Positions 1 to 64,000 of a stretch of 64,000 bases of DNA are shown here, in pieces. Source of the stretch: Candidatus Nitrospira nitrosa (lineage in GTDB: Bacteria; Nitrospirota; Nitrospiria; Nitrospirales; Nitrospiraceae); contig NZ_CZQA01000012.1 of assembly GCF_001458735.1 (NCBI RefSeq), positions 124,001-188,000 on the forward strand. Reading direction: 5' to 3'. The notes below the pieces were generated by a model. The model was not told the DNA's origin, made no database searches, and saw nothing but the letters and a program-made list of their open reading frames with translations. Position numbers and translations under genes: made by a program. Positions within the stretch are counted from its first letter, which is position 1. Each line of letters opens with the position of its first letter.

Positions 1-111
1 GCTCTGTTCGATCAAAAGGTAACGATTGACGGAAGGGCTGCATCCCGTCGAGAGGAATGCGAGACAGCCGGCCAGGATTACCGAGATGGGAAAGATCCCC
101 CCCCACCGCAC
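1..111 (-). CDS. Lipoprotein N-terminus, cut by window edge
   Basis: The first 37 codons of a minus-strand gene run off the left edge. The start is a GTG preceded by GGGGGAT. The translation has a short positive N-terminus, a hydrophobic stretch (ILAGCLAFL) and a lipobox LSTGC, followed by SPSVNRYLLIEQ. This is a typical type II signal peptide, so the mature protein should be lipid-anchored. It lies downstream of two other lipoprotein genes on the same strand (LPP20-like and LpoB-like). In other bacteria such pairs often sit beside a third lipoprotein of the COG3014 type, but too little sequence is present to name this one. Confidence 0.6.
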   Translation of the reverse strand, partial: MRWGGIFPISVILAGCLAFLSTGCSPSVNRYLLIEQS

Positions 112-163
112 AGATCCCCCGTGGGCAAAGCGTGAGAGGAATGGTTTCAATGAATTCCGCGAG

Positions 164-361
164 GCATACTGGATACTGAAAAAAACGGCCAACGGCGTTC
201 TCGCCTCGCTCAGAGGCTCAACGTGCAGGAAGGGCACTGGAAGCAACGAACCTATCCGTTCGCATGTGACCGAAGCGAGTGAATCAAACGAAGCTTGGTA
301 TCTCCCTCTTCGCCCCTTCGCTGACTGCGGCCTTGCCGGACAGCCCTTTTGACCATTCTGC
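164..361. repeat. Palindromic intergenic repeat, copy 1
   Basis: This non-coding block between two lipoprotein genes shares its two arms with the element at 49469-49594. The left arm (about 171-222) has GAT, CTGAAAA, GTTCTCGC, TCG and CTCAACGT in the same order as the reverse complement of the right arm of the other copy. The right arm (about 315-361), read in reverse complement, has TCAAAA, GGCCGCAG and similar words that match the left arm of the other copy. The centre is longer here than in copy 2. It looks like a non-coding MITE-like or REP-like family. The stop codon of the LpoB-like gene abuts its end. Confidence 0.55.
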
Positions 362-972
362 TAAAAGACTGTCCGCTTCTTTTCAACCACCTTCTTGATC
401 TTCTTTTGCCCGTACCACACCTTCGCATTGCTCTCCAGATCGATCATCTGAAGATCCACCTGATAGAACACGGCCTTCGCCCCGTCTGCTTCGTCAAGAA
501 TGGTGGCAATCGTCCCCTTCATCATGAAATCGGCCCCGGTTTCTTTTCCCGGAGCCTTTTGCGTCTCTTCACGCGCATAGATCGCCTGTTCTTTTCGTTC
601 AGTTCTCACCTCATCGCGTTCGCTCTTGCCGGCCACAAAGGTGACTTTTTGAGAATTGGTGAGTTCTCGCTCCAAATCCGTGATAAAGGTCTGAACGCTG
701 ATATGTTCGTGGCTGCTATTTAGGACGGTCCCCACGACGACGACGGGCTGACGCTGAGTGGCCTTTTCAAAATTCCCAAGCCAAGGATATTGGAGCGCAT
801 CCTTGACCATCGCCTCGGCAACCATCCGGGAGTCCGTATCATTCCACCTCCCGCTCAGATCGGTCACCACCCCGGCATCGACACGAGTCACCCTGGTCTC
901 ATGACCGCATCCGCTGAGAACAAAGGCAACACCCAGCGTCGCAAGAAGAGAAAGACGAATTCTCTGGATCAC
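361..972 (-). CDS. LpoB-like outer-membrane lipoprotein
   Basis: A 203-residue lipoprotein of the penicillin-binding-protein-activator LpoB family. The signal peptide ends in the lipobox LSGC (about residues 19-22), followed by motifs typical of the family: VVTDLSGRWNDTD, then VVVVGTVLN and a GADFMMKGTI strand near residue 145. The start is a GTG with GGAGG six bases upstream. In Enterobacteria LpoB activates PBP1B from the outer membrane; that role is only inferred for this distant homologue. The gene follows the LPP20-like gene by 42 bp and is probably co-transcribed with it. Confidence 0.8.
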   Translation of the reverse strand: MIQRIRLSLLATLGVAFVLSGCGHETRVTRVDAGVVTDLSGRWNDTDSRMVAEAMVKDALQYPWLGNFEKATQRQPVVVVGTVLNSSHEHISVQTFITDLERELTNSQKVTFVAGKSERDEVRTERKEQAIYAREETQKAPGKETGADFMMKGTIATILDEADGAKAVFYQVDLQMIDLESNAKVWYGQKKIKKVVEKKRTVF

Positions 973-1014
973 GATGAACCTCCGAAAGGAAGCAGCGGCT
1001 TGATGACGTTAAGA

Positions 1015-1581
1015 CTACTGAATCCCTCGCTTTTCCTCTTCCTTCTCCAAACGCTCGAACATTTTATCGGCATTCTTCCGCACAAAGTCCCGGACCTGAG
1101 CATTGAGTTCTTTGGCCTGCTCCAGATTGTTCTTCATATCCTCTAAACTCAGCTTGGTCAAGACATAATATGTGTTGGTCTTGGGATCCATATATTGATC
1201 AATCTTCCGGACCCCACTGAGTGTCGCAGTCGTGATCGTTTTTTGAGCCCGCTCAACATTCTGCTCTTCCGTATTCCGCGTAAAATCTCCCGCCGTGGTT
1301 GATGCGGCATAATCTCGCATCAGATAGCCCGTATAGGTTTCAAAGGTCTTGGCGATCTCGGCCCTTCCACGATTCTCTGCCGTCTCCCAGGCAAGCGGCG
1401 CATTCCGTACTCCGGATACCGCCCCCACCCCATAGAAGGCTTTGCTGTCTTTCTCATTGAAGACGCCCGACCCCTTCTGGACCCATTTGGGTGGTCCCCC
1501 ACAAGCGGCGAGTCCCATGACAAAAAGGACAGCAAGACCGAGGCCGGCCAGTCTTGAGTACGTCGCTTGTGACCTGATCAT
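1015..1581 (-). CDS. LPP20-family lipoprotein
   Basis: A 188-residue lipoprotein with lipobox LAAC (about residues 24-27) and the sequence GGPPKWVQKGSG straight after it. The body resembles the LPP20/LpoB-neighbour family: FYGVGAVSG, then a region of charged helices (ENRGRAEIAKTFETYTGYL) and a C-terminal YYVLTKLSLEDM strand. It has a strong ribosome-binding site, AAGGAGGG, before the ATG. It is probably the first gene of an operon with the LpoB-like gene and the partial lipoprotein, all anchored in the outer membrane. The biochemical role of LPP20 proteins is not well defined. Confidence 0.75.
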   Translation of the reverse strand: MIRSQATYSRLAGLGLAVLFVMGLAACGGPPKWVQKGSGVFNEKDSKAFYGVGAVSGVRNAPLAWETAENRGRAEIAKTFETYTGYLMRDYAASTTAGDFTRNTEEQNVERAQKTITTATLSGVRKIDQYMDPKTNTYYVLTKLSLEDMKNNLEQAKELNAQVRDFVRKNADKMFERLEKEEEKRGIQ

Positions 1582-1727
1582 ACAACCCTCCTTAAAGAAA
1601 ATAGGTAGATACGCCGTACGTAGAACATCCCGAGAAAAAATGTTGGATTCATGCTAACATGCGTTTTTTTATCAGTCAATGCAAGGCACATTTCATTCAG
1701 ATTCCTCAACGCTACCAAGGAGACACT

Positions 1728-1898
1728 GTGGCAGACATCCAGATTGACGATGGCATCATCAAAATTCTCACGCTCGACATCCAGGACCCCAAAGCGGCTG
1801 CTGTGCTCTCAGCATACCCTCAGGCTCGTTGGGCAGAAATCACTCGCCGAGCGATCAAGATCGGCCTGGGATACCTCAAGGGGGGGGAACAGGGATAG
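1728..1898 (+). CDS. Small conserved-looking protein, 56 aa
   Basis: A GTG at 1728 is preceded by AAGGAG five bases upstream, which favours it over the ATG at 1659. The product begins MADIQIDDGIIKILTLD and ends GLGYLKGGEQG. It has no signal peptide or transmembrane segment and no motif I recognise. It is divergent from the LPP20-like gene. The good ribosome-binding site and the amphipathic composition (RWAEITRRAIKIGLGYL) make it likely to be real, but its function is unknown. Confidence 0.55.
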   Translation: MADIQIDDGIIKILTLDIQDPKAAAVLSAYPQARWAEITRRAIKIGLGYLKGGEQG

Positions 1899-1963
1899 TT
1901 ACCAGGCCATTGACGGCCACAACGGCTGTTTCTGCTTGCAGGAGCTCGGTCGACTCAGGAGGG

Positions 1964-2863
1964 TCATTTCACGGCCGACCCTCTGGAGATCTTGCCTTCA
2001 ACCAACACCATATCTCCATCACCATCGATGCGAAGACTCGATGGATGCTGGAGACCACCAGACATCACCTCGACCTGCCGTACGAGGTAGCTCCCCAGTT
2101 CGGAGGCCGTAAGCCAACCGTTTCCATCCAGATCTGCCGTACCAGACAGTCCTCCGAGGAAAGCCTCGACAAAGCGACTGCCCTGGTCTGAACGGCTGAC
2201 CGTCTCTCCCGGACTTGCCGCACTCACGACTTGCACCGCCCGCCGCTCCGTATCGGACTCTGGCGCCATCCGTCCTTCCAGTGAAAGCCCAGGGGCTTCG
2301 GTCGTCTCCCAGCCAAATACCGGTGCATCCAGAATAAGGAGCGTGTGCGCTGAAGCAGACCGGCGCGCAAATTCTTTCAACTGTTCGACCGTGATGGATT
2401 TCGTGGAGCTATTAATCGGTGCATCAAACGGAACCAAGTAGCTGCGATCCTGCCCCTCGGAGTCTTGCATCACCCCGGCATGGCCCACATACACAAGAAC
2501 AAGCCGGTCCATCCTGCCAACTTTTCTCGGCAGCATGTCGTTCAGCAGCTGCTGCAGGCGTCGGGAACTGGCATCCCTGTCGTAGAGTTCGACCACTTCA
2601 TCAAATCCCAATTGCCGAAATGCCTCCGCCACTTTCTTCGCATCCTTGATGGCTCCCGGAATCGGCGGTGCCAAGACATACTGTTCGATCCCAATCACGA
2701 TCGCCCAGGATTTGTAATAGAGCCCTTCCGGCTTGCCCAATTGCGCCTCTGCACCCGACAAAACAATCAGCGACAGCATGGCCATCAGAGACGCTGCCAG
2801 CGTAACGGATCTCCGAAGTATCAACCGAGCAGATATCATTCTCAACCTCTGTGGAGCATTCAT
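1964..2863 (-). CDS. Secreted caspase-fold protein, catalytic Cys lost
   Basis: A 299-residue protein with an N-terminal signal or anchor segment (about residues 18-40) and a caspase-like (peptidase C14, p20-type) domain. WAIVIGIEQY (about 53-62) is the first beta strand, KDAKKVAEAFRQLGF is the usual DA-x-x-A-x-x-L helix, and VLVYVGHAGV (about 121-130) carries the catalytic His. The second catalytic position is LLILDAPVFG, where active family members have DAC-x-SG, so Pro stands in place of Cys. A C-terminal DLDGNGWLTASELGSYL segment looks like the EF-hand-like tail common in bacterial caspase-like proteins. It is probably a non-catalytic binding protein. Confidence 0.75.
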   Translation of the reverse strand: MNAPQRLRMISARLILRRSVTLAASLMAMLSLIVLSGAEAQLGKPEGLYYKSWAIVIGIEQYVLAPPIPGAIKDAKKVAEAFRQLGFDEVVELYDRDASSRRLQQLLNDMLPRKVGRMDRLVLVYVGHAGVMQDSEGQDRSYLVPFDAPINSSTKSITVEQLKEFARRSASAHTLLILDAPVFGWETTEAPGLSLEGRMAPESDTERRAVQVVSAASPGETVSRSDQGSRFVEAFLGGLSGTADLDGNGWLTASELGSYLVRQVEVMSGGLQHPSSLRIDGDGDMVLVEGKISRGSAVK

Positions 2864-3034
2864 TATGGGGTTGTGAGCCTATCTCCAGCCATAGCCGGTG
2901 TCAAGAAACTGCATTGAAGTGCTCGTCCCTCGTGAGCTAACTGCTCACTCCCTGCATGGTTGCAGGTATCCATGACTTTCTCCATAATGCCCCCTTCTGC
3001 CCTGGACTGCCTTGAAGAAGGAGACAAGCCTGCC

Positions 3035-4924
3035 ATGAGTGATCAGATCGAGACTCTCTTAAAGGAAAGTCGGACCTATCAGCCGACTGCCAAGACGATC
3101 TCTGCAGCCTACATCAAAGAGTACGAAACCGAGTACAAGAAGTCCATCGCGGATCCGGAGACGTTCTGGAGTAATGCAGCCAAGGAACTCGAGTGGTTTG
3201 CGCCTTGGAACAAGGTCTTGGAGTGGGACTATCCATGGGCGAAATGGTTCGTCGATGCGCGATGCAATATCGTCTACAACTGCCTCGACCGTCACGTCAA
3301 AACCTGGCGGAAAAATAAGGTTGCATTAATTTGGGTTGGCGAAAATGACCAGGAACGCATCTTCACGTACGGTGAGCTCTATCGACAGGTCAATCGCTGC
3401 GCTAACGCCTTGAAGAAGCTTGGAGTTCAAAAAGGTGACCGCGTCACCATTTATCTTCCGAAAGTTCCAGAACAAGTCATTGCCATGCTGGCTTGCGCCA
3501 GGATCGGCGCGATCCACAGTGTAGTCTACTCAGGCTTCAGCGCGCCGGCCCTCGCGAGTCGCGTGAACGACGCTGAGGCAAAACTCGTGATCACCGCCGA
3601 TGTCGGCTTCGATCGCGGTAAAGTCATCAACCTGAAGCCCGTGGTGGATGAAGCACTCAAAAGCTGCCCCACCGTCGGCCATGTGGTGGTCGTCCGGCGT
3701 CAGGTGCCTGGGCCAGCGCTTTCAGCCCCAAAGGAAATTGATTGGGGTGACTGGATCAAGCAGGAAAGTGCGCGGTGTGAAGCGGAACAACTCGATGCAG
3801 AAACCCCGCTCTACATCCTCTACACGTCCGGTACAACCGGCAAACCCAAGGGCGTCGTCCATGTCCATGGGGGTTACATGGTCGGCACCTACCTGACGAC
3901 GAAATATGTGTTCGATTTAAAGGACGATGACGTATACTTCTGCGTGGCCGACCCTGGGTGGGTCACAGGCCACAGCTACATCGTCTATGGACCACTGCTG
4001 AATGGCGCGACAATCCTCACGGCAGAAGGAAAGCCTGACTACCCCACTCCAGGACGCTGGTGGGATCTGATCGAACGATACGGCGTCTCCATTTTCTATA
4101 CCACTCCGACAGCTATTCGCCTACTGATGCGCTACGGCGAAGACTGGCCAAAGAAATCTGACCTTTCCACACTCAGAATCCTTGGCAGTGTCGGCGAGCC
4201 CATCAATCCAGAGGCGTGGGAATGGTACTACCGTGTGACCGGTGGGGACAAACCGATCATGGACACCTGGTGGCAGACAGAAACGGGGGCGATTCTGATT
4301 ACTCCGCTTCCCACCGTCCCGCTCAAGCCTGGCTCGGCGACCCGTCCCTTTCTTGGAATTGAAGCCGATGTCGTGGATCGTGCAGGCAACAGCCTCCCAG
4401 CCAATGCGGGTGGCTTTGCCGTCATCAAGAAACCGTGGCCGTCCATGATGCGCACCATTTACAAGGATCCCGAGCGATACAAGACCTACTGGAACACGAT
4501 CCCCAATTGCTATACGGCCGGCGATGTGTGCCATAAAGATGTAGATGGCTACATGTGGTTCATGGGCCGTGCCGACGATGTGATCAAAGTCGCCGGCAAT
4601 CGGCTCGGCACCGCTGAAGTGGAAAGCGCCTTGGTCAGTCACCCCGCCGTCGCGGAAGCTGCCGTCATCGGCAAACCTCATAAGACCGTCGGGGAATCCA
4701 TCAAGGCCTTCATCATCTTGAAACAGGGAGAGCAGGAAAGTCAGGCGTTGATCAAGTCGATCAAGGATCAGGTCTTGAAGGAGTTAGGCAAGATCGGCGT
4801 GCCGTCTGAGATCGATATCGTCTCGTCCCTGCCGAAAACGCGGTCCGGGAAAATCATGCGTCGCGTGCTCAAAGCGAAAGAGCTTGGCCAGGACCCTGGA
4901 GATATCTCGACGATTGAGGAGTAA
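3035..4924 (+). CDS. acs: Acetyl-CoA synthetase
   Basis: An AMP-forming acetate-CoA ligase of 629 residues that converts acetate, ATP and CoA to acetyl-CoA through acetyl-AMP. The N-terminal ACS domain is followed by the adenylate-forming core with the P-loop-like YTSGTTGKPKGVVH, the TWWQTETG motif, the hinge GRADDVIKVAGNRLGTAEVE and the C-terminal SGKIMRR, whose Lys is the residue acetylated in regulated Acs enzymes. The ATG at 3035 has AAGGAG upstream and gives the family's usual N-terminus; a longer reading starts at 2960. It is followed five bases later by a small membrane-protein gene. Confidence 0.95.
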   Translation: MSDQIETLLKESRTYQPTAKTISAAYIKEYETEYKKSIADPETFWSNAAKELEWFAPWNKVLEWDYPWAKWFVDARCNIVYNCLDRHVKTWRKNKVALIWVGENDQERIFTYGELYRQVNRCANALKKLGVQKGDRVTIYLPKVPEQVIAMLACARIGAIHSVVYSGFSAPALASRVNDAEAKLVITADVGFDRGKVINLKPVVDEALKSCPTVGHVVVVRRQVPGPALSAPKEIDWGDWIKQESARCEAEQLDAETPLYILYTSGTTGKPKGVVHVHGGYMVGTYLTTKYVFDLKDDDVYFCVADPGWVTGHSYIVYGPLLNGATILTAEGKPDYPTPGRWWDLIERYGVSIFYTTPTAIRLLMRYGEDWPKKSDLSTLRILGSVGEPINPEAWEWYYRVTGGDKPIMDTWWQTETGAILITPLPTVPLKPGSATRPFLGIEADVVDRAGNSLPANAGGFAVIKKPWPSMMRTIYKDPERYKTYWNTIPNCYTAGDVCHKDVDGYMWFMGRADDVIKVAGNRLGTAEVESALVSHPAVAEAAVIGKPHKTVGESIKAFIILKQGEQESQALIKSIKDQVLKELGKIGVPSEIDIVSSLPKTRSGKIMRRVLKAKELGQDPGDISTIEE

Positions 4925-4929
4925 CGCAC

Positions 4930-5154
4930 GTGGGACGAGGTGGACGAAAACCCGGCGAGCCGATCTATCTGCGACGACACATGATCGCGCTCGCCCTGGC
5001 CGTGGGACTGCCGATTGTCCTGTTGCAACTATATAAGATCTATGTCGGTCCGGTGAGTTTCGATGCCCAGATGGGATTTGGGATTCTCGTCTCCATCCTG
5101 GCCGGTCTCATCCTCTACTACTCCTACCGATCGTCCGCGCAGAATCAGCCGTAG
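4930..5154 (+). CDS. Small two-helix membrane protein
   Basis: A 74-residue protein that starts with GTG five bases after acs and is probably co-transcribed with it. It has a basic N-terminus (MGRGGRKPGEPIYLRRH), a first hydrophobic helix (ALALAVGLPIVLLQLY) and a second (GFGILVSILAGLILYYSY). No enzymatic motif is visible. Its last 43 or so codons are repeated at 5955-6092 beyond the toxin-antitoxin pair. Its function is unknown. Confidence 0.65.
   Translation: MGRGGRKPGEPIYLRRHMIALALAVGLPIVLLQLYKIYVGPVSFDAQMGFGILVSILAGLILYYSYRSSAQNQP
5026..5153 (+). repeat. 128-bp direct repeat, copy A
   Basis: The 3' part of the small membrane-protein gene. By hand alignment it matches 5964-6091 with about 16 substitutions and no gaps over 128 bp. 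The two copies lie 938 bp apart and flank the Phd/RelE pair. Confidence 0.8.
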
Positions 5155-5237
5155 AAACGTGGCTGTCGCTCGCCCCTCGGAATGCCAAGAAAACATGATT
5201 GCTTGATTCAATTTCTGGCCTCATAGAGATCTTAACC

Positions 5238-5275
5238 TTGTGATTGCGCATAATTATGCGTTACATTATGCGCAT
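5238..5275 (+). promoter_or_regulatory. Operator/promoter of the Phd/RelE pair
   Basis: It holds a perfect 14-bp palindrome CGCATAATTATGCG (5247-5260) and a 9-bp inverted repeat TGCGCATAA (5245-5253) / TTATGCGCA (5266-5274), so three half sites lie in about 30 bp. A weak promoter, TTGTGA (5238-5243) and TACATT (5262-5267) with an 18-bp spacer, overlaps them. This fits autoregulation by an antitoxin, as is known for Phd/YefM families. Confidence 0.55.
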
Positions 5276-5297
5276 CACTTACACATTGAGGTAACCC

Positions 5298-5591
5298 ATG
5301 GCCGTGGCATACAAGAAGGACGAAATCCTCAGTGCATCTCGAGTCGCAAGATCCTTTGGAAAAGTGCTGACCGATCTGAAAGCCAGGCATCGGCGCCGGG
5401 TCGTCGTCCTCAAAAATAATCAGGTAGAAGCTGTCATTGTGCCGGTCGATGATTATGAAACGATGGCGGAGGCGCTCGACCTCTTGGAGCACATGGAGAT
5501 CCATCGCCTAGTTACACAGCGGGGGCGCAAGAAAGTGAAGAAAACCGTCCCCCTGGAGGCGCTGCTGAAGGAGCAACGACTTGCGGTATAG
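5298..5591 (+). CDS. Phd/YefM-family antitoxin
   Basis: A 97-residue antitoxin of a type II toxin-antitoxin pair. The N-terminal DNA-binding part reads ILSASRVARSFGKVLTDL, followed by VVVLKNNQVEAVIVPVDDYETM, a typical Phd/YefM signature. The basic C-terminal tail (RGRKKVKKTVPLEALLKEQ) should be the unstructured toxin-neutralising segment. The ribosome-binding site is GAGGTAA before the ATG. Its 3' end overlaps the toxin gene by 11 bp. It probably represses its own promoter through the palindromes just upstream. Confidence 0.85.
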   Translation: MAVAYKKDEILSASRVARSFGKVLTDLKARHRRRVVVLKNNQVEAVIVPVDDYETMAEALDLLEHMEIHRLVTQRGRKKVKKTVPLEALLKEQRLAV

Positions 5592-5892
5592 CGTCGTCTT
5601 CACTGTCGCAGCTGCCGAGGACTTTCGACAGCTTGATGGATCACTGAAAGAACCGGTCTCAAAGCAACTCAGAAAACTCGAAACTGCTCCACGGCTCGGT
5701 GAACATCTTGGTAATCGAGCAGGTCTCGACCTCACCGGCTACTACAAACTCTACGTAGCAAAGAAATCAATCCGTATCGTGTACAGGATTATCGACCACG
5801 AGATCCTGGTCGAAGTCGTTGCGATCGGAAGGCGAGAAGATCTCACGATCTATCAGGAAGCCCTCAAGCGGTTAAAACACAAGAATCGATAG
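5581..5892 (+). CDS. RelE/ParE-family toxin
   Basis: A 103-residue toxin that starts with TTG inside the antitoxin gene (11-bp overlap), which implies translational coupling. The fold signature is clear: YSVVFTVAAAEDFRQLDGSLKEPV, a central KLYVAKKSIRIVYRI strand pair and C-terminal VEVVAIGRREDLTIYQEAL. RelE-type toxins cleave mRNA at the ribosome and ParE types poison gyrase. The sequence is closer to the RelE pattern, but the target cannot be settled by reading. The pair sits between the two copies of the 128-bp repeat. Confidence 0.85.
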   Translation: MRYSVVFTVAAAEDFRQLDGSLKEPVSKQLRKLETAPRLGEHLGNRAGLDLTGYYKLYVAKKSIRIVYRIIDHEILVEVVAIGRREDLTIYQEALKRLKHKNR

Positions 5893-5954
5893 AAGAACTG
5901 TTCATCGGCATCTCCCAAACGTGTCATAAAGGTATTGGCCTCCTAACTTAGGCT

Positions 5955-6092
5955 GTGCTTTTACAGCTGTACAAGATCTATGTTGATCTGGTGAGTTTTG
6001 ATGCACAGATAAGATTTGGGGTGCTCGTCTTCATCCTGGCCGGTCTCATCCTCTACTACACCTACCGATCGTCCGAGCAGAACCAGCCGTAA
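5955..6092 (+). pseudogene. Partial second copy of small membrane protein
   Basis: An open reading segment GTG-CTT-TTA-CAG-CTG-TAC matches VLLQLYKIYV of the gene at 4930-5154 and continues to the same C-terminus (LAGLILYYTYRSSEQNQP, then TAA). The N-terminal 30 or so codons are absent, and a TAG lies just upstream in frame. The nucleotide match is about 112 of 128 at 5964-6091. It is a 5'-truncated duplicate left beyond the toxin-antitoxin pair. Confidence 0.7.
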
Positions 6093-6165
6093 CCACTTCC
6101 AATGATAACGATGCCTGACATTTCTTGAGAGACGGATAGTACTGCGTCCATTGGAGTCCGATGGT

Positions 6166-6510
6166 TTAGGCCCCCTCTGAATCAATGATCTGCTGAATAC
6201 CGCATTTCAACCCTGGGAGTTTCACCTGCACCACATCCCATACCAACTGATAGTCCACCCCAAAGTAACTATGGATCAAGCGGTCGCGCATCCGAGCGAT
6301 CGGACGCCATTCGACTTCAGGATGCGATAACCTGAACTCCTGAGGCAGGTTCTTTACAGCTTCGCCAATAATTTCCAAGCTGCGCACGAATGCGCGGCGC
6401 AGCGTTTCATCATCGGCAAAACTTTCATAGGTCAGGCCATGGCTCCGATCCAGGAGATACGCCACTTCAACAAGGATATGCCGCAAATAGTCACGCGGCT
6501 CGAAGGACAT
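6166..6510 (-). CDS. hepT: HepT-family RNase toxin (DUF86)
   Basis: A 114-residue HEPN protein of the HepT/DUF86 family. The helical N-terminus ([18 protein letters not shown]) is followed by the active-site motif R-x4-H-x-Y in [13 protein letters not shown] (about residues 81-93), which is intact. The preferred start gives MSFEPRDYL; a longer reading to 6576 would overlap the partner more. The gene overlaps the 3' end of the nucleotidyltransferase gene upstream by about 20 bp, the usual order for MntA-HepT modules. In that family MntA AMPylates the HepT Tyr and so silences the RNase. Confidence 0.85.
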
Positions 6511-6808
6511 CGGCAGCCTCAGCCAAGATAGACGGCCCAATAAAAGGCGAGAGGGACTCAGTAGTAACGATTTCAACCTGGCGCCCCAACGTATCTTCGA
6601 GGAGATCCGCCAGCGCCATGAATCGATCGAACGTCTTCACTTTCAGGTCAAACTCGACAAGCACATCCACGTCACTATCGGGACGGGCCTCATTGCGAAG
6701 TACAGAGCCGAAGAGCGCCAATCGACGGACACCAAGACGTCGAACCTCGGAGTCAACGGTTTGCAGCCGCCGGATCGCCTCGTCACGGGTGAGGGACATG
6801 TTACTCAT
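6491..6808 (-). CDS. mntA: MntA-family nucleotidyltransferase antitoxin
   Basis: A minimal nucleotidyltransferase of about 105 residues with the family motif [20 protein letters not shown] (GS-x10-D-x-D), the nucleotide- and metal-binding site. A downstream third carboxylate is likely in QVEIVTTES. It is the upstream gene of the HepT/MntA pair and overlaps it. Three nearby start codons are possible (6823, 6808, 6799) and the ribosome-binding site does not decide between them. It should act as the antitoxin by AMPylating HepT. Confidence 0.85.
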
Positions 6809-6823
6809 AGGATGAACATACAC

Positions 6824-7296
6824 GAAACATCCTATTGATGCCAGACGGAAGGCCTAACAGTTCCGCAGCGTACCGGTAGGCACGACACAGCCGGAAAGTA
6901 CACTTCAGTTGTCAGGACAGTCGCAGAAGTTGAACGGGAGTTGCACTGACGGAGACTAACCTCATCGACACACCTCACTCGTCACGGCATAGGCCACCTC
7001 TTCGCACCTCTCGTCGCCCCTCATGATTCAATATCCTACCTCAGAGAGCAACACCATCTAACCTTCTCTCCTGCCCGGGCACGATTCGCGACTCGCCTCC
7101 AACTGAATGCTCCCACGACCCCCTTTGGACAAAACATTGACGTATTAATTCCTCCAACCGTCAACGTTTTGTAACTATATAACGTATATTTCACTAGGTG
7201 TTTAGTAAATCATTGAAAACCGCACTACATCACTATGGCGCGGCTCTTGCTTGCCTATATCAGCAGTTGTGAGCCTAACCACCCAAGGAGGAATCG
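6824..7296. other. Intergenic region without a gene
   Basis: About 470 bp with no convincing reading frame. The stretch 7130-7240 is AT-rich compared with its surroundings and may hold the promoter of the zinc-ribbon gene, but I see no clear -35/-10 pair. The composition change fits the start of the accessory region that holds the two insertion sequences. Confidence 0.4.
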
Positions 7297-7470
7297 ATGG
7301 AATGTCCGAAGTGTCAGGGGATGATGATGTTGGAGCGGTTCTCGGATTTCTTTATCGTGTTCTACGCCTGGAAATGCATTAACTGCGGGGCGATGATCGA
7401 CCGCACGATTGCCACCAACCGCCGAAAGAGTCTGGCGGCGCGAGAGGTGCAAACCGTTGCGGCAGGCTAA
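7297..7470 (+). CDS. Zinc-ribbon miniprotein, 57 aa
   Basis: A 57-residue protein with a strong ribosome-binding site (AAGGAGG, six bases before the ATG). It begins MECPKCQGMMMLERFSDFF and has a second pair CINCG at about residues 27-31, so CPxC and CxxC form a four-Cys zinc-ribbon. The C-terminus (IDRTIATNRRKSLAAREVQ) is basic and helical. Very short zinc-ribbon proteins with this pattern appear repeatedly in Nitrospira genomes as far as I know; the role is unknown, with nucleic-acid binding possible. It lies just left of the IS30 element and is intact. Confidence 0.75.
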   Translation: MECPKCQGMMMLERFSDFFIVFYAWKCINCGAMIDRTIATNRRKSLAAREVQTVAAG

Positions 7471-7531
7471 GCAGAGATAATATGGGTTTGGAATCCCGTC
7501 GGGAGTCTGTTACCAACATCTTGCTTCTTCT

Positions 7532-8625
7532 TGAATTCAAGGTTGAAGAGCAACACCTGCGGCCCGCGCAAAGACTTCGGCTGGGGTCCGATAGGCGAGG
7601 CATTTCCGGGGTCGATTATTCAATTCCTCCACGACCGACGCAAGTCGGTGTGCCGTGATCGTCGAGAAATCTGTCTGTTTCGGGAAATAATCGCGTAATA
7701 AGCCGTTGGTGTTCTCATTCGTCCCACGTTCCCATGCCGCATAGGGAGCGGCAAAGTACACCTGGAGCCCCAGGGTCCGTTGAAGACAGCGAAACGACGC
7801 CCATTCACTCCCGTTATCCACGGTGAGGGTCCGCCGTACATGCGCTGGAAGCGGGTGCAGAAGTTTCCGCGTGGCCACCGTGACCTCTGTAGCAGTCCGG
7901 CGTGACACCTTGGCCGCCAGAAGAAAGCGACTGCGCCGGTCCACGTGCGTAGCCACGAAGCCGCGCTGGCCTCGACCGACCACGAGATCCCCTTCCCAAT
8001 CTCCCAGGCGTCCTCGGCGTTGTGCAATGGCCGGTCGCTCGGCGAGAGACACGCGTCCTTTGAGGCGTGGAGCACGCGGCCCACTCCCGTAGCGTTTCCG
8101 ACGCCGACAATGGTGGCGGAGGTACCGCGACCAAGATCCTCCCGTGCGGTGATCAGCTGCCAACCATGTATAGATCGTTTGATGGCTGATCCGCATCTGA
8201 GTGGCGTGGGGATAGTCAACCCGCACACGGTGAGCAATCTGTTCGGGCGACCAGCGGCACTGCAGCTTCTCTTGGACATAAGTTGCCAGCATACCACTCG
8301 TCAGATGTGACCGCCGAATGTTACGGCGACGGCGCTGCGCATCGCAATGGGCCCAGTACCCAGCATAGGCTCCACTTCCATCACCGTTCCGTCGCAGTTC
8401 CCGGCTGATGGTACTCGGCGCTCGCCCGAGCTGGGCTGCAATGGACCGAATAGACCAGCCAAGCATTCGCATCGGGGCCATCATTGACCGTTCTTCCAAG
8501 GTGAGGTGCTGATAGGGCATGGCAGACTCCTCGTTGCTGGAGGTGAAATGTCTGCCCCACTCTATCGAACCGCACCACCCAAATCTCTTCGTCGCGACCT
8601 GCGTTGCACTTCAAATTAGAATTCA
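7532..8625 (-). mobile_element. IS30-family insertion sequence 1
   Basis: About 1.09 kb. The imperfect terminal inverted repeats at 7532-7556 and 8601-8625 share TGAATTC, TTGAAG and GCAAC at equal spacing (about 20 of 25). It carries one intact transposase gene whose stop codon lies inside the left repeat. No matching target duplication could be read at the borders. It sits 28-35 bp from the left end of the neighbouring IS110-type element. Confidence 0.8.
7537..8520 (-). CDS. IS30-family transposase
   Basis: A 327-residue transposase. The N-terminal helix-turn-helix (YQHLTLEERSMMAPMRMLG, RSIAAQLGRAPSTISREL) is typical of IS30. The DDE catalytic core is intact: DWEGDLVVG, TVDNGSEWASF and the E in ERGTNENTNGLLRDYFP. 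The full length is normal for the family, so the element may be active. Confidence 0.92.
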   Translation of the reverse strand: MPYQHLTLEERSMMAPMRMLGWSIRSIAAQLGRAPSTISRELRRNGDGSGAYAGYWAHCDAQRRRRNIRRSHLTSGMLATYVQEKLQCRWSPEQIAHRVRVDYPHATQMRISHQTIYTWLAADHRTGGSWSRYLRHHCRRRKRYGSGPRAPRLKGRVSLAERPAIAQRRGRLGDWEGDLVVGRGQRGFVATHVDRRSRFLLAAKVSRRTATEVTVATRKLLHPLPAHVRRTLTVDNGSEWASFRCLQRTLGLQVYFAAPYAAWERGTNENTNGLLRDYFPKQTDFSTITAHRLASVVEELNNRPRKCLAYRTPAEVFARAAGVALQP

Positions 8626-8738
8626 TCCCTTAAGCTATCATTAAAAGACTCCCGATAATCATCTCGAAGGCTCCTCTCTTGAAGAGTAGAGTCGTTGCTA
8701 ACGCGACGGGCTCATCCACTTTAACCGAGGAGGTTGCG

Positions 8739-9755
8739 ATGATGTGTTATGCGGGCATTGATCTCCATGCCACGAATAGTGTGCTGGTCGTGATTGATGA
8801 AGCGGATCGAGTGCTGTATCAGAAACGCCTCCGCAATGACCTGGCCGTGATCTTCACGGCCTTAACACCGTATCAGACCACGCTGCAGGGCGTGGTCGTT
8901 GAGTCCACCTATAATTGGTACTGGTTAGTCGACGGGCTCATGGAAGCAGGGTACCGGGTCCACCTCGCTCATGCACCAGCCCTGCCGCAGTATAGTGGGC
9001 TCAAGCATGTTGACGATCAACACGATGCGCAGTGGTTAGCCCATTTACTCCGGCTAGGTTTGCTCCCTACCGGGTACATTTACCCCAAAGCGGAACGGGC
9101 CGTGCGGGACTTGTTGCGGAAGCGCAGTCAGTTGGTTCGGCACAAGACCATGGTCGTGCTGAGCCTACAAAGCCTGCTGACACGACTGACTGGCAATCGG
9201 CTCTCCCTCCCTCGGCTTCGACAGCTCACCCCAGAGGGCATTCAGGCACTTGTGCCATTTCCCGAACATGTGCAATCGGTCAGCAGTTCGTTGGCTGTGC
9301 TGCAATGTCTGGAGCACGAGATTCACACGATTGAGGGCACGGTTCGGGAAGCGGGGCGGACTCAGCCGGGCTATGTGCTCTTACAGACCGTCCCCGGAAT
9401 CGGGCCGATCTTGGCGGGCACCATTCTCCTGGAAGCCGGTGACCTGCGGCGGTTTGCGACCGTGGGACACTTCGCCTCCTACTGTCGCTGTGTCGGCAGC
9501 GAACATGTGAGTAACGGCAAACGCAAAGGGGCTGGCAACACGAAGAACGGCAACAAGTATTTAAGCTGGGCGTTCATCGAGGCGGCGCACTTCGCCATTC
9601 GCTATGAGGCCGTGATTCGCACGTATTATCAGCGCAAGCAGGCACGGACGCATCCCCTTGTGGCGCTGAAGGCCGTGGCCCATAAATTGGCGCGGGCCTG
9701 CTATCACATGCTCCGTGCGCAGGTGCCATTCGATCTGTCCCGCGCTTTTGGCTAG
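8739..9755 (+). CDS. IS110-family DEDD transposase/recombinase
   Basis: The ATG at 8739 follows GAGGAGG and gives about 338 residues; a longer frame starts at 8679. The N-terminal RuvC-like DEDD domain shows the D in YAGIDLHATN, the E in VVVESTYNWYWL and the D residues in KHVDDQHDAQWLAHLL. The C-terminal Transposase_20 domain shows LLQTVPGIGPILAGTILLE (helix-hairpin-helix) and GAGNTKNGNKYLSWAFIEAA with the catalytic Ser. It is complete. Members of this family recombine DNA under the direction of a bridge/seek RNA encoded in the same element. Confidence 0.93.
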   Translation: MMCYAGIDLHATNSVLVVIDEADRVLYQKRLRNDLAVIFTALTPYQTTLQGVVVESTYNWYWLVDGLMEAGYRVHLAHAPALPQYSGLKHVDDQHDAQWLAHLLRLGLLPTGYIYPKAERAVRDLLRKRSQLVRHKTMVVLSLQSLLTRLTGNRLSLPRLRQLTPEGIQALVPFPEHVQSVSSSLAVLQCLEHEIHTIEGTVREAGRTQPGYVLLQTVPGIGPILAGTILLEAGDLRRFATVGHFASYCRCVGSEHVSNGKRKGAGNTKNGNKYLSWAFIEAAHFAIRYEAVIRTYYQRKQARTHPLVALKAVAHKLARACYHMLRAQVPFDLSRAFG

Positions 9756-10198
9756 GCGCGGCAGAGCTGGGGGGAGCTGGGAGCTCGCAAAGGGGTTGAG
9801 GCCACACCTCGCACTCCCGATTAGCCCCGGTCTTCCCCCTTCAACTCCCTCGCCACTGGCGTGGGGACTGAGACGCCTCGACCGTGAGCCATGATGGGGT
9901 TGGCGCCAGCCCGCTGGTAGCCAGACGTCCTGTGCGTAGGTATGCTGGACACGGCCGGGAACCGACGGTTGTCTGGGGCACGAGGTGCCAGGGGCTGGAG
10001 TGGATCCCCGACGGGGCTCGCTCCCACGCCTTGATCCTGATGGGTGACTGGTGCGGCTCAAATCCGAGCTGACACTGCTGACGACGACAACCGGGATGCG
10101 ACGGAGTCACGCGACCACCATGGCGAGGGAAGACGTCGTCGGAGACCTCGCCCCGTTTGTAGGATACGGAGGGCATGATCGGCTGTGCCCTCTTGACC
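9756..10198 (+). ncRNA. Candidate bridge/seek RNA region of the IS1111-like element
   Basis: A GC-rich, hairpin-rich, non-coding 440-bp stretch between the transposase stop and the right subterminal repeat. Two short words repeat the element's borders. ACTCCCGATTA (9813-9823) matches ACTCCCGATAA (8648-8658) at the predicted left junction in 10 of 11 positions. GATGGGTGAC (10039-10048) matches GATGGGCGAC (10210-10219) at the predicted right junction in 9 of 10. Guide loops that repeat junction sequence are what a bridge RNA requires. The exact RNA ends and fold cannot be fixed by reading. Confidence 0.45.
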
Positions 10199-10267
10199 GG
10201 AGCCTTCGAGATGGGCGACCCCATACTTTTGACCAATACTTTTCTCACTATATTTTTGACCGGGAAC

Positions 10268-10336
10268 GCCTAACGGCGGAGATAACCGTCAGTGAACCCG
10301 CAGGGTTCACTGTACGTGTCCGCCGGCTTGTTCGGT
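10268..10336 (-). repeat. attC-like imperfect palindrome
   Basis: Read on the minus strand it starts ACCGAAC and ends GTTAGGC, which fits the integron R' box GTTRRRY exactly and the R'' box RYYYAAC with one mismatch. GGCGGA/TCCGCC pair inside. A perfect central hairpin CAGTGAACCC-gca-GGGTTCACTG (10290-10312) lies between them. It is 69 bp long and overlaps the 3' end of the HEAT-repeat gene, as attC sites do in gene cassettes. The unpaired spacers are unequal (5 nt against 0), which is not canonical. Confidence 0.35.
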
Positions 10337-11122
10337 CTTTCCCCTGCATGCTCTGATCGCATCATCTAACGCTGATTTGAACGATGCGTCCTCTTCTAAT
10401 GACAGATCGGCTCTGGACCGCTCCAGATGCTCAATTAACCGTGCGTCCGCAGCAATCCCCGCTGCATCAATACTGAGCAGACTCACAGTCTCACTCGATT
10501 CCCATTCGCGAATTAGGATGTCTGCAACCTCTGGATCTTTCCGTTCTGCAAGTCCGACGATCGCCTCGCCCCGGATTTCGTGATCGGGATCTCCAAGATT
10601 GGCGCGAAACGCCTCGCGAATCTCGGGTGTGTCATCTTTGATCTGTGACCCGAGTCCAAATGTCGCCCAGTTGCGGACATCATGGTTGATGTCTGAAGAT
10701 AGTCGGATCATGGCGCGTATCGCGTCAGGATGGCTATGTCCTGTCAGACCGTGTACGACGCCAAGCCGAATGACGGCGCTGAGGTGATCTGCGAACCGGA
10801 GGAGTGACGGTATTGCGTTTGGTTGTCCTCGATGGCCCAATGCCACAGCCGCCGCTGCGACAACCTCCTCATTCTCATCTTCGAGCAGTCGGACAAGTGC
10901 TGTAACCGATTCGTCTAGGAAACTCCGGTCTGCCCAACCCAACTGAGCCAAGATGTCAGCCCCAGTTACGCGATCCAACGAATCGGAACTACGCAAGTAC
11001 TCGATCCCTCACTCAAACTCTTCACCGCCGCCACGATAGTGCACGAGTGCGAGGCTCGCATCGCCTTCGTCATCGTGAACCTTCGAGCGATAGCGCTCCA
11101 CTACCACCCTGCTGGGCGTCAC
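10307..11122 (-). pseudogene. HEAT-repeat protein gene with in-frame stop
   Basis: Two reading segments in one frame are separated by a single TGA (11009-11011). The upstream part ends KVHDDEGDASLALVHYRGGGEEFE and the downstream part goes on GIEYLRSSDSLDRVTGADILAQLGW. Together these form the usual N-terminus of a HEAT/PBS-lyase-repeat protein, in which a short acidic helix precedes LALxHYRGG and GADILxQLGW. Repeats follow (VVAAAAVALGHRG, AVIRLGVVHGLTG, DVRNWATFGLGSQ, EIRGEAIVGLAER). A TTG just after the stop could still express the downstream 229 residues. It seems to be a recent nonsense mutation or a sequence error. Confidence 0.65.
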
Positions 11123-11187
11123 ATAGTTCTCATATCTGGCGTCGTTTCTCACCCTGATCTTCCTGGTCAAACAATGTTTAGACAGAC

Positions 11188-11216
11188 TGTATAATCCTGT
11201 TACTACAGCTTGTCCA
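11188..11216 (-). promoter_or_regulatory. Promoter of the HEAT-repeat gene
   Basis: On the minus strand TGGACA (11216-11211) and TATACA (11193-11188) are separated by 17 bp. It lies about 65 bp upstream of the likely GTG start at 11122. It is a reasonable sigma-70 promoter by consensus only. Confidence 0.4.
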
Positions 11217-11370
11217 CATCTGCCTAAACCGACGGTTACACACCGATTGCCTGCTCTATCCCATTGGAACAAGGCAAGTTTTACTCTAATACCAAGAAAG
11301 ATAGAGGTCAGGAGAGATAGGGATCAGAGTACAATTTCGAGAGAACGGTTTTTGTCATTAGGACTGATAG

Positions 11371-12024
11371 TCAGATCAGTCCACGCTTCTGCAGGTAGTC
11401 TTTATCAATGACTGGCGTGGTCTTCGGCAGGTGGCTCCGTTCTTGGAGCAGCCGTTCGACATACTTGCCGATGAGGTCGGATTCGAGATTCACAGTGTCG
11501 TTCACCTGCTTGAGGCCCAGTATGGTCACCTTCGCCGTATGTGGGATGATGGCAACGCTGAATCCTTGCTCGCTCACGGTATTGATCGTGAGACTGATGC
11601 CATCAACGGTAACCGAACCCTTTGCGACACAATAGCGCAGAATCTCCGGAGGCGCTCCGATGGTAAACACGATAGCATTGGCGTCTTGCTGTCGGCTGCG
11701 GATCACACCGACTCCATCAACATGTCCCGCCACCAGATGTCCGCCGATGCGTTCATTGAGCTTCATGGCCCGTTCAAGATTGACCGGCATGCCCACGGCA
11801 AAACTGCCGAGGGTCGTGACTGAGAGCGTTTCAGGCGAGACTTCCACGGAAAAATCGCGTTCGCTTCGTGAGACGACCGTCAGACAAATCCCATTCACGC
11901 TCACACTATCGCCGATTTTCAGATCACTCATCACCGTCGAAGCCAAAATCGTCAGCTTGGCTCCAGCCAGCGACTTGTTCATGACCGTAATCCCGCCCAT
12001 TTCTTCGACAATACCGGTAAACAT
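11371..12024 (-). CDS. ribE: Riboflavin synthase, alpha subunit
   Basis: A 217-residue enzyme with two lumazine-binding repeats. The N-terminus MFTGIVEEMG is diagnostic, and repeat 1 has GDSVSVNGICLTVV and HLVAGHVDGVG. Repeat 2 has AKGSVTVDGISLTIN and FSVAIIPHTAKVT. It dismutates two 6,7-dimethyl-8-ribityllumazine molecules to riboflavin. Its ATG overlaps the stop codon of the 38-codon membrane-protein frame upstream. It is the last gene of a long minus-strand run that also contains ribD. Confidence 0.95.
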   Translation of the reverse strand: MFTGIVEEMGGITVMNKSLAGAKLTILASTVMSDLKIGDSVSVNGICLTVVSRSERDFSVEVSPETLSVTTLGSFAVGMPVNLERAMKLNERIGGHLVAGHVDGVGVIRSRQQDANAIVFTIGAPPEILRYCVAKGSVTVDGISLTINTVSEQGFSVAIIPHTAKVTILGLKQVNDTVNLESDLIGKYVERLLQERSHLPKTTPVIDKDYLQKRGLI

Positions 12025-12140
12025 CAGTCTTTCCTCATGATGATCTGTTTCACTACATAGACAAACAGCACAAGCAGCACCACTACACCCAGACCCGCTA
12101 ACCCACCTATCACAAGATTTTCTGTCGCGATTTCTTTCAT
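12024..12140 (-). CDS. Single-helix membrane miniprotein, 38 aa
   Basis: The frame reads MKEIATENLVIGGLAGLG, then a hydrophobic helix (VVVLLVLFVYVVKQII) and ends MRKD. The TGA stop overlaps the ribE ATG (TGATG), which suggests coupled translation. It lies 27 bp after the MFS gene. There is no good ribosome-binding site, although TATAAT occurs 9 bp before the ATG. It is too short for database-style recognition by eye. The coupling and the clean helix are the evidence that it is translated. Confidence 0.5.
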   Translation of the reverse strand: MKEIATENLVIGGLAGLGVVVLLVLFVYVVKQIIMRKD

Positions 12141-12167
12141 GATTCGCCCATTATAGCCCAGCCACTC

Positions 12168-13352
12168 TCACGATGGTACGGCCTCCATCCGCGTGATCGT
12201 CACCCAAAATACACCGGCTGCGATCAATTGGATCCCGGCGATGATGGCAAAGGCCATGGGATAACTGAGATTCGCGATCAGCAGGCCAGCCAGCAGCGGG
12301 CCGCAAGCATGGCCGATGTCCATGATCGTCCCCTGCATGCCCATGCCGGCGCCAAGCCGCTTGAATTCCGAACTGTCCGCGACGAGGGCTGAGGAAGACG
12401 AAGAGACGACTGCCTCACCGAAACCAAATCCAGCGGACAGCACGAGCAAAATTGGGAACATCGAAACCTGTGGAATACAGACGAAGGTTGCAGCGCAAAT
12501 ACAGAGCCCAAGAATGATCAGTGGCTGACGCCCAACTCGATCGGAGACTCGACCCATAATTGGCTTCGAGAAGAAGGAGGTACCGGCTTGCACGCTAAAA
12601 AGGAGACCAACTTCTCCCGGGTTCAAACCTGCCGCAACGCCATAGAGCGGTAGGAATGCCATTAAGGCGCCGTTCGCGATCATCTTGGCGGCATCCGTCA
12701 CACTGGTAATCAGTACCTTGCGATTTTTCGCAACGGCGGAAAACCCCTTCCACATTTCAGACAACACAACAGCCATCCCCTGTTCCTTCCGTTGCGGCAC
12801 CGCAACGTCAAGATGCAAGCTATAGAACAACAGCATGCCGATACAGCCGAAAATGCCTGATGTGATGAATACTGCCGAAAACCCTGCCGCATGGATCAGG
12901 TAGCCACCGAGAAAGGGACCTAAGAGCGAACCGGACTGTGTACAGGCGGTATAGGTCCCGAGTGCCGCACCACGCCGTTCACGATAGAGTTCTGCTACTG
13001 TGGCCAGAGCACTTGGCGCGAAAATGGCCGTCGCAAGGCCGTGCAGAAACCGAAGCGCCGTCAATGCATCCAGATCCGTAACGAAAAGATAGAGAAACGG
13101 TGGCAAGCCAAAGGCCACCACACCAATCTTGAGCAACAGACGCCGTCCATAGATATCGGACAGGGCGCCGGACGGCAGCTTCAGCAGCACACCCGTGAGA
13201 GTGGACACCGACACGATCAGACCGATCCGCTCAGGACTCGCGCCGAGCGATTCAGCAAACAAGGAGAGTGCCGGCATCCGCACCATGTTGTAGCTGATGA
13301 AGGACAACATACCGACCGTGCAGATCAGTATGAAACTGCGTGAGGTCGTCAT
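12168..13352 (-). CDS. MFS transporter
   Basis: A 394-residue major-facilitator protein with about 12 hydrophobic segments. The loop 2-3 motif is GALSDIYGRRLLL and its repeat in the second half is GRVSDRVGRQPLI, both close to the family motif G-x-L-x-D-R-x-G-R-R. LRFLHGLATAIFAPSALA is the helix 4 signature of drug/proton antiporters. The substrate is unknown. The gene overlaps the upstream secreted-protein gene by 4 bp (ATGA). Placement between ribD and ribE could hint at a flavin- or envelope-related substrate, but that is only a guess. Confidence 0.88.
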   Translation of the reverse strand: MTTSRSFILICTVGMLSFISYNMVRMPALSLFAESLGASPERIGLIVSVSTLTGVLLKLPSGALSDIYGRRLLLKIGVVAFGLPPFLYLFVTDLDALTALRFLHGLATAIFAPSALATVAELYRERRGAALGTYTACTQSGSLLGPFLGGYLIHAAGFSAVFITSGIFGCIGMLLFYSLHLDVAVPQRKEQGMAVVLSEMWKGFSAVAKNRKVLITSVTDAAKMIANGALMAFLPLYGVAAGLNPGEVGLLFSVQAGTSFFSKPIMGRVSDRVGRQPLIILGLCICAATFVCIPQVSMFPILLVLSAGFGFGEAVVSSSSSALVADSSEFKRLGAGMGMQGTIMDIGHACGPLLAGLLIANLSYPMAFAIIAGIQLIAAGVFWVTITRMEAVPS

Positions 13353-14164
13353 GGGATGGTGTTGGCAGGCGAGATCGCCTGGGTGGAGCCGAGTGAAGGA
13401 CCAAGCACGGTTCTCAAAAACACCAGATGCTGCTCAGGCAACGGCGGAGGCTGTTCCGCTTCACGCAACACACGGGAGGGCTGTTGCCGCATGTCTACGC
13501 CTAACCGATGAACAGTCTCAACTCCCTTCTGAAGTTTGCTCGTCACCATACCGCGAATCAACGGATGCAGAAAAGACACCAGTCCTGACAAGAAGCGATT
13601 GTCCAATCTGGTGTAGACCACCATGGTACTGTCCATGTCTTCGTTCCCCTGCTGATCTCGTACCACCCCCATCCGGAGAAATACGACGGCTTTCCCTGTG
13701 ATATGCGGAAGCAACCGACCGTCATGAGAACCGTCCAGCAAGTAAATCCGAGACTCTGCATCCTCATAGACCAGCTGCACGAACCCCTTCGTTCCTTCAC
13801 CGTCATCACCCCAAAATCGTCGTTCCCCCCAAGCCTGAGAATGATACGAACCGAGGCCCAGACGACGAATCAATGAGGCGGTAAACGGTGGCTCACCGAG
13901 CAGGTACCGATAGAGTGGCTCTGACATGGCTACCCGGATGGGACCGATCCGGGTAACGGTCGTATGCGATTTAATAATCGTGTGCAGTTTACATGTCCAG
14001 TCCGAAGGAATCCGCTCGACCGGAAACGTCAGGTCTCCATGAACGGGGGAGAGGCTGCAACTCTCTGCCCGTGCCCTACCGGCGAAGAGCACGAGAAAGA
14101 CTCCCAGCAGAATAGCCCAGCGGCATGCACCCTGTTCGCGAGTGAAGTCCCTCATCACGCTCAT
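13349..14164 (-). CDS. Secreted protein, possibly SRPBCC-like
   Basis: A 271-residue protein with an N-terminal signal peptide (WAILLGVFLVLFAGRARA, cleavage about residue 33) and two Cys close after it. The rest shows alternating strands and a long amphipathic helix (FLSGLVSFLHPLIRGMVTSKLQKGVETVHRLGVDM), a layout that resembles SRPBCC/START-type lipid-binding folds. No catalytic motif is seen. It overlaps both neighbours by 4 bp (hydrolase upstream, MFS downstream), so the three are probably translated in step. The family assignment is weak. Confidence 0.7.
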   Translation of the reverse strand: MSVMRDFTREQGACRWAILLGVFLVLFAGRARAESCSLSPVHGDLTFPVERIPSDWTCKLHTIIKSHTTVTRIGPIRVAMSEPLYRYLLGEPPFTASLIRRLGLGSYHSQAWGERRFWGDDGEGTKGFVQLVYEDAESRIYLLDGSHDGRLLPHITGKAVVFLRMGVVRDQQGNEDMDSTMVVYTRLDNRFLSGLVSFLHPLIRGMVTSKLQKGVETVHRLGVDMRQQPSRVLREAEQPPPLPEQHLVFLRTVLGPSLGSTQAISPANTIP

Positions 14165-15450
14165 GGATCCGGTGTTGGGACGGAAATGGAGAGATGGATA
14201 GGGAAAAGCCGCCGTGGATCCTGCCTGAGTCTGGCTTGGCGCAGCAAGATTTCCAGCGATGGCGTGACGGTCCCTGTAAAAGATACCTGACCGTTCGTGA
14301 TCACGGTCAGCGGCTTCGCCGGATCAATGAGCGACTCATTCAAAAACAGACTGTACCGTCGAACATGGTGCGTCCGTACCTCGACCCGATTCCCTTCTTG
14401 AACGGAAGCATCCAGCTTCGCATAGACTCGATGCTTGATTCGCTCGTCACGCTTATCCACCAAATCATCTGAAAACGCCACGATCGGATCAGTCGAATCC
14501 AGGCGCACCCAGTTGAACGGTTGGAAATGACTCCCATCTCGTACGACGGTAAGCCTTGTGGGCAACGGCTCACGGCGATGACTATTGAACCAGGCCACAA
14601 GGTCCGGCAACTCTTCCTTGGGGAAATAGTGCCCCCCTGCCATGGGATGCTCTCGTTCATGCTCGCGATACACATAGGGATAGCCAAGCGTGTCAAGCTC
14701 TCGGGCTATCGAACGACTCAAGTCCACCGGCATCACCTGATCTTTGACTCCGTGAATCATATAGATGGGTGTCTGGCGAAGATTCCCCAGAAACGGCATG
14801 AGCACATTGTCCAGTCCGCTCGCCATCGGTGCGATCCCGGCAAAGAGGGGCGCATGATGCATCCCGATGAGCCACGCTCCGATCCCACCGTTCGACATGC
14901 CGGTCAGGAAAATCCGGTCGGGGTCGACATGATAGCGTGTGCGAAGATCCCGAATCGTTGCTAAGACTAATTCTTCCGCACGTCTGGTAAACCAGGCACC
15001 AGACGGATAGGTCGGACAGGCCAAGAGATAGTCTTCGCCCAACCTGGCCCGCCACCGCTCCAAATATTCTTCGCCGGTAAAACCGAATCCATGCAGGCAG
15101 ACTACAAGGGCATAGGTTTTCGACGCGTGATACGTCTGTGGGATGAGCAGAGCCAGAGGATAGGTCTGCCCACGAATCACGATCTGTTCACGTGGACGAT
15201 CCCCGACCGGCTGGCGCTGGTAGGTTCGACCGGTCCTTATCAACTGAGAGACGATGTCGATGGACGCGCTCTCGTCAGAGAGGACATCCCGCAGCAGCCG
15301 TTCAGCTGCATCACCATCAACAGCGCCGAGATATTGCATGACACGGGACCCGAGGTCCGGAACAACCGGTCCTGCCTCTTCCGCACCCGTGGGAACAGAC
15401 GGGCCAACAAGAAACACCAATAGGATGAGGCTTCGGATAAAGACAATCAC
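14161..15450 (-). CDS. Secreted alpha/beta hydrolase (esterase/depolymerase type)
   Basis: A 429-residue protein with a signal peptide (about residues 1-23). The catalytic domain resembles PHB-depolymerase or carboxylesterase-like peptidases. The oxyanion motif is VVCLHGFGFTGEEY, the nucleophile elbow is LTGMSNGGIGAW (G-x-S-x-G, Ser at about 189), the acid is in MIHGVKDQVMPV and the His is in PMAGGHYFP. A C-terminal domain of about 130 residues (from about residue 295) has no visible catalytic motif and may bind substrate. It overlaps ribD and the next gene by 4 bp each. Confidence 0.82.
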   Translation of the reverse strand: MIVFIRSLILLVFLVGPSVPTGAEEAGPVVPDLGSRVMQYLGAVDGDAAERLLRDVLSDESASIDIVSQLIRTGRTYQRQPVGDRPREQIVIRGQTYPLALLIPQTYHASKTYALVVCLHGFGFTGEEYLERWRARLGEDYLLACPTYPSGAWFTRRAEELVLATIRDLRTRYHVDPDRIFLTGMSNGGIGAWLIGMHHAPLFAGIAPMASGLDNVLMPFLGNLRQTPIYMIHGVKDQVMPVDLSRSIARELDTLGYPYVYREHEREHPMAGGHYFPKEELPDLVAWFNSHRREPLPTRLTVVRDGSHFQPFNWVRLDSTDPIVAFSDDLVDKRDERIKHRVYAKLDASVQEGNRVEVRTHHVRRYSLFLNESLIDPAKPLTVITNGQVSFTGTVTPSLEILLRQARLRQDPRRLFPIHLSISVPTPDP

Positions 15451-16565
15451 AGATCCCCTTCTACCACCAAATCATTCCCCACGAGACGTGTCGTCACATG
15501 ATACAGCTGGATCGCTCCCTTCAACCCCGTTGGACTCACCCCCCCGATCACTCCTTTGGCATTCTGGCCACCGAGTAGCAGCGGTGCCATGTAGAGGCGT
15601 ACATGATCGACCAACTTGGCCCTCAGCATCGCGGCATTCACTTCGCCTCCTCCCTCTACGAGGAGAGACGTAATCCCACGTCGACCAAGCTCCTTGAGCA
15701 GCGCGGGCAGTGAGACCTGATCGTGAACCGCCGGCACGATCAGCACCTCGATGCCTTTTTTTTGCAGGGCCAACCGTCGAGATACTGGGGCGGCAGCAGT
15801 AGTGGCAATCAGGGTTCTCGCCTTGTCCTGTAAGGCCAGGACCTGTGCCTTCAAGGGAGTTCGCAGTCTGCTATCGACGACGATGCGAAGCGGTTGTCGT
15901 GATGTCAGTTTTTCCAACCCTGCTCCGGTCCTCACCGTCAATGCAGGATTATCCATCAAGACCGTCCCTACCCCCACGAGTACCGCATCCACGCTCTCGC
16001 GGAGCAGGTGAACCTCCCTCCTGGACAATTCTCCGGTAATCCACCGAGATTCACCGGAGGCTGTCGCCAGTTGTCCATCGAGCGTCATACCGGCCTTGAG
16101 CGTCACATAAGGATGGCCGGTCTTCATCCAATAGCAATAGGCCTTATTCAGTTCTTCAGCCTGGGAACGTGCCAGGCCAACCGTAACCGAAAGTCCGGCC
16201 CTTCGAAGGGCGGCGGTTCCCTTCCCCTGTACTGATGGATTGGGATCCTGCATCGCCATCACAACACGGCTCACGCCGGAGCGCAGGATGTCAGGCACGC
16301 AAGGTGGAGTTCGTTTCTTGAGATGGCAGCAGGGCTCAAGCGTCACATAGAGTGTGGCGCCTCGTGCCTGCGTTCCGGCTCGTTGCAAGGCGAGTATTTC
16401 TGCGTGAGGCGTTCCGGGTCGGAGATGAAAACCCCGGCCGACGATCCGGCCCTGTTTAACGACGACGGCACCGACCATCGGATTCGGGCTCGTCGTGCCC
16501 TGGCCCTTCGCCGCCAGGCGAAGGGCCAGGGTCATATAGTGGAGATCTCGTGTACGGTCGGTCAC
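15447..16565 (-). CDS. ribD: Bifunctional pyrimidine deaminase/reductase RibD
   Basis: A 372-residue enzyme for the second and third steps of riboflavin synthesis. The N-terminal deaminase domain has the zinc motif HAEILAL and TLEPCCHLKKRTPPC. The C-terminal reductase begins near YVTLKAGMTLDGQLAT and has LLVEGGGEVNAAML. The full length is usual. It overlaps ppdK upstream and the hydrolase downstream by 4 bp each. It is separated from ribE by three other genes and a miniprotein, all on the same strand. Confidence 0.95.
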   Translation of the reverse strand: MTDRTRDLHYMTLALRLAAKGQGTTSPNPMVGAVVVKQGRIVGRGFHLRPGTPHAEILALQRAGTQARGATLYVTLEPCCHLKKRTPPCVPDILRSGVSRVVMAMQDPNPSVQGKGTAALRRAGLSVTVGLARSQAEELNKAYCYWMKTGHPYVTLKAGMTLDGQLATASGESRWITGELSRREVHLLRESVDAVLVGVGTVLMDNPALTVRTGAGLEKLTSRQPLRIVVDSRLRTPLKAQVLALQDKARTLIATTAAAPVSRRLALQKKGIEVLIVPAVHDQVSLPALLKELGRRGITSLLVEGGGEVNAAMLRAKLVDHVRLYMAPLLLGGQNAKGVIGGVSPTGLKGAIQLYHVTTRLVGNDLVVEGDL

Positions 16566-19396
16566 CGTTTCTTGCGGCTACCTGCAGATGCCTTGGGCGC
16601 CGGCTTGCCCCGCTTTGACGACGACGTTAATACTCTGGTGGACTTCACGGCCTTGGCACGCGCACCCGTAGTTTTCTTGGATGTGGCCGGCTTGGCGGAT
16701 GCTTGGGTAATCGCAGCCTGTGCTGCTGCTAACCGGGCAATCGCCACGCGAAATGGAGAACAGCTGACATAGTCCAATCCCAATTGATGGCAGAACTCAA
16801 CGGAACTCGGATCACCGCCATGTTCACCACAAATCCCCAGCTTAATGTTTTCTCGAGTCTTCCGACCGCCCGCAATCGCTTGCGTCATCAGGGACCCGAC
16901 GCCTTCACGGTCGAGCACGGCGAAGGGATCCGAGTCCATGATCTTTTCGGTTTTATAGAAATCGATGAACTTGGCGGCATCATCGCGCGAGAAACCGAAC
17001 GTCGTCTGCGTCAGATCGTTCGTGCCAAACGAGAAGAACTCGGCTTCTTGCGCAATCCGGTCGGCTGTCACCGCCGCACGAGGCAACTCGATCATGGTCC
17101 CGACCAGATAATTCAATTTCACCCCGTAGCGTTTCATCGTTTCCTGGGCTACTTCTTTCACAAGATCTTTCTGCGACTTCATTTCGGAGATCATGCCGAC
17201 GAGCGGGATCATAATTTCTGGGACGATCTTCTTCCCTTCCTTCGCCAATTCACAGGCAGCCTCCATAATCGCTCGAGCCTGCATGCGTGTGATTTCTGGC
17301 ATCGTGATTCCAAGCCGACAGCCTCGAAGGCCGAGCATCGGATTAAACTCATGGAGCTCTTCGACACGGGCCAGTAAACGTCGTTTCTCCTCAAGTTTCG
17401 ACCCGTCCTTCGCCGTCAATTCCAGTTGCGCGATCTCCACCATCAGTTCTTCTCGTTTCGGCAAGAACTCATGGAGCGGTGGGTCCAGCAGCCGGATCGT
17501 GACAGGAAAACCTTCCATTTCCCGATAGAGACCGATAAAATCCTGCTTCTGCAGCGGCAGCAGCTGATCAAGGAATTTCTCACGTTCTTCCTTCGTCCGT
17601 GCCAGGATCATCTTCTGCATGATCGAGATACGATCTTCGGCAAAAAACATATGTTCGGTCCGGCACAATCCGATCCCCTCGGCCCCGAACCCGCGCGCAA
17701 TCTTCGCCTGATCCGGCACATCGGCATTCGCCCGGACGCGCAACCGACGTTCGGCATCGGCCCAGGAGAGCAACATGGCGAACAGCTGATACTTTTCGGA
17801 CTTCTTGGCATCCAGCTTTCCTTGCACCACTTGAATGATTTCCGACTCCACTACCGGCACATCGCCGTCGTAGACATTCCCGGTTGAGCCATTGACGGAA
17901 ATGTACTCTCCCTCGTGAAACACTTTCGAACCGATCCGCACCGACTGAGCATCGATCACCTGGACCGCTTCGCACCCGGCCACGCAGACCTTCCCCATCT
18001 GTCGCGCCACCACAGCAGCGTGCGAGGTCATTCCGCCACGCGCCGTCAAGAACCCGGTGGCCGCGTTCATGCCGTGAATATCGTCTGGACTGGTTTCGTC
18101 ACGAACCAAGACCACGCGCTGACCGGCCGCTTTCATTTCCACCGCACGATCCGGCGTCAGGGCAATCTTCCCCGCCGCGGCACCGGGACCAGCCGGCAAC
18201 CCTTTGCCCAACGGAGTCGAGCCGGCCTCGACCTTTGAATCGAAAATCGGATAGAGATATTGCGCCAATTGATCAGGGCCCACACGCTGCACGGCTTCTC
18301 GCTTCGTGATCAATCCTTCTTTCACCATCTCGACCGCGATCCGAACGGCTGAGATGCCGGTACGCTTGCCGACGCGCGTTTGAAGCATGTAGAGCTTACC
18401 CTCCTGGATGGTAAATTCCAGGTCGAGCATATCTCGGTAATGTTTTTCGAGCTTCTTATAGGTGTGTTCGAGTTCCTTGTAGGCGGCCGGGACATTCGTG
18501 GCTAACGCAGTGACGGGCAGCGGCGTTCGGATGCCGGCGACAACGTCTTCGCCCTGGGCATTCATCAGACATTCGCCGAAGAACGTATGTTCACCGGTAT
18601 TCGGATCGCGAGTAAAGGCCACACCGGTTCCGCTCGTGTCTCCCATGTTGCCGAACACCATCGCGACGACATTGACCGCAGTCCCCCAATGATCGGGGAT
18701 CCCGTTCAACCGCCGATAGGTAATGGCCCGTGCGCCGTTCCACGATGAGAACACCGCGTTGATCGCCATTTTCAATTGCTCATTTGGATCGTCCGGGAAC
18801 TCCTTCCCGGTTTCCTCCTTGACCAAAGACTTGAATCGTCCGACGAGGTCCCGCAACGCCCGTGCGTCCAATTGCGTCTCATGCGTGACGCCCATTTCCT
18901 CTTTCTTATGGTTGAGAATCGCTTCGAAATGTTCGCGAGGAACCCCCATGACGATGCTGCCGAACATCGTGACGAAACGACGATAACTGTCCTGGGCGAA
19001 CCGCTCGTTTTTCGTCTTCGCCGCCAGCCCTTCGACCGTCTTTAAGGTGAGCCCCACGTTGAGCACCGTATCCATCATACCGGGCATTGACGCACGCGCA
19101 CCGGATCGAACCGACACCAGCAACGGCTTCTCAGGATCCCCGAACTTCATGCCCATGGACCGCTCAACACGCTTCAGCGCAGCCAGCGCCGCATCCCACA
19201 TCCCCGTCGGATATTTCTTTCCCTGCTTGTAGTATTCGATGCAAGCTTCCGTCGTAATCGTAAACCCCGGCGGGACGGAGATCCGAAGGTTCGTCATCTC
19301 GGCCAATCCCGCACCTTTTCCACCGAGCAACTCCTTCATATTGGAGGTGCCTTCGGCTTTCCCGTCTCCGAAATAGTAGACGTATTTTTTTGCCAC
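16562..19396 (-). CDS. ppdK: Pyruvate, phosphate dikinase with basic C-terminal tail
   Basis: A 944-residue enzyme that interconverts pyruvate, ATP and Pi with phosphoenolpyruvate, AMP and PPi. The ATP-grasp domain begins VYYFGDGKAEG and KGAGLAEMTN. The phospho-His domain is TARGGMTSHAAVVARQMGK and the PEP-binding TIM barrel ends in the LGICGEHGGDPSSVEFCH motif. The start is a GTG with AGAAGGAG seven bases upstream. After the usual end (AIARLAAAQAAI) there are about 55 extra residues rich in Lys, Ala and Ser that resemble a histone H1-like tail. It probably serves gluconeogenic PEP supply. Confidence 0.95.
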   Translation of the reverse strand: MAKKYVYYFGDGKAEGTSNMKELLGGKGAGLAEMTNLRISVPPGFTITTEACIEYYKQGKKYPTGMWDAALAALKRVERSMGMKFGDPEKPLLVSVRSGARASMPGMMDTVLNVGLTLKTVEGLAAKTKNERFAQDSYRRFVTMFGSIVMGVPREHFEAILNHKKEEMGVTHETQLDARALRDLVGRFKSLVKEETGKEFPDDPNEQLKMAINAVFSSWNGARAITYRRLNGIPDHWGTAVNVVAMVFGNMGDTSGTGVAFTRDPNTGEHTFFGECLMNAQGEDVVAGIRTPLPVTALATNVPAAYKELEHTYKKLEKHYRDMLDLEFTIQEGKLYMLQTRVGKRTGISAVRIAVEMVKEGLITKREAVQRVGPDQLAQYLYPIFDSKVEAGSTPLGKGLPAGPGAAAGKIALTPDRAVEMKAAGQRVVLVRDETSPDDIHGMNAATGFLTARGGMTSHAAVVARQMGKVCVAGCEAVQVIDAQSVRIGSKVFHEGEYISVNGSTGNVYDGDVPVVESEIIQVVQGKLDAKKSEKYQLFAMLLSWADAERRLRVRANADVPDQAKIARGFGAEGIGLCRTEHMFFAEDRISIMQKMILARTKEEREKFLDQLLPLQKQDFIGLYREMEGFPVTIRLLDPPLHEFLPKREELMVEIAQLELTAKDGSKLEEKRRLLARVEELHEFNPMLGLRGCRLGITMPEITRMQARAIMEAACELAKEGKKIVPEIMIPLVGMISEMKSQKDLVKEVAQETMKRYGVKLNYLVGTMIELPRAAVTADRIAQEAEFFSFGTNDLTQTTFGFSRDDAAKFIDFYKTEKIMDSDPFAVLDREGVGSLMTQAIAGGRKTRENIKLGICGEHGGDPSSVEFCHQLGLDYVSCSPFRVAIARLAAAQAAITQASAKPATSKKTTGARAKAVKSTRVLTSSSKRGKPAPKASAGSRKKR

Positions 19397-19581
19397 GTGA
19401 CTTCTCCTTCTGACAGGATGCTGACAAGTCCGCCAGTCGCGTTCTTGTATCTCTCAGCGGTCTTGCTGCACGGCCTGCTCGGGCATCCTGAAGTTATCTG
19501 GCGTTAACACCGCAGGAGAACCTCGGTCTTTGTCTTGAGACGCACCAGGTTCACCACAGCCTTCTACCTACTCTGAGCGGA

Positions 19582-20073
19582 TCAACGAGCGGGCGACGCG
19601 CGATGACCGTCAGTTGATTCCAGACGCAGACGATAACGATTCACCAAGAACCACTTCGCCCGGACGCCTCCTATGATAATGACGGCGACAAACAACAACA
19701 GCAACAACAATCGATAGTCGGCCTGCACCCCGTGATCGACATAGTACCGGCCGTCAGGCCCCTTTTTAAGTTTCGTATCGGGTTGAAGGGAGTGAGGTGT
19801 GCCGCTCGGGTCAGACAGATTCAGCCATTCCGAACAGAGCCTGACCGGTTCGCTCGCCCCAGGCAATGATTGCCACGACAGCCGAAGGCACACGTCGTGT
19901 TTGGCATCGAACAGATCGGGGGTTTTGACCAGATCATCCAAGTTGATGCCGCTCATTCTGAACCCGGCGAAAAGAACAGCGTTGCAGCCGACAATCAAAG
20001 CCAGAGAAACCACCAAAGAAAATCGCCGGATCTTCACCGCCCGACGGCACTCATCCGTCACCGGCTGATCCAT
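19582..20073 (-). CDS. Membrane protein with two helices
   Basis: A 163-residue protein with a transmembrane helix near the N-terminus (FSLVVSLALIVGCNAVLFAGF), a periplasmic part of about 80 residues and a second helix (YRLLLLLLFVAVIIIGGV) near the C-terminus. The extracytoplasmic part contains two Cys (DVCLRLSW, PVRLCSEW) that could pair. The start is the ATG with CCGGAG five bases upstream. It lies between glyS and ppdK on the same strand. I do not recognise the family. Confidence 0.65.
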   Translation of the reverse strand: MDQPVTDECRRAVKIRRFSLVVSLALIVGCNAVLFAGFRMSGINLDDLVKTPDLFDAKHDVCLRLSWQSLPGASEPVRLCSEWLNLSDPSGTPHSLQPDTKLKKGPDGRYYVDHGVQADYRLLLLLLFVAVIIIGGVRAKWFLVNRYRLRLESTDGHRASPAR

Positions 20074-20135
20074 CACAACTCCGGGGAATACGACCCTCAG
20101 TACAGATCGTCCGTGGTTCGTCCGATTCGACCTAC

Positions 20136-22325
20136 CTACCGCCCTTGTACCACAATCTGGGAAAAGTCTGCGAATGACATAAACAGATCATCGACTTCCT
20201 TGAGTAAGGATAACCGATTGCTACGAACCGCCTGATCATCGGCATTGACCATCACACCGGCAAAAAAATCGTCGACGACCGGCTTGAGGCGGACCAGCGC
20301 ATCGAGTGCCCGATCGTACGCACCGGCTTGAATGGAAGCCTCGATCTGTTGATGCTCGCCCATCGCTGCCTGATGGAGTGCTGACTCCGCCGGATGTTGA
20401 AACCGTGCGGCATCCACCGGCTCTCTAGTCCATTGCTCTTTCTCGACAAGCCGATGCGCCCGCTTGAAACCGACGATCAAGGGATCAAAATCCGGTTTCG
20501 TCGTGACGGCTTCGAGCGCCCTCATCTTCTGGACAAGATCGACGAGATCGATCATCGGACCGTGGGCTGGTTTCAACACCGACTCAATCACATCGTCGCG
20601 TAACCCATGCACGAGTCGAACATAGTGTCGAACCCGTTCGAAGAGGAAGTCCATGATTCGTCGCTGTCCTACCTGCGGTAGGTCTCCCCCCCCTTTGAAG
20701 CCGTCACCGGCAACCAGGCTTGTTGCTCGATCAATGAGGTCGGCAAGATTCAACCGTAATGTTCGTTCCAGTATGATGCGCACAATCGCCGTGGCATGCC
20801 GCCGAAGCGCAAACGGATCTTCCGACCCTGTCGGAACCACGCCCACATGAAAAAATGCCGCGATGGAATCCAGTCGGTCTGCGAGCGAGAGCACCTGCCC
20901 CGCCTCGGTTTCCGGTAACTCCCCTTCAAGGGCCTTAGGAAGATACTGTTCCCGAATCGCCTGCGCGACTGCCGTTGATTCCCCGTCATGTCGGGCATAT
21001 TCGCCTCCCATGATACCTTGAAGCTCTGGAAACTCCCCCACAATGCCGGTCAGGAGATCGGCTTTGGATAAGGAGGCCGCCCGCTCTGCAATCTGTCGTA
21101 GCTCAGCTTGACTGGACGGGACCTGTTCGGCAACAAACCCTGCTAGCTTCCTGACTCGTTCCTGTTTCTGGGCCATCGTGCCGAGCTTCTGATGGAATGT
21201 GACTCCACCCAACTTCTCTGCCCGCTCTTCGAGACGGACCTTTCGATCTTCGTCAAAAAAGAACTTGGCATCGGCCAATCGTGCAGCCAGCACCCGCTCG
21301 TTCCCCTCACGAATCAGGGACATATCCTTGGCCCCGTTGTTCGCGACGGTGATGAAATGGGGCGCCAGCTTCCTGGTGTGCTTGTGTCGTAACGAAAAAA
21401 AACCCTGATGCTCTTTCATGGAGGTGATGAGGATCTCCTCCGGCACATCCAAATAGGCATCCTTGAACGACCCCATGATGGCGGTCGGTTGCTCAGTCGA
21501 GTACACCGCTTGGTCGAGCAAGGCTTCGTCTTGATTCAGCTGCAATCCGGCCTTGTGGCAAATAGTGGCGATCTGTTCCTCAATCACCTGGCGACGGCGC
21601 CGAGTATCGGCAATGACCCCCTGACGCTCCAAGGTGCTGCGATAGGAAGCGGCATCGCGAACCGACACCCACTTGCCTCCACCCAATATCCGATGCCCCT
21701 TTGTCTGATTCGATGCGGTCACCCCGGCTGCCTTGATCGGCAAGACCGCCCCCCCGTAGACCGCAACCACCCACCGCACGGGACGGGCAAACCGCACACC
21801 GGTCTCATTCCACTTCATCGCTTTGGGAAACGAGAGGCCTGATACGAGTTGCGGAAGCAGATCGACCAGCACCGCAGCCGTTGAGCGACCTGCTTCATGT
21901 TTCACCGCAAACAAGTATTCCCCCTTGGCCGTTTGTCTCACTTGTAATTCTTGGACCGCGACACCCTGGCCGGCGGCAAACCCAACAGCCGCCTTGGTCG
22001 GTTGACCGGTTTGGTCGAAGGCAACGGCTTTCGATGGCCCCATCGCTTCCTTCGTCATGGACGTCTGCCTCGCAGCCAAGCCATTCACCACAATCGTCAG
22101 GCGACGTGGCGTACCCATGGTATGGATCGACTGAAGGGTCAGTCGTTGATCGGAAAACAGACGTTCAGCGGATTCCTTGAGTGATCCCAGCGCAGGAGCG
22201 ATAACCTGATACGGCAGTTCTTCGACGCCGATTTCCAGCAGCAGCTCAGCGACAGAAGGCGCGTTAGTCCTCTTCCCTTTCTTTGCGCTGGGGTCTCGTA
22301 ATCCCGTGGTTTTTCGTGTCGTCAT
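20136..22325 (-). CDS. glyS: Glycyl-tRNA synthetase, beta subunit
   Basis: The large subunit of the alpha2-beta2 glycyl-tRNA synthetase. The N-terminus LLLEIGVEELPYQVI is diagnostic, followed by GTPRRLTIVV and YARHDGE in the HD-like middle domain. The C-terminal anticodon-binding domain has DDFFAGVMVNADD. The start at 22325 lies seven bases after the glyQ stop and gives about 729 residues; a longer reading into glyQ is unlikely. The beta subunit supplies tRNA recognition and is co-expressed with glyQ. Confidence 0.95.
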   Translation of the reverse strand: MTTRKTTGLRDPSAKKGKRTNAPSVAELLLEIGVEELPYQVIAPALGSLKESAERLFSDQRLTLQSIHTMGTPRRLTIVVNGLAARQTSMTKEAMGPSKAVAFDQTGQPTKAAVGFAAGQGVAVQELQVRQTAKGEYLFAVKHEAGRSTAAVLVDLLPQLVSGLSFPKAMKWNETGVRFARPVRWVVAVYGGAVLPIKAAGVTASNQTKGHRILGGGKWVSVRDAASYRSTLERQGVIADTRRRRQVIEEQIATICHKAGLQLNQDEALLDQAVYSTEQPTAIMGSFKDAYLDVPEEILITSMKEHQGFFSLRHKHTRKLAPHFITVANNGAKDMSLIREGNERVLAARLADAKFFFDEDRKVRLEERAEKLGGVTFHQKLGTMAQKQERVRKLAGFVAEQVPSSQAELRQIAERAASLSKADLLTGIVGEFPELQGIMGGEYARHDGESTAVAQAIREQYLPKALEGELPETEAGQVLSLADRLDSIAAFFHVGVVPTGSEDPFALRRHATAIVRIILERTLRLNLADLIDRATSLVAGDGFKGGGDLPQVGQRRIMDFLFERVRHYVRLVHGLRDDVIESVLKPAHGPMIDLVDLVQKMRALEAVTTKPDFDPLIVGFKRAHRLVEKEQWTREPVDAARFQHPAESALHQAAMGEHQQIEASIQAGAYDRALDALVRLKPVVDDFFAGVMVNADDQAVRSNRLSLLKEVDDLFMSFADFSQIVVQGR

Positions 22326-22332
22326 AACGAAA

Positions 22333-23268
22333 TTAGATTCGTCCTGTTCCAGGCTTCGAGCGAGACCTGCCAGACTTGACGGTTTTCTCTTCACGGTTCA
22401 ACAGCGGATGCCCCATCGCAGATCGTTCCTCGATATAGCGCTCGGCGCACTGCCTGGCCAGCGCCCGCACTCTGGCGATGTAACCGGTTCGTTCTGCTAC
22501 ACTGATGGCACCGCGCGCGTCCAAGAGGTTGAAGGCATGGGATGACTTGATGCAGTAGTCGTAGGCGGGCAACGTCAACCGCTGGTCGGTCTGTGCCAAC
22601 AGCCGCTTGCACTCCGCTTCATACGATTGAAAGAGCTGCATCAGCATCGGCACATTGCCTTGTTCAAAGTTGTATCGCGATCCCTGCACCTCGGTCTCAT
22701 GGTGAATATCGCCATACCTGATCGAGTCCGTCCAGGCCAGATCGAACACATTGTTCACTTGCTGCAAGTACATGGCGATCCGCTCGGTCCCATACGTAAT
22801 TTCTCCCGTGATGGGGCTCAGCTCGATCCCTCCGATCTCTTGAAAGTAGGTGAATTGGGTGATTTCCATCCCGTCCAACCGTACTTCCCACCCCAAACCC
22901 CACGCGCCTAAGGTCGGCGACTCCCAATCATCCTGCATGAAACGGATATCATGGTGCTTCGGATTAATTCCCAGCCGGGCCAGACTTTCCAGATACAGCT
23001 CTTGGATATTGTCGGGAGCCGGTTTCAGGACGACCTGATACTGATAATAGTGCTGCATGCGATTGGGATTTTCCCCATATCGGCCGTCCGTTGGACGACG
23101 ACAAGGCTGTGCGTAGGCAGCACGCCACGGTTCCGGACCCAATGAGCGAAGAAAGGTGGCAGGATGAAACGTCCCAGCCCCCATCTCCATATCGTACGGT
23201 TGGTGAATGACACAACCTTGATCGGCCCAGAAACGATGGAGGGTCAGGATCAGTTCTTGGAACGTCAC
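22333..23268 (-). CDS. glyQ: Glycyl-tRNA synthetase, alpha subunit
   Basis: The catalytic subunit of heterotetrameric glycyl-tRNA synthetase, 311 residues. It begins [19 protein letters not shown] and has [19 protein letters not shown] and the core YTYFQ-type segment [11 protein letters not shown]. The start is a GTG. It is the first gene of the long minus-strand run that ends with ribE. The last 15 or so residues ([13 protein letters not shown]) are basic. Confidence 0.95.
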
Positions 23269-23450
23269 TCAGTCTACAGCCTGGCCAGGGGAGATGATCT
23301 GATACTTGCCTGTGAGATAGAACGTCAAGCTAGCAAGAACGCTTTTACCCTGTCAAGGAACAAGCCGTTTCCGATTGAAGATCCGGCATCCGACCCGACG
23401 TGAGCCCATGACGAGAAAGACTCAGCAGCGTTTCCTCGAGAATTTGGAGA

Positions 23451-23503
23451 TTGACGTGAGTAAGAGGTTTCTCCTATTGTAGAAGATGTTGACTAACTTA
23501 CTC
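23451..23503 (+). promoter_or_regulatory. Promoter and possible Rrf2 operator
   Basis: TTGACG (23451-23456) and TATTGT (23475-23480) with an 18-bp spacer stand before the Rrf2 gene. A 7-bp inverted repeat, GAGTAAG (23458-23464) and CTTACTC (23497-23503), brackets the -10 box and could be the site at which the regulator controls its own transcription. The site is not proven. Confidence 0.35.
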
Positions 23504-23516
23504 TTATTTCACCGAC

Positions 23517-23951
23517 ATGAAGCTTTCTAAGAAAAGCGAATATGGTCTTCGAGCACTGCTCGAGCTCGCGTTGGCTCATGGAAAGGCCACTCTCCAACGA
23601 CAGGAGATCGCGGCCCGCCAACATATTCCCGTCGAATTCCTGGAGCAGATCCTTCTCATGCTCAAACGTGCCGGACTGGTTTCAAGCCGACGGGGAATGA
23701 AAGGCGGATACGCGCTCATCAAGCAGCCTAAAGAGATCACCTTGGGCCAAGTCATTCGGATCCTCGATGGCCCACTCGCCCCGATCAGTTGTGTCAGCAA
23801 AACCGCCTATCAGAAATGCAATGACTGTCCCTACGCGAATAAACCTTGCTGCCCCGTGCAGCAGGCCATGGGCACCGTCCGTGATGCCATCGCTGGGATA
23901 CTCGATCACTATTCACTGGCCGACTTTGCCGCAGGCGACGGGAGAGGGTAA
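23517..23951 (+). CDS. Rrf2-family transcriptional regulator
   Basis: A 144-residue Rrf2 protein with N-terminal MKLSKKSEYGLRALLELAL and a winged helix-turn-helix (LQRQEIAARQHIPVEFLEQILLML, then RRGMKGGYAL). Cys residues in CVSKTAYQKCNDCPYANKPCC are more than the three Cys that hold the Fe-S cluster of IscR, so cluster binding is possible. The gene is six bases ahead of a TauE/SafE exporter gene. The pairing suggests control of sulfur or sulfite handling, as with CymR-like Rrf2 proteins; that is inference. Confidence 0.9.
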   Translation: MKLSKKSEYGLRALLELALAHGKATLQRQEIAARQHIPVEFLEQILLMLKRAGLVSSRRGMKGGYALIKQPKEITLGQVIRILDGPLAPISCVSKTAYQKCNDCPYANKPCCPVQQAMGTVRDAIAGILDHYSLADFAAGDGRG

Positions 23952-23957
23952 TCGCTC

Positions 23958-24806
23958 ATGGATACGGTCGTCCTGGTCCTGATTACGTTTGTCGCAGCCA
24001 CGGTCAATGGCGCACTGGGCTATGGCTTCTCCTCTATTACGGTGCCGATTGCCCTGCTGTTTTATACCAATCGGATCCTCAACCCGGCCCTTGTCTTAGT
24101 TGAACTGGTCATCAATGCCTATGTGTTGTTCGTGAACCGAAAGAGTATTCCGAGCGTCTTCTGGCGCGTCGCTCCAATTTTGGGTGGCCTCGCAGTGGGA
24201 GTCGGTGTCGGTAGCTACCTCCTCTTTTTAGTACAACCGGCTTGGATCAAGTTCGTTACCTATATGTTCCTGTTGCCCTTGATTCTTCTGCAGGCTGCAG
24301 GTATTCGGAAACCCATCCGTGCGGAAAAAGCCATCGCCGTTCCATTCGGACTTGGACTGGGTACCCTGTATTCCGTCACGACAATTTCGGGCCCACCTTT
24401 GGCGCTTCTCTTCAACAACCAGGGATATCCCAAACAAGACTTCCGTGCGGCACTGGGAATCATTCGCTTAGCGGAATCGTCGCTGACGGCAATCGCCTAT
24501 GTATTTATCGGCTTCTATAGCGCAGGCAGCATGGAAATTATTCCGTACATTATTCCGAGCATAATGCTTGGGATTCCACTTGGGACATATGTGATACGGC
24601 TGATGGATCCCGAGACCTTCAGACGAATCTGCATGGCATTCGATGGGCTGATCGTGGGATTCGGCCTCTCCCGCGTCTTGGGAGAATTAGATCTTGCCTC
24701 ACCGGTGACCACATACGGCATCTTGTCCATCGTGATCTTGATCAATGGCTACCTCCTCCTTCGCTTCTTTCGAGATCGCGGTGATCCCACTTCCCCTCCG
24801 TCATAG
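23958..24806 (+). CDS. TauE/SafE-family sulfite/anion exporter
   Basis: A 282-residue membrane protein with about eight hydrophobic segments in two repeated halves. The repeated signature N-G-A-L-G-Y-G in TVNGALGYGFSSITVPI and ISGPPLALLFNNQG in the second half are typical of the TauE/SafE family. It likely exports sulfite or an organic sulfur anion. It is co-transcribed with the Rrf2 regulator. Confidence 0.88.
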   Translation: MDTVVLVLITFVAATVNGALGYGFSSITVPIALLFYTNRILNPALVLVELVINAYVLFVNRKSIPSVFWRVAPILGGLAVGVGVGSYLLFLVQPAWIKFVTYMFLLPLILLQAAGIRKPIRAEKAIAVPFGLGLGTLYSVTTISGPPLALLFNNQGYPKQDFRAALGIIRLAESSLTAIAYVFIGFYSAGSMEIIPYIIPSIMLGIPLGTYVIRLMDPETFRRICMAFDGLIVGFGLSRVLGELDLASPVTTYGILSIVILINGYLLLRFFRDRGDPTSPPS

Positions 24807-24973
24807 TTATGGCAGCTGATCGCCGCTCACAGATTCATCGAGAGATCGGCCCACGTCACTTCATTGACCTCTATCAAGCGATTTGCTAATTTCAGGTCGT
24901 TTTGAGTTTCCAAGAAAGCGTAACACTCAGCGTACGCGGTTTGGCTGCTATCTCTAGCCGAAAGGATTTCGTT

Positions 24974-26839
24974 ATGGCCGGTTCAGTGGCTTCGTCCGAA
25001 CTCCTCACCGCCTTACACAACAAGGCAACCCAGCTCCGCATCAACAGTGTTCGGGCCACCAGCGAGGCCGGCAGCGGGCATCCTTCGAGCTGTGCCTCAG
25101 CAGCGGATCTCGTCGCAGCCTTGTTTTTTTCTGTCATGCGATACGACCCACACAATCCAAAGGCACCAAACAGTGACCGATTCATCCTATCCAAAGGCCA
25201 TGCCGCTCCACTGCTGTACGCAGCCTGGGCAGAAGCCGGGCTCTTTCCCACCAGTGATCTTTTAAAATTGCGCACCTTAACGTCTGATCTCGAAGGACAC
25301 CCGACTCCCCGATTGCCATTTGTCGACATGGCTACCGGTTCACTGGGCCAAGGGCTCGCTGTCGGTGTCGGCATTGCATTGAATGCAAAATTTGTCGATA
25401 TACTCGACCACCGCACGTACGTCCTCATGGGAGATGGAGAGTCCGTCGAGGGATCGGTTTGGGAAGCCGCTGAAATCGGCCGCCAATACAACTTGGATAA
25501 TTTGTGTGCCATTGTCGACATCAATCGTTTGGGGCAAAGCGACCCCACCATGTTGCAGCACGACATGGAGAGCTATCGCTCCCGCTGGGCCGGATTTGGC
25601 TGGCATGCCATCGTGGTCGACGGCCACGATCTTTCAGCTATTCTCAAGGCCTTTACCGAGGCCGCTCAGACGAAAGGCCGTCCGACGGTACTCTTAGCCA
25701 AAACCTACAAAGGCAAAGGCATTTCCTTCATCGAGAATAAAGCAGAATGGCATGGAAAACCGCTGAAGAAAGGTGAGGAAACTCAGAAGGCGATCGACGA
25801 GCTCACGAAACAATTACACCCAAACGACGCCGTCATTCAGATCCCAAAACCGTCCGCACCCGCTGTCGCCTCAGCTGTCATCGGCACGATGCCGGCGCCT
25901 CCTTACAAAATCGGTGACTCCGTCGCAACACGCGAAGCCTTTGGGGCCGCACTGGAAGCCTTAGGGTCCATCAATTCCTCGGTGGTTGCACTCGATGCGG
26001 ACGTTAAAAACTCAACCTATACCGATAAATTCGGCAAAAAGTACCCAGGGCGGTTCTTCGAGAATTTCATCGCGGAACAAAACATGGTCGGTGCCGCCGC
26101 CGGTCTGGCTGCCTGCGGCAAGATCCCCTTTGCGGCAACCTTTGCCTGTTTCTTGAGTCGCGCCTATGATTTCATTCGTATGGCGGCCGTCAGTGGCTCG
26201 AATATTAAACTCGTCGGCACGCACGTTGGCGTCAGCATCGGTGAAGACGGCCCATCTCAAATGGGGTTGGAAGACATCGCGATGATGGCGGCGCAACCGA
26301 ACGTGACGGTTCTCTACCCTTCTGACGGCAACTCAGCCTATCGACTAATCGAAGCCGCTGCACACCATAAAGGTATGGTCTATGTCCGTGCCGGACGCCC
26401 GAAGAATTCAGTCATTTATGGACCAGAAGAGCAATTTCAGATCGGTGGCAGCAAGCTCCTCCGACAGAGCGCCTCGGATGTCCTAACCATCGTGGCTGCT
26501 GGTGTGACGCTGTTCGAAGCCTTGAAGGCCTATGACCAACTGAAGGCAGCCGGCATAGCCGTTCGCGTGATTGATCTCTATAGCATCGCCCCGATCGATC
26601 GAGCAACTTTGCTGGAGAGCGGACAAGCGACCCAGCGTCGGATCCTTACGGTGGAGGATCACTATTCCCATGGAGGCTTGGGCGACGCTGTCCTCAATGC
26701 CGTGAGCACCGAAGGGATGTCCGTGCATAAACTCGCCGTTCGCGACATTCCGCACAGTGGAAAACCCGATGAGCTCATCGACCATTACGGGATCGGCGTA
26801 CGGTCCATCGTGGAAGCGGCAAAAGCCATCGTCAAATAA
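24974..26839 (+). CDS. tkt: Transketolase
   Basis: A single-chain transketolase of about 621 residues that transfers two-carbon units in the pentose phosphate pathway. The thiamine diphosphate site shows GDGESVEGSVWEAAE and DINRLGQSD. The pyrimidine-binding domain has the Glu in FIAEQNMVGAAAGLA, followed by a C-terminal domain with VRVIDLYSIAPID. The ATG at 24974 has AAAGGA upstream; a longer frame from 24902 is less likely. The type is the shorter form found in animals and some bacteria. Confidence 0.93.
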   Translation: MAGSVASSELLTALHNKATQLRINSVRATSEAGSGHPSSCASAADLVAALFFSVMRYDPHNPKAPNSDRFILSKGHAAPLLYAAWAEAGLFPTSDLLKLRTLTSDLEGHPTPRLPFVDMATGSLGQGLAVGVGIALNAKFVDILDHRTYVLMGDGESVEGSVWEAAEIGRQYNLDNLCAIVDINRLGQSDPTMLQHDMESYRSRWAGFGWHAIVVDGHDLSAILKAFTEAAQTKGRPTVLLAKTYKGKGISFIENKAEWHGKPLKKGEETQKAIDELTKQLHPNDAVIQIPKPSAPAVASAVIGTMPAPPYKIGDSVATREAFGAALEALGSINSSVVALDADVKNSTYTDKFGKKYPGRFFENFIAEQNMVGAAAGLAACGKIPFAATFACFLSRAYDFIRMAAVSGSNIKLVGTHVGVSIGEDGPSQMGLEDIAMMAAQPNVTVLYPSDGNSAYRLIEAAAHHKGMVYVRAGRPKNSVIYGPEEQFQIGGSKLLRQSASDVLTIVAAGVTLFEALKAYDQLKAAGIAVRVIDLYSIAPIDRATLLESGQATQRRILTVEDHYSHGGLGDAVLNAVSTEGMSVHKLAVRDIPHSGKPDELIDHYGIGVRSIVEAAKAIVK

Positions 26840-27030
26840 TACGTTATGGCTTCCGAGCATATACCCGATTCTCCTCATTTCATCGGCGTGAAGCATCATG
26901 GTTTCTCCGATTGTTCGGCAGCACGTGATACGTACGACGCGCGGTTCCTCGCGATTGGGCGACACCCAATTATTCGACCACAGAGCGGCTCCCAGCCATA
27001 TGACGTTTTCACAATTTCCAGAAAAAACTG

Positions 27031-27039
27031 TGGTATAGT
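27031..27039 (+). promoter_or_regulatory. Extended -10 promoter for cytochrome gene
   Basis: TGGTATAGT fits an extended -10 element (TGn followed by TATAGT), about 90 bp before the cytochrome start. No good -35 box is present, as is usual for extended -10 promoters. The remaining bases of the 26840-27129 gap hold nothing else I can name. Confidence 0.4.
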
Positions 27040-27129
27040 TTATGCCGAATGAATCAATACCTTGAATACATCGATTGAGGTCAACACAGAAGACAGTCAG
27101 ATCACCTTACAACTCAAGAGGAGGTACGA

Positions 27130-27591
27130 ATGTCGAGAAAGAATGTAAGTGTCTCAATGTTGGTCTTGGGGTGCGCCCTGTTTCTTTCAGGAGGGTTAGC
27201 CTCAGCTGAAGATTTGCCCCCATTGGCCCCGGTTCCACCCGAGTATGCTGATAAGAAGATGCCTGCAGGTGGGTGGACCGATCCAAAAGCTATCGCAGAA
27301 GGTGGGAAGATCTATAACGGCGAATTCAAGACCGACGTTAACTGTAGCAGCTGCCATGGGAAAGATGGCAAACCGGCGAAAAAAGGCGCACGAGACCTTC
27401 GTGATCCGAACATTGTCTGCCGTTATTCAGACGCATACTGGTTCTGGCGCGTTTCAGAAGGAATCCCAAAGACCAAGATGAAGGGCAACAAAGGGCTTCT
27501 GTCTGAAGAGCAAATCTGGCAGGTGATGGCCTACGAGAACCAATTCTCGCACGATGGGAAACCGGCTGACCGATCCTGCTACAAGCCCTGA
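27130..27591 (+). CDS. Periplasmic c-type cytochrome, mono-haem
   Basis: A 153-residue secreted cytochrome with a signal peptide ending near GGLASA-ED (about residue 26). The single haem motif is CSSCH (about residues 72-76). The Met in PKTKMKGNKG is the probable sixth ligand, and LSEEQIWQVMAYENQF is the usual C-terminal helix of class I cytochromes. Two further Cys (VCRYSD, SCYKP) may pair. The ribosome-binding site GAGGAGGT is strong. It could carry electrons for respiratory nitrite oxidation, but no partner is adjacent. Confidence 0.93.
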   Translation: MSRKNVSVSMLVLGCALFLSGGLASAEDLPPLAPVPPEYADKKMPAGGWTDPKAIAEGGKIYNGEFKTDVNCSSCHGKDGKPAKKGARDLRDPNIVCRYSDAYWFWRVSEGIPKTKMKGNKGLLSEEQIWQVMAYENQFSHDGKPADRSCYKP

Positions 27592-27636
27592 GAAGAACAC
27601 TCTGAGGTTAAATAGGTTCTTGTTAGCCTCGTGCTC

Positions 27637-27677
27637 GCAAAGGGGGGAAAGGGTTCAACGCCCTTTCCCCCCTTTGC
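27637..27677. terminator. Perfect 17-bp hairpin after cytochrome gene
   Basis: GCAAAGGGGGGAAAGGG and its exact complement are separated by a 7-base loop, 45 bp after the cytochrome stop and 26 bp before the end of the convergent cupin gene. No T-tract follows on either strand, so it is not a standard intrinsic terminator. It would still be a strong bidirectional stem that could stop transcription or protect mRNA ends. Confidence 0.5.
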
Positions 27678-27702
27678 TATTGAAAGGCATAGTGCAACTT
27701 TG

Positions 27703-28026
27703 TCAGACCGGATTAGGAGCAACAAACACCAGCACCTTGAGCCGCTCGCTTGTATGGTTTTTCACACCATGCTCCAGCCCGGCTGGAGCCATCGTGCCCT
27801 CCCCTACCACAAGGACTCGCTGTTCCGTACCAACCTGAAACATTCCCTGCCCTTCCAGAACAATATAGATCTTGTCCTGATGGCCATGGACATGGCCCTT
27901 TTGTTCCTGGCCAGGCTCGAAGCAATAGATATCGCAGAACAACCGTTCTGTTTGGAATAGGTTGTTCTTCTTCATTTTATCGCTGGCAAACTGTTGACAG
28001 TCTGCTAGGGTGATCACCTTCATCAT
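27703..28026 (-). CDS. Small cupin-domain protein
   Basis: A single-domain cupin of about 107 residues. Motif 1 is GQEQKGHVHGHQDKIYIVLEG and motif 2 is GTMAPAGLEHGVKN. The metal-binding His pair (HVH) and the later His (EH) are present. The ATG is chosen because GGAG stands five bases upstream. Such proteins bind small ligands or metals; the substrate is unknown. It is convergent with the cytochrome gene. Confidence 0.85.
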   Translation of the reverse strand: MMKVITLADCQQFASDKMKKNNLFQTERLFCDIYCFEPGQEQKGHVHGHQDKIYIVLEGQGMFQVGTEQRVLVVGEGTMAPAGLEHGVKNHTSERLKVLVFVAPNPV

Positions 28027-28066
28027 ACGCACTCCATTGACGTCACGCGGACAGATAAATCAAATG

Positions 28067-28501
28067 TTACGGCATACGAGATAATAGTTTCTGATAGGAC
28101 TGTTTGAGCTCGTGCAACGCACTGTTCATCCCGTCCTGTACATCCTGCCATTTCTTATCAGTGGTCTGCTTCAACGCATCGAGCTGTTCTCGTACACCAT
28201 CTTTCTTTTTCTCTAACTCGTTGAGTGACTTTTGCAGCTCCGCTCGAGTGGACGTTGATGCATCTACCACTTTTCCACGCAATGCGACGATCTGCTGCTG
28301 AAGCGCCGCCAGTTCATCCTGCGCTTTCCGTTGGAACGCCGCTTTTTGCTGATCCGTATACTCCTTCGTTGCCTCAATGGTTTCACGAGCTTCTTTGACG
28401 ATCTTGTCCGCCCCGGCCGTCGACTCAGCGCCAACGTTCTGACAGACGATCAAACCGGCTATCGAAACCCAGAGTACTCCGCTCAGCCATCGACATCGCA
28501 T
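28067..28501 (-). CDS. Secreted coiled-coil protein
   Basis: A 144-residue protein with a signal peptide (LSGVLWVSIAGLIVCQNVGA) followed by nearly continuous charged heptads (TIEATKEYTDQQKAAFQRKA, ELQKSLNELEKKKDGVREQL, LHELKQSYQKLLSRM). It is therefore likely a periplasmic coiled-coil or apolipoprotein-like protein. There is no catalytic motif. It lies upstream of the cupin gene on the same strand, with a 40-bp gap. Confidence 0.75.
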   Translation of the reverse strand: MRCRWLSGVLWVSIAGLIVCQNVGAESTAGADKIVKEARETIEATKEYTDQQKAAFQRKAQDELAALQQQIVALRGKVVDASTSTRAELQKSLNELEKKKDGVREQLDALKQTTDKKWQDVQDGMNSALHELKQSYQKLLSRMP

Positions 28502-28633
28502 CGCCTCTTCCTCCCTGGAATGCCTCAGTATAGTCAGGACCTAGGGGCAAAGTCACGACTGCTAAACTTTCTGGGGAGAGCAACCGACAAAGCACTGTCG
28601 TGAACAGCAGGGTCACAACCTGGGAGCCTCTCC

Positions 28634-29524
28634 ATGCCCTCTGACGCTCAGCCCGCGGGAACTCCACTCGAACAGCTTGAACAGACGCTCATACAGAAAA
28701 TCGAGGCAGGGGATATTGAGCTCCCACTCTTGCCACAAGCCGCCAGTAGAGTGATGGCACTCGCGTCAGATCCAAATGCCGATGCGGCAAAGCTCTCAGC
28801 GTTGATCCACCAAGACCAAGCCCTCGCCGCGCATGTTTTGAAGATTGCCAATTCGCCGGCCTACATGCCCAGAAGTCCGGTCGTCTCGCTCCAACACGCG
28901 GTCGCCATGTTGGGGATCACCCTGCTATCGGAAATCGCCTTTACCGCCTCATTGAAAGTCGGCGCGTTCCAGGTGGCAGGATATGAAGATGAAGTCAAAC
29001 AGCTCTGGCGGCATTCGCTGGCCACCGGGGCCTTTGCAAAAGAAGTCGCCCGGGCGAAACGTATGAATATTGAAAGCGCGTATCTCTGCGGACTATTGCA
29101 TGAAATCGGGAAACCCGTTGTCCTGCGGGCAACCACGATGATTGCTCGTGAACCAAGCAATAAATGGGTCACAGCACTGTCCACGATACTGGATAACAAA
29201 TCCCATGTGAAAACACTGATCGAGGGCTACCATACCCGTGTGGGCATTCTGGTCGCCGAAAAATGGAGTCTGCCTAAACAAGTGGCGGAGGCGATTCAAT
29301 ATTACGGGGATTACGAGCATGCCACTGCCTTCCGCCAGGAATGCATGCTCACCTTTGTTGCGGATCGATTAGCGAGCCACCTCCTGACGCCTGAAGAAAT
29401 GCCCGAAGACAGTCTCCGCGATCATCCGGTATTCGCAGAGTTGAACCTGTACCCTCAAGACGTCGATAAACTGCTGACAACCAAAGAGCAGGTCTTAACC
29501 ATTGTGAATTCGATAAACCTATGA
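28634..29524 (+). CDS. HDOD-domain signalling protein
   Basis: A 296-residue protein with an HDOD domain from about residue 25. The start LPLLPQAASRVMALASDPN, the LSALIHQDQALAAHVLKIANS helix and the SLQHAVAMLGITLLSEIAF segment match the family. An ESAYLCGLLHEIGK motif follows, which resembles an HD hydrolase with HE in place of HD. These proteins serve in bacterial signalling without a known shared enzymatic activity. Its stop overlaps the sthA start (ATGA), so the two are translated in step. Confidence 0.88.
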   Translation: MPSDAQPAGTPLEQLEQTLIQKIEAGDIELPLLPQAASRVMALASDPNADAAKLSALIHQDQALAAHVLKIANSPAYMPRSPVVSLQHAVAMLGITLLSEIAFTASLKVGAFQVAGYEDEVKQLWRHSLATGAFAKEVARAKRMNIESAYLCGLLHEIGKPVVLRATTMIAREPSNKWVTALSTILDNKSHVKTLIEGYHTRVGILVAEKWSLPKQVAEAIQYYGDYEHATAFRQECMLTFVADRLASHLLTPEEMPEDSLRDHPVFAELNLYPQDVDKLLTTKEQVLTIVNSINL

Positions 29525-30936
29525 GCACACCAAGCACTTACGACATCATCGTGATCGGCGCCGGCCCGGCAGGCCAGAAGGCCGCAGTCCAAGGCGCCAA
29601 GGCTGGCAAGCGGGTCGCCCTCATTGAACGGGAGCGAGGAATCGGCGGCAGTTGCGTCTATCGAGGGACGATTCCCAGTAAAACGTTGCGAGAAAGTGCA
29701 CTCCACCTCGATCGGCTCAAACGGGCGGGAGAAGCGTTGCAATTCAATTTGAAGCCGGACACCCAAATCGCGACTCTCTTAAGCCGGCTTGAGCAAGTCG
29801 TCCAGGCACACGATTCGTTCATGAGCAAGCAACTTCGCCGAAACGGCATCTCCCTGCTTCATGGGCGGGCACGATTCGTCAACGCCCACACCATCGAGAT
29901 GCAAACCGTCGATGGGGCATCTCAACTATTCACGGCAGGCACGATCGTTGTGGCGACCGGATCACGCCCCAGAAATCCAAAAGAAATACCAGTCGACCAT
30001 GAACATATTTTGGACAGCGACTCGCTCTTGTCGATGCTGTACCTCCCTCAATCCTTGGCTGTGATCGGAGGTGGAGTCATCGGCTGCGAGTATGCCTCCA
30101 TCTTTGCGTTATTGGGTGTGGAAGTCACACTCATCGATCGTGCACCCTACCCACTGCAATTCATGGATAAAGAACTGGTCGAGCAGTTTGTCAAAGGACT
30201 GGAACACTATGGCAGTCACTATCTCGGCGAAAGCGAGATCGTTGAGGTCCGATGGGATGGGGTGACGCATGTCGTCACCACACTCAAGAGCGGCACGATC
30301 ATCAAGAGCGAGAAAATGCTGGTTGCCCTTGGCCGGCAAGCAAACATCGAAGATTTGGATCTTGAGGCAGCCGGTCTCTCTCTCTCAGACAAGGGACTCA
30401 TCCCTGTGAATCAATCTTGTCAGACAAACATGGAACACATCTACGCCGTAGGCGATATGGTCAGTGGCCCAGCGCTCGCATCAAAGGCGATGGAGCAAGG
30501 ACGACGCGCCGTCCGGCATGCGCTCAATCTCCCGGTCGGTGATGCCGCTTCTACCATCCCGCTGGGCATCTATACCATCCCTGAAATGGCCAGCATTGGC
30601 CTGGATGAGATGGGAGCCAGAGAGCGGTATAAGGATCCGCTTATCGGACGAGCAAAGTTCGAGGAAATTGCCCGCGCGCAGATATCCGGGGCCGGTCAAG
30701 GTCTGCTCAAGATGATCGCCGACCCAGCAGGTGAACGGCTACTCGGGGTACAGGTTGTTGGGGATTCCGCGACTGAACTGGTTCACCTGGGACAATTGGC
30801 CCTCCAGAACGGCGCAACCGTTGAATCGTTTATCGATAACGTCTTTAACTTCCCCACCTATGCTGAGGCCTACCGGATTGCTGCGCTCGATATCCTCGGC
30901 CAAGTGGCAAAACGCCAAGCAGCGAAAGCCGCATAA
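29521..30936 (+). CDS. sthA: Soluble pyridine nucleotide transhydrogenase
   Basis: A 471-residue flavoprotein of the disulfide reductase fold. It has the FAD-binding YDIIVIGAGPAGQKAA, the active-site segment GGSCVYRGTIPSKTLRE with one Cys where lipoamide dehydrogenases have two, the NAD-binding VIGGGVIGCEYA, the second FAD motif IYAVGDMV and the C-terminal FNFPTYAEAYRIAALD. The single Cys and the SKTLRE variant are the hallmark of SthA. It moves reducing equivalents between NADPH and NADH. It overlaps the HDOD gene by 4 bp. Confidence 0.93.
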   Translation: MSTPSTYDIIVIGAGPAGQKAAVQGAKAGKRVALIERERGIGGSCVYRGTIPSKTLRESALHLDRLKRAGEALQFNLKPDTQIATLLSRLEQVVQAHDSFMSKQLRRNGISLLHGRARFVNAHTIEMQTVDGASQLFTAGTIVVATGSRPRNPKEIPVDHEHILDSDSLLSMLYLPQSLAVIGGGVIGCEYASIFALLGVEVTLIDRAPYPLQFMDKELVEQFVKGLEHYGSHYLGESEIVEVRWDGVTHVVTTLKSGTIIKSEKMLVALGRQANIEDLDLEAAGLSLSDKGLIPVNQSCQTNMEHIYAVGDMVSGPALASKAMEQGRRAVRHALNLPVGDAASTIPLGIYTIPEMASIGLDEMGARERYKDPLIGRAKFEEIARAQISGAGQGLLKMIADPAGERLLGVQVVGDSATELVHLGQLALQNGATVESFIDNVFNFPTYAEAYRIAALDILGQVAKRQAAKAA

Positions 30937-31256
30937 CCAGCTTATACGACTCGTCAGGACAAGTATCATAGTCCGCTTCAACTCCCCATATGCGACCAAG
31001 CTGTCGTCATCATCATTTTCCAGTCCGCCCCTGTCCGCGTACGTCCACGACCGGTAAAATCTCAAACACTCTCGCCCTCAAAGATCGAGAGGGGTATGGC
31101 ATTCTCTTCAGATTACACGCGGCAGCCGCGCAACCATCAATTTAATCAATCCCTAACAACGACCGATAAGTGACCTGAACGGCCTCGCGCTGTCGATCAC
31201 CTAAGACTCTCTTGCCTACACGGCACGAGTATGACGAACAAGCTGTGAGAGGGATT
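30937..31256. other. Intergenic region before TonB receptors
   Basis: About 320 bp without a gene. A weak stem, CTCTCG paired with CGAGAG, lies near 31070-31092. No cobalamin riboswitch box or Fur-like palindrome was found, so the receptors' ligand is not hinted at here. Confidence 0.4.
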
Positions 31257-33323
31257 ATGCTTCAACGAGGAAGAGCACGGCTGCTCCCAATCCATATCCT
31301 GGTGGTGTGCCTTACTGGATTGATCAGGTTGCAACTCTCGAGCGATGTCTCATTCGCTGCGAATGCCGATCCCGTACAAAATACGCCCCCTGAGTTGACA
31401 GCACTCAGCCTGGAAGAGTTGATGAAAGTGGAAGTGACCTCCGTCAGTAAACAAGCACAGCCACTCTTTCAAGCAGCAGCAGCGGTCTTCGTCATCTCCC
31501 AAGAAGACATCAGGCGATCTGGCGTCACCACGATCCCCGAAGCGCTTCGCATGGCGCCGGGCATTCAAGTCGCCCGCCTCGATACCCATCGCTGGGCCAT
31601 CAGCTCACGGGGATTCAACGGAGAATTCGCCAACAAGTTGCTCGTGCTGATTGACGGCCGCACGGTCTATTCGCCTCTTTTCTCTGGCGTATTCTGGGAT
31701 GCACAGGACACCGTCCTTGAAGACCTCGATCGCATCGAAGTCATTCGCGGACCCGGCGCTTCACTCTGGGGTGCCAACGCCGTGAACGGCGTCATCAATA
31801 TCATCACCAAAAGAGCCAAGGACACGCAGGGACTCCTCGCCGTCGTTGGTGGGGGAACGGAGGAACGAGCATTTACCATGCTCCGCTACGGGGCCTCAAT
31901 GGGGGAGCATACCCATGCCCGCCTTTACGGAAAGTTCGCTGACCGTGACGAGTTCGTTCGGTCCGATGGGTCGCCTGGAGGGGACGACTGGCGAAACGGG
32001 CGAGGAGGATTCCGCCTCGACCACGATCTGTCCCCACATGACACCCTGACCATTCAGGGCGATTACTACAGAGGCACGGAAGGATTTGGGTTCACGGAAC
32101 CGCTCCTCACGACACCCTACAGTCGGTCGATTCGTGATCGATGGAGTTACTCCGGAGGCAATGTCCTCTCTCGATGGAAACACACCTTTTCAGACAGCTC
32201 CTCACTCCTCGTCCAAACCTACTATGATCGAACCGAACGAGAGAGCCGCCTGTTTACGGAACGACGAGACACCTTCGATATCGATCTCCAGCATTCGTTT
32301 GCATGGGGAAACGCCCACCACGCCATCTGGGGGCTCGGTTATCGATTCACGAACGACCACATTGTTGATTCCACGACCATCCGCACAAATCCCACCAATC
32401 GTGGCTTGAATCTCTTCAACGGATTCATTCAAGACGAGTTCACCATTATCCCGAAAACCCTTGCTCTAACGGCTGGGACAAAAATCGAGCATAACGATTT
32501 TACTGGGTGGGTGGTACAACCAAGCGGTCGTCTTCGTTGGACCCCAATCCAGACCCTCATGTTTTGGGGAGCAATTTCTCATGCCATCCGTACTCCTTCG
32601 CGTGCAGAGGAGAATTCCACGCTCGACCAGACGGCCTTGCCACCGAACGCCCTGTTCCCAGGATCGCCGGTCGCGTTAACGACATTCGGAGGCCAACCAG
32701 GTTTCCGCAACGAGTCGTTGGTGGCCTATGAAATCGGCGCACGCTTCCAACCGTTGGAAACATGGTCGATCGATATCACGGCATTCTACAACCGATACGA
32801 TCGGCTGAGAAGCATCGAGCCTAGCACTTCCTCGCTCGCGACAAGTCCGCTTCCTCCTCATCTGCTCATCCCCTTCGTGGCGAACAACAAACTTGCCGCG
32901 GAAACCCACGGGGTGGAACTGTCGTCAGAGTGGCACCCCATCGACTGGTGGCATCTACGAGCGACCTACTCGTATTTGAGAATTCAGATGATCACCGGCA
33001 CCTCACTCGACCCCACCGGAAGAAATGCCAACGGAGAAAGTCCGCAACACCAGGCGTCTCTCCGGTCCCTCATACAGCTTCCCGGCAATCTCGAACTCGA
33101 TCTCTGGGGGAGATTCGTGGATCGACTCCCCACACTGAACATCCCTGCTTACGTCAGCTTGGACACCCGGCTTGGCTGGAAACCAACAAAGAGTCTTGAT
33201 GTCTCCATTGTTGGACAAAACCTGCTCGAATCCAGGCGCCCAGAGTTCACTTCAGCCTTCGTGGCACAAAGCGGGACCGAAGTTCAGCGAGGCGCCTACG
33301 TCAAGTTGACCTGGCGGTACTAA
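31257..33323 (+). CDS. TonB-dependent receptor 1
   Basis: An outer-membrane receptor of about 688 residues. After a signal peptide comes LSLEELMKVEVTSVSKQAQP, the segment that precedes the plug in this subfamily. The plug (about residues 65-190) has ALRMAPGIQVARLDTH, VLIDGRTVY, IEVIRGPGASLWGANAVNG and VINIITKRAKDT. A long beta-barrel follows and ends WRY, with an aromatic C-terminal residue as usual. The ATG at 31257 follows GAGAGGG; an upstream start at 31212 is less likely. It is the first gene of the receptor-YfiR-kinase block and is 59 bp (23 to the first possible start) from receptor 2. No ligand can be inferred. Confidence 0.9.
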   Translation: MLQRGRARLLPIHILVVCLTGLIRLQLSSDVSFAANADPVQNTPPELTALSLEELMKVEVTSVSKQAQPLFQAAAAVFVISQEDIRRSGVTTIPEALRMAPGIQVARLDTHRWAISSRGFNGEFANKLLVLIDGRTVYSPLFSGVFWDAQDTVLEDLDRIEVIRGPGASLWGANAVNGVINIITKRAKDTQGLLAVVGGGTEERAFTMLRYGASMGEHTHARLYGKFADRDEFVRSDGSPGGDDWRNGRGGFRLDHDLSPHDTLTIQGDYYRGTEGFGFTEPLLTTPYSRSIRDRWSYSGGNVLSRWKHTFSDSSSLLVQTYYDRTERESRLFTERRDTFDIDLQHSFAWGNAHHAIWGLGYRFTNDHIVDSTTIRTNPTNRGLNLFNGFIQDEFTIIPKTLALTAGTKIEHNDFTGWVVQPSGRLRWTPIQTLMFWGAISHAIRTPSRAEENSTLDQTALPPNALFPGSPVALTTFGGQPGFRNESLVAYEIGARFQPLETWSIDITAFYNRYDRLRSIEPSTSSLATSPLPPHLLIPFVANNKLAAETHGVELSSEWHPIDWWHLRATYSYLRIQMITGTSLDPTGRNANGESPQHQASLRSLIQLPGNLELDLWGRFVDRLPTLNIPAYVSLDTRLGWKPTKSLDVSIVGQNLLESRRPEFTSAFVAQSGTEVQRGAYVKLTWRY

Positions 33324-33382
33324 GGCAGGGACCTCTATTTCTTGATATGGATATTTGTTCACTCATACAGACGTGTAGGTCA

Positions 33383-35419
33383 ATGACAAGACGGACGAGA
33401 GGCGTTCTGTTTATAACCACGGCCTTGTATACCCTGTCCTTAGACGTCCTGAATAGTTACGCTGCTAACCAAGTGCCGACCACAGACCCCCTCGAACAAC
33501 TTTCCTTGGATCAACTCATGACTGTAGACGTCACCACCGTCGCGAGAAACACCCAACCTCTCGCTCAGGCTGCCAGTGCCGTGTTCGTCATCACCGATGA
33601 AGATATCCGCCGTTCCGGCGCGACGTCCATTCCGGAAGCGCTTCGCATGGCACCAGGTATTCACGTTGCCCGCATCGATACACATCGGTGGGCCATCAGC
33701 GCTCGTGGCTTTAATGATGAACTCGCCAATAAACTGCTGGTCCTGATGGATGGACGCACGATTTACACCCCAACCTTCTCGGGCGTGTTCTGGGACGTCC
33801 AGGATACGGTGTTGGAAGACATCGATCGAATCGAAGTGGTGCGTGGCCCAGGGACGTCGCTCTGGGGGGCCAACGCCGTGAACGGCGTCATCAATATCAT
33901 CACAAAGAAAGCGAAAGATACACAAGGCTGGCTGGCCGTCGCCGGAGCAGGAACCGAAGAGCGTGGCTTCGGAACACTGCGCTACGGAACCGCACTTGGC
34001 AACGATACGCATCTCCGAGGCTATGTCAAAGGTTTCTTGCGCGATGCACTCGGGCACGCAGAGAGCAATCGGACCTTGGACGCGTGGCGACAGCTCCGCA
34101 CCGGCTTTCGTATGGATTCACAATTGAACTCGGCACAATCCCTCATGGTTCAAGGAAACTATTATGACAGTCGATCTTCGGCATTTTTTGAAGAACCCCA
34201 GTTGACTCCCCCCTACAGCAATCAGACAGTGGACGACGTTCACGCGTACGGAGCCAATGTCCTCGGGCGATGGAAATACGATCTCGGGAACGGGGCGGCA
34301 TTCATCGTGCAAAGTTACTATGACCGCACCAGCCGGCGTAGTCTGCTATTCAGCGAGGATCGCGATACTTTTGATCTGGATGCCCAACACAATTTGACAT
34401 GGGGAAACCACCATCGCCTCCTGTGGGGAGCCGGGTATCGCATGACGCAAGACGAGTTCGTCACCACCCAGACTATCGTGATGTCCCCAGCCCGTCGCAC
34501 ACTCAATCTCTTCAGCGGATTCCTCCAGGATGAATTTGCACTGATTCCCAATCGACTCGCACTGATCGCCGGCACCAAAATTGAACACAATAGTTTTACG
34601 GGGTTTGTCGTCCAACCGAACGGTAAACTCCGGTGGACCCCGAGTGAGACGCTGACCTTGTGGGCCTCTGTCTCTCGCGGCTTCCGCACGCCATCACGCG
34701 TGGAACAGGATGGGCGCGTCAACAGCCGGGTAATCCCCCCGAACGGACTCTTTCCCGGCTCGCCAACCGCACTTGCTGCACTCTTGGGTAATCGTAGCTA
34801 CACGAATGAGTCGCTCATGGCGTACGAGATTGGCCTGCGCAGCTCGCTGCATACGACCTTCTCGGTCGACATCACGGCTTTTTACAACCAATATAACCAC
34901 CTCCGAAGTTTTGAACCCGGTGCAGCGAGCATGGAATTTGTGCCGACGCCTCCGCACCTCCTCATCCCGCTCACCGTTGACAATAAACTACGCGCAACCA
35001 CCTATGGCATGGAACTCGCCCTCGACTGGCGTGCGCGGGAATGGTGGCAACTCCAAACCTCCTATACCTTCCTGGCGATGGAGATGCGAGCGACCGACTC
35101 CAATGATCCTACCCGCGACAGTGTTCCCGGCCAAAATCCACGGCATCTTGTTTCTGCCCGATCACTGATGACCCTGCCGGGGAATCTCGAGTTCGACCTA
35201 TGGGGACGATATGTGAGTGCACTCTCTTCGCTAGGAATTCCCAGCTATCTCACTTTGGATACACGGCTCGCATGGAAGCCAACCAAACACTGGGAGTTCG
35301 CTGTCGTGGGGCAAAACCTACTGGATCCAGAGCATCCTGAGTTTTCACCCAATTTCATCCCTCAAATTCGAATGGAAGTGCAGCGTGGAGCCTATGTCAA
35401 GGCTACGTGGCGATATTGA
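33383..35419 (+). CDS. TonB-dependent receptor 2
   Basis: A close paralogue of receptor 1 (about 678 residues), with the same LSLDQLMTVDVTTVARNTQP lead-in, plug motifs (LRMAPGIHVARIDTH, VLMDGRTIY, WGANAVNGVINIITKKAKDTQ) and barrel ending WRY. The start MTRRTRG gives a clean signal peptide; an in-frame ATG at 33347 is also possible and neither has a strong ribosome-binding site. Its final codons overlap the YfiR-like gene by 13 bp. Tandem duplication from receptor 1 is likely. Confidence 0.9.
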   Translation: MTRRTRGVLFITTALYTLSLDVLNSYAANQVPTTDPLEQLSLDQLMTVDVTTVARNTQPLAQAASAVFVITDEDIRRSGATSIPEALRMAPGIHVARIDTHRWAISARGFNDELANKLLVLMDGRTIYTPTFSGVFWDVQDTVLEDIDRIEVVRGPGTSLWGANAVNGVINIITKKAKDTQGWLAVAGAGTEERGFGTLRYGTALGNDTHLRGYVKGFLRDALGHAESNRTLDAWRQLRTGFRMDSQLNSAQSLMVQGNYYDSRSSAFFEEPQLTPPYSNQTVDDVHAYGANVLGRWKYDLGNGAAFIVQSYYDRTSRRSLLFSEDRDTFDLDAQHNLTWGNHHRLLWGAGYRMTQDEFVTTQTIVMSPARRTLNLFSGFLQDEFALIPNRLALIAGTKIEHNSFTGFVVQPNGKLRWTPSETLTLWASVSRGFRTPSRVEQDGRVNSRVIPPNGLFPGSPTALAALLGNRSYTNESLMAYEIGLRSSLHTTFSVDITAFYNQYNHLRSFEPGAASMEFVPTPPHLLIPLTVDNKLRATTYGMELALDWRAREWWQLQTSYTFLAMEMRATDSNDPTRDSVPGQNPRHLVSARSLMTLPGNLEFDLWGRYVSALSSLGIPSYLTLDTRLAWKPTKHWEFAVVGQNLLDPEHPEFSPNFIPQIRMEVQRGAYVKATWRY

Positions 35420-36018
35420 GCAAGCATGGAAATGAAGAAGGCACAGACTCGATGAGCACTCGCCCACGACAACCCGTCCGCCATAGAATTCATCGGAGAG
35501 CGCTGTCGCTCGCGATGATGCTCGTCGCGCTATGGCCCGGTCCCATGCTCAACGCAGGAGAACCGGGACCTCGGGCCGAGTATCTCCTCAAATCAGCATT
35601 CTTGTACAACATCGCGAAGTTCGTCGATTGGTCAGAGCACGAGGGGACGTCTCTCGTGATCTGTATCACCAATGACGTCTTCGGTTCAACCATCGACAGC
35701 ATCGTCGGAAAGCCGGTTCAAGAGCGTCAGATTGCTTCGAGACATCTCACCAGCCCGCAAAACGTGCATGGGTGCCACATCATCTTCATCGATATGCAAG
35801 ATAGACGGCGGGCTACCGAATTTCTCACCACTCTTGCCGGCGAACCCATTGTGACCGTGTGCGACCAACCCGACTGTACACGGCAAGGCGTTATGATCAA
35901 CCTCCAGAAACACGAAGATAAAATCAGTTTGGAAATGAACCTTGGAGCGATACAACGCACCAATCTGAAATTCAGCTCAAAGCTGCTGAAACTTGCCCAT
36001 ATCCTGAGTGAGCCATAA
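35407..36018 (+). CDS. YfiR-like periplasmic protein 1 (DUF4154)
   Basis: A 203-residue secreted protein of the YfiR/DUF4154 family: AEYLLKSAFLYNIAKFVDW, then VICITNDVFG, GCHIIFI, a C-x4-C pair (VCDQPDC) and INLQKHEDKISLEMNLGAI. In Pseudomonas YfiR is a disulfide-bearing repressor of the diguanylate cyclase YfiN. The start GTG at 35407 lies inside receptor 2 and gives MAIL, the same beginning as the second copy; the ATG at 35452 is the alternative. The shared overlap layout supports the GTG. It probably senses an envelope state and passes it to a CHASE8 sensor. Confidence 0.85.
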   Translation: MAILSKHGNEEGTDSMSTRPRQPVRHRIHRRALSLAMMLVALWPGPMLNAGEPGPRAEYLLKSAFLYNIAKFVDWSEHEGTSLVICITNDVFGSTIDSIVGKPVQERQIASRHLTSPQNVHGCHIIFIDMQDRRRATEFLTTLAGEPIVTVCDQPDCTRQGVMINLQKHEDKISLEMNLGAIQRTNLKFSSKLLKLAHILSEP

Positions 36019-36074
36019 CCACCATCAGCCGATTTACCCGTAGAGCTGCCGGCGATCTGACTTTGCCGTTGGAC

Positions 36075-36449
36075 CTATCGTTCGACGGTCTGCCAGTTGG
36101 CGCGCTCTCCTCCCATCGCCACATAGTACGCATCCGTCAAAAATTCTCCGCCCCACAGCACTCGTTTGACGACCGGCTTCCGTCGAAAGATGTTGCGCGC
36201 CGTGATACGTTTAAAAACCTGCACACTTTGTCCGTGGGCCATCTTCGGAAGAGCACTGCATAATAGATGAAGGTGCCCCTTGTCCGTCCCTATCGCGTCC
36301 CTCTCAATCGGAAAACGTTCTGCAATCTCGGTCGCCATCTCCTAGAGAATCGCCGTCACTTCATCATCCAGCAACGCCTTGCGGTATTTGACAGGAACGA
36401 CAATATGGTAATGGATGCGCCACGCACAGTGCGCTCCTTTTCTGACCTC
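36075..36449 (-). pseudogene. IS200/IS605 TnpA transposase remnant
   Basis: The upstream part reads RKGAHCAWRIHYHIVVPVKY and KALLDDEVTAIL. A TAG (36342-36344) then breaks the frame, and the rest continues in the same frame: MATEIAERFPIERDAIGTDKG, the HUH pair in GHLHLLCSALP and ARNIFRRKPVVKRVLWGGEF. It stops before the catalytic Tyr region. It is therefore a dead Y1 (HUH) transposase, left between YfiR 1 and receptor 3. The rest of the 600-bp gap holds no other gene. Confidence 0.7.
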
Positions 36450-36624
36450 TGCCGCTCGCTGATCCGGCATGCATCCGAGGGTACCAGAGAAGAGGATCCC
36501 CGTAGCAAGTAACCGTTTGGCAATCCGCAATCAGCTCCAAGACCACTCAGAACGAACATTGATTTCAAGTTACCGACTTCATCCACCGATACAGTCGTGA
36601 AGGATTCAATTCACGGAGGCATCT

Positions 36625-38622
36625 ATGAAGTGGTTCAGCCTGAGATCTATACAGGCGATGGCCACGACATTATTCTGGTGGCTACTCACAACAGTCAGCA
36701 GCTCCGCTTCAGAAGGATTGATTGCCCACGCTGCGGATGTCTCCCAGTCAAATACTCAGGCGACACAGGACTTGACTGAACTGAGGCTCGAACAATTGCT
36801 TGCCATGGAGGTGACCTCCGTCTCGAAAAAGGCTCAACCGCTCTCACAAGCCCCCTCCGCCATTTTCATTGTCACTCAGGAAGATATCCGTCGATCTGGC
36901 GCCAACAGCATTCCTGAGGTCCTCCGTATGGTACCGGGACTTCATGTCGCACGTATCGACTCGCAGAAATATGCCATTACGTCCCGTGGCTTCAACGGAC
37001 GCTTTGCGGATGATCTCTTGGTCTTGATCGACGGACGAACCGTATATTCCCCGCTGGTCGCCGGAACCTTCTGGGAGGTGCAGGATTTCCCGCTTGAAGA
37101 TATCGACCGCATCGAAGTCATCCGTGGGCCGGGCGGAACACTCTGGGGTGCCAATGCGGTCAACGGCGCCATCCACATCATCACGAAGAAAGCCAAGGAT
37201 ACTCAAGGGGCGCTGATCACAGCCGGGGGCGGCACAGAAGAACGCGCGTTCGCCACCCTGCGGTACGGAGGAACCATTGGAAATGCGCTGTCATATCGAC
37301 TGTACGGGAAAGGATTCGAACGGGACAGCACCTCCGGTACCGATGGTAACCACGATAACTGGCGCATGGGTCGAACTGGCGGACGTCTCGACTGGGAACC
37401 CAGCACTCAGGATTCTGTGACCCTCCAAGGAGATTACTACCATGGACTCGCGGGACAGATGACATCGTTTCCCACTTTACTCGCGCCTTCTTTTTCGAGG
37501 AGTGCGATTGAAGACATACGGATGTCGGGCGGGAACGTACTCGGACGATGGAAACACCAGTTCGGCTCACAGAATGAGATGATCCTCCAACTATACTACG
37601 ACAACACGCGACGCAACGAATTATCGTTCATGGAAATCCGGAATACCGTTGATGTGGACTTCCAACACCGTGCTGCTTTGCCGTTCGGACAAGACCTTGT
37701 CTGGGGAATCGGCTATCGCGTTAGTGGCGACCGACTGCGCAACAGCGAAAATCTGGCCTTTGACCCTCCGGAACAGAGTCTCCGGACTTTCTCTGCGTTT
37801 GTCCAGGATGAAATCAAATTGTTTCAGGACAAACTCCGACTGACGGTTGGAGCGAAATATCTCAAAAACACGTATACAGGAGGGCTGATCCAGCCAAATG
37901 TCCGCCTCCTGTACAATCCAACCCCCAATCACTCCATTTGGGGATCCGTGACCCGATCCAATCGCCTGCCTTCACGCTTTGAACGTGGCAGTCGACAACT
38001 GATTGCCGGCACACCGACCGAGTTCGTAGAGTTACAGGGCAATTCAGCTGTGCGCAATGAGAATTTATGGGGCTACGAAATCGGGTATCGGGCACAGCTC
38101 AGCGTCAACCTCTCCGTCGATGCAGCAGCTTTCTATAACCACTACACACATTCATCCGGCGAACAGGAACTGTCCGAATCGCTGGTGCTGATCCGAAGCA
38201 ATGTCACGACGCGGACGTACGGAGGCGAACTGGCGGGGGAATGGCGCATGTTGACCTGGTGGCGTCTCCGGCCGGCGTTCTCATACTTTCAAGTTCGCCG
38301 TTCGGCGCCGGAAGGAATTGAGGTCGAGTCCGGTGAGGAACCTGCGCATCAATTGTCGATTCGATCTCTGATGGACCTCACGAACACACTCGAGTTCGAC
38401 ACCACCTTTCGCTTCGTCGATCGCCTTCCTGGGCTTGGCATCAGCAATTACCAAAACCTGGATGTTCGGCTCGGATGGAGACCCACCAGCCACGTTGAAT
38501 TCTCACTGGTTGGACACAATCTCCTCGAAGCTCGACATCACGAATTTAAGCCTGAATTTATTCAGACCAGCGTCTCGCAGATCCAACGAGGCCTATTCGC
38601 AAAGGTGACATGGCGATTCTGA
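36625..38622 (+). CDS. TonB-dependent receptor 3
   Basis: A third paralogue (665 residues) with signal peptide and plug: LRLEQLLAMEVTSVSKKAQP, LRMVPGLHVARIDSQK, VLIDGRTVY, IEVIRGPGGTLWGANAVNG and AIHIITKKAKDT. The barrel ends WRF. A strong ribosome-binding site (CACGGAGG) supports the ATG. The last codons overlap the second YfiR-like gene by 13 bp, exactly as receptor 2 overlaps the first. The 606-bp gap upstream carries the IS200 remnant. Confidence 0.9.
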   Translation: MKWFSLRSIQAMATTLFWWLLTTVSSSASEGLIAHAADVSQSNTQATQDLTELRLEQLLAMEVTSVSKKAQPLSQAPSAIFIVTQEDIRRSGANSIPEVLRMVPGLHVARIDSQKYAITSRGFNGRFADDLLVLIDGRTVYSPLVAGTFWEVQDFPLEDIDRIEVIRGPGGTLWGANAVNGAIHIITKKAKDTQGALITAGGGTEERAFATLRYGGTIGNALSYRLYGKGFERDSTSGTDGNHDNWRMGRTGGRLDWEPSTQDSVTLQGDYYHGLAGQMTSFPTLLAPSFSRSAIEDIRMSGGNVLGRWKHQFGSQNEMILQLYYDNTRRNELSFMEIRNTVDVDFQHRAALPFGQDLVWGIGYRVSGDRLRNSENLAFDPPEQSLRTFSAFVQDEIKLFQDKLRLTVGAKYLKNTYTGGLIQPNVRLLYNPTPNHSIWGSVTRSNRLPSRFERGSRQLIAGTPTEFVELQGNSAVRNENLWGYEIGYRAQLSVNLSVDAAAFYNHYTHSSGEQELSESLVLIRSNVTTRTYGGELAGEWRMLTWWRLRPAFSYFQVRRSAPEGIEVESGEEPAHQLSIRSLMDLTNTLEFDTTFRFVDRLPGLGISNYQNLDVRLGWRPTSHVEFSLVGHNLLEARHHEFKPEFIQTSVSQIQRGLFAKVTWRF

Positions 38623-39254
38623 CCGATCATTGCACCGCGACTCGTCCTCTCCATACAGGTGGACGAGATCTGCCTCCCGAAACATGGCTGGGGTGGATGG
38701 CTGCGTTCACACGGTGTCTGGTCGGCCTGATTTGCACTCTGACCCTCTTAGGACTTCCAGTAAGTCCTCAGACCATGGCCCAGGACCACCACGAAGAATA
38801 TGCACTGAAAGCTGCCTTCCTCTACAACTTCGCCAAGTTCGCTGAATGGCCAACCATGTCATTTCCCAATGACCATGCGCCGTTCGTCATCTGCCTCGCC
38901 GGGAATGACCCCTTTGGCCCCAACCTCACAAGCCTGGAGGGAAAACTGGTCAGAGATCGGCCCCTGGCGACCAAGCCTATACCGGGTAACGACAATCTCA
39001 TCGGTTGCCACATACTGTATATCAGTCCCGGAGAGCTCAAACAGACACGCAACATCTTACAGACGCTTCAGAAGTCACCAGTCCTGACCGTCTGCGATGC
39101 CGAGGGCTGTGCAGAGACGGGAATCATGCTCAACATGCGAATGGTCGAAAACCGAGTGGCGCTGGACTTGAACTTGGAAGCAGTCCAGCAGACCCCCCTC
39201 AAACTCAGCGCCCAGCTCATCAGGCTGACACGTATCGTGAAAGGGCACCCCTAA
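38610..39254 (+). CDS. YfiR-like periplasmic protein 2 (DUF4154)
   Basis: A 214-residue YfiR-family protein that begins MAIL within the end of receptor 3. The signal or anchor segment is at about residues 28-56, followed by EYALKAAFLYNFAKFAEWP, FVICLAGNDPFG, IGCHILYIS, VCDAEGC and MLNMRMVENRVALDLNLEAV. The same four Cys are present as in copy 1. Its ATG is preceded by AAAGGTGAC. The kinase gene starts one base after its stop, so the three (receptor, YfiR, kinase) form one operon. It probably contacts the kinase's periplasmic domain. Confidence 0.88.
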   Translation: MAILTDHCTATRPLHTGGRDLPPETWLGWMAAFTRCLVGLICTLTLLGLPVSPQTMAQDHHEEYALKAAFLYNFAKFAEWPTMSFPNDHAPFVICLAGNDPFGPNLTSLEGKLVRDRPLATKPIPGNDNLIGCHILYISPGELKQTRNILQTLQKSPVLTVCDAEGCAETGIMLNMRMVENRVALDLNLEAVQQTPLKLSAQLIRLTRIVKGHP

Positions 39255-39255
39255 G

Positions 39256-42060
39256 ATGTGGCGTTCCTTTAAGTACTGGCCAATCGAAAAAAAGCTGACC
39301 GGCCTGGGACTACTGTCTACCGGCCTGGCCCTGCTCATCGTCATCGTGGTGTTCGTCATCAACGATCGACTATCAGTTCGTAGCACGATCGAGGGCCGCA
39401 TGGCCGCACTTGCTGACGTCATCGGCACCAATAGCACCGCAGCCCTTTCGTTCAGGGATCAAAAGGCAGCCAGCGAAACGCTCGCCGCCCTTCGCCAAGA
39501 ACCTCACATCGTGTCCGCCTTCACGATAGATGGTGATCAGAATATCTTTGCCACATACACCAGTCCCATGCACGCTGGTTCCACATCGAGCTCTTTGCAA
39601 ATACTCAACAGCATAGAATTAGTGACAGCACGGCAGAGTCACATTGTCGATGGCTATCTTGAGGTCTTAACGCCGATCTTCTTTGATGGACAGCGCATTG
39701 GCTGGATCTTGCTCCGATCGGACCTCAAAGAACTCGACGAGCGCCTCAAGCGGTCTGTAGGAATTGCCATTGTGATCCTTTTCGTATCCGGGCTTTTCGC
39801 GCTCTTCATTTCTGGAAAACTCCAACGCATTATCACCGTCCCGCTCCTCCATTTGGTCGCCACCATGCGGGAAGTGTCTGAGAAAAAAGATTACTCTCTA
39901 CGGGCCGCCTCATTATCCACTCACGATGAGATCGATGTGCTCTCCAATGGACTAAACGCCATGTTGGCGCAGATTCAGATACAACATGAGCAACTGGCTC
40001 AGCACAGGGAAGAGCTGGAAACGAAGGTGACCGAGCGCACCCGCGACCTCGTCGAGGCAAAAAATACGGCCGAAGCGGCTAGTGTTGCTAAATCGCAGTT
40101 TCTCGCGAACATGAGTCATGAAATCCGAACGCCAATGAATGGCGTCTTGGGTATGACAGAGCTCTTACTGACCACCCAGTTGAATCAGCGCCAACGTCAC
40201 ATGGTCGATAGCGTTCATCGGTCCGGTACCGCCCTCCTGGGGATTATCAACGACATTCTGGACTTTTCAAAGATTGAAGCGGGCAAACTTGAGCTAGATC
40301 AGATTCAATTCGACCTCCGTCAGACCATCGAGGAGGCCGTGGATCTCTTTTCCAAACCGGCAGGGGAAAAGAGGTTGGAATTGACCTGTTTTATACCAGC
40401 AGAGACGCCCCATACAGTGGTCGGCGACCCAATGCGACTCAGACAAGTGCTGCTGAACCTCTTGAGCAATGCCGTGAAGTTCACAGAACGAGGGGAAGTC
40501 TCTCTGCGAATTCACTGTCTGTCCAAGAAAGCTGAACAGGTGACCTTGAAATGCGAAGTGCAGGACACAGGGATCGGCATCTCAGAAGAAGCCCGGAGGC
40601 GTCTCTTTGCCGCGTTTTCTCAGGCCGACGGCTCGACCACACGCCGGTTCGGAGGCACAGGGCTCGGCTTGGCAATCGCGAAACAATTGGTTCACTTGAT
40701 GGGTGGCGAGGTCGGTCTCGAGAGCGTACCAGGCCAAGGCTCCACCTTTTGGTTCACGATGCAGTTGAAATACGAGGCCAGACACCAGCCATCAGATGCG
40801 ACAGCGGCTCAATCCCTTGCCGGTATCCGGATCCTCATCGTCGACGACAACGCCACCAATCGGTTTATCCTGGAATCCCAGTTGAAGACCTGGGGGGCCG
40901 AACCCATCAGCGCCGCCAGTGCAACGGCTGCATTAGAACAGCTGAACCAGGCCGCGATCGAACGCAAGCCCATCGACATGGCCATTCTGGACATTCACAT
41001 GCCTGACATCGACGGCATCATGCTGTCACGAATGATCAAGACCAATCCTCTTTTTAGTCATATTCCTTTGTTGGCACTCAGTTCGGTCGACCAAGAGTCG
41101 TCAACGGATGAGACCGCCGGTGGATCGACCTTTTTCGCATGGCTCAGGAAACCGGCCAGACAGTCTCTACTTCGAGAATGTTTACTGCGGCAACGATACG
41201 CCTTGCCAGACACAGGGCCGCTCACAAAAGAACTGGAGCCAAGACCAGCCATCATTGGAGGTCACCTTCTTCTCGCTGAAGACAATCCGGTCAACCGCGA
41301 AGTGGCAGTGGGAATGCTGGAACTCCTCGGGTGCCGAGTCGACATCGCCGAGCATGGCCGCCAAGCCGTTGAGGCTGTCTCAAAACGCCGCTATGATCTC
41401 GTCTTGATGGACTGTCAGATGCCTGAGATGGATGGATTCGCCGCTACCGCTGCCATTCGACGGCATGAACAATCCACCGGTGCCGGCCGGCATGTTCCCA
41501 TCATCGCTCTGACTGCAAACGCTATGGAAGGCGATCGGGAGAAATGCGTGGCGGCTGGGATGGACGACTATCTTTCAAAACCATTTTCGCAGGCAGGCCT
41601 GCAAGCCGCCATCCGACGGTGGATGGACACGAGGCCAACCGATTCGTTACCCTCCCATCCGACACTCAGTAAACAGCGCACTTCGACAACCTCCACAGAA
41701 ATTCCCGTCATTGATGAAGCCGTCTGGGAGAATCTGCTGGCCATGGAACGAGCAGGCCGTTCGGATGCCCTGCACAAGATTCTCTCACTCTACCTCTTAG
41801 ATTCGAAGCGCCTCATGGGAGTACTTCAGGCCGCAATCCAGACAGGAAACGAGGCTGCGCTCAGGGACGGCGCACACCAATTGAAATCATCGAGCGCTCA
41901 GGTCGGGGCGCTAGCCGCCAGTGTTCAGGCCGGAGAGATCGAGCGCCTCGCGCGACAACAGCAATTGGATGCCGCTGCTGATCTGCTTGGTCCGCTCAAT
42001 GAAAGTGTGGAGCTGGCCTGCAAGGTTTTCATCGCTAAGATGCAGGCGCGAGCGGCATAA
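39256..42060 (+). CDS. CHASE8-type hybrid histidine kinase, 2 REC + Hpt
   Basis: 934 residues. Transmembrane helix 1 is about 15-38. A periplasmic CHASE8-like domain (SFRDQKAASETLAALRQEPH, then PIFFDGQRIGWILLRSDL) runs to about 165, helix 2 is about 172-195 and HAMP follows (ITVPLLHLVATMREVSEKKD). Then come HisKA (FLANMSHEIRTPMNGVLGM, phospho-His at about 292), HATPase with N, G1 and G2 boxes (LLNLLSNAVKFTERGE, DTGIGISEE, GGTGLGLAIAKQL), receiver 1 (VDDN ... MAILDIHMPDIDG), receiver 2 (LAEDNPVNRE ... LVLMDCQMPEMDG) and a C-terminal Hpt (AHQLKSSSAQVG). CHASE8 is the sensor type of YfiN, so this kinase is the likely partner of the adjacent YfiR-like protein. Confidence 0.92.
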   Translation: MWRSFKYWPIEKKLTGLGLLSTGLALLIVIVVFVINDRLSVRSTIEGRMAALADVIGTNSTAALSFRDQKAASETLAALRQEPHIVSAFTIDGDQNIFATYTSPMHAGSTSSSLQILNSIELVTARQSHIVDGYLEVLTPIFFDGQRIGWILLRSDLKELDERLKRSVGIAIVILFVSGLFALFISGKLQRIITVPLLHLVATMREVSEKKDYSLRAASLSTHDEIDVLSNGLNAMLAQIQIQHEQLAQHREELETKVTERTRDLVEAKNTAEAASVAKSQFLANMSHEIRTPMNGVLGMTELLLTTQLNQRQRHMVDSVHRSGTALLGIINDILDFSKIEAGKLELDQIQFDLRQTIEEAVDLFSKPAGEKRLELTCFIPAETPHTVVGDPMRLRQVLLNLLSNAVKFTERGEVSLRIHCLSKKAEQVTLKCEVQDTGIGISEEARRRLFAAFSQADGSTTRRFGGTGLGLAIAKQLVHLMGGEVGLESVPGQGSTFWFTMQLKYEARHQPSDATAAQSLAGIRILIVDDNATNRFILESQLKTWGAEPISAASATAALEQLNQAAIERKPIDMAILDIHMPDIDGIMLSRMIKTNPLFSHIPLLALSSVDQESSTDETAGGSTFFAWLRKPARQSLLRECLLRQRYALPDTGPLTKELEPRPAIIGGHLLLAEDNPVNREVAVGMLELLGCRVDIAEHGRQAVEAVSKRRYDLVLMDCQMPEMDGFAATAAIRRHEQSTGAGRHVPIIALTANAMEGDREKCVAAGMDDYLSKPFSQAGLQAAIRRWMDTRPTDSLPSHPTLSKQRTSTTSTEIPVIDEAVWENLLAMERAGRSDALHKILSLYLLDSKRLMGVLQAAIQTGNEAALRDGAHQLKSSSAQVGALAASVQAGEIERLARQQQLDAAADLLGPLNESVELACKVFIAKMQARAA

Positions 42061-42079
42061 CTTCTTTGTGCTCGTGGAA

Positions 42080-42430
42080 TTATGCAGCCTCGTTGTCGTC
42101 TTGCATCTTCTGGTAGGGTTCTTTCTCCAACTCCGTCGTCACCGCACGAAGCCGGGCCCATTCCTCCGCCCCGAGATTCACAAACTCACATCCAAAGCTA
42201 CTATCTCGATACCATCGAACGATCGCGTGAGAGATCACGATGGGGGATTCACGGTCTGAAACGTGAACTCTCAGCTGAAGAACCGTCCCTGGATTCACCT
42301 CTACTAAACTACGGACGCGACATCCTCGGATAGATAGTTCAGTCAACATCCCATCCCCTGACATGCTGTTCGCCGAACTGAATGAGCTCCGAAACCCAAC
42401 AGGGAATCGGCTATCTTTCCGTTGTTCCAT
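42080..42430 (-). CDS. PilZ-domain c-di-GMP receptor
   Basis: A 116-residue stand-alone PilZ protein. The R-x3-R motif is RKDSRFP near the N-terminus and the second motif is ELSIRGCRV (normally D/N-x-S-x2-G, here E at the first place). These two motifs bind c-di-GMP. The start ATG is seven or eight bases from GGGGAGG; the longer frame to 42505 is unlikely. It is downstream of the GGDEF-EAL gene on the same strand and likely its effector. Confidence 0.8.
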   Translation of the reverse strand: MEQRKDSRFPVGFRSSFSSANSMSGDGMLTELSIRGCRVRSLVEVNPGTVLQLRVHVSDRESPIVISHAIVRWYRDSSFGCEFVNLGAEEWARLRAVTTELEKEPYQKMQDDNEAA

Positions 42431-42508
42431 GGACATCCCTCCCCTTGCGGAACCCAGCCCCTTGAGCCTCGCCTTCACAGAAGTGCCACCACTGACCACC
42501 AGCAATGT

Positions 42509-44689
42509 CTATGCCGCCTGTCTTCCGGGCGCGCGGGTATCAACACGAGTAAGCCGTTGCACAAATTCTTCTGCCGACATTGGACGCCCGAAGTAATGGC
42601 CTTGCGCTTGATCACACCCCTGATCACGAAACATCTTCAACTGCTCTTCGTTTTCGACCCCCTCGACCAACACCGTGAGGTTCATACTATGCGCAAGAGA
42701 GATAATCGCGCGGGAGATTGAAACATTGGCGGCGTTGTGCGGCACATCGTACGTGAATGATTGATCGATTTTGAGCATATTCAAGGGAAACCGTTGTAAG
42801 TGACTCAAGGAGGAATAACCGGTTCCAAAATCATCGATCGACAGTCGAATACCCATCGCCCTCAGTTCCTGCAGCATCTCAATGGACGTTTCGACATGTC
42901 GCATGGCGATTGACTCGGTCAACTCCAACTCAAGAAATTCCGGGTCAAGCCTGGTCTCTTCCAAGGCTCGTGACACGGCGTTCACCAACGAGGCCCCATG
43001 AAAGAAAGAATTGGAGACGTTGACCGACATTCGAATAGGGAGATAACCAGCATCTTGCCAAGCCTTTCCTTGCCGGCAGGCCATACCCAGTACGGCTTCG
43101 TCCAGCTTTCGGATCATGCCCGTCTCATTGGCGACAGGAAGAAACACGGCAGGCATCAGCAAGCCACGCAGAGGATGATGCCATCGCACTAATGCTTCGG
43201 CACCCACGATTCTGTTGCTTCGGATATCTATCTGCGGCTGGTAATACACGGTCAGTTCATGATGGTCCAACGCCTTTCGCAGGTCATTTTCCATCTCAAG
43301 CCGATCCGCAGCCATGGAGTTCATGGTCGCCGAGTAAAATTGTGCATTGTTCCGACCTCGTTCCTTCGCCTGGTACATGGCGACATCGGAACTCTTCAGG
43401 AGTTGATCCACGGACTCTCCATCGGTCGGAAAGATCGCAATCCCCACACTGGTGGTGACCGAAATCTCATGGCCATCGATCAAAAACGATTGCGACAGCG
43501 ATTCTAGGATACGTCGGGCAACCACCCCGGCATCCTGAACCTGTTGGATGTTCGTCAACAAGACCGTAAACTCGTCCCCTCCCAAGCGGGCTAATTCATG
43601 GGCCTCGCCCTTCTCGACCGACCGACTGATGGAATCGCTGTGCCTGACAGACTCTGCCAAGCGATCCGCAACCTGCTTCAACAACAGATCACCAATGTTA
43701 TGACCTAGCGTATCGTTAATGACCTTGAACCGGTCCAGATCAAGAAACAAGACTGCGAGCGTTGAGTGATAGCGACGTGCATGAGCAAGCGCTTGTGTGA
43801 CGCGATCTTTAAATAAGACACGATTCGGCAACCCCGTGAGACTGTCGTAATAGGCCAGCCGGTGGATTTCTCGCTCGGAGCGCTTTCGTTCACTGATATC
43901 CTTGGCCGTCCCCACAATCGTCAGTATTTTTAGCTGATCGTCGAAGACCGCCTCAGCCTGTAGATTCACCGTAAACTCACCCCCGTGTTGAAAGACGATC
44001 CGGTGATCAATATCACAAGGCTTCCGTTCGGCAAGAATCGATTGCAGCGCTCGGTCCACGAGATCGCGATCATCCACATGCACCATATCGAGAAATGCGT
44101 CTTTCGTTTCTCGAAAATCTTGTGATCGAATGCCCATCAACCGACAGAGTTCCGGAGACACCAAAAACCGCCCCGTGGAGGGATGCCATTCCCAATTGCC
44201 GATCTTGGCAATCCGCTGCGCCAAACCCAGCCGCGCCTCGCTCCGCAGAAGTGCGTTGAGCGTGAGACTCCCGCGCAGCATATACCGAACTCGATGCCCC
44301 AAGATGGTCGCATTCGTTGGTTTGGCGATGAAATCCGTGGCGCCGTACGCATAGGCACGACCAATCGAGTCCTCATCATCCAGCGCCGTCATCACCAGAA
44401 TCGGCACGCGCTTCCCTTCCACCGACTCACGCAGCTTCATACAAGCGGCAAATCCATCCATCACAGGCATGACTACGTCCATGATGATCAGATCGGGACG
44501 CCTCGCGGCAAACTGTTCTAAGGCATGTACTCCATTTGAGGCTTCGCACACCTCAAACCCAGCCTGTTTCAAGGCCTCGCGCACGAATAATCTGACCATC
44601 TCCTCATCATCGACCACGAGGATGACGGCTGTCCTTGTCTCATCTACCCCTGGCATATCACGCTCACACCTGCTCTCTGGACGACTCAT
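42509..44689 (-). CDS. REC-PAS-GGDEF-EAL c-di-GMP enzyme
   Basis: About 726 residues: a receiver (VVDDEEMVRLFVREAL, phospho-Asp in LIIMDVVMPVMDG), a PAS domain (IGNWEWHPSTGRF), GGDEF with intact ARLGGDEF and EAL with intact AEALVRWHHP, ELTESIAMRH and DDFGTGYSSLSHLQRF. Both cyclase and phosphodiesterase motifs look active. No RxxD inhibition site precedes GGDEF, and about 14 extra residues sit there. The 5' end meets the IS30 border: an ATG at 44716 straddles it, while 44689 and 44656 lie inside native DNA. The receiver may take phosphate from the nearby Hpt kinase. Confidence 0.9.
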   Translation of the reverse strand: MSRPESRCERDMPGVDETRTAVILVVDDEEMVRLFVREALKQAGFEVCEASNGVHALEQFAARRPDLIIMDVVMPVMDGFAACMKLRESVEGKRVPILVMTALDDEDSIGRAYAYGATDFIAKPTNATILGHRVRYMLRGSLTLNALLRSEARLGLAQRIAKIGNWEWHPSTGRFLVSPELCRLMGIRSQDFRETKDAFLDMVHVDDRDLVDRALQSILAERKPCDIDHRIVFQHGGEFTVNLQAEAVFDDQLKILTIVGTAKDISERKRSEREIHRLAYYDSLTGLPNRVLFKDRVTQALAHARRYHSTLAVLFLDLDRFKVINDTLGHNIGDLLLKQVADRLAESVRHSDSISRSVEKGEAHELARLGGDEFTVLLTNIQQVQDAGVVARRILESLSQSFLIDGHEISVTTSVGIAIFPTDGESVDQLLKSSDVAMYQAKERGRNNAQFYSATMNSMAADRLEMENDLRKALDHHELTVYYQPQIDIRSNRIVGAEALVRWHHPLRGLLMPAVFLPVANETGMIRKLDEAVLGMACRQGKAWQDAGYLPIRMSVNVSNSFFHGASLVNAVSRALEETRLDPEFLELELTESIAMRHVETSIEMLQELRAMGIRLSIDDFGTGYSSLSHLQRFPLNMLKIDQSFTYDVPHNAANVSISRAIISLAHSMNLTVLVEGVENEEQLKMFRDQGCDQAQGHYFGRPMSAEEFVQRLTRVDTRAPGRQAA

Positions 44690-44715
44690 ACCGTTGGCAT
44701 CTCCGAGAGGGTGCA

Positions 44716-45766
44716 TTCAAGATCCTAACGCAACAGGTGGTGAAATGCATGCGCGGGGCTGTGCCAGTTCAGAATTTTCCGTGGCCGATCGTTGAGCATT
44801 GCCTGCACTCGCTTGATCTCGCCTCGTGACACCTTGTTAAAGTGGGTCCCGGCGGGAAAGAACTGCCGTAGGAGCCCGTTGGTGTTTTCGTTGGTGCCCC
44901 GTTCCCAGGGAGAGTGGGGATGCGCAAAGTAGACCGGCATCTGTGTCTGGGTGGTAAAGCGCCGATGGTCGCGCATCTCCTGCCCCTGGTCATACGTGAG
45001 AGACCGGCGGAGCTGCGGCGGCAGTGTCCGGATAGCCCGGACAAAGGCCCGTCGTACGGCGGTCGCATGCTTGGCCTTCAGCGGGACCAGCAGGGTAAAC
45101 CGTGTTGTGCGTTCGACGAGCGTCCCGAGCGCCGAGGCATTGGCATGGCCGACGAGCAAGTCGCCTTCCCAATGGCCCGGCACGACACGCGCAGCTACTT
45201 CGGCTGGTCGGTCATCAATGCTGACCATCTCCTGGACGGCATGCGAGGAGAGCCGGACCTTGTGGGGCCGCCGAAAACGATGCCGCCGCCGGAGGTGCCG
45301 AGTGAGGGCGCGCTTAACGGTGTCGGGGGGTAACCCATAGAGATAGCCATAGATGGCTTCATGCGAAATCTGCCTCGCGGGATCTTGAGGATACTGCTGG
45401 CGCAAACTGTGGGCAATCTGTTCTGGCGACCAGCGTTGTGCCAGTCGGGCCAAGACCGCTCGGCGGAGTCGGAGGTCCGCCGCAAGCTTCCGGGGTTTCC
45501 GTGGCTGATGGGCCCACCGAGTCGCCCGTTGATGGGCTGGCACCGCGCGATAGGTCACCGGGCTGGTGCGGTGCCGAGTGAGTTCACGTGACAGCGTGCT
45601 AGGCGCGCGCTGCAGGGCGTGAGCCGTTGCACGTAAACTATACCCGGCGGCGAACATGCGACTGAGTTCTTCACGTTCCATAAGAGTCAATCGGTGATAG
45701 TGTCCCATGTACAACTCCTTGGTTCCTGGAATCTCCAGGATACAGGCGTTGCACTAGGACCTTGAA
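44716..45766 (-). mobile_element. IS30-family insertion sequence 2
   Basis: About 1.05 kb. The terminal inverted repeats at 44716-44734 and 45748-45766 match (TTCAAG, TCCTA, GCAAC in register, about 16 of 19). It carries an intact transposase and lies immediately upstream of the GGDEF-EAL gene, with the same reading direction. No clear target duplication was seen. It is a different IS30 lineage from the element at 7532-8625, because the ends differ. Confidence 0.82.
44725..45708 (-). CDS. IS30-family transposase
   Basis: A 327-residue transposase with MGHYHRLTLMEREELSRMFA and the helix-turn-helix SLRATAHALQRAPSTLSREL. The DDE core is intact: PGHWEGDLLVG, SLTYDQGQEM and the E in ERGTNENTNGLLRQFFP. 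The ATG is placed by AAGGAG six bases upstream. It is distinct in sequence from the transposase at 7537-8520. Readthrough from it may drive the GGDEF-EAL gene. Confidence 0.92.
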   Translation of the reverse strand: MGHYHRLTLMEREELSRMFAAGYSLRATAHALQRAPSTLSRELTRHRTSPVTYRAVPAHQRATRWAHQPRKPRKLAADLRLRRAVLARLAQRWSPEQIAHSLRQQYPQDPARQISHEAIYGYLYGLPPDTVKRALTRHLRRRHRFRRPHKVRLSSHAVQEMVSIDDRPAEVAARVVPGHWEGDLLVGHANASALGTLVERTTRFTLLVPLKAKHATAVRRAFVRAIRTLPPQLRRSLTYDQGQEMRDHRRFTTQTQMPVYFAHPHSPWERGTNENTNGLLRQFFPAGTHFNKVSRGEIKRVQAMLNDRPRKILNWHSPAHAFHHLLR

Positions 45767-46200
45767 CCCACCGAGTCCCTTGATCGCTCGGCGGATGAAC
45801 TGATCTGTTGCTTCACCGCAAGCCGTCGCATCGACGCATGACGCAGTGGAGAGCTCACGAGACGAATGTGCATGGCGTGCACTCTATGCCGAACAAGCGT
45901 GCGGCACCAATCCGGCCGTTCGACCCTCTGCCCTAACACCTGACGATACCAGCAATTTTTGATGCGTAAAGAGTTTGGAGAAAATTCGCTTCGCGGTGCT
46001 ACGCAGGTTGGTCAGGGGATCCCCTCAGCCAAGGAGGAGTGTTGATTCTTGTGTAACTCGATGCTCAACACCACACCATCATATGGAGTAATGGCTTTTC
46101 GCGTGGAGGTAGAGATTCGGACTAAAACACGGAGGCGGGCTTGAAACAGGGTTCAGAATGCGTGAACTGATTGTGTATGGCTTTCCATGAGACCAGAAGA
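45767..46200. other. Intergenic region between IS30 and rtcB
   Basis: About 430 bp with no convincing gene. A short frame near 45754-45939 runs into the IS and has no recognisable content. A GGGGATCCCC palindrome (about 46017-46026) stands alone. This region may hold the original promoter of the GGDEF-EAL gene, now cut off by the IS. Confidence 0.35.
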
Positions 46201-47652
46201 TTACCCCTTTATGTTCCCGATTGGACGCAGTTCCGCCACCTTTTTAGTAATACCTGCACGGTCGACCGTCTCGACGACATCAGAAATATTCTTGTATGCG
46301 AACCCGGCCTCTTCCGCCAAACCTGACATGGATACGGCTTTGACAAGGATGCCACGCTGTTTCATTTCCTGCTGAAGCTGTTCGCCACGAATCGCTTTCT
46401 TGGCCTGTGCCCGCGACATCGTCCGCCCTGAGCCATGCATCGTAGACCCGAATGTCTCAGCGACGGCTCGGTCTGTACCGACCAGAAGATAGGAACCGGT
46501 CTCCATCGATCCTCCGCAAATCACCGGCTGGCCAGTTTTCTGAAAATCCCACGGCAAATCCGGGCTCCCCGGGCCGAACGCTCTGGTTGATCCCTTGCGG
46601 TGAACCAATAGATCTCCTTCGGGATAGCGCTCAACCTTGGCGATATTATGAGCGACATCATAGACCAACTCCATGCCCAACTCCTCAGCCGACAGCCCAA
46701 ACACAGCTGCGAATGCTTCGCGAATCTGATGGGTGATGACTTGTCGGTTGGCAAAGGCCGTATTGGCTGCACAGTTCATGGCGGAGAAATAGTCCTGTCC
46801 TTCTGGTGAACGAAACGGAGCGCACGCGAGTTGCGGATCCTTCACAGAGATCCCATACCGCCGCATCGCCTTCTCAAATACTTTGAGATAGTCGCTGGCA
46901 ACCTGATGGCCAAACCCACGGGACCCGCAGTGGACCATCACCACAATCTGACCCTGGCCGGTAATGCCCAACGCCGTAGCCGTCTCAGGATCGAACACCC
47001 GGTCGTTCGAAACAACCTGCACTTCCAAGTAATGATTCCCAGAGCCCAGTGTCCCCAGCTGATTGATCCCCCGCCCCACCGCATGATCGCTGACGTTGGA
47101 CGGATCAGCACCTGCGATACAACCGCCTTCTTCAATGTGCGCAAGATCCCGATGCCAGCCATAGCCTTCTTCAATGCACCAGCGAGCACCTCGTGTCATC
47201 ACCCCTTTGAACGAACTTCGGTTCAATCGGATGAAGCCTGCTGCCCCGACGCCGGCCGGCACACGCCGGAATAATTCGGTCATGAGACGATCCAGTTTCG
47301 GTTGCACATCTTCCAAGGTCAAATCCGTGCGGATCAGACGCATCCCACAATTGACGTCATACCCGACCCCTCCGGGAGAAATAATTCCCGACCTGGTATC
47401 GAACGCGGCAACACCCCCGATGGGAAACCCATAGCCCCAATGCCCGTCCGGCATGCAGAGCGCATAGCGCGCAATACCAGGGAGACAAGCCACATTGGTG
47501 ACTTGATCGAAAACACCGCGGTCCATCGTCTGTAAAATACCCGGCGTGGCATAGATCCGCGCAGGTACCAGCATCCCTGCTTTCTCAGTGACGGGGATCT
47601 CCCACACCTCATCGGTCACCCGATTGACCCGCATATCAGTATTCAATTTCAT
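46201..47652 (-). CDS. rtcB: RNA-splicing ligase RtcB
   Basis: A 483-residue 3'-phosphate RNA ligase. The Mn-binding motifs are MPDGHWGYGFPIGGVAAF, the Cys-containing GVGYDVNCGMRLIRT and GSGNHYLEV. The guanylylated His lies in TMHGSGRTMSRAQAKK and all catalytic positions are present. RtcB joins RNA 2',3'-cyclic phosphates to 5'-OH ends for tRNA splicing or RNA repair. It overlaps its activator archease by 4 bp. Confidence 0.96.
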   Translation of the reverse strand: MKLNTDMRVNRVTDEVWEIPVTEKAGMLVPARIYATPGILQTMDRGVFDQVTNVACLPGIARYALCMPDGHWGYGFPIGGVAAFDTRSGIISPGGVGYDVNCGMRLIRTDLTLEDVQPKLDRLMTELFRRVPAGVGAAGFIRLNRSSFKGVMTRGARWCIEEGYGWHRDLAHIEEGGCIAGADPSNVSDHAVGRGINQLGTLGSGNHYLEVQVVSNDRVFDPETATALGITGQGQIVVMVHCGSRGFGHQVASDYLKVFEKAMRRYGISVKDPQLACAPFRSPEGQDYFSAMNCAANTAFANRQVITHQIREAFAAVFGLSAEELGMELVYDVAHNIAKVERYPEGDLLVHRKGSTRAFGPGSPDLPWDFQKTGQPVICGGSMETGSYLLVGTDRAVAETFGSTMHGSGRTMSRAQAKKAIRGEQLQQEMKQRGILVKAVSMSGLAEEAGFAYKNISDVVETVDRAGITKKVAELRPIGNIKG

Positions 47653-48080
47653 ACGTCGACCACCACCTGAGCATACCAGCGCATTCCCTGCTGTTTCACT
47701 TCATACAGATGCTTCGTCACACCCTTCACATCATTGTGGAGTATCTGAGTTGTCTGATCCACGGGAGCGCCTCGTAGTACAGCAGCAAGCGTCCATGTGG
47801 TGCCTTTCTGAACCACGGAAAGGTTTGCTTCGTGAAACACCACCCCCGCCGCGTCTTTCCAATACACCAGATCCGAGAGCCATTCAAAGAGCAGCTCGTC
47901 CAGAGCTCCGCATACGTGTTCAATCCTACGCTCCCATGTCATTGCCACCGTTGAAGGATCGGCCAATGTTTCCAACAGCGCATCAGTCGCTGCGCGAAAC
48001 AACTCCTCCACAGAATCGCCTTCCGCTTTGAAGGCCAGGTCCGCTACCGCAATATCGTCAAGAAATTGATACGAATGCAT
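47649..48080 (-). CDS. Archease
   Basis: A 143-residue archease that stimulates RtcB guanylylation and turnover. Features: HSYQFLDDIAVADLAFKAEG near the N-terminus with its metal-binding acidic residues, ELLFEWLSDLVYWKD and the C-terminal ILHNDVKGVTKHLYEV. It is placed just upstream of rtcB and overlaps it by the ATGA type. The two therefore form the RNA repair/ligation pair seen in archaea and many bacteria. Confidence 0.93.
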   Translation of the reverse strand: MHSYQFLDDIAVADLAFKAEGDSVEELFRAATDALLETLADPSTVAMTWERRIEHVCGALDELLFEWLSDLVYWKDAAGVVFHEANLSVVQKGTTWTLAAVLRGAPVDQTTQILHNDVKGVTKHLYEVKQQGMRWYAQVVVDV

Positions 48081-48271
48081 TCTGTTGCCTTGAGCCCACT
48101 GACAGTATGACGCAACCGGGTTGGCTATTCAAAATGACCGCTCAGGTTACCATGCTGCCATTGGGGCGAGCCTCGACTGAGCTTGCGAAAATCAAAGACT
48201 CGTCCGGACCTGGATAGGTGGAGTGTTTGAGCGAGGCAGGAATACCGCTGAACGTGTGTTCCAACAGCAGG

Positions 48272-49420
48272 CTAGTCGAGCACGAATTGCTTCGGGAAAT
48301 TTGTCAGATTGCGGCAGCCGTCCTTCGTCACCAGCACCATGTCTTCAATGCGAACCGCGCCCAAACCAGGATAGTACAGTCCTGGTTCGACCGTGACCAC
48401 ATGCCCTTCCTGGAGGAGTGAACCCGTTCGGCTGATACGAGGCGCTTCATGAATATCCAGCCCCACCCCATGCCCGGTCCCGTGAAAATACCCTTGCATA
48501 CGTCCATTCACCAAACCTGTCTTGTAACCTGCCTTCTCGAACCGTGTACAGATACCTTGATGGATCTTCATCCCGTCAGCGCCATCCTTGATTTTCGTGA
48601 TGGCTTCTTCCTGTGCATCTTTCACCGTGCTATACAGGCGCTTGAGCTCAGGGCTCGCTGTCCCCCGTATGACTGTGCGCGACATATCGGCGAAGTAGCG
48701 ACTCGTGGCAGAGCGAGGGAATACGTCAAAAATAATACTGCGATGAGCGGGTAACGGCCCGCTCCCTTCATTGTGGGGATCACAGGCCTGCTCCCCACCC
48801 GCCACGATCGTATGCTGAGCGATACAGTCCAGTTCCATGAGCTTCACATTGATGAACTTTTTCACCCGCTCGGAGGTCACCGCCTGACCATCCAGCCAGA
48901 GTTGCGTCCCCTTAATTTCGGCCCGGCGTAACATGGCATGAGCAGCGGTCACAGCTTCCTCCGTAGCCCGCTGCGCGGCTTCGATATGGCGGACTTCGTC
49001 CGGCGTCTTCATCACACGTTGCTCATAGAACAGTTCCAACTTCGGTTTCAGACTATAGCCACGCTCCTGCAACCGAGCGGCATGGATGACTGGAAAACTC
49101 GCCGGCACCGACAGGCGTCGAATCTTCGACTCCTTTAAGACCACATGCACGATATCGACGGCTGTCGGAGCTTTGATGCCCTGTTTCTTGGCCTTCTGCT
49201 CGACTTCAGAATATGACAACACTCGATCCACCGATGCCTCGGACCGGGCGCGATCCATTTCCAGATCGCTCATCACCATCACCCGTTCGCCTCTGATTTC
49301 AAGATAGATGAAGGGGTCGGGAGCTATGAAGCGGGTGGCGTAATACAAATTCGAATCCTGTTCACTCGCAGCAATGAACAGCGTCGCAACGTCTGGCTGG
49401 GAGATAGTACTGCGTTTCAT
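48272..49420 (-). CDS. M24-family Xaa-Pro peptidase
   Basis: A 382-residue enzyme of the pita-bread fold. The N-terminal creatinase-like domain runs to about 130 and contains YATRFIAPDPFIYLEI. The catalytic domain has the metal ligands in SIIFDVFPRSATSRYFADMSRT (two Asp), FHGTGHGVGLDIHEAP (His), VTVEPGLY (Glu) and VRIEDMVLV (Glu). It resembles PepP/PepQ-type aminopeptidases that release residues before Pro. It stands alone in its strand group, with a 191-bp gap to archease. Confidence 0.9.
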   Translation of the reverse strand: MKRSTISQPDVATLFIAASEQDSNLYYATRFIAPDPFIYLEIRGERVMVMSDLEMDRARSEASVDRVLSYSEVEQKAKKQGIKAPTAVDIVHVVLKESKIRRLSVPASFPVIHAARLQERGYSLKPKLELFYEQRVMKTPDEVRHIEAAQRATEEAVTAAHAMLRRAEIKGTQLWLDGQAVTSERVKKFINVKLMELDCIAQHTIVAGGEQACDPHNEGSGPLPAHRSIIFDVFPRSATSRYFADMSRTVIRGTASPELKRLYSTVKDAQEEAITKIKDGADGMKIHQGICTRFEKAGYKTGLVNGRMQGYFHGTGHGVGLDIHEAPRISRTGSLLQEGHVVTVEPGLYYPGLGAVRIEDMVLVTKDGCRNLTNFPKQFVLD

Positions 49421-49468
49421 GGATCAACTACCTAAAAGTGGACACCCAGCAAGGCGGGAGGAATGCGC

Positions 49469-49594
49469 TCAAGATGCTCAAAATGGTTGCTCGACGAGGC
49501 CGCAGCAAGTGAGGGACCGAGGCGTACCCTCTGAGGTACGTTGAGGGACTAAACGACGCGAGAACGAAGCCGACAAGCATTTTCAGCATCTTGA
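49469..49594. repeat. Palindromic intergenic repeat, copy 2
   Basis: A 126-bp block between the M24 peptidase and AsmA-like genes. The ends form an inverted repeat of about 26 bp with few mismatches: TCAAGATGCTCAAAATG on the left and, in reverse complement, TCAAGATGCTGAAAATG on the right. A second stem in the middle is CGTACC / GGTACG. Its arms align with the repeat at 164-361. It has no gene and looks like a mobile or REP-like palindromic family. Confidence 0.65.
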
Positions 49595-49657
49595 GTCGGA
49601 TGCTAGCATGGGGGCGTGGGGCGGTCAAGAATTCGATCGGACGAAAACTGTTGCCAG

Positions 49658-52600
49658 TTATGGTCTGGCGGGAGGCGGCGCTGGCGTAAGGTCTTTGGAT
49701 CGCACACCGGTTTCTTCATCCGGCGTCACCAAGTCCATCGGCAGCGTCAAGGTATTGGTAAGCACATCGACCGCCAGCTGCGCCAATCCTGAGAGACCGG
49801 ACGCAAATGACTTCACCGGCAGGTAGGTCACCTCGGGATCTTCCAGCCCGCCTTTCACGGTAAACATTGCCGTGGCTAAGCCTTTGCGATCTCCCGCAAT
49901 GATTCGTCCAAAGAGTGGAATCGTCTTGAGAAATTGGGAATAGGATCCAAACGGGCTCACTGCCACTGCGAGATCCAGCTGGTCTGTGGGCAAATCATAA
50001 TTTCCCGCCGCGGTAATCTTAAGGATTGGACTGTCGATGATCAAATTTTCCGTTTGAAACAGACCGTTTTGAATGGCAATCGTTGAGGAAATTCTGTTGT
50101 AGGGTAGCCCCTCTTTTTCCAACTCGACCTTCCCTTGCAAGACGGCGGGAAGATTCAACAGACTGATGATTTTCCAAACGGCACGCTCGTTTGTTTTCAG
50201 GATTCGTCCATTTTCCAACAAGACGTCAACCTTGCCATTCAACGAGGGATAGATGCCATGGGGATTTCGTCCATGGCCACGAATCGCGCCACTGATCCGC
50301 AACTCTCCCGACACCCCATGCGCTTGTGCCTTGGCCAGCTTCAAGACATCATCAAATTCCATACCCGTGGCCCGAAACGAGAGGTCAAGGTCAGCCGGCG
50401 CGTTGGGTGGAAGCTGTACGACCAGCCGTCCCGCCACATGCCCATGACTGGATTCCCCGGATAAGCGATCCAGGTCAAGCACCCCATCCTGAATGGTGAT
50501 GCGTGCGGACAGCGAACTGAATTTGAGATGTTGGTAATGCCCACGCGCCACGGCCGCGGTCATCGTCACCTGACTGGTTGCTGCCAGCGTCTCGAGGAAC
50601 TCTCGGACAGGCGAGCGCCCGCCCTTGGGGATCAATAAGCTCAGGTCAAGCTGGTTAGACTCAATCCTTCCGATGATGGATGGCTTCGTCAGCCAATTTC
50701 GAACCGTGGCCTCCATCGCGACATCGCTACCCTGGACTTTGAACGACAGTCGTTTGAGCTCAGTCTCGTTGCGGAGAAATCTGACACGAGCATAGAGATC
50801 CTGAATGTGCCCATCGACTTCCTTAGCCTGCAGCACCCCATTCGTCAACCCCATCCATCCGGTTATTCGCCAGGCATGCCAGTCCGGTTCTCGGCCTTTG
50901 ATCTCCAACGAGAGCTCGAGGTTCCCCACTTCAAGTCCGCCCTTGGAGATCCATCTCGGAAGACTGGCAACCGGGATGATCCCTGTTGCGACCGCCATAT
51001 CAACCAGGAAACCATTCCCGAACTGCAGGGTACCCTTAGCGGGAATCGTCAACGATGGCAGAACCAGCGCGACTCGGTCCAACTTGATACTCGCAGTTTG
51101 GGGCAGCACTCCCTCAAACTCGACCGCCGCGCGAGACCCAATAGGTTTATCGATCACCCCAAGCACGACCTTCGCCTCGTCCAGTGCGATGGATCCTCGG
51201 ACATGCGGTCTCGTCGTCACGCCTGAGAGCGTCGCCGTTGAGCTCAGAGTCCCCTCGAGTACACCCCGATCAATGGCGGAAGATCGGAAGAGCCGGACTA
51301 TCTGAGCCGCATCGCCACGTGTACGAATAGACAGATCTTGAAACTGACTGGTCGATCCCCCGGTAATCGTCCCCTGGACCTGGACGGCCATTCCCCCAAG
51401 ATTCCCCGTCACCTGATCAAGTTGAGTTGCGCCATCAGCCAACACAAATCGCCCTTGCACCCCGGTCATCCGCTCCGGCAAGGCTGGATGATTCAGGCTG
51501 ATGTGACGGGCGGTAATCTCCCCACCGGCAAATGTGATTCCTCCGGGTTGATTCAACGGACCGACGAGGCGAAAGGTCGCAACCGCCGTTCCCTCCGCAT
51601 CTCGAACCCCGGCAAACACCTGTGCCATCCGCTCTGTTTTGACCGTCCTCGAGAGAAACTCTATCAACGACGTGGCCCCCATCTCACTCGTCATCTCCAG
51701 GTCCAACCACGGCCCTGCGTCAAGAAACGACACCTCCGCTTTCCCATCGGTCAACTGCATCGTTCCATAGTTCCCCGTAATCTTGGAGATACGCACCCGC
51801 CCGGTTTCGACCAGGATCACCGCCGCCAAGTCTGTTGCCGCGACATGATCACGACCGATGAGCGCATGACCTTCTTGCACATGAAATTCCCCGGTCGCCG
51901 ACAACTGAGGGCCGGTCGCGGTCGAGCCGGTCAGTGTGGCCTTCACGACCTGTACCTTGCCGTCGATGCGACGTTCTTCCAACAGGGCCGGTAACTGTGG
52001 ATGGATCCACTCCGGAGAAATGGTTTTCAGCAGTTGCGGCAATGTCACAAGAGAACTGGAAAAGGTCACGGAAAAGGTGGGTTGCGGAGTCAGGACGCCG
52101 GCAAGACTACCATGGCCCGTCAGGGTGATCTCGTTCAAGTGTGCACTCATCTCCGATAACACCATGTCATAGCCGGCGACACCCGGCATAACACGCACGG
52201 CACTCCGCAGATTCAACGAACCTTGGAGATGATCTGAAACCGGTCTTGGGCCAAGAAAGTCGGCCGCATCACGCACCTTGATATCAGCGGCATCAATATG
52301 ACCATCAAATTGCAGTCCAGGAACCGGCTCCCCCACATCATCACCTGACAAGGCGACTGGCTGTTCCGCCTGTTTGATCGCCCCATCCAGGGACACCCTC
52401 GAAACTCCATGCGTACCCTGATGGGACATCGCCACATGCACGTCGGCAACGCCCTGCTCTGGATGAATCGTGAGGTCACACTCAACATGTTCCAGGGTAA
52501 TGGACCGAATGCCATCCGGTCTGGCCGCATCCATCACCGTGATCGTTCCATTCAGAAGTTTGGCCTGCCGGACCATGAAGGTCCGTGCCATCAGAGCCAT

Positions 52601-53056
52601 GGTTTGCTGATCGGTATCCGCTTGCCCGTTCACCCCATCCAAGATATTCCACCGACCACGTTCATTCCGACGAAGGGTCAGCTTGGGCTCCTCAATCAAC
52701 AATCGTTTTCCGACAATTTGCTTCTTCAAGAGCGGGAAAAACCGAAGGACCAGATCGACGCGCTTCGCTGTGAGTACCACTTGCGCCGATTGCGGGTCAT
52801 GGATGACGACTTCTGAAAGCTCCACGCGAATGCCGGGAAACACCACAAACTTGACCCGGTGGACATCAATTTTCCGACCAAGACTCTCCTCCAATTGTTC
52901 CAGAACAAAGTCCTTGAGATAGTCTTGACCGGTCAACTCTCGTGAAAAGGCGAGGAACGTTCCGGCGAGAACGATGAGAACAAGTATGCTCAGGAAGGCT
53001 AACCGAAAACGGGACACACGACCCCCTTTGGATACCGGAAAGGAATTCGGCGGCAT
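49658..53056 (-). CDS. AsmA-like / YhdP-type envelope protein
   Basis: A 1132-residue protein with an N-terminal transmembrane anchor (FLSILVLIVLAGTFLAF, about 21-37) and a long periplasmic part rich in beta strands. The beginning KIDVHRVKFVVFPGIRVELSEVVIHD is AsmA-like. The C-terminal AsmA-like/DUF3971 segment has ISGAIRGHGRNPHG, NGRILKTNERAVWKIISLLN and TAAGNYDLPTDQLDLAVAV. Large AsmA proteins are thought to carry phospholipids between membranes as hydrophobic-groove bridges. It is not adjacent to a known partner. Confidence 0.85.
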   Translation of the reverse strand: MPPNSFPVSKGGRVSRFRLAFLSILVLIVLAGTFLAFSRELTGQDYLKDFVLEQLEESLGRKIDVHRVKFVVFPGIRVELSEVVIHDPQSAQVVLTAKRVDLVLRFFPLLKKQIVGKRLLIEEPKLTLRRNERGRWNILDGVNGQADTDQQTMALMARTFMVRQAKLLNGTITVMDAARPDGIRSITLEHVECDLTIHPEQGVADVHVAMSHQGTHGVSRVSLDGAIKQAEQPVALSGDDVGEPVPGLQFDGHIDAADIKVRDAADFLGPRPVSDHLQGSLNLRSAVRVMPGVAGYDMVLSEMSAHLNEITLTGHGSLAGVLTPQPTFSVTFSSSLVTLPQLLKTISPEWIHPQLPALLEERRIDGKVQVVKATLTGSTATGPQLSATGEFHVQEGHALIGRDHVAATDLAAVILVETGRVRISKITGNYGTMQLTDGKAEVSFLDAGPWLDLEMTSEMGATSLIEFLSRTVKTERMAQVFAGVRDAEGTAVATFRLVGPLNQPGGITFAGGEITARHISLNHPALPERMTGVQGRFVLADGATQLDQVTGNLGGMAVQVQGTITGGSTSQFQDLSIRTRGDAAQIVRLFRSSAIDRGVLEGTLSSTATLSGVTTRPHVRGSIALDEAKVVLGVIDKPIGSRAAVEFEGVLPQTASIKLDRVALVLPSLTIPAKGTLQFGNGFLVDMAVATGIIPVASLPRWISKGGLEVGNLELSLEIKGREPDWHAWRITGWMGLTNGVLQAKEVDGHIQDLYARVRFLRNETELKRLSFKVQGSDVAMEATVRNWLTKPSIIGRIESNQLDLSLLIPKGGRSPVREFLETLAATSQVTMTAAVARGHYQHLKFSSLSARITIQDGVLDLDRLSGESSHGHVAGRLVVQLPPNAPADLDLSFRATGMEFDDVLKLAKAQAHGVSGELRISGAIRGHGRNPHGIYPSLNGKVDVLLENGRILKTNERAVWKIISLLNLPAVLQGKVELEKEGLPYNRISSTIAIQNGLFQTENLIIDSPILKITAAGNYDLPTDQLDLAVAVSPFGSYSQFLKTIPLFGRIIAGDRKGLATAMFTVKGGLEDPEVTYLPVKSFASGLSGLAQLAVDVLTNTLTLPMDLVTPDEETGVRSKDLTPAPPPARP

Positions 53057-53294
53057 CTTACCGAATCACCTACATGAAATCCATCAACGCGGCATTCTAG
53101 GAGGGAATTCCAAGCTAAGAGATCCATAATAAAACTGACTCCACCTCATTTCCGCCATACCGCATCCATGACACACAAAATCCGTCATCGTCACAACTTC
53201 ATGAGAACAGCACCGGATCAGCCAGGTGCTCATCATTTCTCTATCGAATCTTAAGAGTTGACAGCCACCTGGCAATGGAACTACATCTCTACCT

Positions 53295-54941
53295 ATGCCG
53301 ATTCATTCATTCGCAGGCCAGCCGGCACCTCCCTCAACCCTTGTGGACGTCAGCAAACTCCTCGCTGCCTACTGGGCTGAGCAACCCGATCCCTCGGCTC
53401 GCGAGCAGCGCGTGTCATTCGGAACATCGGGACATCGCGGTTCTTCCTTCAAGCGAAGCTTCAATGAACATCATATCGTAGCAATCGCTCAGGCCGTGTG
53501 CGAATACCGTGCGACGCAACGCACGACTGGGCCTCTCTACTTGGGTAAAGACACCCATGCACTCTCTGATCCGGCCTTTGTGACCGTCCTTGAAGTCCTC
53601 GCAGCCAATGGCGTGGAAGTGATGATCGACCAAGACAAGGGCTTCACCCCGACGCCGGTCATCTCGCATGCCATCCTGAGCTACAATCGGGGCCGAACCT
53701 CCGGTCTCGCGGATGGGATCGTCATCACACCATCGCATAATCCTCCGGAAGACGGTGGGATCAAGTACAACCCTCCGAATGGCGGCCCGGCCGATACACA
53801 AGTTACCAAGTGGATCGAGGACAGGGCTAATACCCTTTTGACGAAAAATCTACAGGAATGTAATCGACTTCCGATTGAACAAGCACGACAGGCACCCACC
53901 ACACATCGCCACAACTATATCGAAGCCTATATCAGCGACCTGAAGAATATCATCGACATCGCTGCCATCAAAGCCGCTGAACTCAAGCTTGGGATCGACC
54001 CCCTTGGCGGATCCGGGGTCGGGTACTGGAAACCGATTATCGAGCGATATGGACTGGATGTGGAGATTGTGAACCCCTCAGTTGATCCAACGTTTCGCTT
54101 CATGCCGTTGGATTGGGACGGCAAAATCCGTATGGATTGTTCCTCGCCCTATGCCATGGCCAATCTCATCGCATTGAAAGATCGCTTCGATGTGGCCTTC
54201 GGCAATGATGCCGACAACGATCGGCATGGAATCGTCACCCGTTCAGGCTTGATGAATCCGAACCATTACTTGGCCGTCTCAATTGCCTATCTCTTTGCCA
54301 ACCGCCCCAACTGGAAGTCTGACGCCGGAATCGGCAAGACCTTGGTGAGCAGCAGTCTCATCGACCGAGTTGCGGCCAAGCTGAAACGGACACTGGTTGA
54401 AGTCCCGGTGGGCTTCAAGTGGTTTGTGAACGGTCTGCTGGATGGTTCTCTCGGATTTGGAGGCGAGGAAAGCGCCGGTGCATCGTTCCTACGCCGCGAC
54501 GGCACCGTCTGGTCCACAGACAAGGACGGGATCATCATGGACCTGCTCGCAGCAGAGATGATGGCTAAAACCGGTCGTGATCCATCCGAGCTATACCGAG
54601 ATCTCACAAAGGAGCTGGGCGAACCGGTCTATGAGCGAATCGACGCACAGGCAACGCCCGAGCAGAAGGCGATTCTCTCCAAACTTTCTCCCGAGCAAGT
54701 AAAGGCGACGGATCTGGCCGGAGACAAGATCTTGGCGATGCTGACTAAGGCCCCAGGCAATAACGCAGCGATTGGCGGGTTGAAGGTCGTCACTCAGAAC
54801 GGCTGGTTCGCCGCAAGACCATCGGGCACTGAAGATGTGTACAAGCTCTACGCGGAAAGCTTCAAAGGAAAAGAGCATCTGACACTCATTCAACAAGAAG
54901 CGCAAGCGTTGATTGCCAAAGCCTTGGCCTCAAGCACGTAA
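53295..54941 (+). CDS. pgm: Phosphoglucomutase (alpha-D-glucose type)
   Basis: A 548-residue enzyme that interconverts glucose 1- and 6-phosphate. It has [17 protein letters not shown], the catalytic Ser loop [20 protein letters not shown], the Mg loop [12 protein letters not shown], the sugar-binding [15 protein letters not shown] and the C-terminal phosphate-binding [16 protein letters not shown]. All are intact. The start is ATG at 53295 with only a weak ribosome-binding site. It links glycogen and cell-wall sugar supply to glycolysis. Confidence 0.95.
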
Positions 54942-54952
54942 GCGATTCAGAT

Positions 54953-55168
54953 ATGTTTGAGCTGAGCAGCACCGCCGTCTTGATCTGGAGCATGATCTTC
55001 GGATCAATCGGAGTTGGCTTCTTTATCTATGGCAAGAAGCAAAAGGTCATCGCCCCGCTCTGCGTAGGAGTGGCGCTTTGTGTCTTTCCCTACTTTATAG
55101 AGAACGTCTACTTGCTCGTCTTCGTCGGAGTGATGTTGATGGCAATTCCATATTTTGTCAGATTGTGA
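54953..55168 (+). CDS. Small membrane protein, 71 aa
   Basis: The product has two or three hydrophobic segments (AVLIWSMIFGSIGVGFFIYG, VIAPLCVGVALCVFPYFI, VYLLVFVGVMLMAIPYFV) and a short KKQK loop, so it spans the membrane. It lies 11 bp after pgm and is probably co-transcribed. I do not know a defined role for it; it is likely small and structural. Confidence 0.7.
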   Translation: MFELSSTAVLIWSMIFGSIGVGFFIYGKKQKVIAPLCVGVALCVFPYFIENVYLLVFVGVMLMAIPYFVRL

Positions 55169-55283
55169 CGTGATAGGACAATAAGACCTGGAAACGCTGG
55201 TTCCTCACCCGCCAAACAGAACTGAGCGCCTGTGGGAATGATAGGATGAAGGTGTAGAGAAGACTCTCTTTTCGCTTTCTACC

Positions 55284-56096
55284 ATGAATTCATCTACGCC
55301 TCGCTGGCCTCTTCCAACACACGACTATTGGTCCACACCGTTTGCAGAATCGTTACTGCATCATCTAGACCTACGCCCAGGCCTGCGAATCCTCGATATC
55401 GCATCCGGCCATGGCATTCCGGCTTTCTATCTTGCCGAGCAAGTTGGTCCGACTGGTGAGGTGCGAGCGATCGACGTGAGTGTTGGTCAAGTCACTCGCG
55501 GGAGGGCTATTCAGGGGTCGCAACTACCCTGGCTCCAGTTCGAGTCCATGGACATGCGCTCGCTACCTACAGATTTGCCATCCTTTGATCGCATCACGGG
55601 CAATCTGGCAGTGATGTTCTTCCGGCCTGATAGGTTCCAAGCAGTTCAAGGGTTGATTAGGCATCTCAACCCAGGAGGCCAGATCGTCCTGACCTTTCCC
55701 TCCTATGGAACGTTTGATTCATTGTGGCAGCGAGTGGATCAGGCAATGACCCAGCGGGGGCTAAATATGGAACGAGCGCGATTCCAGGCTTACCTCAACG
55801 AACGCCCGTCAGCGAAGGAAGCGCGGGGGTGGCTCGAAGGCCTGGAGCTCGAACGGATTGATGTGACCGAATACCCACTAGAGGTCGTGACGGGCCCTGG
55901 CCAAAACTTTCTCTACCACCCACTCCTCCGCGACGGCTTTCTCGACGATGTGTACGAATGTTTTGAGGATCAACGACGTGCAGAGAAATTCATGGTAGAG
56001 CTGTCAGAGGACGTCCAAAGCTTCACACCCCTTATTGCTCAGCGTTGCGTCCTCTCTGGATGGAAGCGGAACTTGGGTTCTGATGGCGAAAGTTGA
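55284..56096 (+). CDS. Class I SAM-dependent methyltransferase
   Basis: A 270-residue protein with the SAM-binding motif I RILDIASGHGIPAFYLAEQ (about 35-53), an acidic residue at the end of strand 2 (VRAIDVS) and LNPGGQIVLTFPSYGTFD (motif near strand 5). The C-terminal 100 residues form a cap region of unknown specificity. It resembles UbiE/Methyltransf_11 types. The substrate is unknown. Confidence 0.85.
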   Translation: MNSSTPRWPLPTHDYWSTPFAESLLHHLDLRPGLRILDIASGHGIPAFYLAEQVGPTGEVRAIDVSVGQVTRGRAIQGSQLPWLQFESMDMRSLPTDLPSFDRITGNLAVMFFRPDRFQAVQGLIRHLNPGGQIVLTFPSYGTFDSLWQRVDQAMTQRGLNMERARFQAYLNERPSAKEARGWLEGLELERIDVTEYPLEVVTGPGQNFLYHPLLRDGFLDDVYECFEDQRRAEKFMVELSEDVQSFTPLIAQRCVLSGWKRNLGSDGES

Positions 56097-56123
56097 GAGC
56101 GGTCTTCTGTACCTAAAGACGTT

Positions 56124-56511
56124 CTACGGTCGAGTCTCCGATGGCATAGGAGCGAGTACGCTGGCGCGCACCTGCTCAGCCAACTTGACGGCCTCGATGG
56201 CCGCCGGTTGCGGCGGCCAAAATTCTGATCATCCCGAAGCTCAACCGCATACGCCGTCAGATCCGTAAGTTCGCAGCTCGCAAGCTCCGCCCACGGTTCA
56301 AGCCGAGTGCACAAGCGCTGAAGTTCCTCTAAGTCGTGCGTTCGAGAAATCTCCAGCCCCCTCCAGGCGAGAACACCTTTCAAATACTTCTCAACTGCTT
56401 GCTGAGCGTGAAAGCATGTGAACCTTCTCTCGCCGCAGTCCTTCTGGCATCAGCAAGATCGCTGTCGGCCTTGCGAAACCACCCTCCGGCCAAAGCCGAC
56501 CTATCTTTCAT
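56124..56511 (-). pseudogene. Decayed HEPN-domain gene
   Basis: Three frames join to give a HEPN protein. WFRKADSDLADARRTAAREG from the ATG at 56511 comes first. After a frame change follow CFHAQQAVEKYLKGVLAWRG and ISRTHDLEELQRLC, and after a second change EAVKLAEQVRASVLAPMPSE to a stop at 56124. The QQAVEKYLKG and THDLxxL patterns are characteristic of HEPN toxins. Two frameshifts make it non-functional. It follows a broken nucleotidyltransferase gene, so this was once a HEPN/MNT pair. Confidence 0.65.
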
Positions 56512-56740
56512 AGAGCAGTTTGCCTTCGGCTCATATGGTGGAGATGAAGGCATTGGGCACAGTCCGCCCTTCTTCTACCTCTTGAGGGGTCCAGACAACA
56601 ATGTCCTTGGCCCGAAACACCACGCAGCAGACTCGCCGATAACGAGGCAGGTCGGACGCCTCGATAGTCAGCGGGTCTTGATCGCTGTCCAGATGGACTG
56701 GACCCGCAGTATCAGAACCTGGGGATAGACCCACTCGGCC
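56501..56740 (-). pseudogene. Decayed nucleotidyltransferase gene fragment
   Basis: The frame gives DIVVWTPQEVEEGRTVPNAF and ISTI. A TGA then stands where family members have TGG (Trp), and AEGKLLYER and a TAG follow. This is the C-terminal part of a MNT-type nucleotidyltransferase, whose GS-x-D-x-D motif is not recognisable upstream. It overlapped the HEPN start by about 11 bp originally. It is a dead partner of the HEPN pseudogene. Confidence 0.55.
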
Positions 56741-56865
56741 GTCATTCCAAGTTCCAGATAAAGTTATTCAGCCTCTTGCGAACGATCCAGTGCCGCGGCA
56801 TGCAAATCTCTCAGTTCGTCTGTGACTATTTCTGACAGTCAAAGGTTTGAATCGAGTGATATCCT

Positions 56866-57579
56866 CTATTTTGCCACTGACCGAATAGATTCGAGCGTCC
56901 TCGTAGGCTTGCCCGCAAACGCAGCTTCCTCAATCTCTCTTCGCAGAGCCTCAAACTGCTCTTGCGCCATATTCTGGGGTGGCGGTGAAACTCGTATGGT
57001 GAATGTAGATGTTGACGCACCCAGAGGCAGATTGACTGGCGGATCGACCGATAAGATTTCCGCTGTGCTCCCTGGCTCTTCACCTTCCAGCGCCCGCTGC
57101 CGGGCGACAGGTGTTTGGACCGCCGGTATTCCCGAGATGCGTACGACTTTATCCCAGCGTGAGCCGAAGTGGTAAACGGCCGCGTACATCACCTTAGCAC
57201 GCCAATCTTCGACACCTGAAGTAAGCATACCCATATAAAACACCTCATGAACTACCTGCCACGATGCCCAGCGCTTGTCACACCCAACATCGTGAATCAC
57301 AGATGAGTCTCGATACTTTCCTTCGAATGGACCACCAATGAGTGTCCATGCAAAGCGTGGGATAGACGCGCCATCGATGACGTGACCTTTCGGGGCTACC
57401 CACCTTCGGTCTATAGGATCGACGTACTCAAAGTTATCAAGAAGTGTCATTTTTCGTCCGTCTTCATGAAATTCTGCTTTCACACTCCCGGAGAACTTCC
57501 CCGACGCCACTGTCACAGATGGTGCGCAGGAGACAGCGGCTAGAAGAAGAGAACCGAGCAAAATACAAACGGTGCGCAC
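56866..57579 (-). CDS. DUF1353 secreted protein
   Basis: A 237-residue protein with a signal peptide ending LLAAVSC, a possible though imperfect lipobox. The DUF1353 core reads HVIDGASIPRFAWTLIGGPF and SSVIHDVGCDK, with conserved His and Asp residues, followed by EVFYMGMLTSGVEDWRAKVMY. The C-terminal 80 residues are Pro- and Ala-rich and end in a charged helix. DUF1353 domains occur in phage-like and bacterial proteins, with no defined activity known to me. It is intact. Confidence 0.75.
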   Translation of the reverse strand: MRTVCILLGSLLLAAVSCAPSVTVASGKFSGSVKAEFHEDGRKMTLLDNFEYVDPIDRRWVAPKGHVIDGASIPRFAWTLIGGPFEGKYRDSSVIHDVGCDKRWASWQVVHEVFYMGMLTSGVEDWRAKVMYAAVYHFGSRWDKVVRISGIPAVQTPVARQRALEGEEPGSTAEILSVDPPVNLPLGASTSTFTIRVSPPPQNMAQEQFEALRREIEEAAFAGKPTRTLESIRSVAK

Positions 57580-58407
57580 TGTTACATCCTCCGAAGTTTA
57601 GAGATGCCTGATTGATTCAAGTGCAATGAGAAATCTGGAGATGTGTTGGTCAACAGAAATCCCCTAACCAAACAATACATGGCTTTAACCACCCCAAGAG
57701 ATAATCTTCGCTCAGTTCAACTCAGTAACAACGTCAAAGTCCCCACAAAATCATGCATGGTTATATCAAGGACTGCTTCTTAGGCTAAAGATGCATTGGA
57801 AATTGCCATGGTAGACCGCCGGGAACTGGCCGAGCGGGTCATCACGTCTATACTGAAATACTGTCTTTACAAGAATGTCATTGCCATCTGCGGATGTGTT
57901 GGACCGAAGCCTCACAGAAGAAAGCTCAAGGGATCCAGGAAGATCAGGACCTGGCAAGAATGAAAATGGTACCAACCCGTGGTGTTCATAGAGAGAAGGG
58001 TCTTGGATGCCCTCAAGACTCCATTCCGGATTTCTAAGGGGAATACCAAACAACATCTGTGTAAGCTGGCTACATGTTCCTGGTCGATATTCGAGCAGTT
58101 CAGAGATGGGTACGGCTTGCCCAGCTTGAAGGGGAGTAAACGGATTTTTTGCAACAATCCTTGGCCACTCGCAGCCACTCGGCGCAAAGGTCGGCACATC
58201 GGGCTCACAGACGTTCAATGCAGTTGGCGAGCCGATCGTCAGGGAAAGTGCGCTTTGGGGACCTATCTTCCCCAACCCGGTGATCGGTCCCAGCGTGAGC
58301 GTAGCGAATCGGGCGCCGGTATTCGCTGGATTATCAAGAATCCACAGTGGAATGCTCGCAGTCTTTTGTCCAGCCTCAAATCTGATGAACCCAGGAGAAG
58401 GACCGCA

Positions 58408-59307
58408 CTATTCTCCGTAAATATCCGACAGTCCGTCAGGTCCTTCACGGCTTGGCGATAACGGCGGTCGCATCGGGGTGAATCCAAGATGCGGCCGATG
58501 ATAGTGATACCGGTCCAGAAATGCACGCACCTCGCCCTGGAGTGTGGGCAGTTCTTCTACTCGATAGGAGATCCACCCCAAGCATTCCTTGCGCAGGGTT
58601 CGATTGAAGCTCTCAATATACGCCTGCTCGTTCTTCTTATAGGGACGGGCGATGCGATGTCGTGTACAATACTGGAGCACCTGTTGGGCAAACACGCCTT
58701 TGAACTCTGAGCCCCCATCGGTCTGGATGATCTGCACAGGCCCGGTAAAGCGGCGAGTCATGGCTGTGCGCAAAAACATGGCCCCATCCTCGCTTGTTAG
58801 TCCGGTCCGCAGAACGACATCCGCTTCCTTCGTATAGATGTCCACCCCGGTAAAGGCGAAGACCTCGCCAAAAACCACGGTATCCATCTGAATGACCGCG
58901 CGGGGAGCCGTGGCAATCGGCACAACGCCGCGTGGCTGATTGGTCCGGCCCCGAGGCCGTAAGACGTATCGTTCAGCCAAGATTTCATAGATCTTGGGAA
59001 CAGAGAGATGGATATGCTGTTCATGAGCCAGAAAGTACTGAATCTTCTGCCCACAGCAGTCGTATTCACGGGCGCGAATCGCCCAGACAAGGCGTTTGAC
59101 CGCTCCCGGGACCTGTCGTGCCGGACGTGGCCCCGTCTTGGCCGCAGCATAGCGATCCAGAAAGACAGAGAGTCCTTCGATTCGAACCGCCTTCAGCCAG
59201 AGTCCTATGGTTTCTCGATGGCGCTCAAGTTGGCCCGCGATCGCGGAAACGGAGAGCCCTTGAGTCGCCAGTTCCGCTGCAAGAATGATCCGAGTTCTTG
59301 TGTCCAT
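58408..59307 (-). CDS. IS481-family transposase
   Basis: A 299-residue DDE transposase: helix-turn-helix LAAELATQGLSVSAIAGQL, then QMDTVVFGEVFAFTGVD (first Asp), IQTDGGSEFKGVF (second Asp) and NEQAYIESFNRTLRKECLGW (Glu). The length is normal. The stop codon (58408-58410) lies in the host gene just outside the left inverted repeat, so the last residues come from the target. Confidence 0.92.
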   Translation of the reverse strand: MDTRTRIILAAELATQGLSVSAIAGQLERHRETIGLWLKAVRIEGLSVFLDRYAAAKTGPRPARQVPGAVKRLVWAIRAREYDCCGQKIQYFLAHEQHIHLSVPKIYEILAERYVLRPRGRTNQPRGVVPIATAPRAVIQMDTVVFGEVFAFTGVDIYTKEADVVLRTGLTSEDGAMFLRTAMTRRFTGPVQIIQTDGGSEFKGVFAQQVLQYCTRHRIARPYKKNEQAYIESFNRTLRKECLGWISYRVEELPTLQGEVRAFLDRYHYHRPHLGFTPMRPPLSPSREGPDGLSDIYGE

Positions 59308-59343
59308 GTCCAGAGTCTACTCTGGACTGTCGGATATTTACGG
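58415..59343 (-). mobile_element. IS481-family insertion sequence
   Basis: 929 bp, bordered by a perfect 20-bp inverted repeat CCGTAAATATCCGACAGTCC (58415-58434) and its complement (59324-59343). It interrupts the Calx-beta-type lipoprotein gene and has an intact transposase. No target duplication is obvious. Confidence 0.85.
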
Positions 59344-61089
59344 CAACAATGCGAGGACTTGCGTCGCTATAGTCCTGAGCTTTGACCGCAGTGGAAGGTG
59401 TAATCGTATACTGCACAACTAATACGTCCGCACTACCGTCGTTTCTTGTGAGGCCAATATTGATCTGGCGATCTGTCTTCTTAGCAAGATAAGTTGCGGT
59501 GCTGAACTCTACAGTGTCGTATGGAGCCGACACTTCTATTTTCGCACGCGCAGGCAGATTAATGAGATCATTCACGTACAAGACAAAATTCAGGCTGTCG
59601 AAGAACGCACCGATCCGAAAGACGGACTTGAAGAATCCTCGAAACCCACCTTTGATAAAGGGTTCCGCTTTACCAAGAGTCACCTGCATCAGCTCCTTCA
59701 GTATGACCCGATAGGCGATGACGGATCCGGCTGCCCCTGCATTTTCAACACCCATCCGCACGATTTGCTGACCGAGGGCAATGAACTCCGCGTCCTGGCC
59801 TTTTCTTAACCCTTCCAACATGAATGCCGTATCCATCAGGTCAGATACCGGATAGCCTGACCAGAAACTGAGCGCGGGGGCGAGAGCATACTTGATAAAG
59901 TCGTATAGCACCGGCTTCGCAAGGTCTTCCCATGTAACCGCAACTTCTGATCGAAGGCTTGCCGGATAAGGTGCAAACCCAGGACCTACCGCATAGTAGT
60001 AGACCTTGCCGTTGGGATTCGAGAAAAGTAGAGGTCTCGACATGGATCTTGGCGTAATTTGTTGAGCGCCCCCAAACAATGAAAGCGATGTGAGGCCATC
60101 CCCTCCTTGGAACCATACAGGATGGTTTGGAGATAAAACTGGCGTACCTGATCCGGTCGAATCACTGTACTCGTAGAGCGCGACAGACCGGAGCGAATAA
60201 TTTGTGAGAGTCGCCGTAATGTCATGTCGGCCTGTATACCCCTTTTCAATCTCAGCGCGAATTCCTCCTGTGCCGAATGCCGGAGCACCCAGAACCGGAG
60301 ACACTTTTGGCGGCACCGCGAATGCGGCTGAAGTCGTGGCGATCAAGGCGAGAGGTGCGACGGTCGCAGCCTTTGCAGGCCATTCCTCTAGGCAAGCCCG
60401 CAACAGTGGCTGGTACGCCGGATCAGTAATAGTTGCTGCCAGCGACTTAGTCGGCAAGTTCGATTGCAAAAATGCAACAAACCCAGGGAAGGACGTAAGC
60501 GTTTGCAAGGCCGTTGCAGTCGGTTGCGCAAGGCTCCAATCTGAGGGCGTAACACCAGGACTAAGAAGAAGTAGCGCGAGAGCTGTACTCGTAGCATCCG
60601 TTCGAAGAGTTCTCGGCAAGGTGGACGAGGATGAATCATCTTTTACGCTGAACGTGAGCCCTCTAATTGCCTCATTCTCATCCTGGATTAAGAGAAGCTG
60701 TGGTCCGGTCGCGCTAATGGTGGTGGAGTAGGACTCACCTGATATCGACGAAGGGGAATTTTGCAGGGCTGATACAATGGTGAGACCTGTACCACCAATT
60801 TCTCCGCCATTGACCGTTCCTCTTACTTGTACGGTAGAGACAGCCGAGCTTGAGGAAGACGCGCTTTCTCCCCCTCCTCCACAGGCTGCAACCAAGAGCA
60901 TCATCACTCCCGGTAAAATCGTCCTACACATATAATTCATGTTCTTCCTGCATCCCGCATGAGGAGCATCCTACGTCTCATATCCCCCGTTCGCGGACAC
61001 GATTTGGGTCAGAATTACCGTAGTCACATTTCTAAAATTGCAATCCAATTGGTAGACTTGTAGATTCTTCTGACCTGCCTCATGCAAGA

Positions 61090-61320
61090 TTACGGTCGCC
61101 ATGCCAGTACGGGATCGGGCACGAAAGTGAGACCGATACTTGTATCGACTTCCATCTCGCTAGTTGAACCAGGCGATGCCTGCACGATCTCGCGCTTCAC
61201 TAACACCGTCCGCACCAGCCATCCTCCGATCACTTGTGCCCGATCTGTACGAATCCATATACCTAGATTGGGTGGCGCAGGAGTAAGCTGATTGACCAAT
61301 TCAATCGTCTGCCATTCCAT
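61090..61320 (-). CDS. Small protein, 76 aa, unknown
   Basis: Begins MEWQTIELVNQLTPAPPN with AAGGAG ten bases upstream of the ATG, and continues GIWIRTDRAQVIGGWLVRTV and DTSIGLTFVPDP. It has no signal peptide and no transmembrane helix and appears to be a small beta-rich protein. A longer frame to 61404 lacks support. It lies upstream of the disrupted lipoprotein gene on the same strand. Confidence 0.55.
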   Translation of the reverse strand: MEWQTIELVNQLTPAPPNLGIWIRTDRAQVIGGWLVRTVLVKREIVQASPGSTSEMEVDTSIGLTFVPDPVLAWRP

Positions 61321-61777
61321 TTGAGTAACACTCCTTTGGTCGAAACAAAAAAATGTAAGCGCACACGACTGAGCCATTGTATTCGCTGAGGAGCCCGACA
61401 CCACTTGTCACACTCACTCACGATCTGACATGCTCGCGGCCCAATAGGCTGTGAACAGACGTGTGGCTATGATGCAATCGATTTGTCCATCATTCCGCTC
61501 GCCACCCATCCCACACCTGTGTTTCTCTCGGTGTTAGCCCGCCAGGCTTTGCCAATCGGCCTGGGGTTCGCGGCCTCCTGGCGAAAGACCATCGCCTATC
61601 GTCGCATCAAGACTTGCGCTTGGTCGCTGCATCGAAACCTCTGGACTTCTCTGAACCACTCTACGTCGCGGCTCTTCTATCAAACCAAGGCATCCGAAGA
61701 AATACGCGACCTGGCGTACGGTGTTATACCTATGATCCTCTTGTAGTAGTATTGCGGCACTTCTCGGGAGCAGACCG
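61321..61777. other. Intergenic region before LuxR-type gene
   Basis: About 450 bp. A plus-strand frame at 61483-61746 is open but has no recognisable content or ribosome-binding site, so it was not called. The last 50 bp carry the ribosome-binding site (GGGAG) of the regulator. Nothing else is supported. Confidence 0.35.
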
Positions 61778-62872
61778 ATGGAACGATTATCTGGAAACCA
61801 GGTGCGGCAGGTATCGGAATTTCTATTGGATCTCTACCAACTGCGTACGCACGAGGAATTCACTAGTCATGTGATCGCAGCCCTGCCGAAAATCACGGAC
61901 GGAGAATTCACGTCGTACAATGAGATCAATCATCGTCATGGCCTCGGGACATTCCAGACCGATGTTCCTGGCTTTCTGAAGGAGCCAGAACACTTCGGGC
62001 AGGTACTCGCCAAAGAAGCGGAACATCATCCAATTTTGAAATATTTTCAAAAGACTCGAGATGGATCCGCAGTCACCCTTTCAGACTTTGTGGCGGACCG
62101 CGAGTTTCGAGAGACCGTATTGTCGCAGGAATTTTATCAACCACTTCAAATTCCCCGCATCATCGGCCTTGCGCTCCGGATAGGCTCATCGCACAGCGTC
62201 ACCCTCGCACGACATAAGAACGGCCGTGAGTTTGGTGAGCATACGAGAACAACACTGAATGCGATTCGTCCCCATCTCCGACAGGCTTTGGAGAACGCGT
62301 TGGCGGTCACACAGATGCAGCATCAGCTGGCAGTCATGAATCAAGCAGTGGTAGAAGGAGAGCAGGCGCTTATTTCAGTCACCAACGAAGGAAGGATTCG
62401 GTTTATCACCCCATCCGCACAACGATTGCTGAAGCAGTACGACCTTCATACGCGGCCCGAGTCGGATCGGCTTTCCACCCGCCTCAGAGATTGGCTGACT
62501 GACTCTGAACGACAACTGAACCGATCAGACGATGTCATACCAGAACTCCGGCCCTTGCTGGTCCAAGGAGAATTAGGTTGTTTGACCATCCGGCTGATCG
62601 TGAAGGACTCACATTATCTCCTGATGCTCGAAGAGGGTCAGGCTGCGCCTGCGGCAAAAGTTTTTGAAGCTTTTGGGTTGAGCACGCGGGAGTCAGAAAT
62701 CTTGAGCTGGGTCTCGCAAGGCAAAACGAATTCCAAGATCGGTATGATCTTGGGCATCAGCCGCCGCACGGTTCAGAAGCATCTGGAGCGGATCTATATC
62801 AAATTGGGAGTGGAAAACCGCACTGCCGCCGCGATGGTCGCAAGCACCACACAATCCACTGACAGGTCATGA
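61778..62872 (+). CDS. LuxR-family transcriptional regulator
   Basis: A 364-residue protein. The N-terminal 220 residues form a sensor-like region with no clear motif; a PAS/GAF-type part near residue 195 reads ALISVTNEGRIRFITPSAQ. The C-terminal LuxR helix-turn-helix is clear: LSTRESEILSWVSQGKTNS, IGMILGISRRTVQKHLERIY and KLGVENRTAAAM. It is not adjacent to a histidine kinase, so it probably binds a small ligand rather than being a response regulator. GGGAG lies seven bases before the ATG. Confidence 0.88.
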   Translation: MERLSGNQVRQVSEFLLDLYQLRTHEEFTSHVIAALPKITDGEFTSYNEINHRHGLGTFQTDVPGFLKEPEHFGQVLAKEAEHHPILKYFQKTRDGSAVTLSDFVADREFRETVLSQEFYQPLQIPRIIGLALRIGSSHSVTLARHKNGREFGEHTRTTLNAIRPHLRQALENALAVTQMQHQLAVMNQAVVEGEQALISVTNEGRIRFITPSAQRLLKQYDLHTRPESDRLSTRLRDWLTDSERQLNRSDDVIPELRPLLVQGELGCLTIRLIVKDSHYLLMLEEGQAAPAAKVFEAFGLSTRESEILSWVSQGKTNSKIGMILGISRRTVQKHLERIYIKLGVENRTAAAMVASTTQSTDRS

Positions 62873-62936
62873 GCAAAAATGACCTCGACATGCGACAATG
62901 GGGGCTAGCCTGACTCTTGAGTTACGAAGCCATGCA

Positions 62937-63254
62937 CTATGCAGCTCGGTGGGTTTTTGGTCCTGGCTCTAAGAAAATCTCCAGTCGACCACCGCAGGCA
63001 CGGACAATCTTTTGCAGCGTGCGAAGCTCATAGCGATCGTATTCCGCATTTTCGTAGCGGCTGATCGCTGACGCTGTGGTGCCGGTACGTTTCGCCACTT
63101 GCGCTTGGGTCAATCCTGCCTCCAGACGCAATCGAGCAAGCTGCTCGCCGATAGCCAGCTTTTGCAGCTCTTCTTCAAATCCTTTGCGGAATTTTGAGCT
63201 CGCGAGCTTCCTATCCAACCAGCTCTTGTCCATTCCCACAGCTTTAGTCTTCAT
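62937..63254 (-). CDS. HigA-like XRE antitoxin
   Basis: A 105-residue helix-turn-helix protein: QLARLRLEAGLTQAQVAKRT, GTTASAISRYEN (HTH_3 domain), followed by LQKIVRACGGRLEIFLEPG. The ATG at 63254 has GGGGAGAG upstream and lies inside the toxin gene (11-bp overlap). It should bind the toxin and the promoter. Confidence 0.85.
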   Translation of the reverse strand: MKTKAVGMDKSWLDRKLASSKFRKGFEEELQKLAIGEQLARLRLEAGLTQAQVAKRTGTTASAISRYENAEYDRYELRTLQKIVRACGGRLEIFLEPGPKTHRAA

Positions 63255-63645
63255 ATCGAACTCTCCCCTCAAAGTCCTTCTTACACGCTTCTGCTCGATC
63301 AATTTCTCGTTTTGGTGTTTTGTCGCCGGCTTTCCTGAATCCATGCGTCAAAATCAACCGACGACCCACGAAAAAGAAGCACAGGATGCGATCAGCCTCA
63401 ACTTTAAATTCAAAAAGCTGATCAGTCCCGGTCAAATGTTTAAACTTACGTTCATTCCAGATCTTTCCAGTGTCTCCCATGCGCACAAACAGAGCCGCGA
63501 ACTTCTGCTGGGCTGCATCCGAAAGCTGCTCGAGCCAGTCTTCTGCTGGTACGGTGCCATTGGAGGCAACGTAAAACTCAATTCTGAGGACCGTGCCGTC
63601 ATAGACCAACCGGGTTAGTGGTGACTTACTTGAGGGATGTGCCAT
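63244..63645 (-). CDS. RelE/HigB-like toxin (Gp49 type)
   Basis: A 133-residue toxin of the phage-derived Gp49-like/HigB family (PF05973). Features are RIEFYVASNGTVPAEDWLEQ, KFKHLTGTDQLFEFKVEADR, LILTHGFRKAGDKTPKREID and RAEACKKDFEGR. The toxin is upstream of the antitoxin, as in HigBA pairs. It probably cleaves mRNA on the ribosome. Confidence 0.85.
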   Translation of the reverse strand: MAHPSSKSPLTRLVYDGTVLRIEFYVASNGTVPAEDWLEQLSDAAQQKFAALFVRMGDTGKIWNERKFKHLTGTDQLFEFKVEADRILCFFFVGRRLILTHGFRKAGDKTPKREIDRAEACKKDFEGRVRYED

Positions 63646-63663
63646 TCGCTCTCTTTTCAGAAC

Positions 63664-63694
63664 ATAGCATATACGCTATTAATCAAACAAGCAA
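63664..63694 (-). promoter_or_regulatory. Promoter and operator of the HigBA-like pair
   Basis: On the minus strand TTGCTT (63694-63689) and TATGCT (63671-63666) are 17 bp apart. The -10 box lies within the inverted repeat ATAGC-atatac-GCTAT (63664-63679), so antitoxin binding there would block RNA polymerase. Confidence 0.5.
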
Positions 63695-63764
63695 AAGAGT
63701 CGGTGCGGAGGCTCAACGACGCAGGAGGGAATATTTTCCAGGCTAGATGAATGCTCAGCTACAA

Positions 63765-64000
63765 TTATGCGCCAGCTACCTGCTGCTCCGCGTGATAGGA
63801 GCTGCGGACCAACGGGCCTGATTCAATATGACTGAAGCCCATGGCAAGCCCTTCTTCCTTGAGGAGCGCAAACTCGGGTGGATCATAAAATTTGGCAACG
63901 GGCAGATGCTCTCTCGTCGGTTGGAGATATTGGCCGATCGTCATGATGTCGCAATCCACGGCTCGAAGATTGCACATCACCTCACGGGCTTCATCGAGTG
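63765..64000 (-). CDS. lipA: Lipoyl synthase, C-terminal part
   Basis: The final 78 or so residues of LipA, running off the right edge: EAREVM, then [33 protein letters not shown] and [18 protein letters not shown]. The last segment contains the conserved RSSY Ser that ligates the auxiliary cluster. LipA inserts two sulfurs into octanoyl groups bound to carrier proteins. The N-terminal cluster motifs lie outside the window. Confidence 0.93.

What the first reader, a model, noticed from the sequence alone, without database searches (positions are those of the whole stretch)
5017..6092. Toxin-antitoxin pair inserted between two copies of a 128-bp repeat
The end of the small membrane-protein gene (5026-5153) is repeated at 5964-6091 with about 16 substitutions, and the Phd/RelE module lies between. 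The downstream copy keeps the frame and stop but lacks the 5' part. This suggests that the module arrived together with a 3'-end replacement fragment, as integrating elements do to restore a gene, or that a tandem duplication was split by the module.
Basis: seen in the sequence. Interest (0 to 1): 0.5.

Follow-up and report, generated by a model that had tools for sequence, protein, structure and literature searches.

The report
Toxin-antitoxin swap site with scars
In Nitrospira bacteria the gap between two housekeeping genes is a spot where small toxin-antitoxin cassettes appear to be swapped between species together with the tails of the neighbouring genes, and the 138-base repeat is most likely a leftover gene tail from such an exchange.

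Summary
The repeat is real: window 5016-5153 and 5954-6091, 138 bp, 19 mismatches, with a Phd-like/ParE-RelE-like pair between. The ancestral locus is acs > small gene > < riboflavin synthase (ribE). Of 75 fetched Nitrospira loci, 14 have nothing between small gene and ribE; 49 carry cargo, with a toxin-antitoxin (TA) type protein in 34. 5'-truncated tails of BOTH flanking genes lie inside the cargo: 17 fragments, all in native orientation, 14 reaching the gene's 3' end. A near-identical genome pair differs by small-gene tail plus cargo, and ribE tails are exchanged between cargo-bearing genomes but hardly at empty sites. So cargo seems to move by homologous recombination in the flanking gene ends, like a minimal mobile element; one-sided events leave tails as scars. 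For this window, six relatives have small gene - TA (or its decayed remnant) - Zn-ribbon-like gene without the second tail, so copy 2 more likely came with the adjacent HepT/MntA module than with Phd/RelE. New member of a known kind.

The parts
2960..4924 (+). acs, acetate-CoA ligase; left conserved flank
   Evidence: TIGR02188 876.9 bits, cut-off 724.95
4930..5154 (+). 74-aa gene, flank gene next to the exchange site; no Pfam or NCBIfam match
   Evidence: match in 74 of 79 genus genomes; no family
5016..5153 (+). repeat copy 1, 3' end of the small gene
5298..5591 (+). Phd/YefM-like antitoxin ORF
   Evidence: PF02604 29.0 bits, cut-off 29.8
5581..5892 (+). ParE/RelE-superfamily toxin ORF
   Evidence: PF05016 30.5 bits, cut-off 23
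5946..7026 (.). segment present in G000 and G006 but absent from G060 between TA and the Zn-ribbon-like gene; ends approximate
   Evidence: window 5945 and 7027 lie 7 nt apart in G060
5954..6091 (+). repeat copy 2, 5'-truncated small-gene tail, read as a recombination scar
6166..6576 (-). HepT-like ORF
   Evidence: PF01934 87.0 bits, cut-off 23.5; NF047751 30.4 bits, cut-off 60
6491..6823 (-). MntA-like nucleotidyltransferase ORF
   Evidence: PF01909 47.4 bits, cut-off 21; NF047752 47.1 bits, cut-off 60
7297..7470 (+). 57-aa ORF with two CxxC motifs, called Zn-ribbon-like here by eye; recurrent cargo
   Evidence: 11 loci share it (cluster 4); no Pfam or NCBIfam match
11371..12024 (-). ribE, riboflavin synthase; right conserved flank, convergent
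   Evidence: two lumazine-binding domains PF00677, 161.3 bits

Best explanation
The gap between acs-small gene and ribE in Nitrospira is an exchange site for small cassettes, chiefly TA-type modules. Shown by comparison: cargo differs between close relatives together with the 3' ends of the flanking genes, which points to homologous recombination inside those gene ends. Inferred: incoming DNA from related species usually replaces the cargo by two crossovers; sometimes it pairs at one end only and is joined illegitimately at the other (homology-facilitated illegitimate recombination). Then cargo is added, the resident module stays, and a 5'-truncated tail of a flanking gene remains inside as a scar. 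In this window the resident order was probably small gene - Phd/RelE - Zn-ribbon-like gene, and a piece carrying a small-gene tail plus HepT/MntA was added before G000 and G006 split. Copy 2 (5954-6091) is that scar and decays. The TA pair itself should act as an ordinary type II pair (antitoxin neutralises an mRNA-cleaving or gyrase-type toxin), which was not tested.
For: 17 fragments of acs/small gene and ribE in 16 of 49 cargo intervals, 17 of 17 in native orientation, 14 of 17 reaching within 6 nt of the gene's 3' end. 38 other window ORFs used as queries gave no tail fragments (four gave other hits). G064/G065: 98.2% identical over 2.1 kb on the acs side and 99.6% over 1.9 kb from the ribE end, but 2 differences in small-gene nt 1-53 and 74 in nt 54-225, with 46 against 5060 bp of intergenic DNA. 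G014: two small-gene copies with one difference in nt 1-168 and ten in 169-225; the first tail is identical to G012's and followed by the same DNA, the second 96.5% like G005's and followed by Phd/RelE. ribE's last 180 nt less identical than the rest in 40 of 41 pairs with cargo against 1 of 8 empty pairs; disjoint pairs 10 of 11 against 2 of 5 (0 of 5 with a 120-nt cut), acs control 6 of 10. G060 and five relatives lack the second small-gene tail. ComEC and DprA genes present in G000.
Against: No donor of copy 2 was found; it is closest to its own genome's copy 1 (86%), and the fragments of G004 (99%), G015 acs (98%) and G033 (100%) are close copies of their own gene, which suits local duplication as well. 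The small gene shows no systematic tail effect (3' half worse than 5' half in 26 of 57 cargo pairs). In G014 the acs piece before copy 2 is only 92% like its own acs although the small-gene copies agree, which neither simple scheme explains. The joint at 5946 and 7026 is ambiguous: against G009 and G076 the left and right alignments overlap. Five HigA-linked ribE fragments share one junction and are not independent events. Nearly all genomes are MAGs or drafts. No transformation was shown.
Confidence: 0.62

Rival explanations
1. One reading: Phd/RelE plus a fresh small-gene 3' end entered by recombination inside the small gene, and the native tail (copy 2) was pushed downstream, where it stays next to HepT/MntA.
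For: Phd/RelE keeps a near-constant distance to the small gene in seven loci; in G017 and G059 a ribE fragment keeps the distance of an intact ribE to its DUF433 neighbour (46-47 against 43-51 bp), as expected of a displaced native tail; in G014 the second tail is the one next to Phd/RelE, as in G005. Copy 2 has the commoner base (ACC) where copy 1 of G000 and G006 has TCC.
Against: Six relatives have Phd/RelE or its remnant between small gene and the Zn-ribbon-like gene without copy 2; copy 1 is about as close to G031 and G075 in its 3' half (0.88, 0.91) as acs is (0.90, 0.91), so it looks native; no small gene directly followed by HepT/MntA was seen.
Confidence: 0.25
2. Tandem duplication of the small-gene end within the genome, later split by insertion of the TA module.
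For: Copy 2's best match is its own copy 1 (86%); some other fragments are 98-100% like their own gene (G004, G015, G033).
Against: No locus has two copies with nothing between; the same kind of fragment occurs for ribE on the other flank; duplication alone does not explain exchanged gene tails.
Confidence: 0.08
3. Site-specific integration at gene 3' ends or integron cassettes moved by an integrase acting in trans.
For: Gene-3'-end fragments are a usual sign of integrase targets (general knowledge). An integron integrase (TIGR02249, 473 bits, cut-off 265) lies in the G054 interval, with partial matches in G051, G052 and G056. attC-like hairpins: 11 in the intervals against 0 and 1 in the flanking coding DNA.
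Against: The same 11 compare with 5-10 in five shuffles of the intervals. No integrase between the two copies here, none hit in the G000 interval. ribE changepoints scatter, mostly 64-226 nt from the end.
Confidence: 0.05

Closest known systems
Minimal mobile elements (MMEs) of Neisseria
   Same: Two conserved genes with different whole-gene cassettes between them in different genomes, incorporated through homologous recombination (definition as given in a passage of PMC3082526)
   Different: Here between species of a genus, mainly TA-type cargo, and with truncated tails of both flanking genes left inside
Effector-immunity arrays of Vibrio cholerae type VI secretion clusters
   Same: Incoming module anchored by homology on one side and joined illegitimately on the other, shifting old parts, a gene 3' end among them, downstream (model proposed in passages of PMC5361080)
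   Different: There toxin genes are displaced and immunity genes kept; here whole TA modules and tails of housekeeping genes are kept, on both flanks
Homology-facilitated illegitimate recombination
   Same: Homologous at one end, illegitimate at the other (abstract start of PMC3240628; passages of PMC2884548)
   Different: Known mainly from transformation experiments; here only inferred from genome comparison
TA cassettes reported in Ca. Nitrospira nitrosa
   Different: The passages shown do not mention this site, gene-tail exchange or scars

Membership tests
Minimal mobile element | Two conserved flanking genes | tested here: met
   small gene in 74 of 79 genus genomes; 48 of 75 fetched loci have small gene and ribE within the stretch held (14 empty and 34 with cargo)
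Minimal mobile element | Different whole-gene cassettes between them | tested here: met
Minimal mobile element | Incorporated by homologous recombination in the flanks | tested here: met
   indirect: exchanged gene tails
Minimal mobile element | No mobility genes of its own (recalled as part of the concept) | tested here: inconclusive
   IS30- and IS110-type transposase ORFs lie in the G000 interval and an integron integrase in G054; none lies between the two copies
Homology-facilitated illegitimate recombination | Homology at one end, illegitimate joint at the other | tested here: inconclusive
   one-sided gene tails, but the joint in this window is ambiguous and donors are unknown
Homology-facilitated illegitimate recombination | Uptake of linear DNA | not testable with these tools
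   ComEC and DprA genes present, which also occur in bacteria not known as transformable
Integrative element with att site in a gene 3' end | Integrase inside the element | tested here: not met
   between the copies only the two TA ORFs were recognised
Integrative element with att site in a gene 3' end | Constant crossover site | tested here: not met
   ribE changepoints scatter
Integron cassette | attC sites bounding the cassettes | tested here: not met
   11 attC-like hairpins against 5-10 in shuffles; none in the G000 interval
Phd/YefM antitoxin (PF02604) | Score at or above the Pfam cut-off | tested here: not met
   29.0 bits against 29.8; like a member by position and partner only
ParE/RelE toxin (PF05016) | Score at or above the Pfam cut-off | tested here: met
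   30.5 bits against 23
HepT/MntA type VII TA (NF047751, NF047752) | Score at or above the NCBIfam cut-offs | tested here: not met
   30.4 and 47.1 bits against 60 and 60; the wider Pfam families PF01934 and PF01909 are met

The most novel reading that the evidence does not exclude
Addiction ratchet: because losing a resident TA module poisons the cell, exchanges that simply replace cargo are selected against, and the rare one-sided events that add a module without removing the old one survive. TA cargo would thus turn an ordinary exchange site into an accreting one, with gene-tail scars as its fossil record. Fragments occur in 14 of 34 TA-bearing intervals and 2 of 15 without a detected TA (one-sided Fisher p 0.053; 13 of 26 and 1 of 8 among closed intervals, p 0.067). 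This is suggestive only, is not corrected for relatedness, and G065, a plain replacement, has no detected TA while decayed TAs in five relatives show that modules can also be lost.
Probability: 0.15. Interest if true: 0.7.

Novelty: new member of a known kind. Interest (0 to 1): 0.42.

Why it matters
It suggests how small TA modules without mobility genes spread through a genus of hard-to-grow nitrifiers: by riding on recombination in conserved neighbouring genes. The truncated gene tails give a readable record of one-sided additions in nature. The site also warns that the tail of a housekeeping gene can have a history different from the rest of the gene. If the ratchet reading held, it would link TA addiction to the way genomes grow.

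Tried and rejected
Integron idea: an integron-type integrase in G054 prompted a scan for attC-like hairpins; the count did not exceed shuffles, and Rfam gave no match at gathering scores in 13 loci. Site-specific integration at gene ends: rejected for lack of an integrase between the copies and for scattered changepoints. A tail effect within the small gene was not found: 3' half worse than 5' half in 26 of 57 cargo pairs and 3 of 8 empty pairs. No donor of copy 2 was found. Pfam gave nothing for the small gene and the Zn-ribbon-like ORF, nor for one VapB-like cargo ORF; RHH_1, RelB-like and DUF4160 matches stayed under their cut-offs. Of the 34 TA-bearing intervals, four rest on DUF433 alone (G030, G032, G033, G051), three on a HigA-like HTH protein alone (G031, G072, G078) and two on a degraded Phd alone (G009, G075); that DUF433 and this HTH family are antitoxins is recalled, not tested.

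Rows dropped or merged: the ribE hits of G025 and G073b end at contig ends and were dropped; G000 and G006 were counted as one event, and the acs and small-gene hits of G004 and of G014 were each merged, so 22 clusters became 17 fragments. G015's two fragments lie on either side of a 100-base N run and are weak. Constant spacings have exceptions: DUF433 in G020 and G051, MazF in G054, HigA in G017, G027 and G031. One search pairs share genomes, and its 'cargo' class needs only one of the two to carry cargo (one mixed pair, G064/G065, is the one exception to the trend); one search repeats the test with disjoint, unmixed pairs. In one search the acs query was out of frame by mistake; one search replaced it.

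Full report
Observation. Copy 1 is the 3' end of a 74-aa gene that follows acs; copy 2 is a 5'-truncated tail matching codons 30-74. Between them lie a PhdYefM-like and a ParE/RelE-like ORF. Such a repeat is not by itself remarkable: twenty 20-kb tiles of the genome plus 60 kb of the window gave 28 direct and 2 inverted self-matches, several of them between whole paralogous genes.

The locus. The window lies in a 4.42-Mb genome of 15 contigs. Of 37 loci found for the small protein in the named genome collection, 35 are titled Nitrospira, one Nitrosospira and one Nitrospiraceae. The small protein has a match in 74 of 79 genus genomes. I fetched 75 loci from 74 genomes. In 14 the small gene is followed at -4 to 46 bp by convergent ribE (riboflavin synthase, two lumazine-binding domains): these are empty sites. 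Eleven distant genomes in which acs and ribE were not recognised nearby, the 14 empty sites and one contig end were set aside, leaving 49 intervals of at least 100 bp, 34 of them closed by ribE (510-11,054 bp), 218.8 kb in all. A TA-type protein (ten queries, E up to 1e-8) was found in 34 of 49, and in 26 of the 34 closed ones. Modules include Phd/RelE, HigA-like, DUF433, MazF/PemK, ParE and two kinds of HepT/MntA; a DUF5615/PIN-like ORF lies with DUF433 in G055.

Scars on both sides. Besides copy 2, the intervals hold fragments of acs/small gene in G004, G014, G015, G025 and G033 and of ribE in G007, G015, G017 (two), G027, G031, G036, G054, G055, G059 and G078. After dropping two contig-end hits and merging, 17 fragments remain, all in native orientation; 14 of 17 reach within 6 nt of the gene's 3' end. 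In G059 an acs tail and a small gene of a divergent type follow a toxin fragment. As a control, 40 ORFs of at least 120 aa from the window, acs and ribE among them, were compared with the intervals. Six had hits: acs and ribE gave tail fragments; of the other 38, four had hits of another kind (two full-length genes in the open, evidently rearranged G012 interval, one transposase, one 34%-identical domain match).

Gene tails are exchanged. Among genome pairs with 90-99.9% identity in the 5' part of ribE, the last 180 nt are less identical in 40 of 41 pairs with cargo and in 1 of 8 pairs of empty sites. With disjoint pairs (5' identity at least 85%) the figures are 10 of 11 and 2 of 5 (10 of 11 and 0 of 5 for the last 120 nt); the acs end gives 6 of 10 in the same cargo pairs. 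Changepoints are scattered, mostly 64-226 nt from the end. The small gene shows no systematic contrast between its halves (26 of 57 cargo pairs, 3 of 8 empty pairs), but single cases are clear. G064 and G065 are 98.2% identical over 2.1 kb on the acs side and 99.6% over 1.9 kb from the ribE end; within the small gene they have 2 differences in nt 1-53 and 74 in nt 54-225, and 46 against 5060 bp follow. G014 has two small-gene copies with one difference in nt 1-168 and ten in 169-225; the first tail is identical to that of G012 and followed by the same DNA, the second is 96.5% like that of G005 and followed by Phd/RelE. Some modules keep a fixed distance to the gene tail: MazF 380 bp from ribE in four genomes; DUF433 43-51 bp from ribE in four and 46-47 bp from a ribE fragment in two; exceptions are listed under tried and rejected. 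A unit of ribE tail plus HigA-like gene aligns at 78-88% across five species, so a scar can travel and these five are not independent events.

What happened here. Window 5155-5912 aligns to G060 4-760 and window 7027-7530 to G060 801-1304; in local alignment window 5945 and 7027 come to lie 7 nt apart in G060. G009, G027, G036, G075 and G076 have the same order with a decayed Phd, and none of these six has a second small-gene tail. Of the genus genomes, only G000 and G006 showed this stretch as a whole; HepT/MntA of the same kind lie in the acs-ribE gap of G055 (83% DNA) and G020 (75%), but not directly behind a small gene. I therefore think that Phd/RelE was resident and that copy 2 came with HepT/MntA. 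Against G009 and G076 the two alignments overlap, so the joint is not exact, and the reverse order stays possible. Copy 2 is closest to copy 2 of G006 (89%) and then to copy 1 of G000 and G006 (86%); no donor was found.

Mechanism. Exchange of gene tails with cargo points to recombination inside the flanking genes. Additions with a truncated tail on one side are best explained by homology at one end and an illegitimate joint at the other (inferred). Some fragments are 98-100% like their own gene (G004, G015, G033), which suits recent local copying as well. G000 has ComEC and DprA genes, which permits but does not show DNA uptake. Site-specific integration and integron cassettes were tested and not supported, although an integron integrase is part of the cargo in G054.

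Comparison with what is known. The definition of minimal mobile elements (passage of PMC3082526) is met for flanking genes, cassettes and, indirectly, flank recombination. The nearest process in print that I saw is the proposed successive displacement in Vibrio cholerae effector-immunity arrays (passages of PMC5361080), with related ideas for E. coli variable segments (passages of PMC2884548). Five searches (Nitrospira with TA and hotspot; comammox Nitrospira with TA and horizontal transfer; minimal mobile element with TA; TA with flanking core genes, homologous recombination and hotspot; Nitrospira with natural transformation, homologous recombination and comammox) listed 23 entries in all; by title and start of abstract none is about this site. 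One of them, on Ca. Nitrospira nitrosa (passages of PMC5596200), mentions multiple TA cassettes among genome-specific genes but, in the passages shown, not this locus. That library lacks most subscription journals.

Noticed in passing
L088/L125 (G054), about 5.76-7.06 kb downstream of the small-gene stop: Integron integrase gene (TIGR02249, 473 bits) inside the acs-ribE gap; partial matches in the same gap of G051, G052 and G056.
   Followed up: partly
L102 (G073 C55) and L112 (G073 C70): The locus of this genome is on two contigs, one ending in a ribE tail and the other starting in an acs tail, as if a piece from acs tail to ribE tail had been added in tandem.
   Followed up: no
window 7537-9755: IS30-type and IS110-type transposase ORFs within the cargo of G000.
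   Followed up: no
L157 2272-4041: 68-bp direct repeats at the ends of two short ORFs on either side of an ATPase-like ORF, possibly a second scarred site in G000.
   Followed up: no
L155 4124-4643: An 82-bp repeat of the start of a 1046-aa ORF that looks like a restriction subunit by eye, just upstream of it.
   Followed up: no
L076, L083, L087-L090, L094, L095, L099 and others: In a group of species acs and the small gene are 522-724 bp apart instead of 2-18 bp; what lies between was not examined.
   Followed up: no
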